The notes under the pieces were generated by a model. The model was not told where the DNA came from and made no database searches. It saw only the letters and a program-made list of their open reading frames with translations. A stretch of 58,911 bases of DNA from Bacillus sp. ISL-37. Its GTDB lineage: Bacteria > Bacillota > Bacilli > Bacillales > Cytobacillaceae. Position 1 is the first letter of the stretch. Each line of letters begins with the position of its first letter. The DNA lies in NCBI RefSeq assembly GCF_018613315.1, contig NZ_JAGGQL010000027.1, forward strand, positions 1 through 58,911, in the 5' to 3' direction. Below, piece by piece: positions 1-58,911 of this stretch. A program made the translations under genes and the position numbers.

Positions 1-3
1 TAA

Positions 4-297
4 TCTAGCTCCAGCGCCTAGCCCCTCGAGTCGCTTGTCTAGTGTCGCCTCCTAGAAACTCCGAAACTTCAACTCCGCCGGCAGAAGCAAAAAGCGCTTC
101 TTTGTCGGAGTCTCCAGTTTCTGCGTTTCTGGACAGTCGGCTATACATTTCGATTTCGGTCCGCCCAATGAAGTCAAAGATCGACTTCACTGGTCGGCCC
201 TCTTAGGCACAGGACGTGCAGACCCGACTGCCACAGGATGTGGCGTTATAGTCGGGCAGCGCTTGTCGGGGCTGAACGAGGCGCTTGCGCTTTTTGT
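4..297. repeat. Dispersed repeat A, copy 1 (structured, noncoding)
   Basis: The first part (about 4-190) matches the last 175 bases of the window (58737-58911) almost base for base, except for a roughly 20-bp indel near 91-112 (a small AGAAGC/GCTTCT hairpin present only here) and a few substitutions. The rest of this copy holds a nested hairpin (CCCGACT 223-229 with AGTCGGG 250-256, enclosing GCCACA 230-235 with TGTGGC 239-244) and a GCGC-rich end beside sspO. Open frames inside it are low-complexity shadows. It resembles the intergenic repeats common in Bacillaceae genomes; no transposase is present. Confidence 0.85.
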
Positions 298-299
298 TC

Positions 300-449
300 T
301 TATTGATTCTTTTTCCTCTTCTTATTGTTTTGCTTTTCCAGTTCTGATAATGGTTCGTTTGCCATTTCCTGGTTATATCCGGCTCCATTGCCTTGGGCTT
401 TTGCAGCATTCGCTCCAGGGATGACATGATTTGCTTTTCTTTTTACCAC
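300..449 (-). CDS. sspO: Small acid-soluble spore protein O (SspO)
   Basis: A 49-residue basic protein beginning [12 protein letters not shown] and ending NNKKRKKNQ, the hallmark ends of SspO (CotK), a minor acid-soluble protein of the spore core made in the forespore. The start is chosen as GTG at 449 because a GGAGG lies 8 nt upstream; the longer frame from an ATG further upstream would include the ribosome binding site. It is divergent from acnA, as in B. subtilis. In that species sspP follows sspO; here the downstream DNA is repeat A, and no SspP-like frame is visible, so sspP seems lost or displaced. Confidence 0.9.
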
Positions 450-614
450 AGAATTCACCTCCATCTGCCATATTTTTTCCCACAATACATTACACAATCC
501 AGCTTTTTCATTTTAGTGAAATAGTTTTTCTTCAAGTTGGCGTAGAAAGGTGAAGGATTTTTTCTTTGATAAAATCCCATTAAGATTGTTTTAATCGTGT
601 TAACAATTTTTATA

Positions 615-629
615 ATAAGTAAAACTTAT
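615..629 (+). promoter_or_regulatory. CcpC-like dyad upstream of acnA
   Basis: ATAA-N7-TTAT (ATAAGTAAAACTTAT) matches the spacing of the CcpC operator dyad known at B. subtilis citB. Its centre is about 61 bp upstream of the predicted transcription start, and a further TTAT half-site (658-661) lies near -24, the same two-part layout as in B. subtilis. CcpC, a LysR-type regulator, represses aconitase and is relieved by citrate. Binding is inferred. Confidence 0.6.
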
Positions 630-646
630 CAACCACAATAACTTTC

Positions 647-676
647 TTGTTATTTACTTATACACAAGGTTATATT
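647..676 (+). promoter_or_regulatory. Predicted sigma-A promoter of acnA
   Basis: TTGTTA (647-652) and TATATT (671-676) are separated by 18 bp, placing the transcription start near 683 and giving a leader of about 100 nt. It is the best -35/-10 pair in the sspO-acnA gap and fits the position of the CcpC-like dyad. No other element is clear in the rest of the gap. Confidence 0.5.
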
Positions 677-781
677 AATATGAAATTGTGAGAAAAGTTA
701 GGATGGAATACAAGATTCAAACTTTTCGACAATTACTTTTATTTAGTTTATGATGTTTACGTAAAAGAAGGGGGTAAACAT

Positions 782-3490
782 ATGTCAAACCAAGATGTTT
801 TTAACGCCCGCAGTTCATTTGAAGTTGACGGGAAACGCTATCATTACTATAGCCTGGCAGCATTAGAAAAGGCTGGAATCGGCAATGTATCAAAACTACC
901 TTACTCAGTGAAGGTATTGCTTGAATCCGTACTTCGCCAGCATGATGGCTTTGTGATCACAAAAGAGCACGTTGAAAATCTAGCAAAATGGGGAACTAGC
1001 GAAGTAAAAGAAGTGGATGTGCCTTTCAAGCCTTCACGTGTAATTCTCCAGGACTTCACTGGTGTACCAGCAGTCGTTGACCTTGCATCACTTAGAAAAG
1101 CAATGGCTGACTTGGGTGGAGACCCGCAAAAAATCAATCCTGAAAAGCCGGTTGATCTAGTTATTGACCACTCAGTACAGGTTGATAAATACGGAACTCC
1201 AGACGCACTTAATGTAAATATGGAACTCGAATTCGAACGTAATGCTGAACGTTACCAGTTCTTAAGCTGGGCACAGAAAGCATTCGATAACTACCGTGCT
1301 GTTCCACCAGCAACAGGTATCGTGCACCAGGTTAACCTTGAGTACCTTGCAAATGTTGTTCATGCTGTAGAGAATGCAGATGGCGAATTTGAAACTTTCC
1401 CTGATTCATTGGTGGGTACTGACTCACATACTACAATGATCAATGGTATTGGCGTTCTTGGATGGGGCGTAGGCGGTATCGAAGCAGAAGCTGGAATGCT
1501 TGGCCAGCCTTCATACTTCCCAGTTCCAGAAGTAGTAGGTGTAAAATTAGTAGGAGATATGCCGAACGGTGCTACTGCAACTGACCTTGCACTTAAAGTG
1601 ACTCAGGTTCTTCGCAGCAAAGGCGTTGTTGGCAAATTCGTCGAGTTCTTCGGACCTGGCGTAGTTACACTTCCACTTGCTGATCGTGCGACAGTTGCCA
1701 ATATGGCGCCTGAATACGGCGCAACTTGCGGATTCTTCCCAGTTGATGGAGAAGCATTGGATTACATGCGTTTAACTGGACGCACAGAAGATCACATTAA
1801 AGTGGTTGAGGCATACTGCAAGGAGAACGGACTATTCTTCGATCCTGCATTAGAGCCAGTTTACACTGATGTTGTAGAAATCAACCTTTCAGACATCGAA
1901 CCAAACCTTTCTGGTCCAAAGCGTCCGCAGGATTTAATCCCACTATCTGCAATGCAGAAATCCTTCAAGGAAGCATTGACTGCTCCTGCAGGAAACCAGG
2001 GATTCGGCCTTGATAAGAAAGAGATCGATAAAGAAGCAGTGGTCGAGTTCGCTAATGGCGACAAGACAACAATGAAGACTGGTGCAATCGCGATCGCCGC
2101 GATCACTAGCTGTACAAATACATCTAACCCATACGTACTTGTTGGGGCAGGACTTGTAGCCAAGAAGGCTGTTGAACTAGGAATGGAAGTTCCTAAGTTC
2201 GTAAAAACTTCATTGGCACCTGGTTCAAAGGTTGTAACTGGATACCTTCGCGATTCAGCATTGCTTCCTTACCTTGAAACACTTGGCTTTAACCTTGTAG
2301 GTTATGGATGTACGACATGTATCGGTAACTCTGGCCCATTAAAGCCGGAAATCGAAAAGTCTGTTGCTGAAAGCGACCTTCTGGTAACTTCAGTCCTTTC
2401 CGGTAACCGTAACTTCGAAGGACGTATCCACCCGCTTGTAAAAGCAAACTACCTGGCTTCGCCGCCATTGGTTGTTGCATATGCACTTGCAGGAACAGTG
2501 GACATCGACCTGCAGAATGACCCAATCGGTAAAGATAAAGACGGCAACGATGTATTCTTCAAGGATATCTGGCCTTCAACTGCAGAAGTGAACGAAGTCG
2601 TTCACCGCGTAGTTACTCCAGAGCTATTCCGCAGAGAATACGAAACAGTATTCACTGACAATGAAAAGTGGAACGAGATCCAAACAAACAGCGATCCACT
2701 TTATACATTTGATGAAGATTCAACTTATATCGCAAACCCACCATTCTTTGAAGGTTTAACTCCAGAGGCTGGGGAAGTTGCTCCATTGAACAGCCTTCGT
2801 ATTGTCGGCAAGTTCGGTGATTCTGTAACAACTGACCATATTTCTCCTGCAGGTGCGATCGGCAAAGATACACCAGCTGGAAAATACCTGCGTGAAAAAG
2901 GTGTAGAACCTCGTGATTTCAACTCATACGGTTCACGCCGTGGTAACCACGAAGTCATGATGCGCGGTACATTCGCAAACATCCGTATCAAGAACCAAAT
3001 CGCTCCTGGCACAGAAGGTGGCTTCACAACTTACTGGCCAACGAACGAAGTCATGTCCATCTTTGATGCTTGCATGAAGTACAAAGAGCAGGGCACTGGC
3101 CTGATGGTTATCGCAGGAAAAGATTACGGAATGGGATCATCCCGTGATTGGGCTGCAAAGGGTACTAACCTATTAGGTATCAAGACTGTTATTGCTGAAA
3201 GTTTCGAGCGTATCCACCGTTCAAACCTTGTATTGATGGGCGTACTGCCACTTCAATTCAAAGCTGGTGAAAACGCAGAAACTCTTGGCCTGACAGGAAG
3301 AGAATCATTTGACGTCCAGATTGATGAAAAGGTTCGCCCACGCGACATCATTACTGTGACAGCTACTGACGAAGACGGCAACAAAAAGACTTTTGAAGCT
3401 CTTGTACGTTTCGATTCAGAAGTCGAAATCGACTACTACCGTCACGGCGGAATCCTGCAAATGGTTCTTCGTGATAAGTTAAAAGCGTAA
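782..3490 (+). CDS. acnA: Aconitate hydratase A
   Basis: A 902-residue aconitase, full length for the AcnA/IRP1-type family, catalysing citrate-isocitrate interconversion in the TCA cycle in the cytoplasm. The [4Fe-4S] ligands are visible: Cys444 in [10 protein letters not shown] and Cys510/Cys513 in [10 protein letters not shown]. The C-terminal swivel domain carries the [16 protein letters not shown] active-site loop. The start is preceded by AAGGGGG. In B. subtilis the orthologue (citB) is repressed by CcpC and its apo-form binds RNA; a CcpC-like dyad lies upstream here. It is a single-gene unit ending in a strong terminator. Confidence 0.98.
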
Positions 3491-3502
3491 ATTGTTACAC
3501 AG

Positions 3503-3540
3503 AACCCCCTGGTCTCTATGCGGACTAGGGGGTTTTTTGT
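3503..3540 (+). terminator. Rho-independent terminator of acnA
   Basis: AACCCCCTGGTC (3503-3514) pairs with GACTAGGGGGTT (3523-3534) with one G-U pair, followed by a T run. Confidence 0.9.
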
Positions 3541-3598
3541 ATGTATTGTAGAGCTGCTTTTATTCGTCATTAGATCAGTTAAGAATATCGGCAGGGCG

Positions 3599-4160
3599 AT
3601 CTTGACAGCTTTTCGCCTGAAAGGGTTGAACCTGTCAAGATAACTACTGAATCTTGACAGCTTTTCGCCTGAAAGGGTTGAACCTGTCAAGATAACTACT
3701 GAATCTTGACAGCTTTTCGCCTGAAAGGGTTGAACCTGTCAAGATAACTACTGAATCTTGACAGCTTTTTGCCTGAAGAGCTCAAACCCGTCAAGATAAT
3801 GGGTTAATCTTGACAGCTTTTCACCTGAAGTGGCTAAACTTGTCAAGATAATGGGTTAATCTTGACCGCTTTTCACCTGAAGTGGCTGAACCTGTCAAGA
3901 TAATGGGTTAATCTTGACCACTTTTTGCCTGAAAGGTCCAAACCTGTCAAAATAACGATTTATTCTTGACCGCTTTTTGCCTGAAGAGCTCAAACCTGTC
4001 AAGATAATGGGTTAATCTTGACCGCTTTTCACCTGAAGTGGCTGAACCTGTCAAGATAATGGGTTAATCTTGACCGCTTTTTGCCTGAAGAGCTCAAACC
4101 TGTCAAGATAATGGGTTAATCTAGTAAGCTTTCACCTGATGGAGCTCAAACCTGTCAAAT
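3599..4160. repeat. Tandem hairpin array 1 (11 units, exact 52-bp period)
   Basis: Units start with TCTTGAC at 3600, 3652, 3704, 3756, 3808, 3860, 3912, 3964, 4016, 4068 and a decayed TCTAGTA at 4120, each exactly 52 bp apart. In the best units ATCTTGACAG pairs with CTGTCAAGAT (10-bp stem) around a 23-nt loop with a small inner CTTT/AAAG stem; about 9 nt separate units. Units 1-3 are nearly identical; later ones drift (for example GACAG to GACCG) but keep at least 7 bp of stem. No coding potential. The array lies between the acnA terminator and the next gene. Confidence 0.95.
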
Positions 4161-4395
4161 TCCAGCTTGATATGGAAAGCTGTTTTCGCCAGGTTATGCT
4201 ATTGTTTAGTGAAAATATTAATTAAGAAATGACTATTAAATACAGTTTCCTCGATTATTTAACAGTGAGGAGTGCTCCTAACTTACTGATCTTACAAAAT
4301 TCGCGAAAACTTCCAATGTATCGACAACTTCTCTTATTGATATTTGCTGGCAAAAAGGTATGTTTAAGATAGATGGAACATAAGGAGTGTTTTCT

Positions 4396-4944
4396 ATGGG
4401 CCTAGTATCAATAGTTGCAAGAGAGGATTTTATTTCATTGGTTACCGATTTGGGAACTCATCAGATAATCGATGATATCAGGTTTAAAGAATTAATACCA
4501 AATACAGCCTTCATTGCTTTCTCAGGTGATGAGGAATATGCCATGATGGCCGCAAGTGCTGCTGAAATTCTCGTTAATCAAGGAATGAATCTTAAAGAAT
4601 TGGCAGAATCAATCCAGTCATCAATCAAGAGTTCCATGCTCATGGAGGATGGACAGCCCTTTGAAGCAGTGGTCGCAGGGTACTCTCAAAAAGGGGAAGC
4701 ACAGTATCATGTCATATCCAATACAAAGCCCCTGGAATCCTATTACCCTCGTACAGGTGAGAGTCTCTACTATGTAAACGGTCAAGAATCGATGCTTGTA
4801 CTTGAGAAGTCCTTGAAGATGTATGGCATGGGGACAGTTGACCAGGCACAGGCTGCCCAAATCCATTTGTTGCAGGAAGCGGCAAAGTTCATTCCAAACG
4901 TTCATACAAACCCATCCTCATATATTCTCAAAAAAGCAAATTAA
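4396..4944 (+). CDS. Uncharacterised cytoplasmic protein, possibly Ntn-hydrolase-like
   Basis: A 182-residue protein beginning MGLVSIVAREDFISLVTD. The ATG at 4396 is chosen over the upstream GTG because AAGGAG (4382-4387) is 8 nt away. There is no signal peptide or membrane segment. The pattern of an N-terminal strand reading VSIVAREDFISLVTD, then TAFIAFSGDEEYAM and a helix AASAAEILVNQG, recalls small proteasome-beta/Ntn-hydrolase-like proteins of bacilli, but the usual N-terminal nucleophile after Met is not evident (Gly follows). Function unknown. It stands alone downstream of hairpin array 1. Confidence 0.75.
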   Translation: MGLVSIVAREDFISLVTDLGTHQIIDDIRFKELIPNTAFIAFSGDEEYAMMAASAAEILVNQGMNLKELAESIQSSIKSSMLMEDGQPFEAVVAGYSQKGEAQYHVISNTKPLESYYPRTGESLYYVNGQESMLVLEKSLKMYGMGTVDQAQAAQIHLLQEAAKFIPNVHTNPSSYILKKAN

Positions 4945-5246
4945 AACCTGCCTGTTTTTTTGGTGCCTTATCTATAAACATAAAAATGACGTGTAAACTG
5001 GAATCAGTTTTGACACGACATTTTATGTTTATTTTTTTTGCACCCACATATAAACTATCTCATTCACAAGCCTTAAAGATGTCAGCAGGTTTTAGGTACA
5101 AAAACAAGGGAATTATCGTTAATACCTTTTTTAAAACATATATTGATGGTGAGGTCTTAACGAGAATTATTTATTTTTTAATATTCGTGAATAATGGCGC
5201 GGGATCACAAAATTCAAACCCATACTTCTCATAAGGGGGGCACAAC
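4945..5246. other. Gene-free gap
   Basis: This 302-bp stretch is AT-rich. An 82-codon frame at 4986-5234 has no ribosome binding site and an unlikely composition, so I do not call it. It presumably carries the promoter of the EamA gene; I see no clear hairpin, repeat or operator. Confidence 0.5.
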
Positions 5247-6116
5247 ATGAAATTTGCAGGGGTAGGCTTAGTTATACTGGCGGCAATATTCTGGGGCATT
5301 AGTGGAGGAATTGCCGATATTTTAATGACCAGAGGCTGGGATCCTATTGTGATTTCACTATACCGAGGGGCTGTTGGATTTATATGTTTTTTTGCCTGGT
5401 TTCTCTTTCGCTTTAGACAAAATTGGACCTTATCTACTCGCTTATACATATGGTCCTTATTGGCGGGTGTTGGCGTTGCTGGAAATTTCACTTTTTATTT
5501 TGTAAGTATCCAAGCCTCAAGCATTGCTGTTGCTGCTACTCTAATGTACACGGCGCCTGTCTTCGTCCTCTTAATATCTTTTTTGTTGCGTATAGAACGT
5601 TCAACTTGGTTTAAATGGGGATGCATTGCAGGTGTACTTATAGGAATTACCCTTCTTACAGGTGCCTACAACACCGAATCTGTTTCAGTGAGTTTTCTAG
5701 GAGTGACAGCGGGGCTAACTGCTGGTCTTTCCTATGCATTGTTTATCTTCGGGTTTAAAAATGCCTCTTCTATCGGGAAGCCGCAGACCACGTTAACCAT
5801 CGCATTCTTTTCATTATTTCTCATCCTTTTTCTTTCTGCAGACAAAGATGAAGCTGTTGCTGTGTTAACGTCAAGCGACATAGGATGGTTCCTTCTATTA
5901 GGTATCGTGGGTGCTGGAATTTCATTTATATTTTATGTGATTGGCATTCGTAGGACTGCCCCAACAACTGCTTCAATGGTTGCTATGGTAGAGCCGGTTA
6001 CAGCTTCATTATTTGGCGTTCTGATCATCGGTGATCATTTGACCACCATTCAACTTATTGGAATGATGGTCATCTTGGTTACGATCACTGTACTTAGTGT
6101 GAAGCAGTCCGACTGA
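5247..6116 (+). CDS. EamA/DMT-superfamily transporter
   Basis: A 289-residue, very hydrophobic protein with about ten membrane segments arranged as two EamA repeats (roughly residues 5-138 and 150-285). Typical features are the N-terminal LVILAAIFWGISG and, in the second half, the EPVTASLFGVLIIGD motif found near the end of EamA domains. It is a plasma-membrane metabolite exporter or importer; the substrate cannot be read from the sequence. The start follows AAGGGGGG. It is a single-gene unit convergent with the purine permease, sharing a bidirectional terminator. Confidence 0.88.
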   Translation: MKFAGVGLVILAAIFWGISGGIADILMTRGWDPIVISLYRGAVGFICFFAWFLFRFRQNWTLSTRLYIWSLLAGVGVAGNFTFYFVSIQASSIAVAATLMYTAPVFVLLISFLLRIERSTWFKWGCIAGVLIGITLLTGAYNTESVSVSFLGVTAGLTAGLSYALFIFGFKNASSIGKPQTTLTIAFFSLFLILFLSADKDEAVAVLTSSDIGWFLLLGIVGAGISFIFYVIGIRRTAPTTASMVAMVEPVTASLFGVLIIGDHLTTIQLIGMMVILVTITVLSVKQSD

Positions 6117-6197
6117 TTAATCTTCAACTAATTTTTAATGGATCATTTTATTGTGAAACGGCAATTTCGTTTTAAAACACAACGACCAAAGAGAAAC

Positions 6198-6232
6198 GGA
6201 CGGCAGGATAATTTACACTGCCGTCCTTTTTC
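6198..6232. terminator. Bidirectional terminator
   Basis: GGACGGCAG (6198-6206) pairs with CTGCCGTCC (6218-6226), followed by TTTTTCTTT on the plus strand and GTTTCTCTTT on the minus strand; it serves the convergent EamA and permease genes. Confidence 0.85.
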
Positions 6233-6285
6233 TTTGTTCTATTTATTCAGGTACTTATAAATTCCAAAGGTCATTTCCGTAGCTC

Positions 6286-7572
6286 TTATAGTGCATACTG
6301 CAGTACGAAATTACCAAGGAACAGCAATGCAATCATATAAAGTGCGGGCTGGATTTCCCGCCCTTTTCCCATGAGCAGCTTTAAGAGCGGGTAAAGGATA
6401 AAACCAATCGCCATGCCATCTGCTATGCTGTAGGTTAATGGAATCAATACAATAATCAGAAGTGCTGGGAAGCTTTCCATTAAATCATCAAGCTTGATGT
6501 TCGTTATATTTTGAAGCATTAATATACCTATTAAAATCAATACTGGTGATACCGCACTTTCAGGGACTACTTTTATGACAGGAATTAGTACGATTGAAGC
6601 CAGGAACAGGACACCTGTAGTAATACTCGTTAAACCTGTTCTGCCGCCAGCCGCTATCCCAGCAGCACTTTCTACAGATGATACTGTTGGGCTCGTGCCG
6701 AAAATACCTGCAGTGGCAACCGAAATCGAATTAGCTTGAAGGGCCTTCTTACTTTTTTGAGTCTGGTTAAGCATTTTTGTATGGCCATGGATTAGACCGA
6801 TGTTTTCAAAAATGACGACCATTGCAAGAGAAAAGGCTGTCAGCCAGAAAACAAAATTACCTGCCTGGGCAAATGAAAGCTGTCCAAAAACAGATGTGTA
6901 CTCACCAATAGCCGGCATGCTCCACGAAACTCCGCCACTTCCGAAGTCCCCGAAAAGAAGGGATAGTACAGACGTAAAAACTATGCTCAGCAATAGATTG
7001 CCTGGAATATTTTTAATAAATAACACAACTGTGACGATTAGACCAATCAATGTGATAAGTGCAGTTGAACTGCTTAGATCCCCGATTTCTAGCAGGGTAT
7101 GCTCCGAGCTTGTAATAATGCCGCTATTATCAAAACCGATTAAAATCAACAGTATTCCAATACCAACTGTAATGGCTTCTTTCAATGAGTCAGGAATGGA
7201 AGCAATGATTGTCTTAGCCAGCGGGGTGAAGGCTAAAACCATGAACAGGATTCCCGATACAAAAACCATCGCAAGAGCTTCTTGCCATGTGAAACCGCCG
7301 GACTGGACGATTGTATATGTAAACATCGCGTTTAATCCCATGCCCGGAATCACTAGAATCGGAGTGTTACTCCAAAATCCCATGAGCAAACAGCCCGCAA
7401 ACACTGTGAGAATCGTGGCGATGATTCCTGCTTCGAGTGGGATGCCTGCTGCTGCTAATATTGTTGCGTTGACAATGATAATGTATACAACTGTTATATA
7501 GGAAATAAGACCTGCAGATAGCTCTCTACCAAACGTTGTACCATGTGCCTGTAATTGAAATAATTTATCCAT
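6286..7572 (-). CDS. NCS2 family purine permease (AzgA/PbuG type)
   Basis: A 428-residue polytopic membrane protein of the AzgA-like branch of nucleobase:cation symporters (hypoxanthine/guanine/adenine uptake). Typical motifs are TTFGRELSAGLISYITV near the N terminus, IPGMGLNAMFTY, FGTSPTVSSVESAAG and the late SIADGMAIGF. The start is ATG 7572, with AGGAG 6-7 nt upstream; a longer frame would begin in the regulatory region. It is divergent from a LysR-type gene (137-bp gap), which may control it. No purine riboswitch is visible in the short leader. Confidence 0.92.
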   Translation of the reverse strand: MDKLFQLQAHGTTFGRELSAGLISYITVVYIIIVNATILAAAGIPLEAGIIATILTVFAGCLLMGFWSNTPILVIPGMGLNAMFTYTIVQSGGFTWQEALAMVFVSGILFMVLAFTPLAKTIIASIPDSLKEAITVGIGILLILIGFDNSGIITSSEHTLLEIGDLSSSTALITLIGLIVTVVLFIKNIPGNLLLSIVFTSVLSLLFGDFGSGGVSWSMPAIGEYTSVFGQLSFAQAGNFVFWLTAFSLAMVVIFENIGLIHGHTKMLNQTQKSKKALQANSISVATAGIFGTSPTVSSVESAAGIAAGGRTGLTSITTGVLFLASIVLIPVIKVVPESAVSPVLILIGILMLQNITNIKLDDLMESFPALLIIVLIPLTYSIADGMAIGFILYPLLKLLMGKGREIQPALYMIALLFLGNFVLQYAL

Positions 7573-7708
7573 TATTTTCTCCTCTCTCTTATACAGATAA
7601 ATTTTTCCGTTTTGAAACGAATGAAAATATCGTACCATAGACCTTAGGTATATTTAAAATATATAATTTGTATTAAAATCATATCTTTTTTAAATAGAAG
7701 GAGTTTTT

Positions 7709-8599
7709 ATGGATATTAGACAGATGCGATATTTTATCGCGATTGCCGAAGAAAAGAATATAACAGCTGCAGCACATAGACTTCATATGTCACAGCCGCC
7801 GTTAAGCCTTCAATTAAAACAAATGGAAGAAGAACTAGGAGTGATGCTGGTTGAACGTCATGGGAAAAAGCTTGAATTGACTGATAAGGGTGAGCTGCTA
7901 TACAGACATGCACTAAATATTGTCCATGCCTTTGAGGAAGTGAAAAATGAACTCCAAGAGACGGATGAAGGGAGGAAGGGAAATTTATCGGTTGGTATCA
8001 ACACACTATCTGTGCCGGAATTTCCTGAATGGCTGGAAGCATTTCACACATCCTTTCCGCTTGTCTACTTGCGGATTGTACAAAATGACTCTGCCTACTT
8101 GGCTGAACTTGTAAAAAATCGAACAATTGAACTGGGACTGGTCAGGCTGCCATTGGCTAATCAAGATCTTAACTACCTTCCTTTATACAATGAATCATTT
8201 GTTTTCGTTTGCAGGCAAAAGGGGAAAGGCGAGATATCAATAGAAGAAATAAGCAATTATCCGTTAATTCTACCTTCTACAGAGGGACTTGGAAGCTACA
8301 ATATAATCCATGATGCTTTTACAAAAGCCCAGCTTCCGCTTCAGGTCATATGTGAATGCTCAGATATGAATGTGCTGATGCAATTGGTTTCCTCAGGCAT
8401 TGGTTCAACAATAGTTCCTGAATCTGTTTTTCAATCATACGGACACTCGAACCTTTACACCCGGAATATTTCAGATGCCGAGTTGGTATCATCTGTCGGG
8501 TTAATCTGGTTAAAGCAGCATCACCTTTCGAAACCGGCAAGGAATTTTATTGATTTGGTCAAGCAAGGTCTCGGTTTATCCGATAATTTTTATGAATAG
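7709..8599 (+). CDS. LysR family transcriptional regulator
   Basis: A 296-residue LysR-type regulator. Residues 1-60 form the winged helix-turn-helix (MDIRQMRYFIAIAEEKNIT, AAHRLHMSQPPLSLQL), followed by a linker helix and a periplasmic-binding-protein-like effector domain (about 90-290). The start is the ATG after GAAGGAG. It is divergent from the NCS2 purine permease, the classic arrangement for a LysR regulator and its target, so a link to purine or related nitrogen supply is inferred. The effector is unknown. An AT-rich imperfect dyad lies in the shared gap but no operator can be defined. Confidence 0.93.
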   Translation: MDIRQMRYFIAIAEEKNITAAAHRLHMSQPPLSLQLKQMEEELGVMLVERHGKKLELTDKGELLYRHALNIVHAFEEVKNELQETDEGRKGNLSVGINTLSVPEFPEWLEAFHTSFPLVYLRIVQNDSAYLAELVKNRTIELGLVRLPLANQDLNYLPLYNESFVFVCRQKGKGEISIEEISNYPLILPSTEGLGSYNIIHDAFTKAQLPLQVICECSDMNVLMQLVSSGIGSTIVPESVFQSYGHSNLYTRNISDAELVSSVGLIWLKQHHLSKPARNFIDLVKQGLGLSDNFYE

Positions 8600-8660
8600 A
8601 AAAGCTTTATAAATCTAATAATAACCCCAAATTCTGTTGCAGAAAGGAAGGTGTCCTGCT

Positions 8661-9197
8661 TTGAATCTTTTTGAAGTGATGAAGGATGCTTTCGGTCCTT
8701 TTATGGACGGAGACAAAAAGCCTTTGCATGTCGGAGAAGTAATGAATCTATGGTTTTATCTCCATGGGACGGAACAAACCCTTAGGTACGATCAGCACGC
8801 TTACAATTTAGCGCTTGACCCTGATCTCAAAGAAAAAATTTCGGATATCATTGAAAATGTTCACAGGCCGATGATCAAGGAATTGACACAGTTTTTCATG
8901 GATGAAGGAATTCCTTTGCCTGATGTGGGAGCGGAAAAGGTCGTCGGTGAATTCAAAGCACTTCCTGAAGGGGCCAGGATGAATGATGAGGAAATCGCCA
9001 ATTTGATCGCATACAATCTCGTAGTAGGAATCACGTCAGCAACAAGGGGCATTACCGAATCAGTTAGATCGGATGTTGGTTACCTATTTGCGAAATACCA
9101 TATGATGAAAGTAACTTTTTCTTTGACTTTCAAAACGCTTATGCAGGAAAAGGGCTGGCTAAGAGTGCCGCCATACTATTATAGCGGTAAACAGTAA
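8661..9197 (+). CDS. DUF3231 family protein
   Basis: A 178-residue protein with the DUF3231 pattern: PLHVGEVMNLWFYLHG, a middle FFMDEGIPLPD and a C-terminal KGWLRVPPYYY. These proteins occur in Bacillaceae, often in sporulating species, and are predicted four-helix, ferritin-like bundles; the function is not established. I place the start at TTG 8661 because GGAAGG lies about 8-10 nt upstream; starting at 8637 would put the ribosome binding site inside the gene. It follows the LysR gene by 61 nt and ends at its own terminator, so cotranscription is possible. Confidence 0.85.
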   Translation: MNLFEVMKDAFGPFMDGDKKPLHVGEVMNLWFYLHGTEQTLRYDQHAYNLALDPDLKEKISDIIENVHRPMIKELTQFFMDEGIPLPDVGAEKVVGEFKALPEGARMNDEEIANLIAYNLVVGITSATRGITESVRSDVGYLFAKYHMMKVTFSLTFKTLMQEKGWLRVPPYYYSGKQ

Positions 9198-9198
9198 G

Positions 9199-9224
9199 AG
9201 CAGCGTCAATGGCGCTGCTTTTCT
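9199..9224 (+). terminator. Terminator after DUF3231 gene
   Basis: AGCAGCG (9199-9205) pairs with CGCTGCT (9213-9219), followed by TTTTCT. Confidence 0.75.
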
Positions 9225-9353
9225 AATGTGTCTTTTTCCTTGTTGAAGGGTAAAAAATGTCCTTAACTATATTTTTCACTTGCTCTGCGGCTTATAATTG
9301 ATAAAATGATATTTAGTTTCAGAATTGTCTTAAAAGCCAGAAGGAGGATCACC

Positions 9354-10403
9354 ATGGAAGAAACATTTTTACAGTCTGTAAAATATGACGGTGAAAAACT
9401 TTATATTTTAGATCAAACTAAACTTCCCCAGGTTACTGAGTTCCTGGAAATCAACAATATTGAAGATGTGTGGGATGCGATTAAACAGCTTAAAGTAAGG
9501 GGCGCCCCAGCGATTGGCATTTCCGCTGCTTACGGGCTCGTTCTGGGAATCAAGAATGCCCCTGAAGATGATTTCGATACATTTTATGAATTCTTCAAAG
9601 AGAAAGCAGATTACCTTGCTACATCTCGCCCAACGGCAGTCAATTTATTCTGGGCATTGAAAAGGATGGATTCTCGTGCAAAGCAATCAAGCAGTGAGCC
9701 TGTAGTTGAAATTAAAAGGCTGTTGGAACAGGAAGCACATGTGATTCGCCAGGAGGATGAGAATGTCTGCAGTTCCATTGGTGAGAATGCTTTGACCTTA
9801 TTCGAAGATGGTATGACCGTTTTAACGCATTGCAACGCTGGAGGAATTGCCACAGCAAGGTATGGGACTGCGCTCGCGCCAATCTATTTGGCTAAGGAAC
9901 GCGGAATGGATATCAAAGTGTTTGCTGATGAAACCCGTCCATTGCTACAAGGAGCGCGTCTGACTGCGTGGGAATTAATGCAGGCTGGCATCGATGTTAC
10001 CCTTATCACTGACAGCATGGCGGCCATGGTCATGCAACAGGGAAAGGTACAAGCAGTCATTGTAGGTTGTGACCGTGTTGCAGCCAACGGAGACGTAGCC
10101 AATAAAATTGGAACATATGGCGTCGCTTTATTAGCAAAAGCACACAACATCCCGTTCTATGTCGCCGCGCCACTATCGACAATTGATCTTGAAACAAAAA
10201 CAGGTGATGAAATACCGATAGAGGAACGGGCAGCAGAGGAAATCACTGCTGGTTTCGGAAAATCGACAGCACCTGAAGGCGTTAAAGTTTTCAATCCAGC
10301 CTTTGATGTCACACCACATCACTTAATTACCGCAATCATTACAGAAAAAGGGATCATGCGAGGAAACTTCAGCGAAGAATTACCGCGTTTGTTTGAGAAA
10401 TAA
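9354..10403 (+). CDS. mtnA: Methylthioribose-1-phosphate isomerase
   Basis: A 349-residue isomerase converting 5-methylthioribose-1-phosphate to the ribulose form in methionine salvage. The catalytic residues fall exactly at Cys160 ([10 protein letters not shown]) and Asp240 ([10 protein letters not shown]), the numbering known for the B. subtilis enzyme. The ATG at 9354 is preceded by AAGGAGG; the longer frame from 9306 is not supported. Unlike the B. subtilis mtnKA operon, no kinase gene is adjacent and no SAM riboswitch is recognisable in the 156-bp upstream gap. Confidence 0.96.
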
Positions 10404-10412
10404 GCATGTTTA

Positions 10413-10446
10413 AATGCCAGGGCAGTGACTCCCTGGCATTTTTTAT
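10413..10446 (+). terminator. Terminator of mtnA
   Basis: AATGCCAGGG (10413-10422) pairs perfectly with CCCTGGCATT (10431-10440), followed by TTTT. Confidence 0.9.
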
Positions 10447-10500
10447 GTAGGGCTGCTTTAAAAGTGATCTGTATTTGATATTTAGATTCCTGGCTCAGAG

Positions 10501-11155
10501 TTTGGACGAGGGAGAACCAAGTTCGTCCATATCATCGAGTGGGACGTAACCTATTTGTCCGAAGGTGACCCATGTTCGGACAAATCATTGGGAGTAACAG
10601 TACGTTTTGTTCAAAGGTGACCCATGTTCGGACAAATCATCGGGAGTAACAGCATGTTTTGTTCAAAGGTGACCCAAGTTCGGACAAATCATCGGTAGTG
10701 ACGGCACGTTTTGTCTGAAGGTGACCCATGTTCGGACAAATCATCGGGAGTGACGGTACGTTTTGTCTGAAGGTGACCCATGTTCGGACAAATCATTGGT
10801 AGTGACGGCACGTTTTGTCTGAAGGTGACCCAAGTTCGGACAAATCATCGGGAGTGACGGTACTTTTTGTCCGAAGGTGACCCCAAGTTCGGACAAATCA
10901 TCGGAAGTAACAGCACTTTTTGTCCGAAGGTGATCCAAGTTCGGACAAATCATCGGAAGTAACAGCACTTTTTGTCCGAAGGTGACCCAAGTTCGGACAA
11001 ATCATCCGTAGTGACGGTGCTTTTTGTCCGAAGGTGACCCAAGTTCGGACAAATCAGCGAGTGGGACGTAACTTTGTCCGAAGGTGATCCATGTTCAGAC
11101 AAATCATCGGGAGTGACGCTACTTTTTGTCTGAAGGAGTTACACAGTATTCGACC
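10501..11155. repeat. Tandem hairpin array 2 (about 13 units, 52-bp period)
   Basis: Units begin with TTTGTCC or a variant at 10554, 10606, 10658, 10710, 10762, 10814, 10866, 10919, 10971, 11023, 11073 and 11125, preceded by a divergent unit at 10501. Spacings are 52 bp except one 53 and one 50. A full unit is TTTGTCCGAA, an 11-nt loop GGTGACCCATG, TTCGGACAAA (10-bp perfect stem) and a spacer of about 21 nt. The last unit is decayed. Sequence is unrelated to array 1. It sits between the mtnA terminator and the yneN-like gene; translated frames through it are repetitive artefacts. Confidence 0.95.
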
Positions 11156-11271
11156 AGCCATGCTTTTTAATTAAAATTCACATAATCCTCAAATTTTCTC
11201 ACTTTTCCACTTTCATTATCTTTGTATACTTGGGATATGCTACTTGTAAATAAACCAAAGGGGGTTTTCCT

Positions 11272-11793
11272 ATGGTCAAAAAAGCGATCGCTGCTGGTAT
11301 TCTTGCTGGTCTGGTTCTGTTTGCCGTATTCCAGCATTTTTATAAAACGGAGGAGCCACAAGCTATTGAAGCTTCAAAAGCAACAACTGGAATCGGTGCG
11401 GGGATGGTAGCTCCTACTTTTACACTGAAAAACCTTGCTGGTGAAGAGGTAAGCCTGAATGATTACAGAGGTAAGAAGGTAATGCTGAATTTCTGGGCTA
11501 CTTGGTGTCCGCCTTGTAAAGAGGAAATGCCGGCGATGGAGCAATTTTATAAAGAGAATTCAAAGGAAGTTGAAATTCTTGCCGTCAATTTGGATCCTCA
11601 GAATAATGTTAAGTCGTTTGTGAAGGACAATGAATTAACTTTCCCGATATTACTTGATCAAGATGGAACCACACAGCAAACATACTCAATCATCTCAATA
11701 CCTACCACATTTATTATTGATGAGCAGGGGTTGATTCTAAAAAAGCATATTGGTTCCATGACATACGAACAAATACAGGAATTAATGAAGTGA
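11272..11793 (+). CDS. yneN: Membrane-anchored thiol-disulfide oxidoreductase (YneN/ResA-like)
   Basis: A 173-residue thioredoxin-fold protein with an uncleaved N-terminal membrane anchor (about residues 5-20) and an extracytoplasmic domain. The active site is WATWCPPCKEE with Cys79 and Cys82. The cis-proline strand SIPTTFIIDE is present. ResA-type proteins reduce disulfides in exported proteins such as apocytochromes; the specific partner here is unknown. The symbol is based on similarity and on its place downstream of acnA in the conserved block. The start follows AAAGGGGG. Confidence 0.88.
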   Translation: MVKKAIAAGILAGLVLFAVFQHFYKTEEPQAIEASKATTGIGAGMVAPTFTLKNLAGEEVSLNDYRGKKVMLNFWATWCPPCKEEMPAMEQFYKENSKEVEILAVNLDPQNNVKSFVKDNELTFPILLDQDGTTQQTYSIISIPTTFIIDEQGLILKKHIGSMTYEQIQELMK

Positions 11794-11821
11794 CACCAGT
11801 ACTGGCTAATGGTGTTTTTTT
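11793..11821 (+). terminator. Terminator of yneN-like gene
   Basis: ACACCA (11793-11798) pairs with TGGTGT (11810-11815), then a run of T; it overlaps the stop codon. Confidence 0.75.
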
Positions 11822-11893
11822 CATGGTAAAAGTTGCATGGAAGATACACGAAAATATCGGGTAAGAATAAAATACGATTAAATTTTCAAAAAG

Positions 11894-11908
11894 TTGTAAT
11901 AATTGCAA
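11894..11908. promoter_or_regulatory. Fur/PerR/Zur-type operator candidate
   Basis: TTGTAATAATTGCAA is a near-palindromic 15-mer of the 7-1-7 kind recognised by the Fur family. By eye it matches 11 of 14 positions of both the PerR and Zur consensus boxes and 9 of 14 of the Fur consensus. It lies just upstream of an extended -10 and next to an FbpB-like gene, whose family is Fur-controlled. Which family member binds is open. Confidence 0.45.
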
Positions 11909-11928
11909 CCGTTTCCGGACATAATAAC

Positions 11929-11937
11929 TGTTACAAT
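11929..11937 (+). promoter_or_regulatory. Extended -10 promoter for the FbpB-like gene
   Basis: TGTTACAAT (TG-N-TACAAT) is an extended -10 with no good -35; transcription would start near 11944. The operator candidate at 11894-11908 would overlap the -35 region, so binding there could block RNA polymerase. Confidence 0.5.
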
Positions 11938-11960
11938 GATGACAAAGGATGGTGAACACG

Positions 11961-12092
11961 ATGAGAAAACCTAGAAAGCGTTCTTTTCAAGAGCTTGTAA
12001 TGGAAAACAAACGCCAACTTCTGAATGACCGTGATGCAATCGAGAGGATCGAGGCTAAATTAGAGCAAAAACACTTGGGTAAAGCTGAGTAA
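11961..12092 (+). CDS. FbpB-like small basic protein
   Basis: A 43-residue basic protein beginning MRKPRKRSFQELVMENK and ending LEQKHLGKAE, too short for many gene callers. The RSFQELVMENK...LLNDRDAIERIE pattern is that of the Fur-regulated basic protein B (FbpB) family, which in B. subtilis helps the iron-sparing small RNA FsrA lower synthesis of iron-rich enzymes, aconitase among them. The start is the ATG 7-8 nt after AAGGATGG. Its place near acnA and the Fur-type box upstream fit an iron-related role, which is inferred. Confidence 0.8.
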   Translation: MRKPRKRSFQELVMENKRQLLNDRDAIERIEAKLEQKHLGKAE

Positions 12093-12159
12093 ATATCATA
12101 CATTACCATTTATGAAAACCTCTTCTTTAGGAAAAACTTATTTTAGAGGAGGGATATAC

Positions 12160-12303
12160 ATGAGCAATCCTAAAAAGGACAGCAAGCACTATGTTCCAAG
12201 CCACCTTGGAACGCAGCCGCGTGGATTCAGTGGCAATAAAGGAAAGAAGATGAATGATAAGTCGGGTGAACATGCCCAGGTAATACAAACTAAAGGTGAA
12301 TAA
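12160..12303 (+). CDS. sspN: Small acid-soluble spore protein N (SspN)
   Basis: A 47-residue basic protein, MSNPKKDSKHYVPSHLG...NKGKKMNDKSGEHAQ, matching the minor spore-core protein SspN. The start is the ATG after GAGGAGGG; the frame open from 12112 is not used. SspN is made in the forespore under late sporulation sigma factors. It lies directly before tlp, as in B. subtilis, but with its own terminator, so the two are probably separate transcripts here. Confidence 0.92.
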   Translation: MSNPKKDSKHYVPSHLGTQPRGFSGNKGKKMNDKSGEHAQVIQTKGE

Positions 12304-12315
12304 CCGAATGAATAT

Positions 12316-12342
12316 GCCTGCCAATTGGCGGGCTTTTATTTT
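12316..12342 (+). terminator. Terminator of sspN
   Basis: GCCTGCC (12316-12322) pairs with GGCGGGC (12327-12333) with one G-U pair, followed by TTTTATTTT. Confidence 0.85.
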
Positions 12343-12373
12343 ATCCGCAGAAAAGTTATCCACTGTTTTCCGC

Positions 12374-12402
12374 TAATAATCAAAGTGAGTAGTCGCATAC
12401 TA
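12374..12402 (+). promoter_or_regulatory. Predicted sigma-G/F promoter of tlp
   Basis: TAATA (12374-12378, 4 of 5 to GAATA) and CATACTA (12396-12402, perfect -10) are 17 bp apart, a good match to forespore promoters, and lie about 33 bp before the tlp start. Confidence 0.55.
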
Positions 12403-12434
12403 TTGATGTACTTTTTAAAAGGAGGTACATGACA

Positions 12435-12656
12435 ATGGCAAATCATACACCAAAGCCAGACGATCGAAGCGATAATGTGGAAAAGCTGCAGTCCATGATC
12501 CATCATACGATTGAGAACATGGAGGATGCTGATGCTGCAATGGTCAATTCGAATCCTGAAGACCAGCAAAGAATCAAGGAAAAAAATGAGCGCCGCCGAG
12601 AAAGCATTGATGCCTTTAGGGCTGAAATCAAGGATGAAGCGCACAACCAGCAGTAA
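12435..12656 (+). CDS. tlp: Small acid-soluble spore protein Tlp
   Basis: A 73-residue hydrophilic protein with the Tlp pattern (PKPDDRSDNVEKLQSMIHHT, then ENMEDADA and RIKEKNERRRESID). Tlp is a minor spore-core protein made in the forespore; its name, thioredoxin-like protein, does not reflect an activity, and no CxxC is present. The second ATG (12435) is preferred because GGAGG (12421-12425) is 9 nt upstream; the first ATG (12429) would be only 3 nt away. A forespore-type promoter precedes it. Confidence 0.92.
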   Translation: MANHTPKPDDRSDNVEKLQSMIHHTIENMEDADAAMVNSNPEDQQRIKEKNERRRESIDAFRAEIKDEAHNQQ

Positions 12657-12664
12657 ATCAGAAA

Positions 12665-12690
12665 GGACCCGTCAACAGGCGGGTCTTTTT
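12665..12690 (+). terminator. Terminator of tlp
   Basis: GACCCG (12666-12671) pairs with CGGGTC (12680-12685), followed by TTTTT. Confidence 0.85.
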
Positions 12691-12773
12691 CCGTTTCGCT
12701 AAAAATGTGATAATATACGGAATGTGAACTAAGATAACGTGTGTAATTAACTTTAGATAAAGAAGTGATTTGG

Positions 12774-15095
12774 ATGGATCGACAAAAAAAACAAATTCCT
12801 ATAGATGAACAGATTTTGGTATGGGAAGAAGAGATAAATACAAAAGGATATATTCAGGATGAAGCCAGTTTGATCACCGCCGTCAGGTTACTGACAAAAG
12901 GTGGAGAGAATAAGAAACTGTCTCAAACTCTGACTCTGGCTGCTCAATCGAGGGCCCAACGAAACGGTTATGATTCTCTAGTCCTCGAGTGGCTAAAGAC
13001 TGCGATTGAACACGACCCGGCAAACAAGAAGGCAAAATCCTTGCTCGCCAGGAATCAATGGAAAAATAAAGGGAACCTTTTTGACCAGCTTGCCTACCCT
13101 CGGATCAGGGAAACGGATAATCGGGCATTAAAAAAGAGAACTGCAGAGCAGTATATAGATATTTCACAGCAATTCCTCTCACACGCTGAAGAAGAACTTG
13201 ATGACCTAACTGCCCAGCATCTTGAAAAAGGGTCTGAAGTTGAGGCGAAGTTCAACAGGTTGACTCATTTGCTGGAAAAGGCTATAGAAGAGACGGCAGC
13301 TCTCCTGAAAGCCACGGAGCTATATGAAGAGTCAGTTACCGGAGTTTTCCACACAGCTGTCCATTATGAAGAAATGCAGAAAAGACTTCAAAGCCTCGAT
13401 GAGATCAGGGTGCAATGGGAAGAAGAGTTTGCGGAGGATTTGGATAGCCAAACACAGTCTGAAATAGATCCTCTGGCTGAACTCAATAAAATGGTAGGAC
13501 TACAGTCGGTAAAGGAGAGAGTGAATGATTTTTACCGGTTCTTGAAGTATCAGCAAAAACGGAAAGAGCTTGGTCTGCAAACAAAGGATGATCAAAGCTT
13601 GAATATGGTTCTGACCGGGAATCCGGGAACAGGAAAAACCTCGTTAGCCCGATTGCTTGCCAAAATATATCATCAGCTTGGAGTATTGCCGCGAGAAGAA
13701 ATAATCGAGGCTGACCGGTCCCAGCTTGTCGGTGCTTATGTCGGGCAGACAGAAGAAAATGTCAGGAAGGTCGTCGAGCAAGCATTGGGAGGGGTACTGT
13801 TTATTGATGAAGCTTACAGTCTTAAGCGAGAAGGCCAGACTGGAAATGACTATGGTCAAACTGCAATCGATACACTAGTGTCTTTAATGACAGGAAAAGA
13901 GTATGGAGGCAAATTCGCAGTAATCCTTGCTGGTTATCCAGAAGAAATGCGCCAATTTCTTGATGCGAATCCAGGATTAAGATCACGTTTCCCTCAATCG
14001 AATTTAATCCATCTCCCGGATTATTCGGATGATGAACTCTTGCAAATTGCTGAGCAAGCTGCGCAGGATAACGATTATGCCATGACAGAATCAGCGAAAC
14101 TCGAGCTTAGTGATCGTATTGAAAAGGAAAGAGTCGACGATACCTTCGGAAATGCCAGGACGGTACGCAACCTTGTGTTAGAAGCAATTTTCAAAAAGGG
14201 GTCCCGGCCTGCTGAAGAAGATGACTTTTTGACCTATACATTATTGGAAAAAGAAGACTTTGAATCACCTTCGAATCCTTCTGCGGAAAAACCACTAGAC
14301 AGGTTGAATGCCCTTGTCGGATTAGATACTGTGAAATCAGAGGTTACCTCCCTGATCTCCTTCGTGAGGATGCAGCAGCTGCGAAAGGAAAAGGGATTGC
14401 CTGCTGTGCCGATTCAGCTTCACTCCGTGTTTACCGGCAATCCGGGCACTGGAAAAACTACTGTCGCAAAGATTTACGCTGAGCTCCTGAAGGAATGCGG
14501 TATGCTAAAGCGCGGTCATCTAATTGTCAGCAGCCGGGCGGATTTTGTCGCTGGTTATGTTGGACAGACAGCCATCAAAACAAAGAAAAAAATCCGAGAG
14601 GCACTCGGAGGAGTACTATTCATAGATGAGGCATACTCATTACTGGGTCAAAGCTCAGGTGATTTTGGCAAGGAAGTTATTGACACTCTTGTCGATGAAA
14701 TGACAAGGCATAATGAAAACCTTGTTGTAATCCTGGCTGGTTATCCTGCTGAAATGGATATGTTGTTAGAAAGCAATCCTGGCCTCAGATCAAGGTTCAA
14801 GAAGTTTTTCCATTTTCCAGACTATAATGTGAGTGATTTGCTGCTCATCATTAAGAACTACGCTGGAAAGTATCAATATAAGATAAAGGTGGAAGCTGAA
14901 GCTTTTTTAACTGCAAAACTCTCAGAAACAGAAATCAATGGAAACGGTCGATTCGCTACTAACTTAGTGGATGAAGCGATTCAATCACAGGCATATCGAT
15001 TGATTGACGGCGAAAATTTTGAGAATTTAGGTGAAGATGTTTTATACTTGGAAAAACAGGATTTTGAAGCGGCTTTAAAAAAACTGATAGATTAA
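12774..15095 (+). CDS. Tandem AAA+ ATPase (SpoVK/CbbX-like, two modules)
   Basis: A 773-residue cytoplasmic protein with a helical N-terminal region (about 1-235) followed by two CbbX/SpoVK-type AAA+ modules. Module 1 has Walker A GNPGTGKTS (about 282) and Walker B GGVLFIDEAYSL; module 2 repeats GNPGTGKTT (about 554) and GGVLFIDEAYSL. Each keeps the ILAGYP sensor and the NPGLRSRF arginine-finger segment. SpoVK of B. subtilis is a single-module protein needed for spore maturation; here the unit is doubled. The partner is unknown. The start is ATG 12774 (weak AGAAGTGA upstream; GTG 12765 is possible). The thioesterase gene follows 30 nt later. Confidence 0.9.
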   Translation: MDRQKKQIPIDEQILVWEEEINTKGYIQDEASLITAVRLLTKGGENKKLSQTLTLAAQSRAQRNGYDSLVLEWLKTAIEHDPANKKAKSLLARNQWKNKGNLFDQLAYPRIRETDNRALKKRTAEQYIDISQQFLSHAEEELDDLTAQHLEKGSEVEAKFNRLTHLLEKAIEETAALLKATELYEESVTGVFHTAVHYEEMQKRLQSLDEIRVQWEEEFAEDLDSQTQSEIDPLAELNKMVGLQSVKERVNDFYRFLKYQQKRKELGLQTKDDQSLNMVLTGNPGTGKTSLARLLAKIYHQLGVLPREEIIEADRSQLVGAYVGQTEENVRKVVEQALGGVLFIDEAYSLKREGQTGNDYGQTAIDTLVSLMTGKEYGGKFAVILAGYPEEMRQFLDANPGLRSRFPQSNLIHLPDYSDDELLQIAEQAAQDNDYAMTESAKLELSDRIEKERVDDTFGNARTVRNLVLEAIFKKGSRPAEEDDFLTYTLLEKEDFESPSNPSAEKPLDRLNALVGLDTVKSEVTSLISFVRMQQLRKEKGLPAVPIQLHSVFTGNPGTGKTTVAKIYAELLKECGMLKRGHLIVSSRADFVAGYVGQTAIKTKKKIREALGGVLFIDEAYSLLGQSSGDFGKEVIDTLVDEMTRHNENLVVILAGYPAEMDMLLESNPGLRSRFKKFFHFPDYNVSDLLLIIKNYAGKYQYKIKVEAEAFLTAKLSETEINGNGRFATNLVDEAIQSQAYRLIDGENFENLGEDVLYLEKQDFEAALKKLID

Positions 15096-15125
15096 ACTTA
15101 CAAGAAAAAACAAAGGGGATTACCA

Positions 15126-15569
15126 ATGAAAATTTCTTCTAGGGAGATCGAGGTTAGATATGCGGAAACAGATCAGATGGGGGTCGTGTATCACGCTAAT
15201 TATCTGGTGTGGATGGAGCTGGGCAGAACTCAATTGATTAAAGAGCTTGGCTTTAATTATGCAGAAATGGAGAAGGATGGAATCATCTCACCTGTTCTTG
15301 ATATCCAAGCTTCCTATAAAAAACCACTGAGATATGGAGAAACAGCTACAATCAAAACCTGGGTGGAGGAATATGATGGCATTCGCTCCGTCTATAAATA
15401 TGAAATCTTCAATGGTGAGGGCGAGCTTGCTTTGACTGGCAGCTCAAAACATGTCTGTGTTAAAAAGGATAGCTTCCGCCCGATTTCGTTAAAAAGAAGC
15501 TACCCTGACTGGCATGAAGCTTATCTAAAGGCAATGAAGAAACCAGAAGATGAAAAGGAGAAAGTCTGA
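15126..15569 (+). CDS. yneP: Acyl-CoA thioesterase, hotdog fold (YneP)
   Basis: A 147-residue YbgC/4-hydroxybenzoyl-CoA-thioesterase-type protein. The signature VRYAETDQMGVVYHANYLVW contains the catalytic Asp of this family. Such enzymes hydrolyse short or medium acyl-CoA thioesters; the physiological substrate is unknown. The start follows AAAGGGG. It sits 30 nt after the AAA+ gene and 1 nt before yneQ, so the three are probably cotranscribed. The yneP-yneQ order is conserved in Bacillus, which supports the names. Confidence 0.93.
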   Translation: MKISSREIEVRYAETDQMGVVYHANYLVWMELGRTQLIKELGFNYAEMEKDGIISPVLDIQASYKKPLRYGETATIKTWVEEYDGIRSVYKYEIFNGEGELALTGSSKHVCVKKDSFRPISLKRSYPDWHEAYLKAMKKPEDEKEKV

Positions 15570-15570
15570 T

Positions 15571-15867
15571 TTGGCTTTCGGGATAAAGCGCCATGAGCTT
15601 GAGGAATGGAAAGCTAAAATCGATAGTGGGGAGCTCGCCTTCCTGACCCACTACTGGATTGATGACCGCTTCCCAGACTGTTTAACTGTTACGAAGGTCG
15701 GGTGCAGGGATCTTGAAAAGTTAGCTGAGTGGGGAAGAAAATATGGCTTGAGGCCGGAGTGGATCGACAAAAGGAAGACGGATTATCCTCATTTCGATCT
15801 TTTAGGAACGAAGCAAGCTGAAATTTTAAAACAAGAGGGCATTGTGAATCCTCTTTTAAAAGGATAG
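15571..15867 (+). CDS. yneQ: YneQ family protein
   Basis: A 98-residue protein starting (TTG) AFGIKRHELEEWK, with a conserved ELAFLTHYWIDDRFPDC segment and LAEWGRKYGL. It matches YneQ in sequence and position; the function is unknown. The TTG at 15571 is chosen because AGGAG ends 9 nt before it and it starts just past the yneP stop; the ATG at 15550 would overlap yneP and lie upstream of that ribosome binding site. The tight spacing suggests translational coupling with yneP. Confidence 0.88.
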   Translation: MAFGIKRHELEEWKAKIDSGELAFLTHYWIDDRFPDCLTVTKVGCRDLEKLAEWGRKYGLRPEWIDKRKTDYPHFDLLGTKQAEILKQEGIVNPLLKG

Positions 15868-15872
15868 AAATA

Positions 15873-15905
15873 AGGCAGACGCTAAATGCGTCTGCCTATT
15901 TCTTT
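15873..15905. terminator. Bidirectional terminator yneQ/yneR
   Basis: AGGCAGACGC (15873-15882) pairs perfectly with GCGTCTGCCT (15888-15897), followed by ATTTCTTTT. It overlaps the end of the convergent yneR gene. Confidence 0.85.
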
Positions 15906-16189
15906 TCGAATTTGAAATCAGGTTCCTGGCCAACCGGGTGGAGTTCCACGGTCATATCATGGCCGTCAAAATACCAAATATCTTTCTCTTCAATATAATA
16001 GGTGATCCCATTTTTTTCTGTTTTTACGCCAATGTGATCCGGTTCTTCCTTGGAGACACCTAATGAAAAACCTTTCTGAATTGAACTGAAGCCGCCATAC
16101 CGGACAAAAAATCGTAAATAGCTTCCGGATGAAAGGTCCATTTCATTTTCATACCATGCTGCTGCATCATCATTAATTGTAATATTCAT
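15896..16189 (-). CDS. yneR: HesB-like protein without cysteines (YneR)
   Basis: A 97-residue HesB/IscA-fold protein matching YneR. IscA-type scaffolds bind iron-sulfur clusters or iron through three cysteines; this one has none, the first position being occupied by YGGFSS instead of the usual G-C-S-G. It therefore probably does not carry a cluster in the standard way. The start follows AAAGGAG. It is convergent with yneQ. A second, very different HesB-like gene lies at 17608, beyond the capA-like gene. Confidence 0.88.
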   Translation of the reverse strand: MNITINDDAAAWYENEMDLSSGSYLRFFVRYGGFSSIQKGFSLGVSKEEPDHIGVKTEKNGITYYIEEKDIWYFDGHDMTVELHPVGQEPDFKFEKK

Positions 16190-16265
16190 ATTGTTCTCCT
16201 TTCATACCAGATAACCAATTATAACATAAGCAATGCCCGGTCTTCATGGACCGGGCACTCACACC

Positions 16266-17432
16266 TTATTCTTTTATAAATTGAGTCATATGATGCATGA
16301 TCTCATTATATTTATTTTCGGCACCAGCAAGACCGAATTTACCGGCTTCCTGCAATGGAACCACCTGGTAATTCCTTTGCCTGCTGCTAGAAACAAAGGT
16401 CGGGATAAATTCAGGGTTATTTAATACAATTTCATTACCTTCCGGTGTGATGGTTTTAGTTATTTCCACAGTGGCAAGACCGCCAATGTCTTTATAATCC
16501 CACATTTGACCTGACAGGAAGTTGCCAAGAGAGTAGACAACTAATGCTTTTCTGCCGTCTGTCGCCGTCAGCCAATCCATAGGCTGAAGAACATGCGGGT
16601 GATGGCCAAAGATGATATCAACACCCTCGTCGACGAGAAATTGTGCAAGGTCCTCTTGTTCAGTTGTAGGGAAACGCTGGTATTCATTTCCCCAGTGGAT
16701 ACTCATGACCACAACATCAGACTCTGCTTTAGCGCGATGAATCTCAGCCTTCATTGCTTCTCTGTCAATGAGATTCACGAGATGATCCTTGCCTATAGGG
16801 ACAGGAATCCCGTTCGTTCCATAGGTGTATGATAGATAGGAAACATTAATCCCATTTTTATTCAATATGCGCAATTTTTGCTGGTCGGCATCATCCTTGT
16901 ATGAACCTACATAAGGGAGCCCAGCAGCTTCCATGTTTTTAATAGAAGCCATCACACCTTTTTCAGACTTATCAAGCGAATGGTTATTTGCATTTGATAC
17001 AATATCCACTCCTGCATCTATAAACGCCTCACCAACCTCAACAGGACTATTGAACATAGGATAGCTTGACAGTCCGATTTCCACTCCGCCAAGAAGCGTT
17101 TCCTGGTTCGCGAGCAATAGGTCAGGTTCAATTAAATATTCCTTAACATTACTGAGCATCGGTTTGAAGTCATACCCAGGGTTCACGAAAGCATCTTCGT
17201 AAACTGTATCGTGGATCAGGATATCACCAATTGCTCCTAATTTCACCGTTTCCACAAAGCTCTTTCCAGAAACATCATAGCTTCTCTCAAGATGTGGTTT
17301 TTGAGATTTCATTTTTATACTTGGTGCCTTGGCCTCGGCTTCATGATACATCTGAAATGTTAATACAGATGCCAAAACACCTAAGCCAGCAAACAAGGCC
17401 AGTCCAAAAGGTTTTTTCTTCTTTTTTCTCAT
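16266..17432 (-). CDS. CapA family secreted or membrane-anchored metallophosphatase-like protein
   Basis: A 388-residue protein with a basic N terminus and one membrane segment (about 8-25), then a PgsA/CapA-type domain with metallophosphoesterase-like motifs GAIGDILIHD, LANQETLLGG, NANNHSLD, SIHWGNEYQ and GHHPHVLQ. CapA/PgsA proteins take part in poly-gamma-glutamate synthesis or export, but no pgsB or pgsC homologue is adjacent, so the role here is open (many Bacillaceae carry such orphan copies). The hairpin at 16233-16256 downstream lacks a convincing T run. Confidence 0.9.
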   Translation of the reverse strand: MRKKKKKPFGLALFAGLGVLASVLTFQMYHEAEAKAPSIKMKSQKPHLERSYDVSGKSFVETVKLGAIGDILIHDTVYEDAFVNPGYDFKPMLSNVKEYLIEPDLLLANQETLLGGVEIGLSSYPMFNSPVEVGEAFIDAGVDIVSNANNHSLDKSEKGVMASIKNMEAAGLPYVGSYKDDADQQKLRILNKNGINVSYLSYTYGTNGIPVPIGKDHLVNLIDREAMKAEIHRAKAESDVVVMSIHWGNEYQRFPTTEQEDLAQFLVDEGVDIIFGHHPHVLQPMDWLTATDGRKALVVYSLGNFLSGQMWDYKDIGGLATVEITKTITPEGNEIVLNNPEFIPTFVSSSRQRNYQVVPLQEAGKFGLAGAENKYNEIMHHMTQFIKE

Positions 17433-17607
17433 ATTAATCTCCCCAGATTAGAATGAGGCATTTTTATTTTTAAGCCCCTAAGGATAATATATTATAAGTA
17501 TGGTGATAAATGTATAAATTTCAGTGTGATTTTCATATTTTTGTCATAATTCGATAAATTATTTGAAAAGTATTTTGATAATAATAGCAAGGAGAGGGAG
17601 ATTGTAT

Positions 17608-17895
17608 ATGTTTAAAATTACTGACAGTGCTTATAAAATATTGCTCAAGGCCATCAAAGTGGAAAGGGAAGATGGGGAAAAGCTTTATGTCCGACTGACG
17701 ATGGGGATCGGCTGAGGGGGACCACAGCTAAGAGTTGCTCTGGAGGAGCAGCCGTTAACAAATGATCAGATTTTTACATTTGACGAGGTTTCAATCCTGA
17801 TTCATGAGGGTGATTCCGTTTACTTCGATAATACCAAACTAGATTATCTAAAAGATGTTTTTGGTTCGGGAAAGTTTAAACTCCTTAAAGTGTAA
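17608..17895 (+). CDS. HesB/IscA-like protein with in-frame TGA: candidate selenoprotein
   Basis: One reading frame of 96 codons runs from ATG 17608 to TAA 17895, broken only by TGA at 17713-17715 (codon 36). Before it the frame reads MFKITDSAYKILLKA...LYVRLTMGIG; after it, GGPQLRVALEE...DSVYFDNTKLDYLK, a complete HesB-like C-terminal half. The TGA sits where IscA proteins have their first conserved Cys (GxGC-GG), the expected site for selenocysteine, and HesB-like selenoproteins are a known bacterial class. A suitable hairpin follows. AGGGAG precedes the start by 7 nt. The alternative is a nonsense mutation. A standard gene caller would drop it or stop at 35 codons. Confidence 0.7.
17734..17752 (+). 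promoter_or_regulatory. Candidate bacterial SECIS hairpin
   Basis: GTTGCTC (17734-17740) pairs with GAGCAGC (17746-17752), including one G-U pair, closing a 5-nt loop TGGAG. The loop begins 25 nt after the TGA and has G at its second position, within the spacing and loop rules described for bacterial selenocysteine insertion elements. It lies inside the coding frame, as bacterial SECIS elements do. Confidence 0.55.
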
Positions 17896-18052
17896 CTTGT
17901 TAAAAGTAAAAAGAGACTTACTCAAAAGGTTGATTAAATTCGACCTGAGAGTCGCCTAATTTATTGTTTTATCCAGAATCAGGGTAAAGTTTGGTGGATT
18001 CATAAGAGATAGAAGGATATCCCTTCACCTATCTAAGCTATAGATACCTGAG

Positions 18053-18301
18053 TTGATTGAAGTGGAAGGCGCGAAGACTCCTCCGAAAATGCTAACGCAT
18101 TTCCATCGTGCGTGGGCAGGTCCGAGGAAGCTTAATCAATGTCCTGCGGGATCAGCTGGCCAGGTGAGACCCCGCAAGAGCGAAGCGATGAGGAGGCTAA
18201 GCGCCGGCCCCAAGGAAGAATTGCTTATGATAAGACGGCAAGTGGTCTTCTTCATATTCTTCCCGCGGAAAACGAAGCGCCTGGAACGGAAATCAACGGA
18301 C
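18053..18301. repeat. Dispersed repeat C (composite, GC-richer)
   Basis: The stretch carries the pieces of a repeat seen widely in Bacillaceae: GAAGGCGCGAAGACTCCT at the left, CTGCGGGATCAGC then CAGGTGAGACCCCGCA in the middle, and CGCGGAAAACGAAGCGCC then GGAACGGAAATCAAC at the right. Two segments without the usual pattern (about 18081-18143 and 18219-18262) appear inserted. Open frames through it lack ribosome binding sites. A fragment of its right end recurs at 20810-20845. Confidence 0.7.
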
Positions 18302-18323
18302 CAAATTTACAAGCTATCCTAAA

Positions 18324-18373
18324 AATAAAGAGGGTGCCCAAAAGTTTATACCTTTTGGGACACCCTCTTTATT
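18324..18373. terminator. Long bidirectional hairpin/terminator
   Basis: AATAAAGAGGGTGCCCAAAAG (two arms at 18324-18344 and 18352-18373) forms a 20-bp stem with one bulge and a 7-nt loop. It has no adjacent gene end on the plus strand other than the HesB-like gene 430 bp upstream, and may be part of a mobile intergenic module. Confidence 0.6.
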
Positions 18374-18446
18374 AATGTTTTTGAGTATCAGTACATCCTG
18401 GGGGCTACTTGTAGGGCTCGTAAGTTTAAGAGAGAAGGAAACTATA

Positions 18447-18635
18447 CTACCATTCCATTTTTTCCAGGAAATCCATTAGTTCGTTCATATTCTTTATTTT
18501 TATTGTAGAAGGATCATTTTTGTCATTGGCATGAATATCAGTCAGAAATTCTACAATAAAATCATCTGGCGACGTTACATCAGCTGTTGTGGTTGTGTAC
18601 ACATAATTTCCAGCCAGCTTTATAACTTCTTCCAT
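18447..18635 (-). CDS. Small hypothetical protein
   Basis: A 62-residue acidic protein, MEEVIKLAGNYVYTTTTADV...NELMDFLEKMEW. AAGGCGG lies about 6 nt before the ATG. No signal, membrane segment or known motif is seen, and I do not recognise the family. It lies downstream of the histidine kinase gene on the same strand (107-bp gap) and could be cotranscribed with it. Codon use and the ribosome binding site make it a likely real gene. Confidence 0.6.
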   Translation of the reverse strand: MEEVIKLAGNYVYTTTTADVTSPDDFIVEFLTDIHANDKNDPSTIKIKNMNELMDFLEKMEW

Positions 18636-18741
18636 TTCAATCCGCCTTCTTTCTCCTGTTCTTACCTACATTTTACCAGTGAAAGAAGAGGAGAACTGTG
18701 GTTCAATTTGACAATTTTTCGACTAATCGAAAAGCTAAAAT

Positions 18742-19710
18742 TTAAATAGCGGGGAGGGAAAATTGGAATACGGTCTTAAAGGGTTGAGTGGTAACAGTCA
18801 TTTCTCCTCCATGATTTTCTATTATTTGCTTGCTGATTACCAGTCCCATACCGGTTCCGTCAGTTTTTGTTGTATAGAATGGAGTGAAGATTTTTTTCAG
18901 GGAGTATTCATCAATTCCATTACCATTATCTAATACACTAACCTGAACGAATCCACCATCTTCATTCACAACCAATTTTATAGAACCTTTATTCCTTCGA
19001 TTTCCTTCAACAGCCTCTATGGCATTTTTCAATAAATTGATTAACACTTGTTTGATCGCATTTTCATCTGCCAGTGTATACACCTCTTCATCAGGAAGTT
19101 CAATATCTATTTCGATATCCTTTAGAATGGACTCGCTTGAAAAAAGCTTGAACATACTTGCAGCTAACTTGTTAACAGAGATCTTTTTTTTCGCAGAGGA
19201 GGCAGGTTTCAATACGGAAAGAAATTCAGTCAGTAAGCTATTGGCTCGATTAAGTTCATCAAGAGCTACATCTGCGAACTCCTGCTTGCCGGCAGCCTGA
19301 AGCTCCGGCTGGAGCAACTGGATAAAACCCTTGATCGTTGTCAGCGGATTCCTTATTTCATGGGCTAAGCCAGCCGCCAAATGGCTCGCTGAAACAGATT
19401 GAAGATCACTTGTGGCTGATTGAATGGCCAGTTGTAGATTCTTTAAGGTTTGCTGTTTTTCGAAAATTTCCTGTTCGAGCTTTAGATTCTTGCTTTCGAG
19501 AATTGCTTTTTCTTGATAAAAATCAACCATTGTCAACTCATCCTTCGTAATTGCCAGGTTAAGATATGGGAAAGAGTTTTCGATTGATAAGAAAGTTGGA
19601 AATAAAACAGGATTTTCTGGTCCTGGTAAGATTGAGCTTCTTGCATATGACCGTTTCTTCTCAATTCCAGCACTGAATTGTGAGCGTGGAGAGTATTTCA
19701 TAGCTTCCAT
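18742..19710 (-). CDS. Soluble sensor histidine kinase
   Basis: A 322-residue histidine kinase with no membrane segment. A short N-terminal region and coiled coil (about 65-105) lead to the HisKA helix with phospho-accepting His117 in GLAHEIRNPLTTIKGF, then an HATPase domain with N box NLLKNAIEAVE, DNGNGID, FTPFYTTK and GTGMGL. The catalytic part resembles the sporulation kinases of bacilli (KinB/KinE group), but the sensory part lacks a recognisable PAS domain. No response regulator is adjacent, as is usual for phosphorelay kinases. It is divergent from an RsbR-like gene. Confidence 0.92.
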   Translation of the reverse strand: MEAMKYSPRSQFSAGIEKKRSYARSSILPGPENPVLFPTFLSIENSFPYLNLAITKDELTMVDFYQEKAILESKNLKLEQEIFEKQQTLKNLQLAIQSATSDLQSVSASHLAAGLAHEIRNPLTTIKGFIQLLQPELQAAGKQEFADVALDELNRANSLLTEFLSVLKPASSAKKKISVNKLAASMFKLFSSESILKDIEIDIELPDEEVYTLADENAIKQVLINLLKNAIEAVEGNRRNKGSIKLVVNEDGGFVQVSVLDNGNGIDEYSLKKIFTPFYTTKTDGTGMGLVISKQIIENHGGEMTVTTQPFKTVFQFSLPAI

Positions 19711-19938
19711 CTGTATCCCTTCTCTTTATTATACTTTTGAACTGTGTTTGTTTGAAGCAATCTAGATTCGGGTAATTTCATCAGGAATTCACAATCTCTA
19801 ACCTGGGCAACCTAAATTCGATTCCTTTCGAATGTATATGACATATTCATTTAAATTATACCAGCAAAAGTGTGTATTTTTTTATAAAGAACAAAAAATA
19901 TTTTAAAAAGAACTTTTTATGACAAAAGGAGCTATGAG

Positions 19939-20778
19939 ATGGATAGAGCAATTCACTTATTTAAAGATTTCTTGATTGAAAGAGAAGAAAATGTAACAAC
20001 CAATATATTAAATTCAATTGATAAAAATCAGCCAGAAGCCTACATCAAATTAACACACCAAACAAAAGTCAATTTATATAAAGAACAAATAAAAGAACTA
20101 ATTCATTTGCTAGAAAGTTTTTTAATAGGGGAATCAGATGACGAGAGAATTAACGATTGGGGAAAACGGGTGAGTGAAGATAAAGTGCGATTAGGTCTTT
20201 CGCTTAGTCAATCAGTTCACCATTTTAATAGTATCCGCGGTGCATTGTGGGAAGAACTCTCTGACTTGGCAGATAAAATGAGTGATCTTAGTGCGGGGGA
20301 AAGCTTAAGCGTTGGCAATCTCATTAACGACTTCATTGACAATCTGATCCTCACTTTCACGAATTCCTATACTGGACAGGCCAATAAGCGCCTCAGAGCA
20401 CAGCAGGAGGTCATTGATGAACTAAGCACACCTGTCATTTCCATTGTTGATGGAGTGGCCGTTCTGCCGATCATTGGCGATATTGATACTCATAGAGCAA
20501 GAATTTTGATGGAGCATACTCTGCGTGAAACGAAGAATAAAGAAGTTGACTGCCTGATCATGGATCTTTCTGGTGTTTTCATAGTTGATACAATGGTCGC
20601 GCAGGAGCTTTTCAAAATAATAGACAGCCTTAAACTTACTGGAGTGGACGTGAACCTGACAGGAATGCGGCCTGAATTGGCACACTCAGTCGTTACTCTT
20701 GGCATCAATTTCGATAACGTAAAAATGTATAACAATCTGGGACAGGCACTAAAGGCCTTTGGGATCGTCCGAAAATAG
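19939..20778 (+). CDS. RsbR-type stressosome protein (STAS domain)
   Basis: A 279-residue protein with an N-terminal helical RsbRD-like domain (about 1-145) and a C-terminal STAS domain (about 160-275). The two threonines phosphorylated by RsbT in RsbRA are present: Thr184 in GDIDTHRAR and Thr218 in IVDTMVAQEL, 13 residues later than in RsbRA for both. Such paralogues form the stressosome, feeding general stress signals into sigma-B or other outputs. It is an orphan here, with no rsbS, rsbT or rsbU nearby, divergent from a histidine kinase. AAAGGAGC precedes the ATG. Confidence 0.92.
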   Translation: MDRAIHLFKDFLIEREENVTTNILNSIDKNQPEAYIKLTHQTKVNLYKEQIKELIHLLESFLIGESDDERINDWGKRVSEDKVRLGLSLSQSVHHFNSIRGALWEELSDLADKMSDLSAGESLSVGNLINDFIDNLILTFTNSYTGQANKRLRAQQEVIDELSTPVISIVDGVAVLPIIGDIDTHRARILMEHTLRETKNKEVDCLIMDLSGVFIVDTMVAQELFKIIDSLKLTGVDVNLTGMRPELAHSVVTLGINFDNVKMYNNLGQALKAFGIVRK

Positions 20779-20809
20779 TAAAGCGCAATCATATTGGTTA
20801 GCATGAAAG

Positions 20810-20845
20810 CGAAGCGACTGGAACGGTAAATCAACAGCCCAATAG
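20810..20845. repeat. Fragment of repeat C right end
   Basis: AAGCGAAGCGACTGGAACGG and the following AAATCAACAGCCCAA match the right end of repeat C (18277-18301) with a few changes; the rest of the element is missing. It abuts repeat B. Confidence 0.6.
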
Positions 20846-20866
20846 TACAGACCCTTTAGCTAACTC

Positions 20867-21048
20867 TGTTTTCGTAAAGATTGTTGTTAAAATCCTAAAG
20901 CCGATTTTAACGTAATATATACCCATTTTGCAGGTCGGTATTAAGTTTGCATGCTCTTTTCTCATAAGAAGTGTCAACATTACGAAGGAAAATTACTGAT
21001 TCACTCCAATTTTGTATTCAATAGCAACAAAGTTTGAGAAAAGAGCCT
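20867..21048. repeat. Dispersed repeat B, copy 1
   Basis: It shares with 29335-29489 the blocks TGTTTTCGTAAAGATTG, GCCGATTTTAACG, AATATATACCCATTTTGCAG, AATTTTGTATTCAATAG and AGAAAAGAGC in the same order. Internal inverted pairs are GTTAAAATC (20886) with GATTTTAAC, and GCTCTTTTCTCA (20953) with TGAGAAAAGAGC (21034). It is noncoding, with the look of a small non-autonomous element or structured intergenic repeat. Confidence 0.75.
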
Positions 21049-21052
21049 TAGC

Positions 21053-21098
21053 TAAAAAAAGCCGTCAAACCTAATCAAGGTTTGACGGCTAATTTTTT
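21053..21098. terminator. Bidirectional terminator (RsbR-like/plsY)
   Basis: AGCCGTCAAACCT (21060-21072) pairs perfectly with AGGTTTGACGGCT (21078-21090), with an A run on the left and T run on the right, so it can stop transcription both ways. Confidence 0.9.
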
Positions 21099-21112
21099 GC
21101 TGTTAACAGATA

Positions 21113-21700
21113 TTAAAGCCACTTGATTTTCGGCTCGGTTTTCTTGCGGATTCTCTCAATATTAGCCCTGTGCCTGTAAATAACGAAGGTAGCCAGGACA
21201 GCGACAACCACGATCAACGGAAGGTCCTGGGTAAACAGAGAGTAAATGAACGCTGCTATACCAGTTAGAATGGATGAAAGAGAAACATACTTTGTTATGT
21301 ACAAGCTGATGAAAAAGATAATGAGCATGAGTAAGAATAATACCGGTATGTACGCCAGTAAAACACCACCGGAAGTAGCAACAGCTTTGCCGCCTCGAAA
21401 TCCTGCAAAAACAGGGTACATGTGTCCAATTACAGCAAATACCCCTACTAAAAGCATATGGAGCTCATCAGCATTCAGAAGCAAAGGCAGACTAGCTGCA
21501 AGAGTTCCTTTCAAGACGTCAGCAATACTTACTACTAAACCAGCTTTTACCCCCAATGTCCGGAATGTATTTGTACCGCCTAAATTCCCGCTCCCATGTT
21601 CACGGATGTCTTTGCCATAAAATGCTTTTCCGATTATGAGTCCAGAAGGTATTGATCCAAGCAAGTAAGCTAGAATAATGATGATTGCGTTTAATGCCAT
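21113..21700 (-). CDS. plsY: Acyl-phosphate:glycerol-3-phosphate acyltransferase PlsY
   Basis: A 195-residue membrane enzyme with about five membrane segments, transferring acyl groups from acyl-phosphate to glycerol-3-phosphate, the first step of phospholipid synthesis in Firmicutes. The three PlsY motifs are visible: [24 protein letters not shown] and [18 protein letters not shown]. The start follows AAAGGAG. It stands alone between its terminator and a divergent phospholipase D family gene. The order yneR-plsY-yneT is kept relative to B. subtilis but with genes inserted on both sides. Confidence 0.96.
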
Positions 21701-21954
21701 GAAATATTCTCCTTTAAAGATTTTAAGGTTCTTTTATTTTACCATGTTCTCTTAAAAACTCCATGCAAATCTTGAACAAAACTGATTGCGGACTTATGGC
21801 CAGCTAATTATATAGTATCTTTTCTATTTGCAATAAGATTAAATCCATAACAATTTCAATCATTAATCTTCTTACTTCCTTGCTTGCTAAGTTTATAACT
21901 TGTTGAATAAGTGAATAAGTAGGTATATTAATAAAACTTAAGGAGTCCTTCTAA

Positions 21955-23391
21955 ATGAGGATTGGAAAGAGTTTGTCTAAGAGAAAACCGTTATTGATTT
22001 TAATCATGCTTGCATTAATAGTAATCATAACGGCTGTCTATCATACAAATAAGGATATCCCTGAAGGCTTATCGTATGAGGGAGAAGTTCATAACGTCAA
22101 GGATGTCCGCTTTTTATATGATTTAACCTATAAGGGGACAGATGGTGAAAAAAAGTACGAGCATAAAATATTCGATACGGTAATGAAAAGGATTGAGGAA
22201 GCGGAGGATTTCATCGTCCTGGATATGTTTTTATTCAATGGCTATTACAAAGAAGATATGGGTTATCCGGAAATAAGTAAATCCATCGGTGAAAAGCTTA
22301 TAGCCCAGAAGAAAAAGCATAAGGATCTCACAATTGTGTTCATCACTGATGAAATTAATTTGACATACGGTTCCCACAAATCGGGAATCTTGAAGGAACT
22401 CCGTGAAAATGACATAGAAGTGATTTTCACCAATTTAGATCCGCTGAGGGATTCTAATCCATTATATACAGGTGTTTGGAGGGTGTTTTTCCAGTGGTTT
22501 GGGCAATCAGGAGATGGCTGGATTCCAAATCCGATGGCAAAGAATGCTCCGGACGTGACGCTTCGTTCCTATCTTGAGCTTATGAACCTTAAGGCTAATC
22601 ACAGAAAAGTGTTCGTAACTGAGAAAACAGCTATCGTTGCATCCGCGAATCCCCATGATGCAAGCGGCTTCCACTCAAATATAGCCTTTGAAACAAGCGG
22701 AAATATAATCGGGGACATTCTAGAATCTGAGCAGGCAGTAATCGATTTCTCTGGAGGAGGAAGCCTTCCTGATTACACATCAGTAGAGGAAAAAGGGGCT
22801 ATTAAGGTCCAGGTTTTAACGGAAGGGAAAATACTCAAGCATCTCCTGAATGAACTGAAAAAGACTGGGAAGGGAGATCAAATTTGGATAGGGATGTTCT
22901 ATTTGGCCGAAAGGAAGGTCATCGACGAAATTGACAAGGCAGCCGATCGGGGAGCGAAAATCAAAATTATACTAGATCCAAATACGAATGCGTTTGGCAA
23001 TCAGAAATCGGGCCTACCCAACATTCCTGTTTCAGAAGAAATTATGGAATTTGGAAGCGAAAATATCGAAATAAAATGGTATAACGCTGGCCAGGAGCAA
23101 TATCATGCAAAAATGATATTCTTTGACCGTGGTAAAAACAGCGTGATACTCGGAGGGTCCGCCAACTTCACCAGAAGGAATCTCGATGATTTAAACCTTG
23201 AAACCAACATGAAGATAACAGCTGCACCTGACAGTCAAGTCATTAAAGATGTTGACCATTATTTTAATAGAATCTGGAATAACGACGGAGCCAGGTTTAC
23301 ACTTGATTATGAAGAAAATAAAGACAAGCTGACTCCTTTTAAATATATTATTTACTGGATTCAGAGGATTTTATGGTTCACAAGCTATTAG
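21955..23391 (+). CDS. Phospholipase D family protein (cardiolipin-synthase-like)
   Basis: A 478-residue protein with one N-terminal membrane segment (about 13-28) and two PLD half-sites. The second is canonical HxKx4D (YHAKMIFFDRG, with GGSANFTRRN after it). The first reads NHRKVFVTEK, so the expected Asp is Glu (HxKx4E). Such proteins make cardiolipin or act as phosphodiesterases at the membrane; the exact activity is unresolved. It is divergent from plsY, which gives a loose lipid-metabolism context. AAGGAG precedes the ATG. A terminator follows directly. Confidence 0.88.
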   Translation: MRIGKSLSKRKPLLILIMLALIVIITAVYHTNKDIPEGLSYEGEVHNVKDVRFLYDLTYKGTDGEKKYEHKIFDTVMKRIEEAEDFIVLDMFLFNGYYKEDMGYPEISKSIGEKLIAQKKKHKDLTIVFITDEINLTYGSHKSGILKELRENDIEVIFTNLDPLRDSNPLYTGVWRVFFQWFGQSGDGWIPNPMAKNAPDVTLRSYLELMNLKANHRKVFVTEKTAIVASANPHDASGFHSNIAFETSGNIIGDILESEQAVIDFSGGGSLPDYTSVEEKGAIKVQVLTEGKILKHLLNELKKTGKGDQIWIGMFYLAERKVIDEIDKAADRGAKIKIILDPNTNAFGNQKSGLPNIPVSEEIMEFGSENIEIKWYNAGQEQYHAKMIFFDRGKNSVILGGSANFTRRNLDDLNLETNMKITAAPDSQVIKDVDHYFNRIWNNDGARFTLDYEENKDKLTPFKYIIYWIQRILWFTSY

Positions 23392-23396
23392 CGGCA

Positions 23397-23425
23397 AGGG
23401 CATCCTGAATTGGATGCCTTTTTTA
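23397..23425 (+). terminator. Terminator of PLD family gene
   Basis: GGCATCC (23399-23405) pairs with GGATGCC (23412-23418), followed by TTTTTT. Confidence 0.85.
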
Positions 23426-23610
23426 AATTGGTTGCATGTTAAACCAAATCATACTTCTTATTTACAACATCCTTAAGTACGATATTATTATAGGCGAAGG
23501 AAAAAAGGATGTCTTCTAAAGAATTAGGATAAATATCCTTTCACTTATAAAACATGATTTAATTTCTGCAAATATTTATAACTATTACGCCAAGAAAATG
23601 GAGATTTTAA

Positions 23611-24921
23611 ATGAAGACATTATTATCAGCCATACAGTGGATGGCATTTATTATTGCTGGTTCAATCGTTGCTCCAATTGCGATTGCAGATTTATTCCAA
23701 TTGAATGATTTGGAGACGACAGGTCTTGTTCAGAGGACGATGTTTGTATTGGGTATTTCGGGTCTATTGCAGGCCCTGATCGGGCATCGCATGCCAATTA
23801 ACGAGGGGCCAGCCGGTCTTTGGTGGGGTGTTTTTACAATATATGCAGGGTTAAGTGCGACACTGTTTTCATCAAACATTGAAACTCTGCAGGCTTTAGA
23901 AGGAGCAATGATCATCAGCGGAATTGTATTCTTCCTGCTAAGCTTATTCAAGCTTATTGATAAACTGGCAAAGCTGTTTACACCTGTAGTGAGCGGGATT
24001 TATTTGCTCTTGCTCGTCATTCAATTAAGCGGCTCATTCCTTAATGGAATGGTGGGACTTGGTGGCGGAAGAACCGAGGTCAGTCTTCCAATCGCTTTTT
24101 TCAGCATTTTCTTGGTTGGCATTACTTTCTATCTGACACGACATCAAATTAAATGGGTCAGCCAGTATGCAATTTTAATTGGCCTGGCCGCTGGCTGGAT
24201 GGCTTTTTCTTTATTGGACCTGGGAAAAGCGTACGAAGGGTACAAAGGAGCAGCAGTTGCCATTCCGGAGGTTTTCGCTTTCGGGCAGCCCATCTTCGAT
24301 ACAGGGTTAATCGTGACTTCTATCTTTATCACATTCCTGTTAATCACCAATATGCTAGCTAGCATAAGAGTTACTGGACAAGTTTTAAAAGATATGGGAT
24401 CTGAAAATGCTGATTTCCGCTATCGGGCCAGCGGTTTTACAGCCGGTATCAATCAGCTTCTTGGAGGGATTTTCTCGGCGATTGGCTCTGTCCCCATTTC
24501 TGGTGCAGCTGGATTTATCGCAACAACTGGAATTATAAGAATTATGCCGTTTATCATAAGCTCATTGCTGATCATCGTTGCCAGCATGCTGCCGCATGTG
24601 ATGTCATTGTTCGCGTCACTGCCTGCACCTGTTGGCTATTCAGTCACATTTGTTATATTCGTTAATATGATTGGGATTGCTTTTTCGGAATTCGACCGTG
24701 AGAACGATAAAAATAGGGTTCGGATCGTTATTGGAACTTCGCTGCTGGCCGGTGTAGGAGCAATGTTTCTTCCAGGAGAAGCTTTCCGCAACGTACCGCC
24801 TGTCCTTGTATCCATCCTTAATAATGGTTTAATCCTAGGTACCTTGATTGCCGTTATCTCTGACCAATTCACATTAATGAAGAAAAGAAGTATCGAAAAA
24901 CTAGAATCTCGTAGTTTATAA
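23611..24921 (+). CDS. NCS2 family purine/xanthine or uracil permease
   Basis: A 436-residue membrane protein with about 12-14 segments, of the UraA/xanthine branch of NCS2 and so distinct from the AzgA-type permease at 6286. Typical features are LIGHRMPINEGPAGLWWG in the region of the substrate-binding half-helix and FSAIGSVPISGAAGFI for the second one. The substrate (xanthine, uric acid or uracil) cannot be fixed. TGGAG precedes the ATG weakly. No purine riboswitch or PurR box is evident in the 219-bp upstream gap. Confidence 0.85.
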   Translation: MKTLLSAIQWMAFIIAGSIVAPIAIADLFQLNDLETTGLVQRTMFVLGISGLLQALIGHRMPINEGPAGLWWGVFTIYAGLSATLFSSNIETLQALEGAMIISGIVFFLLSLFKLIDKLAKLFTPVVSGIYLLLLVIQLSGSFLNGMVGLGGGRTEVSLPIAFFSIFLVGITFYLTRHQIKWVSQYAILIGLAAGWMAFSLLDLGKAYEGYKGAAVAIPEVFAFGQPIFDTGLIVTSIFITFLLITNMLASIRVTGQVLKDMGSENADFRYRASGFTAGINQLLGGIFSAIGSVPISGAAGFIATTGIIRIMPFIISSLLIIVASMLPHVMSLFASLPAPVGYSVTFVIFVNMIGIAFSEFDRENDKNRVRIVIGTSLLAGVGAMFLPGEAFRNVPPVLVSILNNGLILGTLIAVISDQFTLMKKRSIEKLESRSL

Positions 24922-25023
24922 AACGTGTTTTCATACATTATGGGTAGGCAGTTTGGTTTGAGTCTTCATAATTGTGAGATAAAATAATATCAGGGTCATA
25001 ATAATCCATAGGAGTGAGATAAT

Positions 25024-25437
25024 ATGGCAATTAAAAATCCAGGCCGGGAAGAAATCGGCAAAATCCTTAAGAAGGCAAAAAGGATTGCCGTTGTGGGATT
25101 GAGCGACAATCCACAGCGGACTTCCTATATGGTATCGGAGGCAATGCAATCAGCGGGATATGAAATCATTCCTGTCAATCCAACTGTTGATGAGGTACTT
25201 GGAGTTAAAGCCGTTAAAACACTTAAAGAGATCGAAGGCCACGTGGATATCGTTAATGTTTTCCGCCGTTCAGAATACTTGATGGAGGTCGCGAAGGAAT
25301 TTGCGGAAATTGATGCCGAAGTCTTTTGGGCACAGCTAGGACTTGAAAATGAGGAGGCCTACAATTTCCTTAAAGAAAAAGGCTATACCGTAATCATGGA
25401 CAGATGCATCAAGGTGGAACACGCTTTAACAAAATAA
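25024..25437 (+). CDS. yneT: CoA-binding protein YneT
   Basis: A 137-residue CoA-binding (Rossmann-type) domain protein. Visible motifs are IAVVGLSDNPQRTSYMV (nucleotide-binding loop), VNPTVDEVLG and a C-terminal VIMDRCIKVEH with a conserved Cys. It matches YneT, which lies near plsY and parE in B. subtilis. Its biochemical role is unknown; relatives bind CoA and may sense acyl-CoA. GGAGTGAG precedes the ATG. It is a single-gene unit ending at a terminator. Confidence 0.92.
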   Translation: MAIKNPGREEIGKILKKAKRIAVVGLSDNPQRTSYMVSEAMQSAGYEIIPVNPTVDEVLGVKAVKTLKEIEGHVDIVNVFRRSEYLMEVAKEFAEIDAEVFWAQLGLENEEAYNFLKEKGYTVIMDRCIKVEHALTK

Positions 25438-25446
25438 TGTTTGCGC

Positions 25447-25479
25447 GCGTGAGGACTTATGTTCTCACGCTTCTCTTTT
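25447..25479 (+). terminator. Terminator of yneT
   Basis: GCGTGAG (25447-25453) pairs with CTCACGC (25464-25470), followed by TTCTCTTTTG. Confidence 0.8.
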
Positions 25480-25540
25480 GTTTCCGCAAATAATCAGCCA
25501 TAATGATAGGTATCCAAGTTGGTAAGGCAGGGATTTTAAC

Positions 25541-26653
25541 ATGGAATTATTAGACAAACAGCTAGCTCAAGAAATTGTAGACAGGACGATGGGGATCATC
25601 GGCAAAAATATCAATATAATGGATAACCAGGGGGTAATTATTGGATCAGGCGACAAAAAGCGCATTGATGATATCCATGATGGTGCAGTCATTGTGATCA
25701 AACAAGGGACTGGTTTTGAAATTACCGAAAATGAGGCTAAAAGGCTCCATGGTGTAAAGCCAGGCATCAATCTGCCCATTTATCTTTATGGAAAGATCAT
25801 GGGCGTTATAGGAATTACTGGTTCCCCTGATGAAATTAGAAACTTCGGAGAACTTGTACGCATGGCTGCTGAGCTTAGCCTTCAGCAGGCGGTATTGATG
25901 AATGAAATACAATGGGATCAGAGGCTTAAAGAGGAGCTTATCAGCCAAATTATTCATTGGGAAGGCAAACATGACCCGCTTTTCCTTGAAAGGGCAATGC
26001 GTCTGGGAATTGATCTTGAACTGGCCCGGGCGGCTATTGTCATCATGACTTCGGACCGTAAGAGAACATTTACATATATAAAAAGCCGACTGCAAAAAGA
26101 AGACTTGTTACTGATGCAGCATGAAAGGATTGTTATTTTAAAAGGGGTTCCTGAGGCCGACTTTGACCATTATCTTAAAAAGATAACAGAAGGATGGCTT
26201 AACGGTTTGAGAAAGAATGCCAATATCTTCGTGAAAATTGGAGCTGGTCATTACCATGAAGGATTGTCAGGATTCACAAAGTCCTACCGGCAGGCGGTTC
26301 ACACACTGAATTCCGGGCTGAAACTGAATCCCCAAAATGACATTTTCATGTACGAAGATTATTATCTTCCAGTATTTCTGTTGAATGCGTCAAAAACTGG
26401 CCTGACGGAAGATTTACCGCCGTTCCATAAATTTTTAAAAGAGAAGGATGTAAAAGGAGAGCTCACTGAATCGTTAAAAGCGGTAATCGAAACAAATGGC
26501 GACATGAACAAAGCAGCGCAAAAGCTTTTTGTTCACCGCAATACCCTCCGGTACCGTCTTGATAAGATTACAGAAATAACAGGGAAGGATCCACGCAAAA
26601 CGACTGACCTGCTTCACCTTTATTTAGCATTTCTAAATAATGAACTAGAATGA
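25541..26653 (+). CDS. cdaR: CdaR-type sugar diacid/glycerate regulator
   Basis: A 370-residue transcription factor with an N-terminal diacid-recognition domain (about 1-135; MELLDKQLAQEIVDRTM, GVKPGINLPIYL), a middle GGDEF-like region and a C-terminal PucR-type helix-turn-helix (LFVHRNTLRYRLDKI, about 340-355). CdaR activates glucarate, galactarate and glycerate uptake genes in response to the diacid or glycerate. The two genes downstream (GntP transporter, glycerate kinase) are exactly that type of target, so this forms a self-contained regulator-transporter-kinase module. Confidence 0.9.
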   Translation: MELLDKQLAQEIVDRTMGIIGKNINIMDNQGVIIGSGDKKRIDDIHDGAVIVIKQGTGFEITENEAKRLHGVKPGINLPIYLYGKIMGVIGITGSPDEIRNFGELVRMAAELSLQQAVLMNEIQWDQRLKEELISQIIHWEGKHDPLFLERAMRLGIDLELARAAIVIMTSDRKRTFTYIKSRLQKEDLLLMQHERIVILKGVPEADFDHYLKKITEGWLNGLRKNANIFVKIGAGHYHEGLSGFTKSYRQAVHTLNSGLKLNPQNDIFMYEDYYLPVFLLNASKTGLTEDLPPFHKFLKEKDVKGELTESLKAVIETNGDMNKAAQKLFVHRNTLRYRLDKITEITGKDPRKTTDLLHLYLAFLNNELE

Positions 26654-26725
26654 ATTGTGCAAATGCACAAAAGATCTGTTGTATTACAGGTCTTTTTTTG
26701 ATGGTTTGACTAATGTAAATAGATA

Positions 26726-26739
26726 AGACAGCGCTTACA
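26726..26739 (+). promoter_or_regulatory. Candidate cre site upstream of gntP
   Basis: AGACAGCGCTTACA matches 11 of 14 positions of the ideal CcpA site TGAAAGCGCTTTCA. It lies 35 bp before the gntP-like start, fitting catabolite repression of glycerate/diacid use. Confidence 0.45.
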
Positions 26740-26774
26740 ATGGAGTTACAAAATGATTTATAGGAGGCATCATG

Positions 26775-28043
26775 ATGGATATTCAAGTAAGCGCTTTCGG
26801 CGCAATCGTTGCACTTATTGTAGCTATTTTCCTTATTTTAAAGAAAGTTTCACCAGCATATGGAATGATCGCTGGAGCCTTGATCGGAGGACTTGTAGGC
26901 GGAGTGGATGTTACGAATACTGTTGCCTTGATGATGGAAGGTGCAAAAGGAATTATACCCGCAGTTTTAAGAATCCTGGCTGCTGGTGTACTTGCTGGTG
27001 TCTTGATTGAATCGGGTGCTGCTGCAGTAATCGCAGAAACAATTGTTAAAAAGGTCGGCGAGACGCGAGCACTGCTTGCACTTGCGATCGCAACAATGAT
27101 CCTTACTACTGTTGGGGTATTTGTTGATGTTGCTGTTATCACTGTTGCACCGATTGCACTTGCAATCGCAAATAGAGCTGGTATTTCCAAAACAGCTATC
27201 CTGCTTGCGATGATCGGTGGCGGTAAAGCGGGCAATATCATGTCACCGAACCCGAATGCTATAGCTGCAGCAGATGCATTCCAAATTCCATTGACTTCTG
27301 TCATGGCTGCCGGAATCATCCCCGCTATTTTCGGATTGACTGTCACTTATATTTTAGCTAAGAAGCTTGTTAATAAAGGCTCTAACGTTACGGCTCAGGA
27401 AAGTGAAACAACAGTTCAAGGGAAACTTCCATTAATAGTCCCAGCGATTGTCGCGCCATTAGTGACAATCATCCTGCTTGCACTTCGACCTTTATTTGAT
27501 ATAAACATCGACCCAATGATCGCCCTTCCAGCAGGTGGTATTGCAGGTGCGCTTGCCATGGGACGAATCAGACATATCAATGACTATGCAGTGGCGGGTC
27601 TCGGTAAAATGTCAGGTGTAGCTATTATGCTCCTTGGTACAGGTACACTTGCGGGTATCATCGCTAATTCAGGATTAAAGGATGTCCTGATCAACAGCCT
27701 GGATGCATTGGGTCTTCCAGCATTCGTCCTTGCACCTGTATCCGGTATTTTCATGTCGGCTGCTACTGCTTCGACAACAGCAGGAACAGCAGTTGCTTCC
27801 CAGGTATTTGGATCAACAATCCTGGAAATGGGTGTCTCTGCTTTAGCCGGTGCTGCGATGGTTCACGCTGGTGCAACTGTACTTGACCACCTTCCACACG
27901 GAAGCTTCTTCCACGCTACGGGAGGAAGTGTCAACATGGAAATCAAAGAACGTTTGAAATTAATTCCTTACGAAACAGCTGTCGGTTTGACACTAGCAAT
28001 CGTATCGACACTAATCTTTGGCATCTTCAAGTTTTTCGGATAA
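26775..28043 (+). CDS. GntP family permease (gluconate/glycerate type)
   Basis: A 422-residue membrane protein with about 12 segments, of the GntP family of proton-coupled sugar-acid symporters. Visible are the glycine-rich GMIAGALIGGLVGGVD, GGGKAGNIMSPNPNAIAAAD and the late ATASTTAGTAVAS. The second ATG (26775) is favoured because GGAGG is 7 nt upstream; the ATG 3 nt earlier is also possible. With CdaR before it and a glycerate kinase after it, D-glycerate is the most likely substrate. A candidate cre site lies upstream. Confidence 0.9.
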   Translation: MDIQVSAFGAIVALIVAIFLILKKVSPAYGMIAGALIGGLVGGVDVTNTVALMMEGAKGIIPAVLRILAAGVLAGVLIESGAAAVIAETIVKKVGETRALLALAIATMILTTVGVFVDVAVITVAPIALAIANRAGISKTAILLAMIGGGKAGNIMSPNPNAIAAADAFQIPLTSVMAAGIIPAIFGLTVTYILAKKLVNKGSNVTAQESETTVQGKLPLIVPAIVAPLVTIILLALRPLFDINIDPMIALPAGGIAGALAMGRIRHINDYAVAGLGKMSGVAIMLLGTGTLAGIIANSGLKDVLINSLDALGLPAFVLAPVSGIFMSAATASTTAGTAVASQVFGSTILEMGVSALAGAAMVHAGATVLDHLPHGSFFHATGGSVNMEIKERLKLIPYETAVGLTLAIVSTLIFGIFKFFG

Positions 28044-28051
28044 ATAAAAGG

Positions 28052-28087
28052 GGTCTGGATTTTGTTTAAAGTCCGGACCTTTCATTT
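28052..28087 (+). terminator. Hairpin between gntP and glxK
   Basis: GGTCTGGA (28052-28059) pairs with TCCGGACC (28072-28079) with one G-U, followed by TTTCATTT. It may attenuate transcription between the permease and kinase genes. Confidence 0.6.
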
Positions 28088-28132
28088 CAGTGTAATTGAT
28101 ACTCCGGTATTCAATGAGAGGAGAAAATGAGC

Positions 28133-29266
28133 ATGAAAATTGTAATAGCACCTGATTCTTTTAAAGAGAGCCTAACAGCGCTTGAGGCAGCTACAGCAAT
28201 CGAGAATGGCATGAAGAAAATACTTCCTGAGGCAAGCTTCGTAAAGGTACCTATGGCAGATGGAGGCGAAGGAACCGTTCAATCCCTCGTTGATGCAACA
28301 GGAGGAATAATTATCACTAAAACAGTAACAGGACCGCTTGGTACTCCGGTTGAAGCATTTATCGGTATTTCCGGGGATGAAAAGACTGCGGTCATAGAGA
28401 TGGCTGCCGCATCCGGACTTCATCTCGTGCCTCCTGGTGACAGAAACCCGCTGATTACTACAACTCGGGGAACAGGTGAATTGATTGCCGCGGCGCTGGA
28501 CTATGGTGTTGAACAGATCATCATCGGGATAGGCGGCAGTGCCACGAATGATGGAGGAGCTGGCATGGCAAGAGCCCTTGGCATCATGCTTCTCGATTCT
28601 GATGGAAAAGAAATTGGTGAAGGCGGTGGAGCTTTACATTCGCTTGCTGCGGTTAACATAGCTGGATTGGATAAACGGTTGAAATCGGTAAAAATTGATG
28701 TTGCATGCGATGTGGATAATCCGTTAACAGGTATGAGGGGCGCATCACATATTTTCGGACCGCAAAAAGGGGCAACTCAAGAAATGGTTGAAGTATTGGA
28801 CAACAACCTTCACCATTTTGCTGATATTATTCGTACCGATCTTGGCAAGGATATTGAACATGTTTCAGGCGCTGGCGCTGCAGGAGGACTTGGTGCTGGA
28901 TTGATGGCATTCCTGTCTGCCGAGTTAAAAAGAGGCGTTGACATTGTTCTGGAAGCAACCAAGCTTGAAACCCATTTACTAGATGCCGATTTTGTGATTA
29001 CAGGAGAGGGCAAGATTGATGGACAGACAATTTTCGGTAAAACCCCAATCGGCGTTGCCAGGACAGCGAAACGACAAAATGTTCCGGTCATCGCGATCGC
29101 GGGTAATGTAGCATCAGACAGTGAGGTAGTACACAAACATGGAATCGACGCGGTATTCAGTATAGTACCAGGTGTCATTGCTTTAGAAGATGCTTTCGAA
29201 AACGCCAGTACGTATGTTGAAAGAATTTCCGCAAACATCGCATCCGTAATCAAACTTGGCAAGTAA
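28133..29266 (+). CDS. glxK: Glycerate kinase
   Basis: A 377-residue class of glycerate kinase (GlxK/GarK, glycerate 2-kinase type) that makes phosphoglycerate. The family start MKIVIAPDSFKESLTA is intact, with PMADGGEGTVQ, GGSATNDGGAGMARALG and GEGKIDGQTIFGKTP as further conserved segments. The second ATG (28133) is chosen because AGAGGAG ends 9 nt before it and the family normally begins at this residue. It ends the cdaR-gntP-glxK module with a strong terminator. Confidence 0.94.
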   Translation: MKIVIAPDSFKESLTALEAATAIENGMKKILPEASFVKVPMADGGEGTVQSLVDATGGIIITKTVTGPLGTPVEAFIGISGDEKTAVIEMAAASGLHLVPPGDRNPLITTTRGTGELIAAALDYGVEQIIIGIGGSATNDGGAGMARALGIMLLDSDGKEIGEGGGALHSLAAVNIAGLDKRLKSVKIDVACDVDNPLTGMRGASHIFGPQKGATQEMVEVLDNNLHHFADIIRTDLGKDIEHVSGAGAAGGLGAGLMAFLSAELKRGVDIVLEATKLETHLLDADFVITGEGKIDGQTIFGKTPIGVARTAKRQNVPVIAIAGNVASDSEVVHKHGIDAVFSIVPGVIALEDAFENASTYVERISANIASVIKLGK

Positions 29267-29286
29267 TGATTTGTAAAAAAACTAAA

Positions 29287-29331
29287 CATAAAAACCGCGT
29301 GCTGGAAATCAGCATCGCGGTTTTTATGTTT
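29287..29331 (+). terminator. Terminator of glxK
   Basis: ACATAAAAACCGCG pairs with CGCGGTTTTTATGT across an inner GCTG/CAGC stem (29301-29314); the T run is part of the right arm. Confidence 0.85.
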
Positions 29332-29334
29332 AGG

Positions 29335-29489
29335 CTTGTTTTCGTAAAGATTGATGTTAAAACATAATGCCGATTTTAACGGAATATATACCCATTTTGC
29401 AGAAGAGGCGTCAACTTTACAAAGGAATTTAGGTAATTCAATCAAATTTTGTATTCAATAGAGTTTTAGAAAAGAGCTATGTTTAAAAA
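29335..29489. repeat. Dispersed repeat B, copy 2
   Basis: Same-order blocks as copy 1 at 20867-21048 (TGTTTTCGTAAAGATTG, GCCGATTTTAACG, AATATATACCCATTTTGCAG, ATTTTGTATTCAATAG, AGAAAAGAGC), same orientation, about 27 bp shorter because the inner GCTCTTTTCTCA segment is missing. It lies between the glxK terminator and helD. Confidence 0.75.
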
Positions 29490-29712
29490 GGTTAGAATTC
29501 GAATAAATATATCTAAGATATATGTAGAAAATAAAAAAGCACCTTAAAGGTGGTTTTCGGTAAAAGGTATTTGTAATAAAAATAGCTACATAGTAAAATG
29601 AAAGTTGGCAATGTTTATCTATAGTGAATGCACACATTAATTCTATTATAACAGTATCACAAATAATAGTGACAGTCAAGTAAAAGAGCATTGAGTTTGG
29701 GAGTGATTTTTC

Positions 29713-32040
29713 ATGGAAGAAAAGCAGCTTAAAGATTTAGAAATGGAACAGGAACGTGTTGATTCCATCATTGAGGAAATTGATAAAAAAGCAGCGAAAT
29801 GGAATGAAAGTTCAAGTGATGTCGGCTCAGATGCTCTTCAAATCAGAAAAACCTTTTGGGAGGATGTTACAGTCAACTTTGACGAAGCGGATGATGTAGC
29901 GGAAACCTTCACGAGTATCAAGCAACAGGCCGCACTTTTATCCGAGCGTGAACGGACACAATCCCAAATGGTCAAACAGCTTCAAACATTATCGCGCCTC
30001 AGGTTTTCACCCTATTTCGGAAGAGTCGATTTTAAAGAAGATGGTGAAGATAAGGCCGAGAAAATTTACTTAGGCATTGCGACTCTAATGGATGAACAGG
30101 AAGAAAACTTCCTAATCTATGACTGGAGAGCACCGATATCCGGTCTCTATTACGACTATTCACCCGGTCCGGCGCAATATAGGACAGAAACAGATTCTAT
30201 CGAAGGATCGATGGAGCTGAAGCGCCAGTTTGTCATAAAGGGTGGCAAAATCAAAGCAATGTTCGAAACTGGGGTTACCATTGGTGACGAAATGCTTCAG
30301 GAAGTCCTGGGCAACAATGCCGATACCCAGATGAAAACCATTGTGGCAACAATCCAGAAGGAACAGAACCAAATCATCCGCAACGACTCAAGCAGCCTTG
30401 TTGTCGTCCAGGGTGTGGCAGGAAGCGGAAAAACATCAGCTGCCATGCAGCGTGTCGCATATTTACTTTACAAGTACAGGAATATCATCACGTCGGAAAA
30501 TATCATGTTATTTTCACCCAATCCCCTCTTCAATAGCTATGTTGCTACGGTTTTGCCGGAGCTTGGAGAGGAAAATATGCAGCAGGCAACATTCCAGGAG
30601 TATCTTTCAACAAGGTTTGGCGCTGAATATGAACTAGAGGATCCTTTTGAACAAATGGAATTCCTGCTAGAAGCAGAAAAAAATGATGCTTATTTTGACA
30701 GGATTGAAAGCATACGTTTTAAGGCGGGTTTAGAGTTTAAAAAATTATTGGATCAATACGCTGAGAAATTAGCCAGGGAAACGCTTGTTTTTAAGAGCTT
30801 AGGCTTAAATAAACGGGCAATCATCTCAAAGAAAGACATAGCAGCATACTATGATTCACTTGATCACAGTATTTCAATTCCAAATAGAATTCAGCTTGTT
30901 AAGGAATGGCTGTTAAAGGAACTTAAGAAAAAAGCAAAAGCGGAAATGTCACAGGAATGGGTGGAAAAGGAGATTCAATTCCTTGAAAAGGAAGATTATC
31001 TGGAGGCATTTAAGCAAAGCCAGAAAAAACAGGGTGGAGCACATGATACGTTCCATGATTATGACCGTGAGCAACAGTGGCTTTTGGAAATGGTAGTCAA
31101 GAGGCATTTCAAGCCATTGTTCAATGCAGTAAAAAGATTGAAATTCATTAATATCAGAGCCATATACATGAATTTCTTTAAAGAAGCTCATTCCGAAATC
31201 GAAGCCATTCCTAAAAATTGGGCCGCCACATGTGAACAGTCAATCAGTAATTTGGAAAACAGATATATTGCATATGAGGACGCAACTCCTTTTCTGTACC
31301 TACAAGACTTGATTGAAGGCAGGAAATCGAATACATCCATTCGCCATGTTTTCATTGATGAAGCCCAGGACTACACTCCTTTCCAGTTTGCATATATTAA
31401 AATGCTGTTTCCATACAGCAAGATGACTTTGCTTGGCGATATAAACCAGGCGATTTACTCAGGACCAACAGGTGCCCAAACGATCCTAGCGGAGTCAGCT
31501 CTTGACTTTGGAGAAAAGGAACAATACAGGCTTACCAAGACATATCGGTCAACGAAGCAAATTGTTGAATTTACCCGCCAACTGATCGAGGGCGGAGATA
31601 TAATCGAGCCATTCAACCGTACTGGACCAAAGCCAGTAATCGTCACGAGCCGTGAAGGCAGCGACCATTTTCTGAAGACAAATGAACTTATCTCCGAGTT
31701 GCAGAGATTAGGACATAAAAACATCGCGGTTATTTGCAAAACGGCCAAAGAGAGCAAAGCGGCATTCGAGGGAGTCAAAAAGGCGCATGATGCGAGATTG
31801 ATCGAAAAAGGGACAATGACGTTTGAAAATGGTGTTAATGTTGTACCGACATACCTCGCAAAAGGTATTGAATTCGACGCGGTGATCATTTACGATTCAT
31901 CGTCCTACACAAGAACGGAAGAAAGGAAATTGTTATATACAGCATGTACAAGGGCAATGCATGAGTTATATATCCTTTCCGAGGTAGAGCTTAGTCCGCT
32001 TCTGAAAGATGTGGATGAACAATTATATAATCTGGTATGA
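29713..32040 (+). CDS. helD: HelD, RNA polymerase recycling ATPase
   Basis: A 775-residue superfamily 1 helicase-like ATPase. The N-terminal coiled coil (about 1-90) is the arm that enters the RNA polymerase secondary channel in HelD, followed by YDWRAPISGLYYDY, Walker A GVAGSGKTS (about 234-242), Walker B HVFIDEAQDYT, GDINQAIYS and YLAKGIEFDAVII. HelD removes stalled RNA polymerase from DNA using ATP. Length and motif order match the Firmicute class. The start is the ATG after GGGAGTGA. It is convergent with the subtilisin-like protease gene. Confidence 0.95.
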   Translation: MEEKQLKDLEMEQERVDSIIEEIDKKAAKWNESSSDVGSDALQIRKTFWEDVTVNFDEADDVAETFTSIKQQAALLSERERTQSQMVKQLQTLSRLRFSPYFGRVDFKEDGEDKAEKIYLGIATLMDEQEENFLIYDWRAPISGLYYDYSPGPAQYRTETDSIEGSMELKRQFVIKGGKIKAMFETGVTIGDEMLQEVLGNNADTQMKTIVATIQKEQNQIIRNDSSSLVVVQGVAGSGKTSAAMQRVAYLLYKYRNIITSENIMLFSPNPLFNSYVATVLPELGEENMQQATFQEYLSTRFGAEYELEDPFEQMEFLLEAEKNDAYFDRIESIRFKAGLEFKKLLDQYAEKLARETLVFKSLGLNKRAIISKKDIAAYYDSLDHSISIPNRIQLVKEWLLKELKKKAKAEMSQEWVEKEIQFLEKEDYLEAFKQSQKKQGGAHDTFHDYDREQQWLLEMVVKRHFKPLFNAVKRLKFINIRAIYMNFFKEAHSEIEAIPKNWAATCEQSISNLENRYIAYEDATPFLYLQDLIEGRKSNTSIRHVFIDEAQDYTPFQFAYIKMLFPYSKMTLLGDINQAIYSGPTGAQTILAESALDFGEKEQYRLTKTYRSTKQIVEFTRQLIEGGDIIEPFNRTGPKPVIVTSREGSDHFLKTNELISELQRLGHKNIAVICKTAKESKAAFEGVKKAHDARLIEKGTMTFENGVNVVPTYLAKGIEFDAVIIYDSSSYTRTEERKLLYTACTRAMHELYILSEVELSPLLKDVDEQLYNLV

Positions 32041-32044
32041 TAGC

Positions 32045-32080
32045 AACAAGCCGCCAAAATATTAATGGCGGCTTGTTTTT
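32045..32080. terminator. Bidirectional terminator helD/protease
   Basis: AACAAGCCGCCA (32045-32056) pairs perfectly with TGGCGGCTTGTT (32066-32077), followed by TTT; it serves two convergent genes. Confidence 0.9.
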
Positions 32081-32093
32081 AGGTTTTTACCAA

Positions 32094-33488
32094 TTATTTG
32101 AACCACTTGAACAGAGACTTCTCTTGATTGCTGATGTTGGGTTGCTTTTTAGTCGCTTCCTGCAGTGCTGAATTTACATCAATTAAGCCATTTCCATATT
32201 CAATATCTTTTCCTTGCTCACCAAGGTCAATTGCGGAATTCTTTATGATCCTGATTACTTGAGAACTTTTTAAGTCAGGATTAGCTGATTTGATTAAAGC
32301 AGCAAGGCCAGCAACGTGTGGAGCGGCCATCGAGGTCCCAGAAAGGGCAGCGTATTGCTTATTAAAGTAAGTGCTAGGTATATAAACACCTGGCGCAGCA
32401 ATATCAATATAATCTCCGTAGTTAGAAAAGCTTGCTCTGTTCCCATTATAATCTACAGCAGCTACACTCAATACTTCTGGGTATGCCGAAGGATAGGTCG
32501 GCTGATCTGAACCATCATTGCCGGCAGCAGACACCATGACAACATTTTTCTGATAAGCATAACGGACTGCTTCTTCCAGAACCTTTGAAGGCTGGTAATT
32601 GCCAAGACTCAAATTGATGACATCTGCACCGTGGTCAACAGCCCAGACAATCCCTTTTGCAATATCGAAAGTAGTACCGTAGCCTTTTGCTCCCATCGCT
32701 TTTATTGGCATGATTCTACTGAACCATGTCATGCCGGCAACACCCTCGTTATTATCTGTTTCCGAAGCAATAATTCCGGCTACATGGGTACCATGCCCAT
32801 TATCATCATCAGGATCAGCTTTCTCATTGATGACATTATAGCCTTTAACAATCCGGTTCCTTAAATCAGGATGGTCCAAATCAACACCAGTATCAACAAT
32901 CGCTATTTCGATTTCTTCCGTTCCACGGGTTACCGTCCACCCTTGTTCCGTACCTATGACTGGCAAGTTCCATTGATAATTCTCCTGGTAAAGCAGGTCA
33001 TTAGGTCCGCTCACTTCATTTTGCATTAAGATAAAATTAGGCTCAGAATACTCGATATTCTTTCTCTGATTAAAATACTCAATCATTTCGGGTGTTTCCA
33101 TCACTGTTGACCTGAAAATATAAATTGAGTTTAGATGCTTGATGACCCAGCCTTTTATATCTCGAGTAATTTCGTCTATTTCCTCCACGCTTGGTTCTTT
33201 TACAAAATCAACTGTAGCTTCATGATCATAATAGTGGCTTGTATCCTTCTTGTTATGAAAGATTAGAGTGACTTCTTCTTGTGTATCGAGTTGGTTCTTG
33301 ATCTTCTCTCCCAACTTCACGTTATTAACCTTTGCCATAGGCCGAGCCATCATAACTTGTTGTCCTGAGGAATGGATTCTGGCCTCAGGCTCTTTTTTAT
33401 CAGTATCATTCCTGAATACTCCACCGGCAGTAAGGGCAAGAAGAAGGATTAATGCCGATCCAAGAAAGATTACCCTCGTTCTTCTCAT
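32094..33488 (-). CDS. Subtilisin-like serine protease (S8), exported
   Basis: A 464-residue S8 peptidase with an N-terminal membrane/signal segment (about 6-23), a propeptide-like region (to about 160) and a catalytic domain with Asp199 (IAIVDTGVDLDHPDL), His232 (DDNGHGTHVAGI), oxyanion Asn324 (SAAGNDGS) and Ser386 (SGTSMAAPHVAGL). All catalytic residues are present, so an active extracellular protease is expected. The C terminus is short, without cell-wall repeats. It is a single-gene unit divergent from parE (439-bp gap). Confidence 0.94.
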   Translation of the reverse strand: MRRTRVIFLGSALILLLALTAGGVFRNDTDKKEPEARIHSSGQQVMMARPMAKVNNVKLGEKIKNQLDTQEEVTLIFHNKKDTSHYYDHEATVDFVKEPSVEEIDEITRDIKGWVIKHLNSIYIFRSTVMETPEMIEYFNQRKNIEYSEPNFILMQNEVSGPNDLLYQENYQWNLPVIGTEQGWTVTRGTEEIEIAIVDTGVDLDHPDLRNRIVKGYNVINEKADPDDDNGHGTHVAGIIASETDNNEGVAGMTWFSRIMPIKAMGAKGYGTTFDIAKGIVWAVDHGADVINLSLGNYQPSKVLEEAVRYAYQKNVVMVSAAGNDGSDQPTYPSAYPEVLSVAAVDYNGNRASFSNYGDYIDIAAPGVYIPSTYFNKQYAALSGTSMAAPHVAGLAALIKSANPDLKSSQVIRIIKNSAIDLGEQGKDIEYGNGLIDVNSALQEATKKQPNISNQEKSLFKWFK

Positions 33489-33927
33489 AATTAAAAGTCC
33501 TCCATAAATGTATTTGTTCTTATGTTGCAGTACATCTTAAAAAATTAACGGCGGAAATCGCTGGGAGTTTAGGGGATTGTAAAAGAGAGGCTGATGAGAA
33601 GAATTTTCTACAAAATGACTTGAATCATACAAAAACAGGATAAAAATTGACATGAAATCTACATATAAGTCCCAAATAACCGAATTTTTATGACAAAACT
33701 CCAATTAATTCTTTAAATCCGTTTGCCAAATCCCAATTAATCGCTACAATTAAGCATAGACGCCATTCTTATGGTAAAATAACTAAGAGAACAATTGTTC
33801 TGATACTGATAAAAGGATACGTTGCACGTAATCTTTTAAATCAGAAAAGACGAATACTTAACGAAATCATTGACACTATACATAAAAACCGTCAATGTTG
33901 TTTGCAAGAAATGAAAGGGGTATGTTC
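33489..33927. other. Protease-parE intergenic region
   Basis: No gene is seen. An extended -10 (TG-G-TAAAAT, 33772-33780) could start parE transcription near 33787. A 7-bp inverted pair CATTGAC (33868-33874)/GTCAATG (33891-33897) overlaps an ATG that is in frame with parE but lacks a ribosome binding site. Confidence 0.45.
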
Positions 33928-35907
33928 GTGGCAAGAAATCAGCAAGCTTTTGATTATAATGATGATGCCATACAGGTACTTGAAGGTCTTGAAGCGGTTC
34001 GCAAAAGACCCGGTATGTATATTGGCAGCACAGATACACGGGGACTTCATCACCTCGTATACGAAATCGTTGATAACTCGGTAGACGAAGCACTAGGTGG
34101 CTACGGTAATCAAATCATCGTCAAAATCCATAAAGATAATTCCATAAGCGTCCAGGATAAAGGGAGAGGTATGCCTACCGGGATGCATAAGCTTGGCAAA
34201 CCGACACCTGAAGTGATCCTTACCGTCTTGCACGCAGGCGGAAAGTTTGGTCAGGGCGGGTATAAAACAAGCGGAGGCCTTCATGGTGTAGGTGCTTCTG
34301 TTGTAAACGCATTATCAGAATGGCTGGTTGTAACCATCAAACGTGATGGCTTCGTCTATGAACAGCGTTTTGAAAATGGCGGGAAACCAGCCACGACGCT
34401 TGAAAAGATCGGAAAAACAAACCAATCAGGTACGACAATCCACTTTAAACCAGACCCTGAAATTTTCTCTACCCTAACATATAACTATGACACACTCTCA
34501 GAACGTCTTAGAGAGTCTGCCTTTTTGCTAAAAGGATTAAAAATAGAGTTAATCGATGAGCGCAATGATGTTAAGGATACTTTTCATTTTGAGACTGGGA
34601 TACAGGCTTTCGTTGAATATTTGAACGAAGAAAAAGATGTGATGCATCCAGTTGTTAGCTTCGAAGGTGAATACAGCCAAATAGAAGTTGAATTTGCATT
34701 TCAATTTAACGATGGCTACTCAGAGAATGTGTTGTCATTCGTCAACAATGTCCGCACGAAAGATGGCGGTACACATGAAGCGGGTTCCAAAACAGCGATG
34801 ACCCGTGTATTCAATGAATATGCCCGCAAGGTTGGCTTGCTCAAGGAGAAGGATAAGAACCTTGATGGAGCTGACATCCGAGAAGGTCTTGCAGGCATCA
34901 TTTCTGTGCGAATTCCTGAAGAGTTGCTTCAGTTTGAAGGCCAGACAAAGGGAAAGTTGGGGACAAGTGAAGCAAGATCTGCCGTCGACTCAGTCGTTTC
35001 AGAGCACCTTTCTTATTTCCTTGAGGAAAATCCAGATATCAGTACATTACTGATCCGCAAGTCCATCAAGGCTTATCAGGCACGTGAAGCGGCCCGGAAA
35101 GCACGCGAGGATGCAAGAAGCGGGAAGAAGAGAAAGAGATCAGATGCGATACTATCCGGCAAACTGACTCCAGCGCAATCAAAGAATCCTGCGAAGAATG
35201 AACTTTACCTGGTAGAGGGTGATTCTGCTGGTGGTTCTGCCAAGCAGGGCCGCGATAGGAAATTCCAGGCTGTGCTCCCATTGCGCGGTAAAGTCATCAA
35301 CACGGAAAAAGCAAAGCTGCAGGACATTTTCAAAAATGAAGAAATCAATACGATCATCCATGCGATTGGTGCCGGAGTTGGGTCAGACTTCAACGTAGAA
35401 GACATCAATTATGACAAAATCGTCATCATGACGGATGCTGATACTGATGGTGCCCATATCCAGGTACTCTTGCTGACGTTCTTTTACCGATATATGAAGC
35501 CGCTGATCGAAGCGGGTAAGGTATTCATTGCCCTGCCGCCGTTATATAAGGTCAGCAAGGGCACGGGCAAAAAAGAAATCATCGAATATGCCTGGAGCGA
35601 CGAAGAGCTGAAGGACGCGATGAAGAAAGTCGGTAAAGGCTATATAATCCAGCGTTATAAAGGACTGGGAGAAATGAATGCCGACCAGCTTTGGGAAACG
35701 ACGATGGATCCGGAGACGAGGACTTTGATCCGCGTGCGTATTGACGATGCAGCAAGAGCGGAGCGAAGAGTAACGACCCTTATGGGAGATAAGGTTGAAC
35801 CACGCAGGAAGTGGATTGAATCCAATGTAGCGTTCGGCCTCGAGGAAGATGGAAACATCCTTGAAAATGAAAATATCTCAGTTGCAGAGGAGGTTGCTGA
35901 CGAATGA
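33928..35907 (+). CDS. parE: DNA topoisomerase IV subunit B
   Basis: A 659-residue type IIA topoisomerase ATPase subunit; with ParC it decatenates daughter chromosomes. GHKL ATPase motifs include [13 protein letters not shown] and [10 protein letters not shown] with [15 protein letters not shown]; the TOPRIM domain has [15 protein letters not shown] (about 430) and [12 protein letters not shown] use GTG 33928 (protein [14 protein letters not shown]) because AAAGGGG lies 7 nt upstream and the family begins here; the ATGs at 33895 and 33922 are upstream of or too close to that site. Its stop overlaps parC by 4 nt. Confidence 0.97.
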
Positions 35908-38345
35908 GTTCAGTTGAAAAATTTCGTGACCTTCCTTTAGAAGACGTACTGGGCGACCGTTTCGGCCGCTATAGTAAATATATTATCCAAGAACGTGCAC
36001 TTCCTGATGCTAGAGACGGACTCAAACCTGTTCAACGCAGGATTTTATATGCTATGCACGTAGAAGGCAATACAAATGAAAAGGGCTTCCGGAAATCAGC
36101 CAAGACAGTAGGAAACGTAATTGGTAACTACCACCCGCATGGTGATTCCTCTGTATATGAAGCAATGGTCCGTATGAGCCAGAATTGGAAAGTGCGGAAC
36201 TACCTTGTCGAAATGCATGGGAATAACGGAAGCATTGACGGTGATCCGCCAGCAGCGATGCGTTATACAGAAGCAAGATTATCAGCAATCGCAGGTGAAC
36301 TGTTAAGGGATATCGAGAAAAGAACCGTCGAGTTCATTCCGAATTTCGATGACACCTCAAGTGAACCTACGGTGCTTCCTGCGATGTTCCCTAATTTGCT
36401 GGTTAATGGATCTACCGGAATATCAGCGGGTTATGCGACTGATATTCCTCCGCATAATCTGGCGGAAGTGATTGATGGGGTCATCATGAGGATGGACAAC
36501 CCTGCATGCACTGTTGAAGATCTGATGAAAGTGATCAAGGGGCCGGACTTTCCGACGGGCGGAATCATACAAGGTGTCGAAGGGATCGCTAAGGCATACA
36601 AGACTGGTAAAGGGAAGATCATTGTTCGCGGCAAAGCTGAAATCGAGGATATCCGTGGCGGCAAACAGCAGATCGTCATCACGGAAGTTCCTTATGAAAT
36701 CAATAAAGCTAACCTGGTCAAGCGGATAGATGAATTCCGTCTCGACCGTAAAGTGGAAGGCATTTCGGAAGTGCGTGATGAAACAGACCGCACCGGCCTT
36801 CGTGTTGTCATTGAATTGAAGAAGGAAGCAGACGCAAACGGTGTTTTGCACTATCTTTACAAGAACAGTGATTTGCAGATTACCTATAACTTCAATATGG
36901 TTGCCATCAACAAGAAAAGACCTGTATTGATGGGACTTGCCGAGATGCTAGATGCTTATATTGAACACCAGAAGGATGTTGTAACTAAGCGTACCCAATA
37001 TGACCTTCAAAAAGCGCGGGACCGCCAACATATCGTTGAAGGCCTCATAAAAGCTTTATCGATACTTGACCAGGTAATCGCAACGATTCGTGCTTCCAAA
37101 GATAAGCGCGACGCCAAGGATAACTTGATCAAAAAATTCGCCTTCACCGAAGTTCAGGCTGAAGCGATTGTATCCTTACAGCTATATCGTCTGACAAATA
37201 CTGATATTACTGCCCTTCAAGCCGAGGCGGAAGAGCTTGCCAAGAAGGTAGAGGAACTTACCGCCATTCTGGGCAGTGAGAAGAAGCTATTATCTGTCAT
37301 CAAAAAGGAACTGAAGGATGTCAAAAAGCGTTTCTCAGATGATCGCCGGACAAAAATTGAGGACGAGATTGAGGAAATCAAGATTAACCTTGAAGTCCTA
37401 ATCGCAAGTGAAGACGTCATTGTAACCGTAACGAAGGATGGATACGTGAAACGGACAAGCCAGAGATCTTATGCCGCATCCAATGGTCAGGATTTCGCGA
37501 TGAAGGATACGGATAGACTTTTATCACAGTTGAATATGAATACAACTGATGTCTTGCTGTTATTCACGAATAAAGGCAGCTACTTATACTTGCCTGTCCA
37601 TGAACTACCGGACATCCGCTGGAAAGACCTTGGTCAGCATGTAGCAAATCTTGTGCCGTTAGACCGGGATGAAGACATCATCAAAGCTGTTCCAGTCACC
37701 GATTTCGCACAGAATTTATTCTTCTTATTTGTGACAAAGAATGGTATGGTAAAAAAATCCGAATTAAATCTTTATAAAGCTCAGCGATACTCCAAACCGC
37801 TAACTGCAATCAATGTCAAAGGTGACGACAGAGTCATCGACATACATGTAACCAATGGGGAGAAGGATTTATTCCTTGCTTCACATCTCGGTTATGCTTT
37901 ATGGTTCAGCGAAGAAGAAATCAGTCCAATTGGAATCAGGGCAGCAGGCGTTAAGGGGATGAACCTGAAGGATGGAGATTATGTTGTCGGCGGGAAAATT
38001 ATCGATAACAACCAAAGCCATTCTATCGTCATCGCTACGCAGCGTGGTGCCGTTAAGAAAATGAAGCTGTCAGAGTTCGAGAAGACTTCCCGTGCAAAAC
38101 GCGGTGTTGTGATGTTGCGTGAACTGAAAGCAAACCCTCACCGAATTATTGGCGTGGAGGCTGTTCATAACGAGGATGAAGTATTCTTCCAGTCTGAAAA
38201 ACAGCAAATTGTATCTGTGAAAGCTTCAGAATTAAGGTTCAGTGATCGATATACAAATGGATCTTTCCTGGTGGATGAAACTGAAACCGGAAAACTTACA
38301 GCCATTTGGAAAAGTGAGAATGAAAAGGATAAAAACTCACAATAG
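35904..38345 (+). CDS. parC: DNA topoisomerase IV subunit A
   Basis: An 813-residue breakage-reunion subunit. The catalytic Tyr121 is in [11 protein letters not shown]. The quinolone-determining region reads [13 protein letters not shown] with Ser82 and Glu86, the drug-sensitive residues at the positions of E. coli Ser80 and Glu84. The C-terminal beta-pinwheel repeats (such as [11 protein letters not shown] and [12 protein letters not shown]) are complete. ATG overlaps the parE stop (ATGA), so the pair is translationally coupled. Confidence 0.97.
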
Positions 38346-38358
38346 CTAGAGCATCAAC

Positions 38359-38398
38359 AAAAAACACAGTAAAATTGCTGTGTTTTTTGTTTTTTTTA
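38359..38398 (+). terminator. Terminator of parEC
   Basis: AAAACACAG (38361-38369) pairs with CTGTGTTTT (38378-38386), followed by a long T-rich tail. Confidence 0.85.
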
Positions 38399-38699
38399 CC
38401 ATAATCAGGGTATTACATAGATAGCTTCCTCTCTGTCTGGACAAAGCTGATAATGGGAGTGAAGTACCATTGTAAAGCGATTGCAATTTTGGTACATTAA
38501 AAACTATATTAAAATATCTTTGTTCAACGCTCTTTTCTTAGTCCTATTTGCTTTTTCTAGCCTTTTTAAAGCCATAATACGTGATGGGTAGATAGTAAGT
38601 TACTCCTGTACTGTTGGCACTTTTAGAAGATAGGTATTAAAAGAAAAGTAATATTCAAAGTAAGACCAGCTTTGTCAAAAACTAAAAAAGGAGTTTTAT
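38399..38699. other. parC-alsT gap with an unexplained hairpin
   Basis: No gene. The main feature is a hairpin at 38464-38495: GTACCA pairs with TGGTAC, and inside it TTGTAA with TTGCAA, loop AGCGA and a 3-nt bulge. The core AAAGCGATTGCA weakly resembles a cre site. No riboswitch or T-box consensus is recognised. Confidence 0.4.
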
Positions 38700-40127
38700 A
38701 TGGAGATTTTCAACAGCATCATATCTGAATTAAACAACTATATGTGGAGCTATATCTTAATTGCTGTTCTAGTTGTACTGGGTACATATTTTACGTTCAG
38801 AACCAGGTTTGTTCAATTCAAATTCTTTCCTGAAATGATCAGGGTGCTAAAGGATCCAGCCACCGTTTCTTCCGAAGGGAAAAGGGGAAGGTCTTCATTT
38901 CAAGCATTTACGGTAAGCTTAGCTTCAAGGGTTGGTACAGGTAATCTGGCAGGAGTAGCGACAGCTATCTCAGCCGGTGGTCCGGGAGCTGTCTTTTGGA
39001 TGTGGGTCATTGCGCTCATAGGCGCAGCATCCAGCTTCATTGAGAGCACGCTTGCTCAAATTTATAAGGTCAAGGATAAGGATGAATTCCGTGGCGGACC
39101 AGCTTACTATATGGAACGCGGATTAAATAAAAGGTGGCTGGGAATTTTATTCGCTGTCATTATTGTTTTTACATTCGGCCTCGTTTTCAGTTCTGTTCAA
39201 TCTAACACCATTTCCCTTGCTTTTGATCAGGCATTTGGATTCGATCGCTTTTGGATGGGAATCATTTTAACTGTTATGACTGCCGCAGTCATTTTTGGCG
39301 GCATCAAAAGGATTGCTTTTGTATCACAAATAATTGTGCCAATAATGGCGGTGTTATATTTAATTCTTGCCTTATTCATTGTGATCATGAATTTCAGTGA
39401 AATTCCGTCTATGCTCTCACTTATCATTAAGAATGCTTTTGGCTTACAGGAAGTAGTTGGCGGTGGAATGGGTGCAGCGGTCATGATGGGAATCAAGAGA
39501 GGCCTATTTTCTAACGAGGCTGGTATGGGTAGTGCGCCAAATGCAGCGGCCACTGCTGCAGTCACCCATCCGGTAAAGCAAGGCCTAATCCAAACATTAG
39601 GAGTATTTACGGATACTTTGTTGATTTGTACGGCAACAGCATTCATTATCATTATGTCAGGCGAATATACGAATTCTGATTTAGATGGTATACAGTTAAC
39701 GCAGGCAGCGCTGACAGCGCATGTTGGCTCATGGGCACCAGCATTCGTCGGCGGAGCTATTTTCCTTTTTGCCTTCACCTCGATTATCGGGAATTACTAT
39801 TATGGAGAAACAAATATCGGTTTCATCAAGGAAAGTCCTACAGCTTTATTTATTTATCGTCTTGCTGTTATGGGAATGGTTTTGTTCGGTTCAGTTGCCG
39901 AATTAGCCATTGTCTGGAATCTGGCAGACCTTTTCATGGGAATAATGGCATTAATCAACCTTGTAGCCATTACCTTGCTTGCAAAAATAGCAATGGCTGC
40001 CTTAAAGGATTATAGAGAACAGCGAAAACAAGGAAAAGATCCAGTGTTTTATGCTGATTCAATCGAAGGTTTAACAGGAATTGAATCCTGGGAATACCGT
40101 AAACACGGAGTATCTAAGAATAAATAA
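38700..40127 (+). CDS. alsT: Sodium:amino-acid symporter AlsT
   Basis: A 475-residue AGCS-family membrane transporter with about 11 segments. Family segments are SLASRVGTGNLAGVATAIS, GGPGAVFWMWV, RGLFSNEAGMGSAPN and GNYYYGETN. AGCS proteins take up alanine, glycine or (for some AlsT) glutamine with sodium. The start follows AAAAGGAG. Position directly downstream of parEC matches B. subtilis. It is a single-gene unit with a terminator after it. Confidence 0.94.
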   Translation: MEIFNSIISELNNYMWSYILIAVLVVLGTYFTFRTRFVQFKFFPEMIRVLKDPATVSSEGKRGRSSFQAFTVSLASRVGTGNLAGVATAISAGGPGAVFWMWVIALIGAASSFIESTLAQIYKVKDKDEFRGGPAYYMERGLNKRWLGILFAVIIVFTFGLVFSSVQSNTISLAFDQAFGFDRFWMGIILTVMTAAVIFGGIKRIAFVSQIIVPIMAVLYLILALFIVIMNFSEIPSMLSLIIKNAFGLQEVVGGGMGAAVMMGIKRGLFSNEAGMGSAPNAAATAAVTHPVKQGLIQTLGVFTDTLLICTATAFIIIMSGEYTNSDLDGIQLTQAALTAHVGSWAPAFVGGAIFLFAFTSIIGNYYYGETNIGFIKESPTALFIYRLAVMGMVLFGSVAELAIVWNLADLFMGIMALINLVAITLLAKIAMAALKDYREQRKQGKDPVFYADSIEGLTGIESWEYRKHGVSKNK

Positions 40128-40135
40128 TCATCATT

Positions 40136-40166
40136 AACCCCTCTGATCAAATCAGAGGGGTTTTTG
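40136..40166 (+). terminator. Terminator of alsT
   Basis: AACCCCTCTGAT (40136-40147) pairs perfectly with ATCAGAGGGGTT (40151-40162), followed by TTTT. Confidence 0.9.
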
Positions 40167-40217
40167 TGTATTTTTTTACCATATTTGGAGATGTTAAGTA
40201 TAACGGGGTGATGCATT

Positions 40218-40976
40218 ATGAAAAAGGAACTATTAATCACGTTCAGCGCGTTCTTTTTTATGTCGTTAACCGCCCTTACCGGTGTATATGCAGGGGAATC
40301 TAATGAAAAAACGGTGACGATTTCTGAAGAAAAAGTTGATGTAACGGGTGATGGAAAAAAGGATATGATTTATGTAAAAGGAGTGCCTTTTGAAGAAGGT
40401 GCACAGTTTCTCAAAAAGATTTTCTTAAAAGTCAGAGCATCAAATGGAGAAATATATAAAATTGATCTAGATAGTGGATACGATCCCACTACTAGTTATA
40501 AAGATTTGAACCACGATTCCGTAAAGGACATATTTATCAGTGTTCCTACCGGTGGAAGTGGAGGTTTGTCGAATTTTTATTTATACACTTTAAAGGATTT
40601 CCAAGTTACCAATCTGACTGTACCAGAACCTCTTGCAGTCAACAGCCAATTTGAGGATGGTTACAAGGCTTCCATAAATATTCAGAAAACAGGGCAATCA
40701 TACAGTTTTGACCTAAGCGACAGAAAAGAGGAGTACGAACGCCTGGGTTTATATCAGGATGGAAAGTTAAATGAACCAACAGAGCTAATGGTTCTTCCTT
40801 TTGGCACATTAAAGCCGATTAAGGTAAAAGAAAATCTTTATGGGTTAAAAGGCATCCAGCGAATAAATGGTGCATATAATGCGGATGGAATTGCTAATAT
40901 TGAATCGACATGGTTATATGAAAAGGGGAAATGGCAATTAATAAACGCTGAAGTCAAAAGCCTGAATTCTCAATAA
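40218..40976 (+). CDS. Secreted protein with calcium-binding-like D-rich motifs
   Basis: A 252-residue protein with a signal peptide (MKKELLITFSAFFFM, cleavage likely after GVYA at about residue 25). Two FG-GAP/VCBS-like D-rich segments, DVTGDGKKDMIYV (about 41) and DLNHDSVKDIFIS (about 96), suggest calcium-binding beta-propeller-type turns. The C-terminal part ends in a IESTWLYEKGKWQLI strand pair. The family occurs in Bacillaceae but I cannot name a function. AACGGGGTGAT precedes the ATG. The staygreen-like gene follows 81 nt later. Confidence 0.8.
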   Translation: MKKELLITFSAFFFMSLTALTGVYAGESNEKTVTISEEKVDVTGDGKKDMIYVKGVPFEEGAQFLKKIFLKVRASNGEIYKIDLDSGYDPTTSYKDLNHDSVKDIFISVPTGGSGGLSNFYLYTLKDFQVTNLTVPEPLAVNSQFEDGYKASINIQKTGQSYSFDLSDRKEEYERLGLYQDGKLNEPTELMVLPFGTLKPIKVKENLYGLKGIQRINGAYNADGIANIESTWLYEKGKWQLINAEVKSLNSQ

Positions 40977-41057
40977 TATAGGCGATTGTCACGGATCGCC
41001 GCTCAGTGGCATATGATATCGGAAAAGGATTCTTTTAGCGGGAAGGAGCCTTCTGCC

Positions 41058-41549
41058 GTGAGCAAATTCAAGCCAGAACGATTGAGCGTTAACTTTATTC
41101 CACCAGCAACTGCTTTTGTACCAATAGATAGCAGAAAATATACTTTAACACATTCCGATATTACTGGAGAGCTGTTTTTAGCAGTCGGGAATGTCTATGA
41201 TTACCAGGCAATCAACTATGAAATGCGGGATGAAGTATTGGCAGACTGGATCACCATCAATGGTGAATACTTGCTGTATGCTAAGGTGTATATCAGTAAC
41301 GGGGAATACGACCTGAATATGTCCAGGATCCGTTATATGATTTTCAAAAAAGAGCTGGATTTAGCACTGACTGCGATGGTATATGGAGATAAAAACTTCT
41401 TCACATATTATCCTTGGCTGCTCGATGCTCCAATTTATGTACAGTTTTCATCTATTTACGCAGAATTTAATCAGGTAGCTTACTACGGTACGCCAAGAAC
41501 GTATCTTAACAAAGTGAATAAGGAAAGAACCCAAGAAGCACAGGCGTGA
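41058..41549 (+). CDS. Staygreen family protein
   Basis: A 163-residue protein starting (GTG) SKFKPERLSVNFIPPAT, with RKYTLTHSDITGELFLAVG and DEVLADWITINGEYLLYAKV, the pattern of the staygreen domain first known from plant Mg-dechelatases and present as stand-alone proteins in Bacillus. The bacterial function is uncertain; some homologues dechelate chlorophyll in vitro. GTG 41058 is chosen because AAGGAG is 9 nt upstream; the longer frame from 40986 has no ribosome binding site. A terminator overlaps the stop codon. Confidence 0.85.
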   Translation: MSKFKPERLSVNFIPPATAFVPIDSRKYTLTHSDITGELFLAVGNVYDYQAINYEMRDEVLADWITINGEYLLYAKVYISNGEYDLNMSRIRYMIFKKELDLALTAMVYGDKNFFTYYPWLLDAPIYVQFSSIYAEFNQVAYYGTPRTYLNKVNKERTQEAQA

Positions 41550-41562
41550 ACCTGTGCTTTTT
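41536..41562 (+). terminator. Terminator of staygreen gene
   Basis: AAGCACAGG (41536-41544) pairs perfectly with CCTGTGCTT (41551-41559), then TTT; the stem includes the last codons. Confidence 0.85.
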
Positions 41563-42090
<528 letters not shown>

Positions 42091-42147
42091 CTAAAAAGAA
42101 ACACGAAAAATCATCTGCACCTTTGGCTGATCACACTTCGTGTTTTT
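42091..42147 (-). terminator. Terminator of flavin reductase-like gene
   Basis: On the minus strand AAACACGAA (42145-42137) pairs with TTCGTGTTT (42107-42099) around a 29-nt loop, followed by CTTTTTAG. Confidence 0.6.
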
Positions 42148-42156
42148 AGTGTGCTT

Positions 42157-42717
42157 CTATTCCTCTATCTTATGCGAAACAAAATCACTATGTTGATTTA
42201 CATTTGTGTATGTGGATCTTCCTAAATAAAGCGGAATCGTGAGCTCATCGAAATTTGGCATGCCGTTTTCAAGGAATTTATCTGGATCCCTGTAAAATTG
42301 TACGATATTTGCAACGAACCAATCGTGGTCACCATAACTATTACGGTCTATGACTTCACATTCATATGCTATATATGCATCATGCAGTATCGGTGAATTC
42401 GTTGCTGATCCGTGGTCGAAACTGATGTTCGCTTTTTCAAATTTGTTCACTTTTGAACCCGTATACACACCTGCTTGCTGAATAAGAGCAGAATATTCAA
42501 ATGGCACAAAATTAATGGCAAATTTGCCTTCAGATTTTATGAGCTGGTAAGTATGACGTTCACGGCCGATGGCAACTCCGTAAATTGGCGGCTCGTAAGA
42601 TATGTAGGAATGCCAGCCAGCAGCCATGATATTATTTTCTCCGTTATGACTAACCGTCACCAGTGCGACCATTCCTGGATAACTATGCATGACAGTTTGA
42701 TTGATTAATTGAATCAT
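42157..42717 (-). CDS. Flavin reductase-like protein (FMN-binding split barrel)
   Basis: A 186-residue protein of the flavin-reductase-like, FMN-binding split-barrel family. Typical segments are PGMVALVTVSHNGENNIMAAGW, here shortened to the VALVTVSHNG and NIMAAGWHSYIS parts, then GRERHTYQLIKSEGKFAINF and YECEVIDRNSYGDHDWFV. Such proteins bind FMN and either reduce free flavin for a partner oxygenase or act on small molecules; no partner gene is adjacent. AAAAGGAGGGA precedes the ATG. Confidence 0.87.
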   Translation of the reverse strand: MIQLINQTVMHSYPGMVALVTVSHNGENNIMAAGWHSYISYEPPIYGVAIGRERHTYQLIKSEGKFAINFVPFEYSALIQQAGVYTGSKVNKFEKANISFDHGSATNSPILHDAYIAYECEVIDRNSYGDHDWFVANIVQFYRDPDKFLENGMPNFDELTIPLYLGRSTYTNVNQHSDFVSHKIEE

Positions 42718-42852
42718 TATGTATGTCCCTCCTTTTAATGTATAGCGCTGTATTTCTTAAGAAGCATGGGCAACTGTCTATTTTTCCTATTTTAATACCA
42801 TCATATTTTTAGTCACATATCCTATATTGAATATATTATAGGAGGTTGCTCA

Positions 42853-43092
42853 ATGAATTATCCTCAAACTTATCTTCATAGACAAGATCAGCAGAATGAT
42901 GAAAGGATTATACCTTTATTGTTCCTTGCTGCTGCCGCACCTGCATTTTATGGCGGTTATGGATTTAGAGGTCCCTGGTACGGTTACGGACGTCCTGGAT
43001 ACTGGTACGGCCGCAGACCATGGTATGGGTTTGGCCGACGTCCATGGTATGGATTCGGTCGTCGTCCCTGGTATGGAAGACCATGGTGGTAA
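42853..43092 (+). CDS. Gly/Tyr/Trp/Arg-rich small protein with tandem repeats
   Basis: A 79-residue protein. An N-terminal polar stretch and a short hydrophobic segment (PLLFLAAAAPAF, about 21-32) precede a low-complexity tail in which GRRPWYGF occurs at 53-60 and 61-68 and partly at 69-76, encoded by 24-nt DNA repeats. ATAGGAGG lies 7 nt before the ATG. The composition recalls small aromatic-rich spore-coat or surface proteins of bacilli, but no function is known. It stands alone. Confidence 0.8.
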   Translation: MNYPQTYLHRQDQQNDERIIPLLFLAAAAPAFYGGYGFRGPWYGYGRPGYWYGRRPWYGFGRRPWYGFGRRPWYGRPWW

Positions 43093-43266
43093 GTTAGTAA
43101 GTTAGCAATAATACAAGGCTCTCCCTGTTTTTCAGGGAGTTTCTTCATTTTATTAAATAAATTTATTCTATTATAGCAAAAAACTGAAATTTCGTATTGC
43201 GAAGTAAATTCAAAATCTTTAAAATAAAAAAGAATAACTATACTACCTCATGATTAGGGAGATTTT

Positions 43267-44487
43267 ATGAACCGCAAAGTTTTTCTTTATGTAAAAGCAT
43301 TTTCTGATCTTGGAACCTTTATGGATTTAATTGCAATCAATGTCTTGATGTATATTGCTACCGGGAGTCCTGCCTGGCTTGCAGCCACGATGGCTTTCAG
43401 GACACTTGGCGGAGTTTTATCGAGCTTATTTTCAGGTGTTCTTGCTGACCGTTTTGACCGCAGGAAAATCATGATATGGACTGATGTCTTTCGGGCAATC
43501 ATCATACTGAGCTTGATCCCCTTCCCTAATCCGGTAATGATATTGGTTGTCTGCTTCTTGATTGGTTTGACGAGCAGCTTTTTTGCTGTAAGCTACAGTG
43601 CTGAAATCCCGCAAATTTTCGGTCAGGACAAGGTTTTAGAGACGAATGCTCTTATCTCCAGACTTACATCGATCAGCCTGGTTTTTGGGTTCATTGGTGC
43701 TGGGTTGATTACAGATTTTCTCGGTTACCAGGTTACCTTGATCATCGACGCTGCTACTTATCTAATATCTGCAGCAGTATTGATTAAAATCAAGTGGCAA
43801 ACAACTGAACCGGCAAATTCAGGTTTGATCACCAATGGATTTAAACAGAAAGTTTCCCAGATTGGTAGAGATTTAAAAGAAGTATATACTTTCATCCTTT
43901 CAGTGCCGATGTTATTGTATGTAAACATTGTTTTCCTAGTTGGTTCATTTGCCGGTGCCTCTCATAATCTTGGCATTCCTTTGCTGGCTGACACAATTGA
44001 TTCCAGCAAACAAAGCTTGATTTACGGACTGATCTGGGGTGTCTGGGGAATCGGATCTGTGTTAGCCACCCTTCTGCTGCCGAAAATGAAATTCCTGCAG
44101 GGTAACCACCTGTATCGTACATATTTTCTTGCAGCGATCTTGATGTCGACAGGCTTTATAACCTTTCTGTCAAATTTAAATATCTGGATTGTCCTTATGT
44201 TTGCGTTCTTTACCGGGATTTTTGATGCCTGCTTCACCACCCTGCACGCGACGATCCTTCAGAAAACGGATAATTACATCAGGGGGAGAATATTTGGCGT
44301 TGGCATGCTGTTAAAATCATTAGGATTCGCACTTGGCTTTGTCGTTGCCCCAATTCTGTTAGAAGCTCTTTCATTGGCTAAAATGGTCTGGGTTTTCCAC
44401 GGAACTTTGATTTCCTCAAGCATTTTAGTGATGCTATATTCAAATGCTAATAGGAAAAAGTATAAGGAAGTTAATCAAAGTGTATAA
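43267..44487 (+). CDS. MFS transporter
   Basis: A 406-residue major facilitator with about 12 membrane segments in two halves. The MFS loop motif appears as GVLADRFDRRKIMI between segments 2 and 3. It resembles the efflux-type MFS_3/enterobactin-exporter group of bacilli; the substrate is unknown. The start follows TTAGGGAG. It is a single-gene unit convergent with the nucleoside hydrolase, with a shared terminator. Confidence 0.88.
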   Translation: MNRKVFLYVKAFSDLGTFMDLIAINVLMYIATGSPAWLAATMAFRTLGGVLSSLFSGVLADRFDRRKIMIWTDVFRAIIILSLIPFPNPVMILVVCFLIGLTSSFFAVSYSAEIPQIFGQDKVLETNALISRLTSISLVFGFIGAGLITDFLGYQVTLIIDAATYLISAAVLIKIKWQTTEPANSGLITNGFKQKVSQIGRDLKEVYTFILSVPMLLYVNIVFLVGSFAGASHNLGIPLLADTIDSSKQSLIYGLIWGVWGIGSVLATLLLPKMKFLQGNHLYRTYFLAAILMSTGFITFLSNLNIWIVLMFAFFTGIFDACFTTLHATILQKTDNYIRGRIFGVGMLLKSLGFALGFVVAPILLEALSLAKMVWVFHGTLISSSILVMLYSNANRKKYKEVNQSV

Positions 44488-44491
44488 CTGA

Positions 44492-44526
44492 AAAAGGAAC
44501 TCCCTATTTTGCGGGAGTTCCTTTTG
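44492..44526. terminator. Bidirectional terminator MFS/nucleoside hydrolase
   Basis: AAAAGGAACTCCC (44492-44504) pairs perfectly with GGGAGTTCCTTTT (44513-44525), giving T runs on both strands. Confidence 0.9.
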
Positions 44527-44527
44527 T

Positions 44528-45487
44528 TTAACTTTTAGCTTGTGTGTCGCCCATGAAGACAAGAGTGAAATCTTCAATAAAAGCTGGTATATCTGCTTCC
44601 ATGCCAATCCAATCCAGTTGATCTTCAGGTTCCTGCTCAGGCTTTGGCCTGAAGTCTGCAATACTTTTACCTCTTGCCCCGCCAAACAATTCAACGGTAA
44701 CTCGTCTTGGCAGGTATTTCACCAGATTTTTGTTCACAAGGGCACTTAATGTGATCACATCATGGAGCGGCGCACCCTGGATGCCCGGGACATTCTTTTT
44801 ATACGCATCAAAGTAATAATCATATACAGGTTTAATCAGATCCTTAAAAGGAGACTGGCTGTTTTGTGCAAGATAATCTATTACTGCTGGGGGAATGATG
44901 GCTTTATTAGTGATATTTAAAGGATGCAGAAATACGTTTCTTGCCTTTTCCAGCACCTGATTAGCCGCAATAGGATCGGCATAGAAATTTGCCTCAGCTT
45001 CGGCTGTGACATTGCCCGGTACGAGGAACGCTCCTCCCATGATATAAACAGCACTGACTGTTTTGAACGCTTCTTCGCCATATAAGATAAATGGGATCGC
45101 CAGTTCCGTTTGTCTTCCGACTCCGACGATTACTAGATTATCAGGGTACTGGTTAACAATATCAAGGATTTTGTTAATATCATAGACCTTTACTTCCCCA
45201 AAATCCTCTGGTGGCCTGATCGGACCAAGCCCCTCTTGTCCATGTATCTCAGGATAAAAGGTAGCCAGTTCACCTGATAAAGGGCCGGATGCACCGGCGA
45301 TAATCGGTATATCCTCTCTTCCTCCCAGCTGCAATAAATAGGCTGTATTATTTATTGCCTGTTCTTTTGTGATATTTCCGTACCCGGTAACAACCCCCAC
45401 AACATTTAGTTCAGGATGAAGCAAGGCATACATAAGGGCCAATGAATCATCTACCCCTGAATCTGTAAACAACAGGATATTATACAT
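44528..45487 (-). CDS. Nucleoside hydrolase family protein
   Basis: A 319-residue inosine-uridine-preferring nucleoside hydrolase-type protein. The N-terminal metal motif reads FTDSGVDDS where the family has DTDPGIDDA: the catalytic Asp (Asp9 here) and the calcium-binding Asp13/Asp14 are kept, but the first Asp is Phe and Pro is Ser. The ribose-binding GNVTAEAEANFYADP and the late LHDVIT (His-Asp pair) are present. It should cleave N-glycosidic bonds of nucleosides, perhaps with altered preference. AAAGGGTGGG precedes the ATG. Confidence 0.87.
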   Translation of the reverse strand: MYNILLFTDSGVDDSLALMYALLHPELNVVGVVTGYGNITKEQAINNTAYLLQLGGREDIPIIAGASGPLSGELATFYPEIHGQEGLGPIRPPEDFGEVKVYDINKILDIVNQYPDNLVIVGVGRQTELAIPFILYGEEAFKTVSAVYIMGGAFLVPGNVTAEAEANFYADPIAANQVLEKARNVFLHPLNITNKAIIPPAVIDYLAQNSQSPFKDLIKPVYDYYFDAYKKNVPGIQGAPLHDVITLSALVNKNLVKYLPRRVTVELFGGARGKSIADFRPKPEQEPEDQLDWIGMEADIPAFIEDFTLVFMGDTQAKS

Positions 45488-45586
45488 AGCAACCCACCCT
45501 TTTTTTCATCTTACATATCTTATGACATATATCTCCTTCTGATGCTCCTTCATTATTTATGTTCCGGTATTAGCGATACAACCTTC

Positions 45587-46159
45587 TTACTCGATTGATT
45601 TCTGTATTTTTTGGCAAAAAATTGACTGTCGTCCTTCCTGCTCGTTTTCCTCAAAAAAGAGAATCTTCCACTCACTGAATTCTTTAAGCAACTCATTCGA
45701 CTCCAGCTTGTATTGATTTGAAATATGCTCGTTCCCTGCTGCTTTTTGTTTGTAAAACGTTTCGAAGAATAAATATCCATCATCTTTGATTACTTGTTTT
45801 ACTAATGGAAATAAAGAACGTTCCAGATAATATGTCATTACCGCTAAATCGTATTTACGGGTCGTTAAATCGGTTCTTTCTTTCGTAAGATCGGCTACTT
45901 TAGTTGTAATATTCAAGTCTCGGTTGGCTGCCTGCTCTTGAACATACATAATAGCAATGTCAGAAATATCAATAGCTGTCATGTCATAGCCTAGCTCTGC
46001 CAGGAAGAAGCTATTGCCTCCCAGTCCAGAGGCAAAGTCGATTGCAGTCCCTCCATTCAGGTAAGTAGCCATCTCTAGCAATCTTTTATTTGGTTCTGGA
46101 GAAGTCTGGTTAGTCAGCTTGTCCATATATTTTCGATTCCATTTATCTTGAGCGTCCAC
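45587..46159 (-). CDS. Class I SAM-dependent methyltransferase (TehB-like)
   Basis: A 190-residue methyltransferase. It starts MDAQDKWNRKYMDK, has motif I AIDFASGLGGNSFFLAELG, motif II DMTAIDISDIAI and later DGYLFFETF. The W-N-x-K-Y start and small size resemble TehB/thiopurine-type enzymes that methylate small molecules or metalloids; the substrate is unknown. Stop and start are consistent with a single-gene unit. The ribosome binding site is poor (AGAAGGCAG about 8 nt upstream). Confidence 0.87.
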   Translation of the reverse strand: MDAQDKWNRKYMDKLTNQTSPEPNKRLLEMATYLNGGTAIDFASGLGGNSFFLAELGYDMTAIDISDIAIMYVQEQAANRDLNITTKVADLTKERTDLTTRKYDLAVMTYYLERSLFPLVKQVIKDDGYLFFETFYKQKAAGNEHISNQYKLESNELLKEFSEWKILFFEENEQEGRQSIFCQKIQKSIE

Positions 46160-46327
46160 TGTATATCACTGCCTTCTGAAATAAAAGTTAACAAAAATAT
46201 ACCATAGATGCATTACTCTTTCATTTTTACACTTTGTTTTTAAAATATTCTGAAAATATATTGCTAAATCCCTTAAAAGTAGTCATACTTTTATTGTAAC
46301 TAAATATTTATAATTATCAGTTATTTT

Positions 46328-46341
46328 GGTAAGCGCTTTCA
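46328..46341 (+). promoter_or_regulatory. Candidate cre site upstream of the dicarboxylate symporter
   Basis: GGTAAGCGCTTTCA matches 12 of 14 positions of the ideal CcpA operator TGAAAGCGCTTTCA. It lies 33 bp before the start codon, probably downstream of the promoter, where CcpA would act as a roadblock. Confidence 0.6.
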
Positions 46342-46373
46342 TATTTTATTATTTTTTATTAGGAGGAGATGAG

Positions 46374-47615
46374 ATGTCACTAACACGTAAGATCCTTTAT
46401 GGTATGGGATTGGGTATTATTGTTGGACTTATTTTTAACTTAGCATTACCTGGTGTGTTCGAAACAGTCAATAGTTATGTGTTTGTCCCTCTTGGGAAAA
46501 TCTTTGTAAATTTGATTAAAATGCTTGTTGTCCCTATTGTCATCGTTTCTCTTATACTAGGAACTGCGGGCATCAGTGATCCTAAGAAGCTCGGCAGGAT
46601 CGGCGGCAAGACGATTTCTTTCTTTCTCGTGACCACCGCAATTGCATTAGTTTTGGCGATTGGAATGGCACTTCTGGTTCAACCAGGTTCAGGCAGCTTC
46701 CAATTGGATGGCGCAAGTTTTGAAGCTGCTGAAGCACCGCCAGTTATTGAAACATTATTGAATATTATTCCTGCCAACCCTCTTGGTGCTATGGTTGAGG
46801 GCTCTATGCTCCAGGTGATCGCATTTTCAATTATCATTGGCTTTGGTATAGCAAGAGTTGGTGAAAAAGCATCTGGACTGATCAAATTGGTCGAACAGGC
46901 AAACGATGTACTGATGTATTTAGTTCAGGCTATCATGAAATTTGCACCATACGGCGCTTTCGGTTTGATTGCAACAGCAATCGGCAGCCAGGGACTTGAG
47001 GCAATCGCAGCAATGGGTAAATATATGTTCGTGGTCCTTTTCGTCCTGCTCCTACACCTTGTGATTACCTATGGGTCAGCAGTATCTTTGCTCGGAAAAT
47101 TGAATCCAATTAAATTCATCAAAGAATTCTCACCAGCAATGGTTGTGGCCTTCAGCACTTCAAGTAGTGCAGCCACCCTGCCTATTTCGATGAAAACATT
47201 GCAAAATAATCTCAAAGTTTCCAAAAGTGTCAGTGGTTTCGTACAGCCGTTGGGAGCAACGATCAATATGGATGGAACAGCCATCATGCAAGGGGTTGCC
47301 ACCATCTTCATTGCTCAGGTTTATGGAGCCGAACTTGGCCTGGGTCAATTATTGACTGTCATATTGACTGCGACCCTGGCAAGTATAGGAACAGCAGGCG
47401 TCCCAGGAGTGGGATTGATCATGCTTTCGATGGTATTAACTTCAGTAGGCTTGCCTGTTGAAGCCATAGCTTTAGTGCTGGGGGTTGACCGTCTCCTTGA
47501 TATGTGCAGAACCGCTGTGAATATTACCGGGGATGCTGCTTGCGCAGTCTATGTTGCCCGCTCTGAAGGGGAAACTTTAGAAGAAGTTGAAATAGACGAG
47601 AATGTTACTGCATAA
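46374..47615 (+). CDS. Dicarboxylate/amino acid:cation symporter (DctA/GltP type)
   Basis: A 413-residue DAACS-family transporter with eight membrane segments and two hairpins. Family motifs: serine-rich AFSTSSSAATLPISM, the NMDGTA sodium site (INMDGTAIMQG) and DRLLDMCRTAVNITGD near the end. It takes up glutamate/aspartate or C4-dicarboxylates with sodium or protons. ATG 46374 is chosen after AGGAGGAGATGAG; the longer frame from 46326 runs through the cre site. A near-ideal cre site suggests catabolite repression, consistent with C4-acid uptake. Confidence 0.92.
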   Translation: MSLTRKILYGMGLGIIVGLIFNLALPGVFETVNSYVFVPLGKIFVNLIKMLVVPIVIVSLILGTAGISDPKKLGRIGGKTISFFLVTTAIALVLAIGMALLVQPGSGSFQLDGASFEAAEAPPVIETLLNIIPANPLGAMVEGSMLQVIAFSIIIGFGIARVGEKASGLIKLVEQANDVLMYLVQAIMKFAPYGAFGLIATAIGSQGLEAIAAMGKYMFVVLFVLLLHLVITYGSAVSLLGKLNPIKFIKEFSPAMVVAFSTSSSAATLPISMKTLQNNLKVSKSVSGFVQPLGATINMDGTAIMQGVATIFIAQVYGAELGLGQLLTVILTATLASIGTAGVPGVGLIMLSMVLTSVGLPVEAIALVLGVDRLLDMCRTAVNITGDAACAVYVARSEGETLEEVEIDENVTA

Positions 47616-47631
47616 TCTCTAAACTGTCATG

Positions 47632-47668
47632 AACAGCTGCTCAATTGATTTTGAGCAGCTGTTTTATT
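47632..47668 (+). terminator. Terminator of dicarboxylate symporter gene
   Basis: AACAGCTGCTCAA (47632-47644) pairs perfectly with TTGAGCAGCTGTT (47651-47663), followed by TTATTT. Confidence 0.9.
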
Positions 47669-47698
47669 TGGCCTTCTGGAAAACTATGACGCTTTCCG

Positions 47699-47890
47699 TT
47701 ACAGTTCATGTGTGTCACAATATTCATCAATCAACTTTTCGATCTGATCAAGTTCGGGTCCTTCCGCATCAAAAGAAAATTTGATTTCTTCGATAAATTC
47801 CCCTTTATTGTATACATGAATAGCTCCATCCTGATTGATCAAACTATATTCAGGTTCAAATACATAACCACTTCGTTCGATGGCTCCCAT
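47699..47890 (-). CDS. Small acidic protein, YbxH/DUF5370-like
   Basis: A 63-residue acidic protein starting MGAIERSGYVFEPEYSLINQ and ending IEKLIDEYCDTHEL. The MGAIERSGY...FEPEYSLINQDGAIHVY start is that of a small protein found in many Bacillus species (YbxH-like, DUF5370); the family call is from memory and only moderately sure. Function unknown. AGGAGGGAT lies about 8 nt before the ATG. It is a single-gene unit. Confidence 0.75.
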   Translation of the reverse strand: MGAIERSGYVFEPEYSLINQDGAIHVYNKGEFIEEIKFSFDAEGPELDQIEKLIDEYCDTHEL

Positions 47891-48102
47891 CCTTTTATCC
47901 CTCCTGCTTTGTATTCCTTTTTTGTATTCCCAAATGAGTGGTGATGATACCTACTTATCTAGCCTACATCCCGGGAGAGAAGTTAAATCCTTTTACAATC
48001 CTGTATAAAGGGTAGATTATATACACGTGGCGTTATACAGATCTTAATGTGAATAAGAAGTTTTATTTTGTATGACCTAAGAATTTTTAAGGAGGTAATC
48101 TG

Positions 48103-48747
48103 ATGAAAGTACTTGTCGTAGGTGCTAATGGACAGATTGGCAAACAACTTGTTGATCTGCTTAAGGAAAGTAGTGAACATGATGTAAGAGCGATGCTGAG
48201 AAAACAGGAACAAACACCTGAGTTTGAAGAAAAAGGTGTAGAAACTGTAATCGCCAGTCTTGAAGGTACCGTTGAAGACATCACATCTGCCGCAAAAGGC
48301 TGCGATGCCATTGTGTTCGCAGCAGGTTCAGGAGGACATACAGGTTTGGATAAAACTCTGTTAGTGGATCTGGACGGCGCTGTGAAAACGGTGGAGGCTG
48401 CAGAACAGGCTGGGATTGACCGGTTCGTAATGGTCAGTGCCCTGCAAGCGCACAAAAGAGAGAATTGGTCTGAAGCCATTAAACCTTATTATGTCGCAAA
48501 ACACTATGCTGATCGCGCTTTATTGCAGAGCAGCCTGAATTATACAATCATCAGGCCTGGAGGGTTACTGAACGAACCTGGAACGGGTAAAATAGAGGTT
48601 GCTGAGAACCTGAAAACAGGCACGATTCCGAGAGTTGATGTAGCTAAAACCATATTGGAATGCTTGAATGCGAAAAATACTTTCAAGAAATCTTTTGATT
48701 TAATTTCTGGAGGAACTGATATTGCAGATGCGATTAAAAGCATTTAA
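48103..48747 (+). CDS. yhfK: NAD(P)-binding SDR-like protein (YhfK family)
   Basis: A 214-residue atypical short-chain dehydrogenase/NmrA-like protein. The nucleotide-binding VVGANGQIGKQL lies at the N terminus, with VSALQAHKREN, the YxxxK-type PYYVAKHYADRAL and TIIRPGGLLNEPGTG further on. These match YhfK of B. subtilis closely. The substrate is unknown. AAGGAGG precedes the ATG by 6 nt. It is a single-gene unit with a terminator shared with the mechanosensitive channel gene. Confidence 0.9.
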   Translation: MKVLVVGANGQIGKQLVDLLKESSEHDVRAMLRKQEQTPEFEEKGVETVIASLEGTVEDITSAAKGCDAIVFAAGSGGHTGLDKTLLVDLDGAVKTVEAAEQAGIDRFVMVSALQAHKRENWSEAIKPYYVAKHYADRALLQSSLNYTIIRPGGLLNEPGTGKIEVAENLKTGTIPRVDVAKTILECLNAKNTFKKSFDLISGGTDIADAIKSI

Positions 48748-48756
48748 TCAGCATCA

Positions 48757-48792
48757 AAAAAAGAGTTTGCCATGCTGGTAAACTCTTTTTTT
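48757..48792. terminator. Bidirectional terminator yhfK/mscS-like
   Basis: AAAAGAGTTTgCC pairs with GGTAAACTCTTTT (arms about 48759-48771 and 48776-48788) with T runs on both strands. Confidence 0.85.
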
Positions 48793-48801
48793 GATTTTTC
48801 T

Positions 48802-49878
48802 TTATTCTGTTCGTTCTGACGTGTAAAGGTTATTTTGATCACTCATTTGGAAGGTTACTGCTGGCAGCTGAATATTTTTATCCACAAAAATCGCTGCTAC
48901 CATATGTCTTAATTTACTTTCGATCTTCTCTTTAATTTCAAAGTTAACGACCGGTATTTCAATCAGGAACTCCATAGCCTTGCTATGAAAATCAATAAAA
49001 CGAATATCAGGTTCCGGAGAATCAAGGATGCCATCTTCATTTTCCTTAATTTCATTAACTGCTTGTTCAAGCAGAGCTTGTACCATATGAGTATCTGTCC
49101 CAAAAGCGACACTCACCTTTACCTGAGCCATCATTCTTGCACTGGTTCGGTTCTTGACGATCTGTTCGATAAAATACTGGTTAGGAACAATCAAAGTCCC
49201 TTCCTTTGCAGTACGGATAATCGTAGATCTTAAGCGGATATTTTCAACACGCCCGACCTTATCATTGATCTGAATGATTTCCCCTACCTCAATCGGTCTT
49301 TCAAATAAAATGATGATACCTGATACAAAGTTACCAGCAACATTCCTCATTCCAAAACCAATACCAATTCCAAGGACTCCAAAAACGGCCCCTATCGCAG
49401 TCAGGTTGATTCCGACACTGGTTAAACTTATTGCCAGAGCTGCAAACATAACGGTATAGTAGATGATTTGATTGAAAGTATATCCTAAGCCCCTGTCTAC
49501 TCCATAGTAATCATAGACAGACGATAAAATATACTTATTGAATAGCTTACCTAACCTGTGCGCCAGCGAAACGATCAGGAAGGCAATAACAATAAGAAAG
49601 ATTGTCACCTTCACTTCCCCATGGGTATATAACGGTTCAAATAACCATTCATTCTTTGAGAAGGTTAATAAGAGCAAAATGATGATGCCATAAAAAGTTA
49701 CCCAGTCCGCAAGCGAATCGATGATCGGCAGGGATCTTTGGAAAAACCTCGAATCTTTGGCAGCTGAAAACTTAGCAACCCTTTTTATAAGCCAATTTCC
49801 TACAATAATAATCACTAAAAATACAGCAAGCCTTATAATATCCTCGCGTGAAATGTCCCTAATAAAAGTATCTACCAT
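48802..49878 (-). CDS. MscS family mechanosensitive channel
   Basis: A 358-residue channel with about five N-terminal membrane segments, the pore helix and MscS domain (AVFGVLGIGIGFGMRNVAG, then GIIILFERPIEVG and VENIRLRSTIIRT) and a C-terminal cytosolic domain. MscS channels open under membrane tension to release solutes on osmotic downshift. ATG 49878 is preferred because AGGTGG lies about 6 nt upstream; the TTG seven codons earlier has no such site. It is a single-gene unit convergent with yhfK. Confidence 0.92.
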   Translation of the reverse strand: MVDTFIRDISREDIIRLAVFLVIIIVGNWLIKRVAKFSAAKDSRFFQRSLPIIDSLADWVTFYGIIILLLLTFSKNEWLFEPLYTHGEVKVTIFLIVIAFLIVSLAHRLGKLFNKYILSSVYDYYGVDRGLGYTFNQIIYYTVMFAALAISLTSVGINLTAIGAVFGVLGIGIGFGMRNVAGNFVSGIIILFERPIEVGEIIQINDKVGRVENIRLRSTIIRTAKEGTLIVPNQYFIEQIVKNRTSARMMAQVKVSVAFGTDTHMVQALLEQAVNEIKENEDGILDSPEPDIRFIDFHSKAMEFLIEIPVVNFEIKEKIESKLRHMVAAIFVDKNIQLPAVTFQMSDQNNLYTSERTE

Positions 49879-49999
49879 GTGTACCACCTGCAATTCCAAT
49901 ATATCAGTCTATTCCTGTAAAACAAGCGGATTAAACTTAACAGGTTTAAAAGCACTGGAAACAAACAAATCAAAACAAGCTTTCTTCATGAAAAACCAT

Positions 50000-50028
50000 A
50001 TAAAAAGAGACTGCCTAAGCAGCCTTTA
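50000..50028 (-). terminator. Terminator of the CotF-like pair (minus)
   Basis: On the minus strand GGCTGC pairs with GCAGTC around TTAG with one G-U pair, followed by TCTTTTTAT, just past the stop at 50041. Confidence 0.65.
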
Positions 50029-50040
50029 AGTATGGTGGGG

Positions 50041-50337
50041 TTAATCCGCAAGGTTCAAAGCGGTATCGGCAGTATCCAAATCCACTCTGATTTGTTCCCC
50101 AAGGTTATGCGGGTGGTAAAATCCCATTTCGATCATATACTCTGAAATGTTTTCATGAGCTTCTACAGCCGCCCTCAGCTGTTCTCGGAATGCCTCCCTT
50201 AATTCGGGTGTGGCAGTTTCCGTGATTGCGAATGAAAGGTTTCGAATCCCTGACTTAATGGAGATTAAATAATCCGTTGCGATTACCTGGTCTGTCATTC
50301 CTGCCATGCCAGCCAGATTGTGCAGGATGTTTGTCAT
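50041..50337 (-). CDS. CotF-like spore coat protein (YraD-like)
   Basis: A 98-residue protein of the CotF family, helical bundle with ATDYLISIKSGIRNLSFAI and EYMIEMGFYHPHN. CotF-like proteins are part of the spore coat. Length and partner gene fit YraD of B. subtilis. Its ATG overlaps the stop of the upstream short gene by 4 nt, so the two are coupled. The same two-gene arrangement is repeated on the plus strand at 50670-51259. Confidence 0.88.
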   Translation of the reverse strand: MTNILHNLAGMAGMTDQVIATDYLISIKSGIRNLSFAITETATPELREAFREQLRAAVEAHENISEYMIEMGFYHPHNLGEQIRVDLDTADTALNLAD

Positions 50338-50543
50338 GCGCGAGTCTCCTCCTTCGTGGTCAATAGCTCCTTCATCCGATTGATATGTGCTGTTGATGCC
50401 GCCACTTCATTGTTTAAGATTTCTTTTAGCCGTAAGTCCTTAACAAGCAAGCCCATAGCAGTAGCTTTTGTTAATGTGACACTTTTGAATGTCATTACCT
50501 CCAGCAATTCCAGGGTCTCATGTATACCTAAATATTTGGTCAT
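50334..50543 (-). CDS. Short CotF-partner protein (YraE-like)
   Basis: A 69-residue helical protein, MTKYLGIHETLELLEVMTFK... It resembles the N-terminal half of a CotF-like protein and the short YraE/YraG proteins. It is homologous to the product of 50670-50897 (shared HET-E pattern followed by T-x-K and a late A-x-I-x-E-K-type helix). ATG 50543 is chosen because AGGAG is 9 nt upstream; the TTG two codons earlier is too close. It is the first gene of a two-gene minus-strand unit. Confidence 0.82.
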   Translation of the reverse strand: MTKYLGIHETLELLEVMTFKSVTLTKATAMGLLVKDLRLKEILNNEVAASTAHINRMKELLTTKEETRA

Positions 50544-50669
50544 CAGCAATCTCTCCTATTTTTAAGCTCTCCTGTTATATTTCCATTAAAACATTCGCTT
50601 ATTCGGACACGTTGTATAATCAGCCTCCATAATTGGAAAATTAGATATGTTCTTATTGGAGGTGATTTT

Positions 50670-50897
50670 ATGGAAAAAGAAACACTTGCCTTCCATGAAA
50701 CGATGGAAGCTCATGAAATATTGAACCTTAAAACGATTAGTGTCCTTAAATCAAAATTAATGCAGGGTCTCTGTTTTGATAACGACCTGAAAGCATTGAT
50801 GGAAAAAGATGTCCAACAGTCGATTGCGGCAATTGAAGAATTGAAAGTATTTTATCAAGGTGCCAGGACAAAACCCATGCAGGAGGGTGAAATCTGA
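50670..50897 (+). CDS. Short CotF-partner protein (YraG-like)
   Basis: A 75-residue helical protein, MEKETLAFHETMEAHEILNLK..., paralogous to the short protein on the opposite strand. TTGGAGGTGAT precedes the ATG. It is the first gene of a three-gene unit with a CotF-like protein and an alcohol dehydrogenase, resembling yraG-yraF-adhB of B. subtilis, which is expressed late in the mother cell. Function presumably structural in the coat. Confidence 0.82.
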   Translation: MEKETLAFHETMEAHEILNLKTISVLKSKLMQGLCFDNDLKALMEKDVQQSIAAIEELKVFYQGARTKPMQEGEI

Positions 50898-51259
50898 TGG
50901 AAATGGATTATCTAGATCCCCAGGGCGCAGAACACATGCCAGAGATGGCCGATGCATCTTTTGCGCTGGATTTTTTGCTCTGGATTAAAACTGGTATACA
51001 CACTTACGGTATCGCCCTGACTGAAACAGCCAATGGAGAGCTTCGAAAAACTTTATACAAACAAATGGAACAAGCGATTGATCTTCACGCTGAAGTTTCT
51101 GATTTGATGATGGAAAAGGGCTGGCTTTATCCTCATGACGTGGGCAAACAAGTGGAACTGGATTTAAAATCGGCAGACATGGCAGTCAGCATCGGGAAGA
51201 TGAACCTCTTCCCGATTGACACGGATCGGCTTGGAATGTTCGCTACACCGGATAAATAA
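50897..51259 (+). CDS. CotF-like spore coat protein (YraF-like)
   Basis: A 120-residue CotF-family protein (ASFALDFLLWIKTGIHTYGI, DLMMEKGWLYPHDVGKQ) with an extra N-terminal stretch and a C-terminal tail compared with its paralogue at 50041. GGAGGGTGA precedes the ATG, and the start codon shares its first base with the stop of the upstream gene (TGATGG), so the pair is coupled. The adhB-like gene follows 16 nt later. Confidence 0.88.
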   Translation: MEMDYLDPQGAEHMPEMADASFALDFLLWIKTGIHTYGIALTETANGELRKTLYKQMEQAIDLHAEVSDLMMEKGWLYPHDVGKQVELDLKSADMAVSIGKMNLFPIDTDRLGMFATPDK

Positions 51260-51275
51260 AGGAGGAATGTCTGTT

Positions 51276-52412
51276 ATGAAAGCCGTTACGTATCAAGGGA
51301 GCAAAAATATACAGGTCAAGAATGTAAAAGATCCCGAAATAAAGAATTCAGATGACATTATCATAAAAGTAACTGCTTCAGCTATTTGCGGTTCTGATTT
51401 GCACCTTTTGCATCAAATGATCCCGAACTTGCCTACTGACTATGTAATTGGGCATGAACCAATGGGTGTAGTCGAAGAAGTTGGACCGGGTGTGAATAAA
51501 CTAAAGAAAGGCGATAGAGTAATCATCCCTTTCAATGTCAGCTGCGGAGAATGCTGGTACTGTAAAAATGACATTACTTCGCAATGCGATAATTCTAATC
51601 CCCATGGAGAAATGGGAGGTTTCTTTGGCTACTCAGAAACAACGGGCGGTTACGCTGGCGGGCAGGCAGAATATATGCGGGTGCCTTACGGTAACTTCAC
51701 TCCTTTTAAAATACCTGAGGATTGTGAAGTAGAGGATGAGAAGCTCGTCCTGCTGGCTGATGCTGCCGCCACGGCATTGTGGAGTGTCGACCATGCCGGG
51801 GTGAAATCGGGCGACACAGTAGTGGTTTTAGGCTGCGGTCCGGTTGGTCTGCTCGCGCAAAAGTTCGCCTGGTTAAAAGGAGCAAAGAGGGTCATAGCTG
51901 TTGATCATTTGAATTACCGTTTAGAGCATGCGAAAAAGACAAATAAAGTTGAAACAGTTAACATTGAGGAACACCAGAATACAGGCGAATACCTTAAAGA
52001 AATTACTAAGGGCGGCGCGGATATTGTCATTGATTGCACGGGCATGAGCGGGAAAATGTCTCCGCTTGAATACCTGGCTACTGGCTTGAAGCTGCATGGA
52101 GGTGCCATGGGCGGTCTTGTCATAGCTACTCAAGCTGTTCGAAAGGCAGGGACTATTCAAATCACCGGGGTCTATGGAGGAAGGTATAACGCTTTTCCAT
52201 TGGGAGACATCTTCCAGAGAAACGTGGACCTTAAAATGGGACAGGCCCCGGTAATCCCTTATATGTCCTATCTTTATGATATTATTTCCACTGGCAAAAT
52301 GGATCTGAGTGATGTCATCACTCATGTGTTACCGCTCGATCAGGCGAAACACGGTTATCAGATTTTCGATACCAGGACTGACGGCTGCATCAAGGTAGTT
52401 CTTAAGCCATAA
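51276..52412 (+). CDS. adhB: Zinc-dependent alcohol dehydrogenase (AdhB-like)
   Basis: A 378-residue medium-chain dehydrogenase. The catalytic-zinc ligands are seen in AICGSDLHLLH and GHEPMGVVEEVG, the structural-zinc cysteines in CGECWYCKNDITSQC, and the NAD-binding VVLGCGPVGLLAQ. It oxidises alcohols or reduces aldehydes; the substrate is unknown. ATG 51276 follows AAGGAGG; the upstream frame overlaps the CotF-like gene. Linkage to yraG/yraF-type genes and equal length support AdhB, so expression during sporulation is likely. Confidence 0.9.
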   Translation: MKAVTYQGSKNIQVKNVKDPEIKNSDDIIIKVTASAICGSDLHLLHQMIPNLPTDYVIGHEPMGVVEEVGPGVNKLKKGDRVIIPFNVSCGECWYCKNDITSQCDNSNPHGEMGGFFGYSETTGGYAGGQAEYMRVPYGNFTPFKIPEDCEVEDEKLVLLADAAATALWSVDHAGVKSGDTVVVLGCGPVGLLAQKFAWLKGAKRVIAVDHLNYRLEHAKKTNKVETVNIEEHQNTGEYLKEITKGGADIVIDCTGMSGKMSPLEYLATGLKLHGGAMGGLVIATQAVRKAGTIQITGVYGGRYNAFPLGDIFQRNVDLKMGQAPVIPYMSYLYDIISTGKMDLSDVITHVLPLDQAKHGYQIFDTRTDGCIKVVLKP

Positions 52413-52424
52413 ATCTCCCATAAA

Positions 52425-52451
52425 AAAACGTCCCATGTCAGGGACGTTTTT
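52425..52451. terminator. Bidirectional terminator adhB/erythromycin-esterase-like
   Basis: AAAACGTCCC (52425-52434) pairs perfectly with GGGACGTTTT (52441-52450), T runs on both strands. Confidence 0.9.
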
Positions 52452-52455
52452 CGAT

Positions 52456-53697
52456 TCATTTGAATATTGGTGACAAGGCTGTTGTTTCATTGATAAAAAT
52501 GAAGCTATCATACCTTCTGGCAACAAAGGAAGGTACATAGTTGCCTAAATGTTCTAGTTCAGGATCATAAACAACTCCTATGGCGCGATGCCCCAGAACA
52601 CATTCAAACTCTCTTTCGTTTTCCTTGTGAAATAAAATATATTTATCGAAAGCTCCTGCCTGATGCAAAGCCTCCTCCCAGCTGCCAGCCTGGGCATCCG
52701 GTACCTCCTTCACTTCAACAGCGCCGCCCCATTGATCAGACGCGATCACAGTACCATGGTGCGTTCCGAAACCAACTGCATAAACCTGCTGTCCATATTT
52801 TTCTCTTAGAATTTGTCCAACATTTATCATGCCTTCCTCTGCCATATCTGTTGCCCTTGCATCCCCAATATGGGTATTATGCTCCCAGATGATGGCTTTT
52901 GCACCTTCACCATGGGCATGCACTACTTTTTCCAAAGCGCTTACCATGTGAGTATCACGGATGTTCCAGTCCTCTGCACCGCCTTTTGCCATAGCCCGGT
53001 AATAACGTTCAGCATCAAGCATGACCAGGCTGTTAACCTTCAAATTCAAGTCACCCTCTTGTTCTTTCGGGTAATTTTTTCGTTTTTTCTGAAGGTCAAT
53101 CAGGACTTTAATTACTTCTTCCGTACAGTCTTCTCCATAATACGCCGAAGAAATCGCATAATTCTCCCCACGGCGTTCAAAGGGTTCGAAGCAAGAAAAG
53201 GCTTGCTTTGCTGATTCTACGTCCTCTGGAGATATTCTTTCAAGCTGTCGGATGATTTCTTCCATCGACTCCCATAAGCTATAAACATCCAGCCCGTAAA
53301 AACCAACTTGTTTTTCCGCTGTTTCGTTGTATTTCTTCAACCACTTTACCAGTTCCAGAATTTCTTCATTCGCCCACATCCACGAAGGCCAGCGGTCAAA
53401 ATCCCGTAAGGCTGTTTGAGCATCGGATTGACTGTATCCTTTTATATATTGATTTACGGTGAAACACGATGGCCAGTCACCCTCCACAGCAATAAAGGAA
53501 AACCCATGCTCCGCAATTAATCTTTTACTGATTTCGGCCCTGATGGTATAGAATTCGGATGTCCCGTGGGAAGCCTCTCCCAGCATCACATACTGTTTAT
53601 TTGCTGCAGCTTTTACAATCGCGTCGAGGTCGTCATATGTATCAAATCTTACTGCGTGATTTTTAATAGATTGGACCAAATTGACCTTTGAAGCCAT
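52456..53697 (-). CDS. Erythromycin esterase family protein
   Basis: A 413-residue protein of the erythromycin esterase (Ere)/succinoglycan-related family. It keeps the active-site-region motifs LGEASHGTSEFYTIR, FIAVEGDWPSC, IIWEHNTHIGDARATD and HRAIGVVYDPE. True Ere enzymes hydrolyse the macrolide lactone ring, but most Bacillaceae chromosomal members are of unknown role, so resistance cannot be assumed. ATG 53697 follows GGAGGTG; the frame extends 38 codons further upstream without a ribosome binding site. Confidence 0.88.
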   Translation of the reverse strand: MASKVNLVQSIKNHAVRFDTYDDLDAIVKAAANKQYVMLGEASHGTSEFYTIRAEISKRLIAEHGFSFIAVEGDWPSCFTVNQYIKGYSQSDAQTALRDFDRWPSWMWANEEILELVKWLKKYNETAEKQVGFYGLDVYSLWESMEEIIRQLERISPEDVESAKQAFSCFEPFERRGENYAISSAYYGEDCTEEVIKVLIDLQKKRKNYPKEQEGDLNLKVNSLVMLDAERYYRAMAKGGAEDWNIRDTHMVSALEKVVHAHGEGAKAIIWEHNTHIGDARATDMAEEGMINVGQILREKYGQQVYAVGFGTHHGTVIASDQWGGAVEVKEVPDAQAGSWEEALHQAGAFDKYILFHKENEREFECVLGHRAIGVVYDPELEHLGNYVPSFVARRYDSFIFINETTALSPIFK

Positions 53698-53936
53698 GAT
53701 GCACCTCCATTGTGTAGACCATAATTTTGTTGGGTGTCGGAACACTCTTCTTCCTTTACCTTGATCTAGCGTCACATTACCGTAGATCCACTTGGGTGAG
53801 TAATCTAACAACGTTGTGAAAACAGCCTTTATTAATTTACCCCTTCTTTCTGCAAGAAATCTGTATTCCGGAAAATTTAGAGGGATTTTCAGCAGAGTAT
53901 AGAACTTTATTTAGTAATAATATTAGGAGGTTGACA

Positions 53937-54263
53937 ATGGAGTTTAAAAATTATGAAGCATTCTGGCCTTTCTATTTATCGCAGCATAGTAAACGTTCAA
54001 CAAGAGGATGGCATTTTGTTGGTACAAGTTTCGTTTTCGTATTTTTGATTGCTGCTCTCTTTACGTTTAACTTCTGGTTAATATTGTTGGCTCCAGTCAC
54101 TGCTTACGCATTCGCCTGGTTCAGCCATTTCTTTATCGAAGGTAACAAGCCAGCCACATTCGGCCACCCAATTTGGTCACTCCGTGCAGATTTTCGTATG
54201 TACCGATTAATCTTGTTAGGAAAACTGCAAAAGGAACTCGCCAAATATAAATTAGCAGGTTAA
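53937..54263 (+). CDS. Mpo1-like (DUF962) membrane protein
   Basis: A 108-residue protein with two or three membrane segments. Conserved histidines occur in YLSQHSKRSTRGWHFVGT, FAWFSHFFIEGNKPATFGHP, the pattern of the DUF962/Mpo1 family (2-hydroxy fatty acid dioxygenase in yeast). The bacterial role is not established. ATG 53937 has AGGAGG 6 nt upstream; the TTG at 53931 is too close. It is convergent with yeeI. Confidence 0.87.
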   Translation: MEFKNYEAFWPFYLSQHSKRSTRGWHFVGTSFVFVFLIAALFTFNFWLILLAPVTAYAFAWFSHFFIEGNKPATFGHPIWSLRADFRMYRLILLGKLQKELAKYKLAG

Positions 54264-54277
54264 ATTTTTTCGAAAAA

Positions 54278-54314
54278 AAACAAACCCATTCAATTTTGAA
54301 GGGTTTGTTTTTGC
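54278..54314. terminator. Bidirectional terminator DUF962/yeeI
   Basis: AAACAAACCC (54278-54287) pairs perfectly with GGGTTTGTTT (54301-54310), A run left and T run right. Confidence 0.85.
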
Positions 54315-54320
54315 GTTAAA

Positions 54321-55037
54321 TTATACTAAATCTACATTATGATATACCTGCTGGACATCCTCTAAATCTTCCAGGGCATCAATAAGCTTCTCGAATTGTT
54401 CCTGTGTTTCTTCGTCAAGAGTAACCTCGTTCTGAGGCAGCATTGTCAGTTCAGCAACAGTAAAGTCAGTGATACCGGCATTCCTGAATGCTTCCTGGAT
54501 AGCGTGGAATTGATCAGGTTCACCATAGATAATGATGGAGTCGTCTTCTTCAAGAATATCGCGTGCATCAACATCCGCTTCCATCAAAATTTCAAGTGCT
54601 TCATCAGCCGATTTTCCTTCAAACCCGATTACCGCAGTTTTGTCGAACATATAAGATACGGATCCAGCTACTCCCATGTTGCCGCCGTTCTTTCCGAAAG
54701 CAGCGCGTACATTGGATGCAGTACGGTTTACATTGTTCGTAAGTGCATCAACGATCACCATGGAGCCATTAGGGCCAAAGCCTTCGTAACGAAGCTCTTG
54801 ATAATTTTCTTCAGCTCCTCCCTTGGCTTTTTCGATCGCGCGGTCAATAATTACTCTTGGCACATTATATGTCTTTGCTCTTTCGAGAACGAATTTTAGC
54901 GCCTGGTTGGATTCTGGATTTGGTTCACCTTGTCTGGCTGCAACATAAATCTCAAGCGCGAATTTTGAATATACCCTGCTTGTATTTGCATCCTTGGACG
55001 CCTTCTTCTCTTTAATGTTGTTCCATTTACGACCCAT
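54321..55037 (-). CDS. yeeI: YebC/PmpR family protein (YeeI)
   Basis: A 238-residue protein starting [20 protein letters not shown], full length for the YebC family and closest to YeeI. Members were long listed as transcription regulators; recent work on the family points to a role on the ribosome at difficult sequences. ATG 55037 is chosen; the GTG three codons upstream lacks a separate ribosome binding site. All three YebC domains are present. It is a single-gene unit. Confidence 0.93.
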
Positions 55038-55179
55038 ATATTCCACTCTCTTTCAACTTAGATCAGATAGCTGCATCACTTAATTTTTATAAAGCTATTC
55101 GGCAGCTGCTCACAGATAATATTATACCTTAAATGGAAGATTTGTTAAGAGGTTAGTATACAATGGTTCAACGGTTGTC

Positions 55180-56172
55180 CTAAAGAGTTTCTCCGGCTAT
55201 CAATTCATATGACCTTATTCGGTCCTCAGGTGAAAACGTGATGGTCAGGATCATGATTTCATCAGGGTTATACTTCTTGTGCAATTGAAGCAATCTATCT
55301 TTTACTTGCTTAGGATTCCCTATGATCATTTTTCGCTTTATTTTTTCTACAGTTTCATAATCTTTTGCCGAAAGCTTGTAATCCTTTGCGTCTTCAATAG
55401 AAGGTACACCGGAAGAGCCTTCTCCGTTTCCCTGCTGGATGCTCCATATAAGTGAGCTAAATGCAATTTCTTCCGCCTGTTCAGTGGTTTCAGCACAAAT
55501 GGCCGAAACAGTCAAAATGGTTTGTGGAGATTCTATGCTTCCTTGCTTGAAAGAGTCATAGTAAACTTGCAAAATGTCTTGAGGGTCCTTGTCGCTCATA
55601 AATAATCCGTACGCATAAGCTATTCCGTAATCAGCCGCGAGCCTTGCGCTTTTTTCACTCGTGCCGAGAAGCCAGGGTTCTGGACGGACATTTGGTAAGG
55701 GAGCTGCCTTTATTTTTGCTAATTCGCTTCCTTCTGGGTGATCATGATTAACAAAATGAAGCAATTCTTTCAATGATTCTGGAAGTTTCCAAACGTTTTG
55801 CAGGAAGTTGTCTGACAAAGCATTGGTGACTTCTGCAGAGCCGCCTGGAGCCCGGCCGATTCCGATATCAATCCGGCCTGGGAACAATGTTGCAAGCAAA
55901 TTATAAAGCTCGGCCACTTTGTAAGGCTTGTAGTGTGGAAGCAATACAGCGCCAGAGCCTATTCGGATTTTGCTTGTCCTTGCGCCAATATACGGAAGCA
56001 TCACTTCAGGTGCAGGACAGGCAAGCCCCGGGATATCGTGGTGCTCAGCAATCCAGAAACGCGTATAGCCCAAATTTTCTGCAGTCTGTGCAAGCAAAAC
56101 AGATTCTTCCAGAGCCTCTTTGGCTGTCTGGTTCGCTGAGATAGGGGCCTGGTCAAGGATACTTAATTTCAT
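55180..56172 (-). CDS. LLM class flavin-dependent oxidoreductase (luciferase-like)
   Basis: A 330-residue TIM-barrel monooxygenase-type protein: MKLSILDQAPISANQTA, FWIAEHHDIPGLACPAPEV (truncated here to its core), RIRIGSGAVLLPHYKPYKVAE and LFPGRIDIGIGRAPGG. It belongs to the single-domain branch common in Bacillus; the substrate is unknown and a flavin reductase partner is not adjacent (the nearest flavin-reductase-like gene is 13 kb away). It follows the DUF3219 gene by 3 nt, so the two are cotranscribed. Confidence 0.92.
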   Translation of the reverse strand: MKLSILDQAPISANQTAKEALEESVLLAQTAENLGYTRFWIAEHHDIPGLACPAPEVMLPYIGARTSKIRIGSGAVLLPHYKPYKVAELYNLLATLFPGRIDIGIGRAPGGSAEVTNALSDNFLQNVWKLPESLKELLHFVNHDHPEGSELAKIKAAPLPNVRPEPWLLGTSEKSARLAADYGIAYAYGLFMSDKDPQDILQVYYDSFKQGSIESPQTILTVSAICAETTEQAEEIAFSSLIWSIQQGNGEGSSGVPSIEDAKDYKLSAKDYETVEKIKRKMIIGNPKQVKDRLLQLHKKYNPDEIMILTITFSPEDRIRSYELIAGETL

Positions 56173-56175
56173 TTC

Positions 56176-56460
56176 TTACTCCTTTACTTCTAATAAGGTT
56201 AATTGAAAGGTGCCGACCTGTTCGCTTTCATATAAATTCGTAACAGAGGTCGAGTACTCGACAATTTTTCCTCTAAAGGATATTTCTTTAGCAGGAACGT
56301 GTACATCAAATTCGCCTTTATATAATAATGTGGTTATATCATGATACTCTTCACTTTTTACGGGAAATTCAATCGAAATCCGCCTTAATCCATTAAAAAT
56401 GTCCATATCAAATTTATTTATCAGGATTGAATGATCATCAAAAACAATTTTGTCAACCAA
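56176..56460 (-). CDS. DUF3219 (YkvR-like) protein
   Basis: A 94-residue protein with EYHDITTLLYKGEFDVHVP, ISFRGKIVEYSTSVTNLYE, the DUF3219 pattern of YkvR. Function unknown; a small beta-rich fold is likely. The start is TTG 56460 (translated as Met), with GGAGAGG about 6 nt upstream. It is the first gene of a two-gene unit with the LLM oxidoreductase. Confidence 0.85.
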   Translation of the reverse strand: MVDKIVFDDHSILINKFDMDIFNGLRRISIEFPVKSEEYHDITTLLYKGEFDVHVPAKEISFRGKIVEYSTSVTNLYESEQVGTFQLTLLEVKE

Positions 56461-56513
56461 TATATCCTCTCCTTCTAACTAGCTCGATACCATTTTAACA
56501 TTAATTAATTGCG

Positions 56514-56545
56514 TGAAAAAAACACCTGCCCTGAGTGGACAGGCT
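56514..56545 (-). terminator. Terminator of alpha/beta hydrolase gene
   Basis: On the minus strand CCTGTCC pairs with GGGCAGG around ACTCA (one G-U pair), followed by TGTTTTTTT. Confidence 0.75.
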
Positions 56546-56556
56546 GCTTGCGCTCG

Positions 56557-57348
56557 TTATCTTTTTGCAAGAAAGTCTTTCATCACTTTAACAAGTTCTT
56601 CAGGCTGTTCATACATGCTCATATGGCCTGCATTTTGTATAACTTTCTTCTCTATATTTGGTCTGGATACAGTAAATGTTTTTTCAGGAGGAATAATTTG
56701 ATCCTGTTCACCAGCAATCAAGATTACAGGAAGATCCGTTTCCTCTAACACTTTATTCCGTTCTGTTCGATCTTTCATCGCCATCAAGGCGCTGACCAGA
56801 CCATCCACCTTAGTCATCCTGCCAATTTTGACTGTCTCTTCGATTTCCTTCGCATTCACTTCTGTATTTTCAGGAGAAAAGAGCTTCCTGGATAGTCCTT
56901 CGATAAATGCTCCAGCTCCCTCTTCCTGAATCTTCTTTGCATTGTTTTCCCGGGCTTCCTTTGCTTCTTCTGAATCTGGATTTGCTGTTGAGTGTACCAA
57001 AGAGAAAGCTTTTAAGTACTGTGGGTATAACTCGGCAAATGCCAGGGTGATATATCCTCCCAGTGAATGACCGAACATTGTTACCTTATCCAACCCTAGC
57101 TGATCCAATAATTCTTTAATTGTACTGGCCATATCCTCAATGGAATAGCTGTCCTTCCCCATGCCTGACTTTCCGTGTCCAGGAAGGTCGAGTGCGATGA
57201 CTCTATACTCGTTGGCCAATTCGGGAAGGATTTTATCCCAATAGTGCTTGCTCCCGGCAAATCCATGGATGAGGATGATTGGATCTCCTTTGCCTTGATC
57301 ATAAAAACTTACTTCCGTACTCCCAGTTATTACCTTATTTGAGTCCAT
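56557..57348 (-). CDS. Alpha/beta fold hydrolase
   Basis: A 263-residue hydrolase. The oxyanion HGFAGSKHYW, the nucleophile elbow MFGHSLGGYI, the acid in AGEQDQIIPPE and the final His in NAGHMSMYEQP give a complete Ser-Asp-His triad. It is cytoplasmic. The substrate (ester, haloacid, lactone) cannot be told. AGGAGCGG precedes the ATG. It is a single-gene unit divergent from the glycosyl hydrolase gene. Confidence 0.9.
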   Translation of the reverse strand: MDSNKVITGSTEVSFYDQGKGDPIILIHGFAGSKHYWDKILPELANEYRVIALDLPGHGKSGMGKDSYSIEDMASTIKELLDQLGLDKVTMFGHSLGGYITLAFAELYPQYLKAFSLVHSTANPDSEEAKEARENNAKKIQEEGAGAFIEGLSRKLFSPENTEVNAKEIEETVKIGRMTKVDGLVSALMAMKDRTERNKVLEETDLPVILIAGEQDQIIPPEKTFTVSRPNIEKKVIQNAGHMSMYEQPEELVKVMKDFLAKR

Positions 57349-57501
57349 ATTTTCCGCTCCTATCGTTCAGTATATTTATTATATTCCCCCAATCTCGTTT
57401 ATTAATCTATCGCTATAATCGATAGGCTGATATTTCCACAGCAATAAAGGTGTATTCTCTGTTACAATTTTGAGGTTGATAAAACACAGGAGGATACCCT
57501 T

Positions 57502-58650
57502 ATGAAAAAACTTTACTTGCCTCTGATGATTGTTTTACTCACCTTCATAGGCGGTTTTATATCTGGAACATTATATTCGAATACGCAAAAAACTAAAACA
57601 ATTGCAAACAGTGCTGCAGCAGCACATTCAACCAAAATACCTGGAGTTAAAAAAGAACCACAATTGAAAGAGCAAGAATCAAAGGTTTTAATCGGCTATG
57701 TCCAGGATTTCAGGAAACCGGACGAGATTGATTACAATAGCCTGACTCATGTGATTTTTTCCTTTGCACATCCAAACTCCGATGGCAGCCTGTTAATGAA
57801 TGGTGATCATGCTGACAAAAATTTAAGGGCGATTGTTACTAATGCGCAAAAACACGATACGAAGGTTATTCTGGCAATCGGGGGCTGGTACCATATCAAT
57901 GGCGGGGAATCTTATGATTATTTCAAGGCAGCCATCTCAAACCCTGCTTCAAGAAAAAAACTAGTTCACGAGCTTGTTAGTTTTGCAGAAAAAGAAAAGC
58001 TAGATGGCATAGATATCGACTTTGAGCATCCTCGCTCAACAGAAGATGCTCAATATCTGGCTGTTTTTGCAAAAGAATTAAGTGAACAATTGAAACCAAA
58101 AGGTAAGGAACTGTCCATCGCAGTAAATGCCAAGGTGCACAGCGTGACAGGGACTGAAATTCACTCTGTCGTGTTTGAGCCATCCATGTTCAAGTACTTT
58201 GATCATGTCAATTTGATGGCTTATGATGGCCAATGGGATGGAGAGTATAACGCTGCCAATTTATCACCTTACTCTTATTCTGCTAATATAGTGGCGTACT
58301 GGACAGACCTTTTTGACAAGCATGGATTTTCAAGAGAGAAACTTGTCCTGGGTGTGCCGCTATATGCACAGCCTGAGGATCCTTCGGTCAAACAGGTCTC
58401 ATACGAAGCTATTATCAATCATAACCCTGCTAATACCGGAAAGGACCAGGTCGACATGAATGGGACAACATACCATTATAATGGCCATTCCACATTGAAA
58501 AAGAAAACCGATCTTGCACTCTCAGAGCAGCTAGGCGGCATGATGCTATGGGAAGCAGGTCTAGATGCTAAAGGGAATCACAGTGCTACGGCTTTAATCT
58601 CAGGGGAATTAAAAAACCAGGAAGATCCTCGATACTATACCCGGAAATAA
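57502..58650 (+). CDS. Glycosyl hydrolase family 18 protein, exported
   Basis: A 382-residue protein with an N-terminal signal/membrane segment (about 5-25), a short linker and a GH18 TIM barrel (about 62-370). The catalytic DxxDxDxE motif is intact: DGIDIDFE with Glu175 as acid. VIFSFAHPN, AIGGWYHINGG, VNLMAYDGQWDGE and MLWEAGLDA line the barrel. GH18 enzymes cleave chitin or related beta-1,4-GlcNAc polymers, including peptidoglycan in some bacilli. No LysM or chitin-binding module is present. ACAGGAGG precedes the ATG. Confidence 0.92.
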   Translation: MKKLYLPLMIVLLTFIGGFISGTLYSNTQKTKTIANSAAAAHSTKIPGVKKEPQLKEQESKVLIGYVQDFRKPDEIDYNSLTHVIFSFAHPNSDGSLLMNGDHADKNLRAIVTNAQKHDTKVILAIGGWYHINGGESYDYFKAAISNPASRKKLVHELVSFAEKEKLDGIDIDFEHPRSTEDAQYLAVFAKELSEQLKPKGKELSIAVNAKVHSVTGTEIHSVVFEPSMFKYFDHVNLMAYDGQWDGEYNAANLSPYSYSANIVAYWTDLFDKHGFSREKLVLGVPLYAQPEDPSVKQVSYEAIINHNPANTGKDQVDMNGTTYHYNGHSTLKKKTDLALSEQLGGMMLWEAGLDAKGNHSATALISGELKNQEDPRYYTRK

Positions 58651-58652
58651 AC

Positions 58653-58682
58653 AAGGAAGCCGCTATTGGCTTCCTTTTCTTT
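58653..58682 (+). terminator. Terminator of GH18 gene
   Basis: AAGGAAGCC (58653-58661) pairs perfectly with GGCTTCCTT (58668-58676), followed by TTCTTT. Confidence 0.85.
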
Positions 58683-58736
58683 ATTTACTAGGAAATTATA
58701 AAAAAATTTCAATGTGGATACCTATACAGGTTTTCT

Positions 58737-58911
58737 TAATCCAGCTCCAGCGCCTAGCCCCTCGAGTCGCTTGTCTAGTGTCACCTCCTAGAAACTCCGA
58801 AACTTCAACTCCGCCGGCAGGGTCGGCGTCTCCAGTTTCTGCGTTTCTGGACAGTCGGCTATACATTTCGATTTCGGTCCGCCCAATGAAGTCAAAGAAC
58901 GACTTCACTGG
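58737..58911. repeat. Dispersed repeat A, copy 2 (runs off the window end)
   Basis: Nearly identical to 4-190 in the same orientation (for example CCAGCGCCTAGCCCCTCGAG and CAGTCGGCTATACATTTCG), lacking the 20-bp hairpin insertion of copy 1. The two copies bracket the 58.4 kb between them as direct repeats. Confidence 0.9.

Follow-up and report, generated by a model that had tools for sequence, protein, structure and literature searches.

We identified, within the window (the whole stretch of 58,911 nucleotides analysed here), a gene whose in-frame TGA at codon 36 is almost certainly decoded as selenocysteine (Sec), judging from sequence comparisons. The joint reading, in which the gene encodes a HesB/IscA-fold protein and the TGA is decoded as Sec, is very probable. 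The initial annotation had proposed a candidate selenoprotein at this site, a proposal that is supported by conservation of the TGA, purifying selection, covariation in a downstream hairpin, the Sec machinery of the genome, and co-occurrence of the gene with selA. The window protein belongs to a divergent, nearly Cys-free group within the already known class of HesB-like selenoproteins.

The in-frame TGA and its conservation

The gene starts with an ATG (17608-17610), and its frame comprises 95 codons (17608-17892) followed by the terminal TAA (17893-17895). As had been described from the sequence before, the frame is whole on either side of one TGA (17713-17715, codon 36), which is the sole in-frame stop ahead of the TAA and the point at which conventional translation of the gene ends. 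Protein searches were run with Sec entered as C. With the TGA read as a residue, the product matched Pfam Fe-S_biosyn (PF01521) at 27.6 bits, just over the gathering score of 26.3. Codon 36 aligned with a conserved Cys of 1nwb, a solved IscA-family protein, in agreement with the earlier view that the TGA replaces the first cluster-binding cysteine of IscA. The UxGP motif of HesB-like selenoproteins was present as UGGP (residues 36-39) inside the HesB domain, and the window protein contained no Cys.

Table 1 Features of the window around the Sec gene and its conserved neighbours.
Feature	Position	Strand	Basis
Gene for predicted Sec-containing HesB/IscA-fold protein (95 residues, Sec at residue 36)	17608..17895	+	Sequence, Pfam, TGA conservation, dN/dS, predicted fold
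TGA decoded as Sec (predicted)	17713..17715	+	TGA in 39/39 strong matches and 80/80 named loci
SECIS hairpin (predicted; 7 bp stem, 5 nt apical loop UGGAG at 17741-17745)	17734..17752	+	Covariation, published model
Probable ribosome-binding site AAGGAGAGGGAG	17589..17600	+	Read from sequence
PGA_cap (CapA-like) gene, divergent from Sec gene	16266..17432	-	Pfam and neighbourhood comparison
Second HesB-domain gene, no Cys or in-frame TGA	15896..16189	-	Sequence cluster near Sec gene in 46/51 window-like loci
Thioesterase-superfamily gene, conserved neighbour	15126..15569	+	47/51 window-like loci
Aconitase gene, left end of contig	782..3490	+	Between selA and Sec gene in several other genomes

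A search of 61 related genomes returned 79 matches. Exactly one TGA was present in all 39 strong matches (E<=1e-13, counting the window), and the 40 weaker matches comprised 26 with a TGA and 14 without a stop; from the latter set, L107 was read and was an ordinary Cys-containing HesB protein. Within the genus, 19 of 20 further genomes had the gene, and it was missing from G011, which has selB and tRNA-Sec and no copy of this gene type. For the named genomes, the query was limited to the part after the TGA so that the codon could not bias the search. The TGA was found at this codon in all 80 named loci kept (out of 85 found), which belonged to several genera, and the motif TCTGGARGAG was invariant across the 80. 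These named loci and the 61-genome set share many genomes and are not independent. In a sample spanning the phylum, 13 of 398 genomes had a match at E<=1e-20, all with a TGA inside, and the match in G581 contained two. None of the phage records searched matched at E<=1e-3.

The closest named relatives were Mesobacillus boroniphilus, Bacillus sp. ISL-55, and M. selenatarsenatis, which makes a Mesobacillus the probable host. Defects were present in some homologues: a 5' frame shift in one genome (L027/L108), a 3' frame shift in one genome (L036/L109/L129), and an interrupting TAA in L148. Two copies recorded under Chryseobacterium sp. ISL-80 (L118) and Pseudomonas sp. ISL-84 (L141) were of the Bacillaceae type, and these record titles are probably wrong. 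The window's genome also holds a second HesB-type gene (L048:4169-4441, contig C44) that likewise has a TGA in frame and shares the hairpin core.

Purifying selection was equally strong on both sides of the codon (dN/dS 0.133 upstream of the TGA vs. 0.130 downstream; 16 sequences, 120 pairs). The initial annotation had named an unrelated sense codon in relatives, together with a lack of selection past the TGA, as evidence that would count against it; neither was seen. Within the hairpin, third codon positions were frozen: codon 45 was CTG and codon 47 was GAG in 27 of 27 sequences, while codon 44 was GCT or TCT in 26 and GTT in the remaining one.

Downstream hairpin and selenocysteine machinery

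The predicted SECIS hairpin starts 18 nt past the TGA. According to the accessible part of one source (PMC13188914), bacterial SECIS elements have a loop of 3-9 nt with a G within its first two positions, an upper stem of 4-16 bp, a distance of 16-37 nt from the TGA, and an MFE of -7.5 or lower. Our hairpin lies inside these published limits, with a 5 nt loop (UGGAG; 3 nt if a U-G pair closes) located 25 nt past the TGA, 7-8 bp, and a folding energy of -10.3 kcal/mol for the hairpin alone (z -2.56). The folding energy of the 58 nt downstream of the TGA was not unusual (z -0.51) and is thus uninformative, so the case for a SECIS element rests on the covariation, the frozen third positions, and the short hairpin.

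Covariation was counted over the seven stem pairs in 45 distinct sequences and compared with 500 shuffles. The stem scored 0.290 (vs. 0.151 shuffled), 88.6% of stem cells were pairing (vs. 79.0%), and 37 cells were changed on both sides (vs. 20.1); for each of the three measures, none of the 500 shuffles was as high. When the stem register was slid, the score was at most 0.131, a comparison in which the hairpin is favoured over its slid versions by having been derived from the same sequences that were scored. The number of stem pairs with change on both sides showed no excess in the 45 sequences (3 vs. 2.7 in shuffles), and three of the four outer stem pairs were unformed in 10 to 13 of them in the same register. 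Where codon 44 is TCT, pairing may be possible via a bulged U, which the covariation count did not include. When the window was scanned against Rfam at gathering scores, the sole match was the Bacillaceae-1 RNA (206-267, minus strand; 36.9 bits vs. a gathering score of 35).

The window's genome encodes selA, selB, a tRNA-Sec with anticodon TCA (UCA), and a selD with an in-frame TGA of its own. All four components that the initial annotation had suggested looking for were therefore found, and a genome without Sec machinery, its other counter-evidence, is not what we encountered. A TGA-containing formate dehydrogenase (FdhA) above its cut-off is present, along with a second formate dehydrogenase, also with a TGA, that falls below the cut-off. 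Sec use had been described as patchy in Bacillaceae; it is not rare here, with selA over its family cut-off in 139 of the 299 genomes that were sampled from the order. When genomes with at least one TGA-holding match of >=77 bits were counted as gene-positive (by hand, from tables), selA was present in 44 of 45 such genomes among the 299 (Fisher p 9e-16, relatedness ignored), and 95 of the 139 selA-positive genomes had no match of 77 bits or more.

The exception to this co-occurrence bears on whether the TGA could be subject to ordinary readthrough (with Trp or another residue) or act as a regulatory stop, with no Sec involved. Genome G297 has neither selA nor selB over the cut-offs and still carries an intact TGA copy (L096), and the selenium evidence in general is indirect. 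However, G297 also carries a broken copy (L097; 65.7 bits), and G299, without selA or selB, has only a broken piece (L098; 69.8 bits). These broken copies in genomes missing the machinery suggest that the gene tends to decay where Sec use is lost, with the intact G297 copy speaking against a strict rule. The selA co-occurrence, the covarying SECIS-type hairpin, and the alignment of the TGA with a conserved Cys also argue against readthrough, as does a distant HesB subtype in which Cys and TGA alternate at the same position between two genomes (L100 in G209 and L102 in G158). Taken at their full weight, these points make Sec-free readthrough or a regulatory stop very improbable. A recent nonsense mutation leaving a young pseudogene truncated at codon 36, which the initial annotation had named as the main alternative, has a negligible chance of being correct and was rejected, since the TGA is conserved in all named loci of several genera, purifying selection is equal past it, and the third positions in the hairpin are frozen, even though conventional translation halts at this codon and real defects do occur elsewhere in some relatives.

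With Sec decoding as the preferred reading, SelB carrying Sec-tRNA(UCA) would bind the hairpin (17734-17752), and Sec would be inserted at the TGA, a site that in IscA is occupied by the first of the cysteines binding the cluster.

Fold, cysteine content, and known relatives

The AlphaFold model of the window protein (mean pLDDT 93.9) has the A-type fold of the IscA/SufA/ErpA carriers. Nine PDB matches were obtained at E<=0.001, to chains of IscA, SufA, AQ_1857, DsrR, and HI1723, with TM-scores by query length of 0.71-0.82 to IscA and SufA. The window protein shares with IscA, SufA, and ErpA the position of the reactive residue but differs in having no C-terminal Cys pair, with Sec as its lone chalcogen residue. 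IscA binds its cluster through three conserved ligands, one Cys and a C-terminal Cys-x-Cys. No Cys was present in 77 of the 80 named homologues, where L148 was read to its TAA only and the Cys of L129 lies past the frame shift; in the 61-genome set, a Cys occurs elsewhere in L026, L029, and L045 and at the C-terminus in L052, L056, and L058. This near absence of Cys indicates that the three-Cys cluster site of IscA is absent. With the C-terminal IscA cysteines missing, the earlier description of the product as a full HesB-like domain should not be taken to imply an ordinary Fe-S carrier.

It could still be argued that the selenoprotein acts as an IscA/SufA-like Fe-S carrier or scaffold with Sec as a ligand, possibly shared across a dimer, given that the fold is the same and that Sec sits at the first IscA ligand position. 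We consider such a role unlikely in view of the missing C-terminal Cys-x-Cys and the Cys-free homologues. A different likeness is to DsrR of Allochromatium vinosum, which also has the IscA fold (30% identity in structural match 2k4z) and belongs to the dsr sulfur-oxidation genes; there is no sign of DsrR being a selenoprotein. DsrR, going by the title of a paper, is reportedly an IscA-fold protein that does not bind Fe-S and is involved in sulfur oxidation.

The HesB-like selenoproteins have been catalogued as a family that carries a UxGP motif (PMC13188914, accessible part), and a 2016 count gave 90 proteins in 86 organisms (PMC5029168, accessible part). A HesB-like selenoprotein was found through mutagenesis and 75Se labelling in Methanococcus maripaludis, according to the accessible text of a paper that calls the role of HesB-like selenoproteins unclear and cites as an unpublished observation that an M. 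maripaludis mutant still fixed nitrogen (PMC11097638). The window protein has in common with the curated models TIGR01911 (HesB_rel_seleno) and NCBIfam NF038090 (IscA_HesB_Se) a HesB domain and Sec in the UxGP motif. It scored 28.1 of 66.35 bits and 29.9 of 85 bits, respectively, below both cut-offs, and falls in a separate, largely Cys-free group that came mostly from Bacillaceae in the named-genome search. Four other members of the subtype and the C44 paralogue are likewise under the HesB selenoprotein cut-offs, the latter at 60.0 of 66.35 bits. In the literature searched on HesB-like selenoproteins in Bacillus, Bacillaceae, or Bacillales, which covered few subscription papers and no NCBI protein records, we found no description of this group.

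Genomic neighbourhoods and possible function

Neighbouring genes were counted up to 6 kb on each side of 51 named loci of the window-like subtype and 29 of a sister subtype, which was defined by LEES or LEET after the hairpin. In addition to the neighbours in Table 1, a gene that we presume to be PlsY-like was near the Sec gene in 46 of the 51 window-like loci. The Sec gene shares a contig with selA in 21 of 44 genomes (hand count) and is on a different contig in 23. Where both are on one contig, the distance is about 11 to 33 kb in 15 genomes and 150 kb to 2 Mb in six (G028, G158, G186, G210, G235, and G273). The window is contig C20 of its genome and has aconitase at its start, and contig C61 carries selA close to its end; from the selA-aconitase order found together in other genomes, these two contigs are inferred to be adjacent. 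An intergenic segment at about 18040-18320 of the window resembled, as an impression from reading the sequence, a dispersed Bacillus-type repeat.

The conserved placement of the Sec gene beside a HesB-domain gene (46/51) raises the possibility that the selenoprotein acts on an enzyme of metabolism by binding or regulating it, a role that is reported for YneR, which also has a HesB domain. One of the fold matches, 9a4q (E 1.9e-3), is by its title a model of ODPA and YNER and points in this direction; ODPA is a pyruvate dehydrogenase subunit. On the other hand, the neighbour (15896-16189) is a putative YneR by gene order, a PDB chain sequence search with this HesB-domain protein gave no useful match, and there is no clear reason why such a role would call for Sec. 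We therefore regard enzyme regulation as a rather improbable role for this selenoprotein.

Sulfur genes of the TusA, rhodanese, DsrE, and MBL-rhodanese types are neighbours of the sister-subtype gene at 18 of its 29 loci, compared with 0 of 51 window-like loci. Three neighbour clusters (rhodanese/TusA-rhodanese, MBL-rhodanese, and DsrE-family) each had this same distribution (p 1e-10, relatedness ignored). TusA-like and TauE-like genes were neighbours in 16 of the 29 loci and CsoR-like regulators in eight. These gene names rest on Pfam matches of a single representative locus (L173); TauE-like is our interpretation for a protein that had no NCBIfam match, and the MBL-rhodanese gene may be labelled a persulfide dioxygenase by analogy, the NCBIfam model having matched far below its cut-off. 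At 16 of these 18 loci, the distance from the end of the closest sulfur gene to the base that follows the Sec codon is 115 to 255 bases, which places that gene just upstream of the Sec gene; the distance is larger in L168 and L170. The 18 loci (L154-L156, L161, L165, L167-L170, L173-L177, L181, L182, L184, and L189) are not independent, as L174 is almost a copy of L177 and L175 of L176. Four plasmids, three from Cytobacillus and one from Mesobacillus, carry a related gene that probably belongs to the sister subtype (L176 and plasmid hits H1-H4); the gene table, which is incomplete, lists no gene at the positions of these plasmid matches.

Both subtypes occur in some genomes (e.g., Cytobacillus gottheilii), which indicates that they are paralogues, and a tree placed them broadly apart with many forks open. 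The sister subtype's cluster resembles the cst operon of Staphylococcus aureus, which comprises sulfide and persulfide detoxification genes (PMC5480029, accessible part), in having a TusA-rhodanese fusion, an MBL-rhodanese gene and, less often, a CsoR-type regulator. It differs in that no HesB protein is described for cst in the accessible part of that source, and the window's own gene is outside such a cluster. Among the titles and abstract openings of papers retrieved for selenoprotein in combination with persulfide dioxygenase, or with both rhodanese and TusA, none tied a bacterial selenoprotein to persulfide genes; rhodanese-type selenoproteins are already named in NCBIfam.

Owing to the likeness to DsrR and the sulfur-gene neighbours of the sister subtype, we tentatively favour sulfane-sulfur handling as the role of the window protein, by analogy. 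The lone selenolate would serve as a reactive chalcogen centre, taking up sulfane sulfur (or selenium), handing it on, or sensing it, in a role somewhat like that of DsrR and not that of an ordinary Fe-S carrier. Nonetheless, this needs to be read with caution considering that sulfur clusters were found at none of the 51 loci of the window's subtype, so that the proposed function is borrowed from a paralogue. The broader picture, a nearly cysteine-free HesB-fold selenoprotein family spread in Bacillota whose one selenolate carries or senses sulfane sulfur (a selenosulfide carrier), is more speculative.

Standard gene calling misses this selenoprotein, and its conserved group falls under current curated cut-offs. 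The near lack of other cysteines and the cst-like neighbours of the sister subtype provide a direct, testable hypothesis of a role in sulfur metabolism. If true, the selenosulfide-carrier reading would tie HesB-like selenoproteins, which have long been without a role, to persulfide detoxification.
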